In this document: positions 1 through 9,060 of the stretch, piece by piece
Position numbering within the stretch: the first letter of the stretch is position 1
Layout: every line of letters begins with the position of its first letter
NCBI GenBank assembly: GCA_012035435.1
Contig: JAAUPH010000079.1
Location: 1-9,060 of the forward strand
DNA from: Sphingopyxis sp.
GTDB taxonomy: Bacteria > Pseudomonadota > Alphaproteobacteria > Sphingomonadales > Sphingomonadaceae
Length of the DNA stretch: 9,060 bases
Reading direction: 5' to 3'
Made by a program: the position numbers and the translations under genes
The notes under the pieces: generated by a model
The model's database searches: none
The model's input: only the letters and a program-made list of their open reading frames with translations
Told to the model about the DNA's origin: nothing

Positions 1-17
1 ATTCTTCGGAGACCTTC

Positions 18-1199
<1,182 letters not shown>

Positions 1200-1705
1200 A
1201 TGTCGGCAAGTCGCTGTGCGAGCATGATTTGGTCCCCACCGCCGAGGCTATCTTTGACGCCGCGGACAAGGCTGGATGCACAATACATCTGCCCTATGAT
1301 GTTGTTGTTGCAAGGGAATTTGCCGCAGACCCACCCAGCCTGCGCACCTGCAACGTGCATGAAGTTGCAGAAGATGAAATGATTCTCGACATCGGCCCTG
1401 CCGCCGTCGAAGCGCTCGCAGACGTCCTCAAAATCTGCCGCACGCTCGTATGGAACGGCCCGCTTGGCGCATTCGAAATGGCTCCCTTTGATGCAGCCAC
1501 CGTCGCGCTCGCCCGAACGGCGGCGGCACTCACCCGCGACGGCTCGCTAGTGTCAGTTGCGGGGGGCGGGGACACCGTTGCTGCGCTTAACCACGCCGGA
1601 GCGGCTGCCGATTTCAGCTTTGTCTCGACCGCAGGCGGCGCCTTCCTCGAATGGATGGAAGGCAAGCCACTGCCCGGTGTGATTGCACTAGAGGCTGCGG
1701 CCTGA

Positions 1706-1792
1706 AACTACGTACTTAACGTTGGTTGCGTGCCCTTTTCCCTCCCGCTATGGCCGCGCGCAACATACGTATGCAGCCCACAAGGATTTCTC
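1706..1792 (+). promoter_or_regulatory. pgk-fba intergenic leader with palindrome CATACGTATG and fba ribosome binding site
   Basis: This 87-base gap holds a perfect 10-bp palindrome CATACGTATG (1764-1773) and the AAGGA ribosome binding site (1782-1786), six bases before the ATG at 1793. That site decides the aldolase start. The same frame is open from an upstream ATG at 1730, but those 21 extra residues look unlike the family. No convincing -35/-10 pair is seen. The palindrome may be an operator or chance. Confidence 0.4.
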
Positions 1793-2680
1793 ATGAATAC
1801 CGCCGAAATGACTGCAAAAATCGCCGCTGGACAGGGTTTTATCGCCGCGCTCGACCAGTCGGGGGGCTCGACCCCGAAAGCGCTCAAGGGCTATGGTGTT
1901 GAGAGCGATGCCTGGTCCGACGAGGCCGGTATGTACGACCTGATCCACCAGATGCGCTGCCGCATCATCCGCTCGCCCGCCTTCACCGGCGACAAGGCGC
2001 TCGGCGCAATCCTGTTCGAACGCACGATGGACGGCAGCGTCGATGGCCAGTCCGTGCCCGCCGCGCTGCTAGCCAAGGGCGTCGTCCCCTTCATCAAGAT
2101 CGACAAGGGCCTTGAGGACGAGGCGAACGGCGTTCAGCTGATGAAGCCGATGCCTGATCTCGATGCGTTGCTGACCAAGGCAAAAGCGCTGGGCGTCTAT
2201 GGCACCAAAGAACGTTCAGTCATCAATTCGGCCAATGCAGAGGGTATCGCAGCTGTCGTCGAGCAGCAATTCGCCGTGGGTGACGCCGTGCTCCGCCACG
2301 GTATGATGCCGATCATCGAACCCGAAGTGAACATCAAAAGTGCGACTCGGGCCCAATGCGACACGATCCTGCGGGACGAAATACTGAAGGCTTTGGACGC
2401 GTTGCCCGAAGGGCAGCAGGTGATGCTCAAGCTGTCGCTGCCCGTTGTGCCTGGTGCTTTTGACGCGCTGGTTGTGCACCCCAAAGTGCTGCGTGTCGTA
2501 GCGCTATCGGGCGGTTTCCAGCGACTTGAGGCGTGCGTCGAGCTAGCTAAAAACCGGGGGATCGTCGCCAGCTTCAGCCGCGCGCTGCTCGAAGACCTGC
2601 GTGCGCAGATGAGCGACGCTGAGTTTGATGCTGCGCTGGGCGAAGCAATCGATGCGATCCACGCGGCTTCGGTTGCGTAA
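1793..2680 (+). CDS. fba: Fructose-bisphosphate aldolase, class I (bacterial type)
   Basis: Cleaves fructose 1,6-bisphosphate into dihydroxyacetone phosphate and glyceraldehyde 3-phosphate, or condenses them in gluconeogenesis; cytoplasmic and metal-independent through a Schiff base. The protein is 295 residues, the usual length for the short bacterial class I family typified by the staphylococcal enzyme. Early on it has FIAALDQSGGSTPKAL (about 14-29), with the aspartate and serines of the phosphate site. It then has the IIEPEVNI strand, and VMLKLSLP, in which K213 is at the position of the Schiff-base lysine. SGGFQRLEA near residue 242 fits the C1-phosphate-binding loop. The start is set by AAGGA six bases upstream. 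It follows pgk by 87 bases and precedes thiE by 39 bases, so it may be co-transcribed with both. The gene appears intact. Confidence 0.94.
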   Translation: MNTAEMTAKIAAGQGFIAALDQSGGSTPKALKGYGVESDAWSDEAGMYDLIHQMRCRIIRSPAFTGDKALGAILFERTMDGSVDGQSVPAALLAKGVVPFIKIDKGLEDEANGVQLMKPMPDLDALLTKAKALGVYGTKERSVINSANAEGIAAVVEQQFAVGDAVLRHGMMPIIEPEVNIKSATRAQCDTILRDEILKALDALPEGQQVMLKLSLPVVPGAFDALVVHPKVLRVVALSGGFQRLEACVELAKNRGIVASFSRALLEDLRAQMSDAEFDAALGEAIDAIHAASVA

Positions 2681-2719
2681 GCTGCTTCCGTTGCGACGCA
2701 TCTTGGCATAGGTGGAGCT

Positions 2720-3361
2720 ATGACCAGCCCTACCTGCCAGCTTTACCTTATCTCCCCGCTCGAGGTCGGCGGCGACTTTCCGGATAAGCTGAGGGCAGCG
2801 CTCGGCGCTGGTCCGGTCGCGGCCTTCCAGTTTCGGGTAAAAGGCATCGACCAGCACGAAGCCGCGCGGCTCGCCGCACCGCTGCAGGATATCTGCGCCG
2901 ATCATGACGTTGCGTTCATCGTGAATGATGATGTGGCGCTGGCAAAACGGCTGAAAGCTGACGGCGTCCATCTGGGGCAGGGCGATGGCAACCCGAAAGA
3001 GGCGCGCATGGAGCTGGGGCCGGACGCGCAGATTGGCGTGACCTGTCACAGCAGCCGCCATCTCGCGATGGAGGCGGGTGAGGCTGGGGCCAATTATGTG
3101 GCGTTCGGCGCTTTTTATCCGACCACGACGAAGACAGTCGAACATCATGCAGAGCCCGAAATTCTGACGTGGTGGCAGGGGCTGTTCGAGCTTCCCTGCG
3201 TCGCCATTGGCGGCATCACCCCCGACAATGCGGGGCTGCTAGTGGAAGCGGGCGCCGATTTCCTGGCTGTCTCGTCCGCGATTTGGGCCGATCCCGATGG
3301 TCCGGCGGCGGCCGTCGGCAAGTTCCTCGCCGTCACGCAGCAGAAACGGGCGATCCTCTAA
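2720..3361 (+). CDS. thiE: Thiamine-phosphate synthase
   Basis: Joins hydroxymethylpyrimidine pyrophosphate to thiazole phosphate to give thiamine phosphate, releasing pyrophosphate; a cytoplasmic TIM-barrel enzyme. The 213-residue length is typical. Motifs in order: QFRVK at 37-41 (family QxRxK, the R and K contacting pyrophosphate), NDD at 69-71 and GVHLGQGD at 82-89. D70 and D89 are 19 residues apart, as are the two magnesium-binding aspartates of the Bacillus subtilis enzyme. GVTCHS and YVAFGAFYPTTTK follow (family form YVGFGPVFPTxTK), and AIGGI binds the thiazole phosphate near the end. A few positions depart from the consensus (V40, A for G in YVAFG), so a divergent or specialised ThiE is possible, but the catalytic frame is complete. 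The ribosome binding site is AGGTGGAG just before the ATG. It lies between fba and efp; no other thiamine gene is in view. No THI-box-like leader is evident in the 39 bases upstream. Confidence 0.88.
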   Translation: MTSPTCQLYLISPLEVGGDFPDKLRAALGAGPVAAFQFRVKGIDQHEAARLAAPLQDICADHDVAFIVNDDVALAKRLKADGVHLGQGDGNPKEARMELGPDAQIGVTCHSSRHLAMEAGEAGANYVAFGAFYPTTTKTVEHHAEPEILTWWQGLFELPCVAIGGITPDNAGLLVEAGADFLAVSSAIWADPDGPAAAVGKFLAVTQQKRAIL

Positions 3362-3369
3362 CAGTCCGA

Positions 3370-3420
3370 ACAGACCCGCAGCGGGCGGAGGGGAGGGTCG
3401 CGGTTTATCTGCGGGTCTGT
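3370..3420 (+). repeat. Perfect 12-bp inverted repeat downstream of thiE
   Basis: ACAGACCCGCAG at 3370-3381 is exactly complementary to CTGCGGGTCTGT at 3409-3420, with a 27-base purine-rich loop. It begins nine bases after the thiE stop. It has no T-tract, so it is not a standard intrinsic terminator. It may stabilise the upstream mRNA 3' end, assist Rho-dependent termination, or be part of the efp leader. Confidence 0.6.
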
Positions 3421-3459
3421 CCATGACCGCCATATGCCGAGGCTCGACCCGCCAGTATT

Positions 3460-3499
3460 GGACAAAGCCGCCAGAAATGCCCGCGCTTGCGCTTTGTCC
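3460..3499 (+). repeat. Perfect 9-bp inverted repeat in the efp leader
   Basis: GGACAAAGC at 3460-3468 pairs with GCTTTGTCC at 3491-3499 around a 22-base GC-rich loop. It lies about 90 bases before the efp start. A smaller GC-rich stem (GCC-CTTT-GGC at 3531-3540) and a pyrimidine tract (about 3555-3570) follow. Together they make the 227 bases between thiE and efp look like a structured leader. I see no match to a known riboswitch class. Confidence 0.5.
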
Positions 3500-3588
3500 C
3501 GCGCGGCGCTACGGCCCAGCGCTGGAGCGCGCCCTTTGGCGGCGCAGCATCCATGCTCTTTCTTTCCTTATCCAGCGAGTGTGCAGCA

Positions 3589-4152
3589 ATGAAGATCAGC
3601 GGTGTCGAAATCCGTCCGGGCAATATCCTTGAATATGAGGGCGGCATCTGGAAGGTCGCCAAGATCCAGCACACCCAGCCGGGCAAGGGCGGCGCCTATA
3701 TGCAGGTTGAAATGAAAAACCTGATCGACGGGCGCAAAACCAACGTCCGCTTTCGCAGCGCCGACACGGTCGAAAAGGTGCGCCTCGACACCAAGGATTT
3801 TCAATATCTTTATGCCGAAGGCGACGACCTCGTCTTCATGGACAAGGACACGTACGAACAAATCACCATTGCCAAGGATATCGTCGGCGAAGCAGGCGAC
3901 TTCCTGCAAGATGGCATGGATGTCGTGCTCGAATTGTGGGAAGAGCGCCCGATCTCGGTCGAATTGCCGGAGCAGGTCGAAGCGATGATCGTTGAGGCCG
4001 ATGCCGTGGTAAAGGGTCAGACGGCATCGTCGTCCTATAAGCCCGCAATCCTCGACAATGGCGTCCGCGTCATGGTCCCCCCGCACATCGGCAGCGGCAC
4101 GCGTATCGTCGTCAATGTCTATGACCGCGAATATGTGCGGCGCGCGGATTAA
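3589..4152 (+). CDS. efp: Elongation factor P
   Basis: Binds the ribosome between P and E sites and relieves stalling at consecutive prolines. The 187-residue protein is full length, with three beta-barrel domains: KOW-like N-terminal domain (about 1-63), central OB domain (about 64-127) and C-terminal OB domain (about 128-187). The start is the ATG at 3589, giving [12 protein letters not shown], the classic beginning; the frame is open further upstream to 3487 but that extension is not family-like. The domain I loop reads QPGKGGAY with K33 at the position of the E. coli modified Lys34. An arginine, as in EarP-rhamnosylated EF-P, is absent, so if modified it would be on lysine; the modifying enzyme is not in this window. 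The ribosome binding site is weak. The frame is intact, and suhB begins 11 bases after its stop. Confidence 0.96.
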
Positions 4153-4163
4153 GGTCTGATATC

Positions 4164-4981
4164 GTGGCCGTATCGGGCATCATCACCGTCATGGAACGCG
4201 CCGCGCGCAAGGCGGGGTCAAAGCTGCGCCGCGATTTTGGCGAGATTGAACATCTGCAGGTCTCGCAAAAAGGTCCGGCGGACTTCGTATCGAAGGCCGA
4301 CCAGGCCGCCGAGCGTACGCTGTATGACGAACTCACCTATGCGCGGCCCGGCTGGGGGTTTGTGATGGAAGAGGCCGGCGTGATCGAAGGGGAACCGGGC
4401 AAGCCGCGCTTCATCGTCGATCCGCTCGACGGTACGTCGAACTTCCTTCACGCCATCCCGCATTTCGCGATTTCGATCGCGGTGCAGGAACCTGCGCTCG
4501 GCGGCGGTTGGGGCGATGTGACAGCAGCGCTGGTGTATCAGCCGGTCACCGACGAAAGCTATTGGGCCGAGCGCGGTCGCGGCGCGTGGCTGCATGACCG
4601 GCGCCTGCGCGTCGGCGCGCGGCGACACCTGAACGAATGCCTGGTGGCCACTGGTATCCCCTATATGGCCACGGTGATTTCGCGCAGTGGAGCCGCATTT
4701 TCGGCGCAGTTGCGCCCGAAGTCGCCGGTATCCGCCGCTTTGGTGCCGCGAGCCTCGATCTCGCCTGGGTCGCCGCAGGCCGCTTCGACGGGTTCTGGGA
4801 GAGCGATCTCGCCATCTGGGACGTCGCGGCGGGCATGTTGCTGGTGCGCGAAGCAGGCGGTTTCGTGAGTGACTTTCGCGGCGGGGAGCGCGCGATCGAG
4901 CGCAGCGAATATCTCGCGGGTAGCGCCGCGGTGCACAGCAAGCTGCAAAAGCTGGTCGCGGGGGCGCTCAGGGGGAGCTGA
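4164..4981 (+). CDS. suhB: Inositol monophosphatase / SuhB family protein, interrupted by a one-base deletion
   Basis: Magnesium-dependent phosphatase fold; E. coli SuhB hydrolyses inositol phosphate and also acts with NusA in rRNA transcription. The start is GTG at 4164, with TAAGG nine bases upstream and 11 bases after the efp stop. Motifs in the first frame: MEEAG with E69/E70 for the metal, and VDPLDGTSNFLH with metal-binding D86 and D89. After VATGIPYM (about residue 168) the frame loses similarity. The family sequence resumes one frame over as GHGDFAQWSRIFGAVAPEV, then WDVAAGMLLVREAGGF with the third metal-site aspartate, ending at the TGA at 4979-4981. Adding one G at the GG of 4667-4668 restores a normal 272-residue protein. 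As written, the first frame would end at 4868 with a scrambled tail lacking the WD.AAG motif. A sequencing error in a short G run is the simplest explanation; a true pseudogene cannot be excluded. Confidence 0.88.
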
Positions 4982-4984
4982 ACC

Positions 4985-5009
4985 CCTTGCCCACGCGGTG
5001 TGAGCAAGG
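4985..5009. terminator. Candidate bidirectional hairpin between convergent suhB and ybjN-like gene
   Basis: CCTTGC at 4985-4990 pairs with GCAAGG at 5004-5009, with a possible inner CAC/GTG pairing. It fills the 39-base gap between two convergent stop codons, where a shared terminator would be expected. There is no T-tract on either side, so intrinsic termination is uncertain. Confidence 0.35.
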
Positions 5010-5020
5010 AGCGCATTCCC

Positions 5021-5500
5021 TTAGTCGCCGTGGATATGTTTCTGAAAGGCGGTCATCAGCGCTTTCCAAGTGTTGACAGCCTCGCCGACATTTTCACGCG
5101 GTATGCCGTTAAAGTCGAGGTCGACGTCCATCTCAAGCACCGGATCGCCGCTATCGTCGCGATACGCCCGGGCAAAACGCTTATTTTCGTTCCAATCATT
5201 AAGCGTTTCGAGCGTGGTCTTTTTGGCGTCATTGAAGCCCATGTAAAATTGCAAAGTCGAACAATTGCGGTCGTCGTCATCTCAATTCATGAACAGTACC
5301 AGAAATTTGAGGCCGCTGTGCTTGCTCTCCAGATAGTTTGCGCTCTCGCCGCCATCTTTCAATTCTGTGGGCAGGCCTTGGCCTTCCAATATTTGCTTGA
5401 TGACCGTCGGATCTTTTGCGCCAACTAGCTCCGCCTGTGCCGGAGCGGCTGTCATTGCCGCTAGTGCCAGCGTTGCACCGCCAAACCATTTTAGAACCAT
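5021..5500 (-). pseudogene. Secreted YbjN-domain protein, interrupted by an in-frame TGA
   Basis: YbjN-like proteins are small and poorly understood (the family is called a putative sensory transduction regulator); this one is predicted to be periplasmic. On the minus strand an ATG at 5500-5498 follows a strong GGAGG ribosome binding site seven bases away. Residues 1-23 form a signal peptide (MVLKWFGG, Ala-rich core, cleavage after AQA). The frame reads KFLVLFMN, then TGA at 5284-5282 (codon 73), then in the same frame DDDDRNC, TLQFYMGF, LNDWNENKRFARAY and DPVLEMDVDLDFNG to a TAA at 5023-5021. Ignoring the TGA gives a continuous 159-residue protein of normal family length. In homologues as I recall them a cysteine occupies the codon-73 position, paired with a second one at the position of C80. 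TGA is one base from TGC/TGT, so this is a recent nonsense change, a base-call error or, much less likely, selenocysteine. The half after the stop is well preserved. Confidence 0.75.
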
Positions 5501-5535
5501 GAAAATCCCTCCCCCTTTTGGCCAATCGTGACCGT

Positions 5536-5569
5536 TTGCCTACCTTGCCTGCCTTTTGTGCGCGCACAA
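5536..5569. promoter_or_regulatory. Divergent control region: tandem 9-bp repeats and a 14-bp palindrome
   Basis: Between the divergent ybjN-like gene and nuoA lie two adjacent near-identical 9-mers, TTGCCTACC and TTGCCTGCC (5536-5553). Right after them is the perfect 14-bp palindrome TTGTGCGCGCACAA (5556-5569). A palindrome of this length with neighbouring direct repeats between divergent genes fits an operator for a dimeric regulator. The regulator is unknown, and I see no reliable -35/-10 pair for either gene. Confidence 0.45.
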
Positions 5570-5650
5570 GCCCAAAGCGTCGGTGCAACGGCAAATTTCC
5601 CTGATCATCCGCTTGCGGGGCTGGGCGGGCTCGCCTAAAGCGCCCCAATA

Positions 5651-5665
5651 TCCGGGCCATCCGGA
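5651..5665 (+). promoter_or_regulatory. Short hairpin just upstream of nuoA
   Basis: TCCGG (5651-5655) pairs with CCGGA (5661-5665) around a five-base loop and is followed by a loosely T-rich stretch (GTCTTTCGTT). It lies about 30 bases before the nuoA start. It could be a weak attenuator or leader stem; the stem is short, so chance is a fair alternative. The rest of the 195-base gap upstream of nuoA shows nothing else I can name. Confidence 0.22.
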
Positions 5666-5695
5666 GTCTTTCGTTAAGCGGGACAAGCGCCAAAA

Positions 5696-6070
5696 ATGCT
5701 AGATCTATCGCAATATCTGCCAATCCTGCTTTTCCTGGGCATTGCGCTGGGGATTTCGACCCTGTTCGTGTTCCTGCCCATGGGGGTCTCTCGCCTGACC
5801 GGCGCGCATCAGCCTGACCCTGCCAAGCTCACCGAATATGAATGCGGTTTCCCTGCATTTGAGGATGCGCGCAGCCAGTTTGACGTGCGCTTTTACCTGG
5901 TGGCCATCCTTTTCATCATCTTCGATCTGGAAGCGGCGTACCTCTTCCCCTGGGCGGTCAGCCTCGACACGATTGGCTGGGCGGGATGGGCCACCATGAT
6001 GGTGTTCCTCGCGGAACTTGGCATAGGCCTGGTCTATGCTTGGGAAAAGGGAGCTTTGGACTGGGAATGA
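5696..6070 (+). CDS. nuoA: NADH-quinone oxidoreductase subunit A
   Basis: Membrane subunit of respiratory complex I (ND3 homologue), next to the quinone cavity at the junction of the membrane and peripheral arms. The 124-residue protein has three predicted helices (about 9-31, 66-88 and 93-115). The long loop carries EYECGF with C50, the conserved loop cysteine whose region moves between active and resting states in mitochondrial ND3. Helix 2 holds [12 protein letters not shown] with D77 and E79, matching conserved acidic residues of E. coli NuoA (D79, E81). Only a weak ribosome binding site precedes the ATG. It is the first gene of the nuo operon, and its stop overlaps the nuoB start as ATGA (6067-6070), indicating translational coupling. 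Intact and typical in length. Confidence 0.95.
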
Positions 6071-6636
6071 GCAGCTCGATCATCCTCCCGCCGGGTTCCA
6101 CCCTGCCGCCAGCCATGCCAGTTGCGCCGGGCACCGCGCCCGACGCTGACTTTTACAACGACTTGACCGGCGAAGTCGGGGACAAGGGCTTTCTCGTCAC
6201 CTCGACTGAGGATTTGTTCGCCTGGGCGCGCACCGGTTCGCTGTGGTGGATGACCTTTGGCTTGGCCTGCTGCGCGGTCGAGATGATTCACGTCAACATG
6301 CCGCGCTATGACATGGAGCGCTTTGGCGTGGCCCCGCGTGCGTCTCCCCGCCAATCGGATGTGATGATCGTCGCGGGCACGCTGTGCAACAAAATGGCCC
6401 CCGCACTACGCCGCGTCTATGACCAGATGTCGAACCCCAAATATGTAATTTCGATGGGTAGCTGCGCCAATGGCGGCGGTTATTATCATTACAGCTATTC
6501 GGTCGTGCGCGGCTGTGACCGGATCGTGCCGGTAGACATTTATGTTCCCGGCTGCCCACCGACTGCCGAGGCTTTGCTCTATGGCGTGATGCAATTGCAG
6601 CGCAAAATCCGCCGCATGGGGACGATTGAGCGATGA
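6067..6636 (+). CDS. nuoB: NADH-quinone oxidoreductase subunit B
   Basis: Peripheral-arm subunit (PSST homologue) that holds iron-sulfur cluster N2, the direct electron donor to quinone. The 189-residue protein has the four N2 cysteines: tandem C68-C69 in LACCAVEM, C133 in GSCANGGG and C163 in [11 protein letters not shown]. About 40 N-terminal residues rich in proline and alanine ([15 protein letters not shown]) precede the conserved core, and vary between species. The ATG overlaps the nuoA stop by four bases, and its own stop overlaps nuoC by four. The frame is open upstream to 5986, but that stretch lies inside nuoA and is not family-like. Intact. Confidence 0.97.
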
Positions 6637-7466
6637 GCCACGCCGCCCCCGTCATCGCGCCGCGCAAAGATTTGGCGAAGGAGCTGAAATCGGTTCTGGG
6701 TAAGGATATGCTGGCGCATGTCTTCGCCAACGACGAAGACAGCGTCGATGTCAAACGCGACGCTGTCGATGCTGTGATGATCGCGCTGCGCGACCGCATG
6801 GACTATCAACAGCTGATGGAAATTGCAGGGGTCGATTATCCTGACCGCGCTGAGCGGTTTGAGGTCGTCTATCACCTCCTCAGCGTCACCCGAAACCACC
6901 GCCTGCGCGTCCGTGTGTCAGCGAGCGAGGCGACGCCGGTGCCAAGCATTACAGGTGTCTGGCCCAACGCGGGCTGGCTCGAGCGCGAAGTGTTCGACAT
7001 GTACGGCGTGCTATTCAGCGGTAACACCGACCTGCGCCGTATCCTCACCGACTATGGTTTTGAAGGCCATCCGTTCCGCAAGGATTTCCCGCTGACCGGC
7101 TATGTCGAGATGCGCTATTCCGAAGAACAGAAGCGCGTGGTCTATGAGCCGGTGAAGCTGGCGCAGGATTTCCGCAGCTTCGATTTCCTCTCGCCTTGGG
7201 AAGGCGCCGATTATGTGCTGCCCGGCGATGAAAAAGCGGGCGGGACAGGCGAAGCGGCGGGCAAGGGCGCTCCGACCCCGCAAACGGCCGATGCCGCGCG
7301 CAAGGACACCGCGCCCGTCAAAGCGCCGCCGCCGCCCAAGCCCAAGGTCACTGAATCAACCGCCGATACTGGCGCAGGTGCCGCGGCTAATAAGGCTGCG
7401 ACCAAGCGCAGTGCGGGCACCGCCAAACCCCGCGCCCCCCGTAAGCCGAAGGGGTCGGGGGAATGA
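6633..7466 (+). CDS. nuoC: NADH-quinone oxidoreductase subunit C with a long Ala/Pro/Lys-rich tail
   Basis: Peripheral-arm 30-kDa-type subunit that packs against NuoD and NuoB. It is 277 residues: a conserved core to about residue 198 and then a tail of about 79 residues. The family signature appears as [36 protein letters not shown] and [22 protein letters not shown]. The tail (after [10 protein letters not shown]) is low-complexity, rich in Ala, Pro, Lys, Thr and Gly, with a run of four prolines (PPPPKPK) and a strongly basic end ([13 protein letters not shown]). Tails of this type are, as I recall, common in sphingomonad NuoC proteins; they are absent from many other bacterial NuoC. The downstream EF-P target potential is notable, since the proline run is the kind of motif EF-P assists. 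The start overlaps the nuoB stop as ATGA (6633-6636). No repeats or frameshift seen. Confidence 0.95.
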
Positions 7467-7519
7467 CGAAGGATTATATTCCGGCCATGGCGAAGTTTGA
7501 GAAGGGAGTATCGGCATGA
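7463..7519 (+). CDS. Possible 18-codon coupling ORF between nuoC and nuoD
   Basis: The frame [18 protein letters not shown] starts in the ATGA that holds the nuoC stop (7463-7466) and stops in the ATGA that holds the nuoD start (7516-7519). It would thus carry ribosomes without a gap from nuoC to nuoD. G-rich bases upstream (7449-7461) give a poor ribosome binding site, while nuoD has its own good one (GGGAG at 7504-7508, seven bases before ATG). The product resembles nothing I know. It may be chance, since only 18 stop-free codons are needed, or a coupling device with no functional peptide. Confidence 0.3.
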
Positions 7520-8772
7520 CCGAAACCCAGACCATTAAACACCACGGCAGCGACATGTTCGACGGCTATCCGGTCGACACCGCCAACACGCCCGGCGATC
7601 AGGAAGTCACCAACTACACGATCAACTTCGGCCCTCAGCATCCTGCGGCGCACGGCGTGCTGCGGATGATCCTGGAGCTCGACGGCGAGATTATCGAGCG
7701 GGTAGACCCGCATGTCGGGCTGCTCCATCGCGGCACCGAAAAGCTGATCGAATACAAGACATATTTGCAGGCGCTGCCCTATTTCGACCGGCTCGATTAT
7801 TGCTCGCCGCTGGGCATGGAGCATAGCTATGTGCTCGCCATCGAAAAGCTGCTGAACCTGGAGGTGCCGGCGCGCGCACAATATCTCCGCACGATGTTTG
7901 CTGAGCTGACGCGCATTTGCAACCATATGCTTAACATCGGCAGCCATGTGATGGACGTCGGCGCGATGACGCCGAACCTGTGGATTTTTGAGCTGCGTGA
8001 GGATTGCCTCAACTTCTTTGAACGCGCGTCGGGCGCGCGGATGCACTGTGCCTACTACCGCCCCGGCGGCGTGCACCAGGACGTGCCGGAGAAGCTGCTC
8101 GTTGACATTGGCGAATGGTGCGAAAAACGCCTGCCCGAACTCTTCGGTGATGCGATGAGCCTGGTGCTCGATAACCGCATCTTCAAACAGCGCAACGTCG
8201 ATATCGCGACCGTCAGCAAGCAGGACGCGCTGGCATGGGGCTTTAGCGGCCCCATGATCCGCGGCAGCGGCATTGCGTGGGATTTGCGCAAGTCGCAGCC
8301 TTATGACGCCTATGCAAAGATGGATTTCGACATCCCCGTCGGCACCCGCGGAGATTGCTATGACCGTTTCAAGGTCCGCGTGGATGAGGTGTATCAATCG
8401 GCGCGGATTATCAAACAATGTCTGCGCGACATGCCGACCGGCCCCATCGCCAGCAACGACCGCAAAGTCGTGCCGCCCAAGCGCGTTGAGATGAAGCAGT
8501 CGATGGAAAGCCTGATCCATCACTTCAAGCTCTATACCGAGGGCTTCCACGTTCCCGCCGGCGAAGTCTATGTCGCCACCGAAAGCCCCAAGGGCGAATT
8601 CGGCGTCTATCTGGTCAGTGACGGCACCAACAAACCCTATCGCTGCAAAATCCGCCCGACGGCGTTCTCGCACCTGCAAGCGATGGACATGATGTGCAAA
8701 GGCCACATGCTGGCCGACACAACCGCGATCATCGGCGCGATCGACGTAGTGTTTGGGGAGTGTGATCGGTGA
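7516..8772 (+). CDS. nuoD: NADH-quinone oxidoreductase subunit D
   Basis: Peripheral-arm 49-kDa-type subunit forming most of the quinone-binding site; related to the large subunit of [NiFe] hydrogenases but without the metal-binding cysteines. The 418-residue protein is full length. Near the start [11 protein letters not shown] provides H46, and RLDYCSPL provides Y95; their 49-residue spacing equals that of the quinone head-group residues His38 and Tyr87 of Thermus Nqo4. Further signatures are [44 protein letters not shown] and the C-terminal end VFGECDR, where GEVDR is commoner. The start is set by GGGAG seven bases before the ATG. It is separate from nuoC, unlike the fused NuoCD of enteric bacteria. 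Its stop overlaps the next small gene by four bases (GTGA, 8769-8772). Intact. Confidence 0.97.
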
Positions 8773-8945
8773 ATAATTTTGGTCTGATTGGACGTGTCTT
8801 GATTGTCATTGGGATGGCCATGACGGTTGCCAAATGGTTTTTTGGCGTTGATGTGATTGAGCGATGGAATCTCATACCGTTGGTTTCAGGTTTGGCGCTG
8901 ACATGGGCGGCCCGATCGCGGTCGAAAGAAGCGCCGAATGGCTGA
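8769..8945 (+). CDS. Small two-helix membrane protein inside the nuo operon, between nuoD and nuoE
   Basis: I do not recognise this 58-residue protein. It starts at GTG in a GTGA overlap with the nuoD stop. A strong GGGGAG ribosome binding site (8755-8760) lies eight bases upstream. It ends at the TGA at 8943-8945, eight bases inside nuoE. Residues about 4-27 ([22 protein letters not shown]) and 34-48 ([15 protein letters not shown]) are hydrophobic and could form two membrane helices with a short polar turn (VDVIERW). The C-terminus is basic then polar ([10 protein letters not shown]). GC is about 50 % by hand count, lower than the surrounding nuo genes, mainly because hydrophobic codons are T-rich. 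Its position and coupling suggest co-production with complex I, perhaps as an accessory subunit or assembly helper; that is inference. No domain family assigned. Confidence 0.72.
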
Positions 8946-9060
8946 CGCACCCACCATCCCCGACGAAGCCGAAGTCCGCGCGCGCTGGGGCGATTTTGCT
9001 TGGACGAGGGCCAATGCGGCGCAGGCCGCGGCCATAATCGCGCGCTACCCCGCCGGGCGG
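8938..9060 (+). CDS. nuoE: NADH-quinone oxidoreductase subunit E, N-terminal part (runs off the window)
   Basis: The 24-kDa-type subunit of the NADH-oxidising module, which carries the [2Fe-2S] cluster N1a. Only the first 41 residues are present ([20 protein letters not shown], then an alanine-rich stretch and IIARYPAGR). The IIARYPAGR segment near residue 33-41 is the start of the conserved NuoE helix region (family I..YP.GR..S). The cluster cysteines lie beyond the window. The ATG sits inside the end of the preceding small ORF, eight bases of overlap, with a weak purine-rich stretch (GAAAGAAG) about seven bases upstream. Gene order after nuoD supports the assignment. Confidence 0.88.
   Translation, partial: MADAPTIPDEAEVRARWGDFAWTRANAAQAAAIIARYPAGR

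Follow-up and report, generated by a model that had tools for sequence, protein, structure and literature searches.

A reading frame of 58 codons lies between nuoD and nuoE, inside the operon for complex I, and its position raises the question of whether it is a gene at all and, if so, whether its product belongs to complex I or only shares the operon. The stretch analysed, referred to here as the window, comprises 9,060 bases from a Sphingopyxis-like bacterium and carries nuoA, nuoB, nuoC, nuoD and the start of nuoE. The closest NuoD relatives (loci L001-L011) are 92-95% identical, and all of them belong to Sphingopyxis. The features that frame the question are the following.

7516..8772, plus strand: nuoD (Complex1_49kDa), from Pfam PF00346 (E 3.3e-118) and sequence
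8722..8769, plus strand: last 48 nt of nuoD sense sequence, a candidate recombination arm with synonymous codons that differ between empty and filled Sphingopyxis junctions
8755..8760, plus strand: GGGGAG, Shine-Dalgarno-like, within nuoD and 8 nt before the GTG, from sequence and the codon-5 pattern in Sphingopyxis junctions
8769..8945, plus strand: 58-codon ORF, a predicted small membrane protein and putative slot cargo, from sequence, a homologue at E 2.8e-14 and dN/dS 0.39
8775..8843, plus strand: first hydrophobic helix, residues 3-25, from hydrophobicity and AlphaFold2
8871..8927, plus strand: second predicted helix, residues 35-53, weaker, from AlphaFold2 and below the hydrophobicity cut-off
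8938..8945, plus strand: ATGGCTGA, the 8-nt overlap of the nuoE start codon and the ORF stop codon, shared by 39 of the 60 Sphingopyxis inserts above 60 nt
8938..9060, plus strand: 5' part of nuoE, continuing past the window end, from alignment to relatives' NuoE

NuoC and NuoA were assigned through Pfam (PF00329 and PF00507, respectively), nuoB was named by its place and by similarity, and the relatives' NuoE reference protein belongs to PF01257; the reference names from nuoE to nuoN were given by gene order and then confirmed with Pfam. A scan of the window against Rfam returned no family at the gathering threshold. NuoC (6633-7466) ends in a long C-terminal tail rich in alanine, proline and lysine, its Pfam domain stopping at residue 157 of 277. 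At 18-1705, an aldo/keto reductase ORF (Pfam profile positions 2-289 of 291, to residue 318) continues into phosphoglycerate kinase DNA that matches profile positions 185-379 only, the N-terminal half being absent here; this junction is either a rearrangement or an assembly chimera. The inositol monophosphatase gene (4164-4981) has a partial Pfam match (5-166 of 271) and, by eye, seems to be continued in another frame, and the YbjN-like gene on the minus strand (5021-5254) is also matched in part (52-125 of 126). Indel errors in the contig are possible, and the ORF at 8769-8945 is not visibly affected.

Structure and coding status of the 58-codon reading frame

The frame is fitted closely to both neighbours. 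The final nuoD codon, CGG, and the stop TGA (8770-8772) furnish its GTG start (8769-8771) in a GTGA overlap, and after 58 sense codons it ends at TGA 8943-8945, across the nuoE ATG at 8938-8940. The preliminary description of this DNA had named the GTGA overlap, the GGGGAG eight nucleotides upstream and the stop overlapping the nuoE start, and all of these are read directly in the sequence. It had also counted two hydrophobic segments. The first one passes the cut-off for a TM-like segment, with a best 19-residue Kyte-Doolittle mean of 1.79 that 5% of 200 dinucleotide shuffles reach; the second falls below the same cut-off and appears as a helix in the AlphaFold2 model only. That model places helices at residues 3-25, 27-30 and 35-53 with a mean pLDDT of 67, and the predicted helical hairpin is of modest reliability.

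Openness of the frame is weak evidence for coding, since about 0.10 of dinucleotide shuffles of the spacer are open as long. A single-sequence search of 5.8 billion proteins returned the window's own protein as the only match. The same junction of L185 (genome G077, divergent, of the Sphingopyxis group) encodes a protein of equal length with 49% identity over residues 8-58 (E 2.8e-14). For this pair, Nei-Gojobori counts gave pS 0.64, pN 0.40, dS 1.44 and dN/dS 0.39, the rate of non-synonymous change being lower than the synonymous one (Fisher p 0.0096, from fractional counts); the differences by codon position (23/20/33) did not reach significance (p 0.16). A third relative, from the same junction of Sphingopyxis sp. 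HIX (L001/L111), is 30% identical and falls into the same cluster as the window ORF, membership being set by blastp at E 1e-4 or better within a set of 449 ORFs; dN/dS between the window and L111 is 0.54, with dS near saturation. A profile search with the three sequences added two more protein clusters, P0003 and P0004, which are the L185 and L001/L111 alleles with later starts. Beyond L185, the 80 Sphingopyxis genomes gave no other clear match, and the next one (E 0.037) contains a stop and was taken as chance. The ORF matched no Pfam or NCBIfam family up to E 1, the phage search gave no match up to E 0.1, and matches in the plasmid search were limited to part of the nuoD/nuoE region in one 880-kb Sphingomonas record.

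A chance open frame in non-coding spacer would be compatible with the roughly 10% of shuffles that are open as long and with the non-significant codon-position test, but it leaves the same-length, 49% identical homologue (E 2.8e-14), the dN/dS of 0.39 with its Fisher p of 0.0096 and the openness of frames across the slot as a whole without explanation, and is regarded as highly improbable. The ORF is judged real because of the same-length homologue at the same junction and the lower non-synonymous rate, not because of the open frame alone, and with moderate confidence it is probably a genuine gene. In these respects the preliminary description of a coupled, small, membrane-type ORF, probably coding and scarcely represented in protein collections, is upheld, and the dN/dS below 1 that it proposed as a check is seen with L185. 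The small ORF conserved across relatives that it proposed to test for was not found: a clear homologue exists in one of the 80 Sphingopyxis genomes, and a second relative (L001/L111) falls in the same cluster.

Content and anatomy of the nuoD-nuoE junction

The Sphingopyxis sample held one genome per species, 77 of 80 with a NuoD match and three without. nuoD is followed by nuoE in all 77 of these genomes and in 67 of 68 other loci, L057 ending before nuoE. Among the 77 Sphingopyxis species, the junction has no insert in 15, an insert of 45 nt (18 codons) in two and one of more than 60 nt in 60, and a spacing above 60 nt is found in 45 of the 67 loci from other Sphingomonadales. At the level of the class, 40 of 116 genomes with a NuoD match were placed outside Sphingomonadales from a NuoD identity of 60-70%; here nuoD and nuoE overlap by 4 nt in 35, stand 32 nt apart in one and are more than 60 nt apart in four. 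Sphingopyxis holds 32 distinct junction contents, the window counted. Homologous genomes with no open frame at this place, which the preliminary description had named as grounds against the gene, do occur, in 15 of the 77 Sphingopyxis species.

The inserts share a common architecture and abut the flanking coding sequence directly. In all 106 inserts longer than 60 nt (105 from relatives and the window), the start codon of the first ORF overlaps the nuoD stop, as GTGA in 95, TTGA in six, ATGA in two and TAATG in three. Among the relatives, the final sense codon of nuoD is CGG at 97 of the 107 junctions that have an insert of any length and at 1 of the 37 empty ones. An open frame spans 90% or more of the insert in 56 of 60 Sphingopyxis and 35 of 45 other cases, against 7.0 and 6.3 inserts, respectively, that shuffles predict to be as open as observed; the 14 inserts that are open for less than 90% all have another ORF after the first. 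In Sphingopyxis, inserts end most often on the 8-nt ATGGCTGA overlap with nuoE (39 of 60, plus the window); among inserts of other Sphingomonadales, 11 of 45 do so, fewer than the 19 of 45 that have a 1-nt overlap. The 8-nt overlap thus ends 51 of the 106 inserts, window counted.

The encoded proteins are mostly unrelated. They include small proteins with one or two TM segments and signal-peptide-like, SnoaL-like, cupin and short coiled-coil-like proteins; three species have a dispersed palindromic repeat at this place. Except for SnoaL and cupin, these labels were assigned by eye from the sequences. The 449 ORFs from all junctions longer than 60 nt fell into 150 clusters, 107 of them singletons, with a clustering rule (blastp E 1e-4, half length) that may split fast-evolving homologues and so inflate turnover. 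A TM-like segment is present in 40 of 54 non-SnoaL Sphingopyxis inserts and in 21 of 31 elsewhere, and the hydrophobic segments beat their own shuffles at 5% in 32 of the 54. Representative inserts were scanned as first ORFs only, for 53 of 57 cluster representatives (L173, L014, L060 and L078 omitted). Strong Pfam matches among these 53 were limited to SnoaL-like and cupin domains, with weaker single matches down to E 1.2e-4, the value of a Gram-positive anchor match in one insert. One match to the MNLL complex I subunit (E 0.0043) lies at about chance level for 53 scans and was treated as such rather than as a complex I domain; its owner was not among the 20 of 53 inserts rescanned individually. 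None of the 53 matched PADLOC-DB at E up to 0.01, and a role as anti-phage defence cargo was set aside on that account.

Selection on the inserts was gauged by NG86 on 30 hand-chosen same-family pairs, several of which are near synonymous saturation. dN/dS was 0.02-0.31 in 18 pairs, 0.39-0.93 in eight and undefined in four. The middle group consists of window-L185 (0.39), window-L111 (0.54), the c11 pairs L131/L143 (0.78) and L131/L166 (0.67), both with few underlying changes, L165/L177 (0.87) and the repeat trio (0.68-0.93). The third codon position holds most of the differences in all 10 non-repeat pairs tested. The repeat itself, 129 nt long, fills the slot in frame in L148, L169 and L178 (HAELVSAS...GPWTLKQVQGD), of which L148 and L169 are the same places as L007 and L011. 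With both strands counted, the repeat has 6 matches in the L148 genome, 74 in that of L169 and 78 in that of L178, and related repeats are present in the nuoE-nuoF, nuoF-nuoG and nuoC-nuoD junctions. The trio shows no third-position excess, and in one genome 13 of 29 other copies examined are open when read in the frame of the slot, so three open repeats out of three, with a probability of about 9%, are only mildly suggestive. From the junctions that contain the repeat, it seems that the slot can tolerate a sequence that is simply open in frame.

Inserts longer than 60 nt are unevenly distributed over the Sphingopyxis operon, with counts of 0/75 at nuoA-nuoB, 2/75 at nuoB-nuoC, 3/77 at nuoC-nuoD, 3/69 at nuoK-nuoL, 1/67 at nuoL-nuoM and 0/65 at nuoM-nuoN, of 6/70 at nuoI-nuoJ and 14/69 at nuoJ-nuoK, and of 50/75 at nuoE-nuoF, 49/73 at nuoF-nuoG, 59/71 at nuoG-nuoH and 21/70 at nuoH-nuoI. 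The other loci gave 0/67, 5/68 and 12/68 at the first three junctions. Variable accessory ORFs are seen at the four junctions from nuoE to nuoI too (L111-L186), with a nuoF-nuoG family of 57 members and a nuoG-nuoH family of 42 members, the former counted over all loci, and 17 contents among the 21 filled nuoH-nuoI junctions. On the nuoA-D tree, some signal is kept at nuoE-nuoF (34 changes versus 44.4 shuffled), nuoF-nuoG (35 versus 40.5) and nuoG-nuoH (25 versus 34.6), and none is detected at nuoH-nuoI (21 versus 21.0).

Control loci were drawn from other operons. In 30 atp loci (of 74 genomes with atpA), atpH-atpA measured 3-41 nt and atpA-atpG 46-124 nt; in 30 murD loci (of 77 genomes with murD), mraY-murD was constant and murD-ftsW about 134 nt longer in four, the reference locus included. 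The sdhA control (30 of 76) was not clean, sdhB not being located by homology and the region behind sdhA being variable. In five of these 30 loci (L220, L222, L223, L239 and L244), ORFs of 116-220 aa begin on or overlap the sdhA stop, like those of the nuo slot. The central part of the nuo operon thus has several such slots, of which nuoD-nuoE is one, and others possibly exist elsewhere.

Turnover and probable exchange at the junction

Within Sphingopyxis, the content of the slot is without phylogenetic signal. It needs 56 changes on a nuoA-D tree of 78 tips, versus 58.9 when shuffled (minimum of 200 shuffles, 55), and 49 versus 49.8 on a nuoL-N tree of 65 tips, which took in 65 of the 77 Sphingopyxis; on the latter, the empty or filled state alone needs 13 changes versus 12.9. 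Content labels differ in 22 of 28 sister pairs on the first tree and in 20 of 22 on the second, any mismatch of labels being scored as a difference (L120/L147, scored in this way, have one ORF in common).

Individual pairs indicate how this may come about. The sisters L139 and L156 are 99-100% identical in nuoA-C and nuoL-N and carry inserts from different clusters, of 81 aa and 61 aa, respectively. Their nuoD declines from 100% identity at the 5' end to 90% at the 3' end, nuoE is 83-100% and nuoF 87-100% identical by 100-nt window, and nuoG is 95% identical. In L143 and L166, the inserts are 99% identical with a dS of 0, compared with a nuoD dS of 0.33 and flank windows of 80-97%. In L120/L124, the synonymous divergence of the insert exceeds that of nuoD, as it does in some other same-family pairs, and these are not recent exchanges. 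Exchange is inferred between species, from one genome per species.

The flanks carry a further record. Haplotypes were compared in 71 of the 77 Sphingopyxis, after removal of the six rows L181-L186, which are divergent or sit on long branches. At p<0.001, the empty or filled state is associated with nine third positions of nuoD, each of which lies within the final 16 codons (lowest p 1.7e-14). Between codons 21 and 299, where 252 third positions vary, there is no association at that level, and in nuoE only codons 2 and 5 are associated. Counted from the end of nuoD, the fifth codon reads GGG in 55 of 56 filled junctions and GGA in all 15 empty ones, and nuoE codon 2 is GCT in 50 of 56 filled and 1 of 15 empty. 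The GCT codon is no general requirement, because the pattern fails outside Sphingopyxis, where 15 of 22 empty junctions have it. Over the 48 nt, empty junctions show 96.2% identity to one another, versus 90.5% for the background and 82.9% between empty and filled; in other genera, empty junctions have different codons. Repeated convergence accounts less well for this shared empty haplotype than an exchangeable allele does, though selection on initiation regions may contribute. Flank identity is similar in same-family pairs (0.933) and different-insert pairs (0.931), which indicates that a given insert does not bring its own flanks and that the filled flank is a common property. The junction displays three marks of a hotspot of horizontal gene transfer between core genes: the same two core genes flank the interval, its content turns over strongly, and recombination at the flanking genes is indicated by the L139/L156 tract, the L143/L166 insert and the codon haplotypes, as judged without a formal recombination program.

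Interpretation and relation to known systems

The reading favoured here, with a probability of about 0.75, is that the ORF, a true gene for a small membrane protein, currently occupies an exchangeable cassette slot at the Sphingomonadales nuoD-nuoE junction. Homologous recombination within nuoD and nuoE, needing no dedicated integrase, would move cassettes from one species to another, and the arms would bring the ribosome-binding site, the GTGA start and often the ATGGCTGA stop. Because the arms carry the translation signals, in-frame open DNA would be expressed at once and its ribosomes passed on to nuoE. The encoded protein would most likely have a membrane function of its own and ride in the operon as a passenger, co-expressed with complex I and not part of it. 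The window ORF is most likely such a membrane protein, using the complex I operon for expression. A more far-reaching proposal, tentative and rather doubtful, is that selection in Sphingomonadales has kept nuoD-nuoE as a dedicated plug-in slot that works without an integrase. The nuoD 3' and nuoE 5' ends would then be universal arms for recombination and would also supply the signals for translation (GGGGAG, GTGA and ATGGCTGA). If true, the slot would be a platform for cassette exchange and gene birth in a core operon, where foreign genes and even open repeat DNA are expressed at once.

The preliminary description had considered a lineage-specific accessory subunit or assembly factor, which would bind the arm built by the neighbouring gene products. 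The tight coupling of the ORF among peripheral-arm genes and the TM-like segments in most non-SnoaL inserts (40/54 in Sphingopyxis, 21/31 elsewhere) agree with this, as does the existence of a lineage-specific extra subunit, PIMT, in Paracoccus complex I, according to PMC11522691. The survey points the other way: of the 77 Sphingopyxis species, 15 have no insert and two have just 18 codons, the distinct contents number 32 and include SnoaL, cupin and the repeat, and in most of the remaining species the junction encodes proteins of other clusters. Neither conserved presence in the lineage (a clear homologue in 1 of 80, empty junctions in 15 of 77) nor a known domain was found, the window ORF matching no Pfam family up to E 1, and an accessory role is quite unlikely. 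It is also unlikely that the frame is a linker whose amino acids are irrelevant and which merely carries ribosomes from nuoD to nuoE. Frames open far above expectation would be consistent with such a linker, and so would the repeat-derived insert, open in three species at dN/dS 0.68-0.93 versus 13 of 29 other copies open. Three open repeats nevertheless have a probability of about 9% at that rate, and dN/dS of 0.02-0.31 in 18 of the 30 chosen pairs, the third-position majority in the 10 non-repeat pairs and hydrophobic segments exceeding shuffles in 32 of 54 all weigh against irrelevant amino acids.

Two further explanations dispense with exchange. Turnover might be only apparent if all inserts descended from one ancient, extremely fast-evolving orthologous small membrane protein, as the many inserts of 54-102 aa with one or two TM-like segments and the alignment of some distant pairs (window-L001, 30%) might suggest. 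This is already largely refuted by sister pairs that have near-identical nuoL-N and differ in cluster and length (L139, 81 aa; L156, 61 aa); empty junctions, SnoaL, cupin and the repeat do not fit it, one family is almost unchanged in distant species (L143/L166), and the probability left to it is slight. Alternatively, the empty and filled haplotypes could reflect selection on codons near the start, with inserts gained and lost vertically. The associated codons do lie near the start site, including the GGGGAG region, and a start on the nuoD stop is needed by filled junctions and not by empty ones, but the Sphingopyxis empty haplotype is nearly fixed in scattered species (96.2%, with a background of 90.5%), and the codons at empty junctions are different in other genera. 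Vertical descent also sits poorly with an insert dS of 0 beside a nuoD dS of 0.33 (L143/L166) and with a diverged tract between near-identical operon ends (L139/L156), and it is very unlikely to be the whole account.

On the favoured reading, that of an exchangeable cassette slot, a junction in the middle of a core-enzyme operon turns over without phylogenetic signal while nuoA-nuoB, nuoB-nuoC, nuoC-nuoD, nuoK-nuoL, nuoL-nuoM and nuoM-nuoN stay tight in Sphingopyxis. This offers a naturally replicated system for gene capture into operons and for flanking coding sequence acting as expression and recombination arms. The slot also bears on how dispensable small membrane proteins gain functions and on the dependence of nuoE translation on the preceding sequence, and it cautions that a position in the nuo operon is no proof of a function in complex I.

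Full-text literature searches found no description of the nuoD-nuoE slot or of exchange at it, and several known systems resemble it in part. The Paracoccus nqo and Rhodobacter nuo clusters contain unidentified reading frames, each set described in one organism; like the slot, they are extra ORFs between complex I genes. Integron gene cassettes are interchangeable small ORFs behind ready-made expression signals, which is also true of the slot inserts, although the flanks of the slot are ordinary coding sequence. Alphaproteobacterial complex I has accessory (supernumerary) subunits, namely NDUFS4, NDUFS6, NDUFA12 and PIMT in Paracoccus, as set out in PMC11522691 and PMC8115037. These share with the slot proteins the status of extra proteins linked to alphaproteobacterial complex I; the Paracoccus subunits are bound to the enzyme, whereas the slot occupants, predicted from their genes, vary by species. 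The closest parallel is with the hotspots of horizontal gene transfer described in 2017 (PMC5635113), which have conserved core-gene flanks, high turnover and signs of recombination in the flanks, as the nuo slot does; as in those hotspots, no mobile element was recognised in the slot inserts looked at. According to the same paper, new genes rarely integrate inside operons and enter at their edges. The nuo slot differs in lying inside an operon, in holding usually one or two small ORFs, and in having inserts whose start, and often whose stop, overlaps the core genes on either side.
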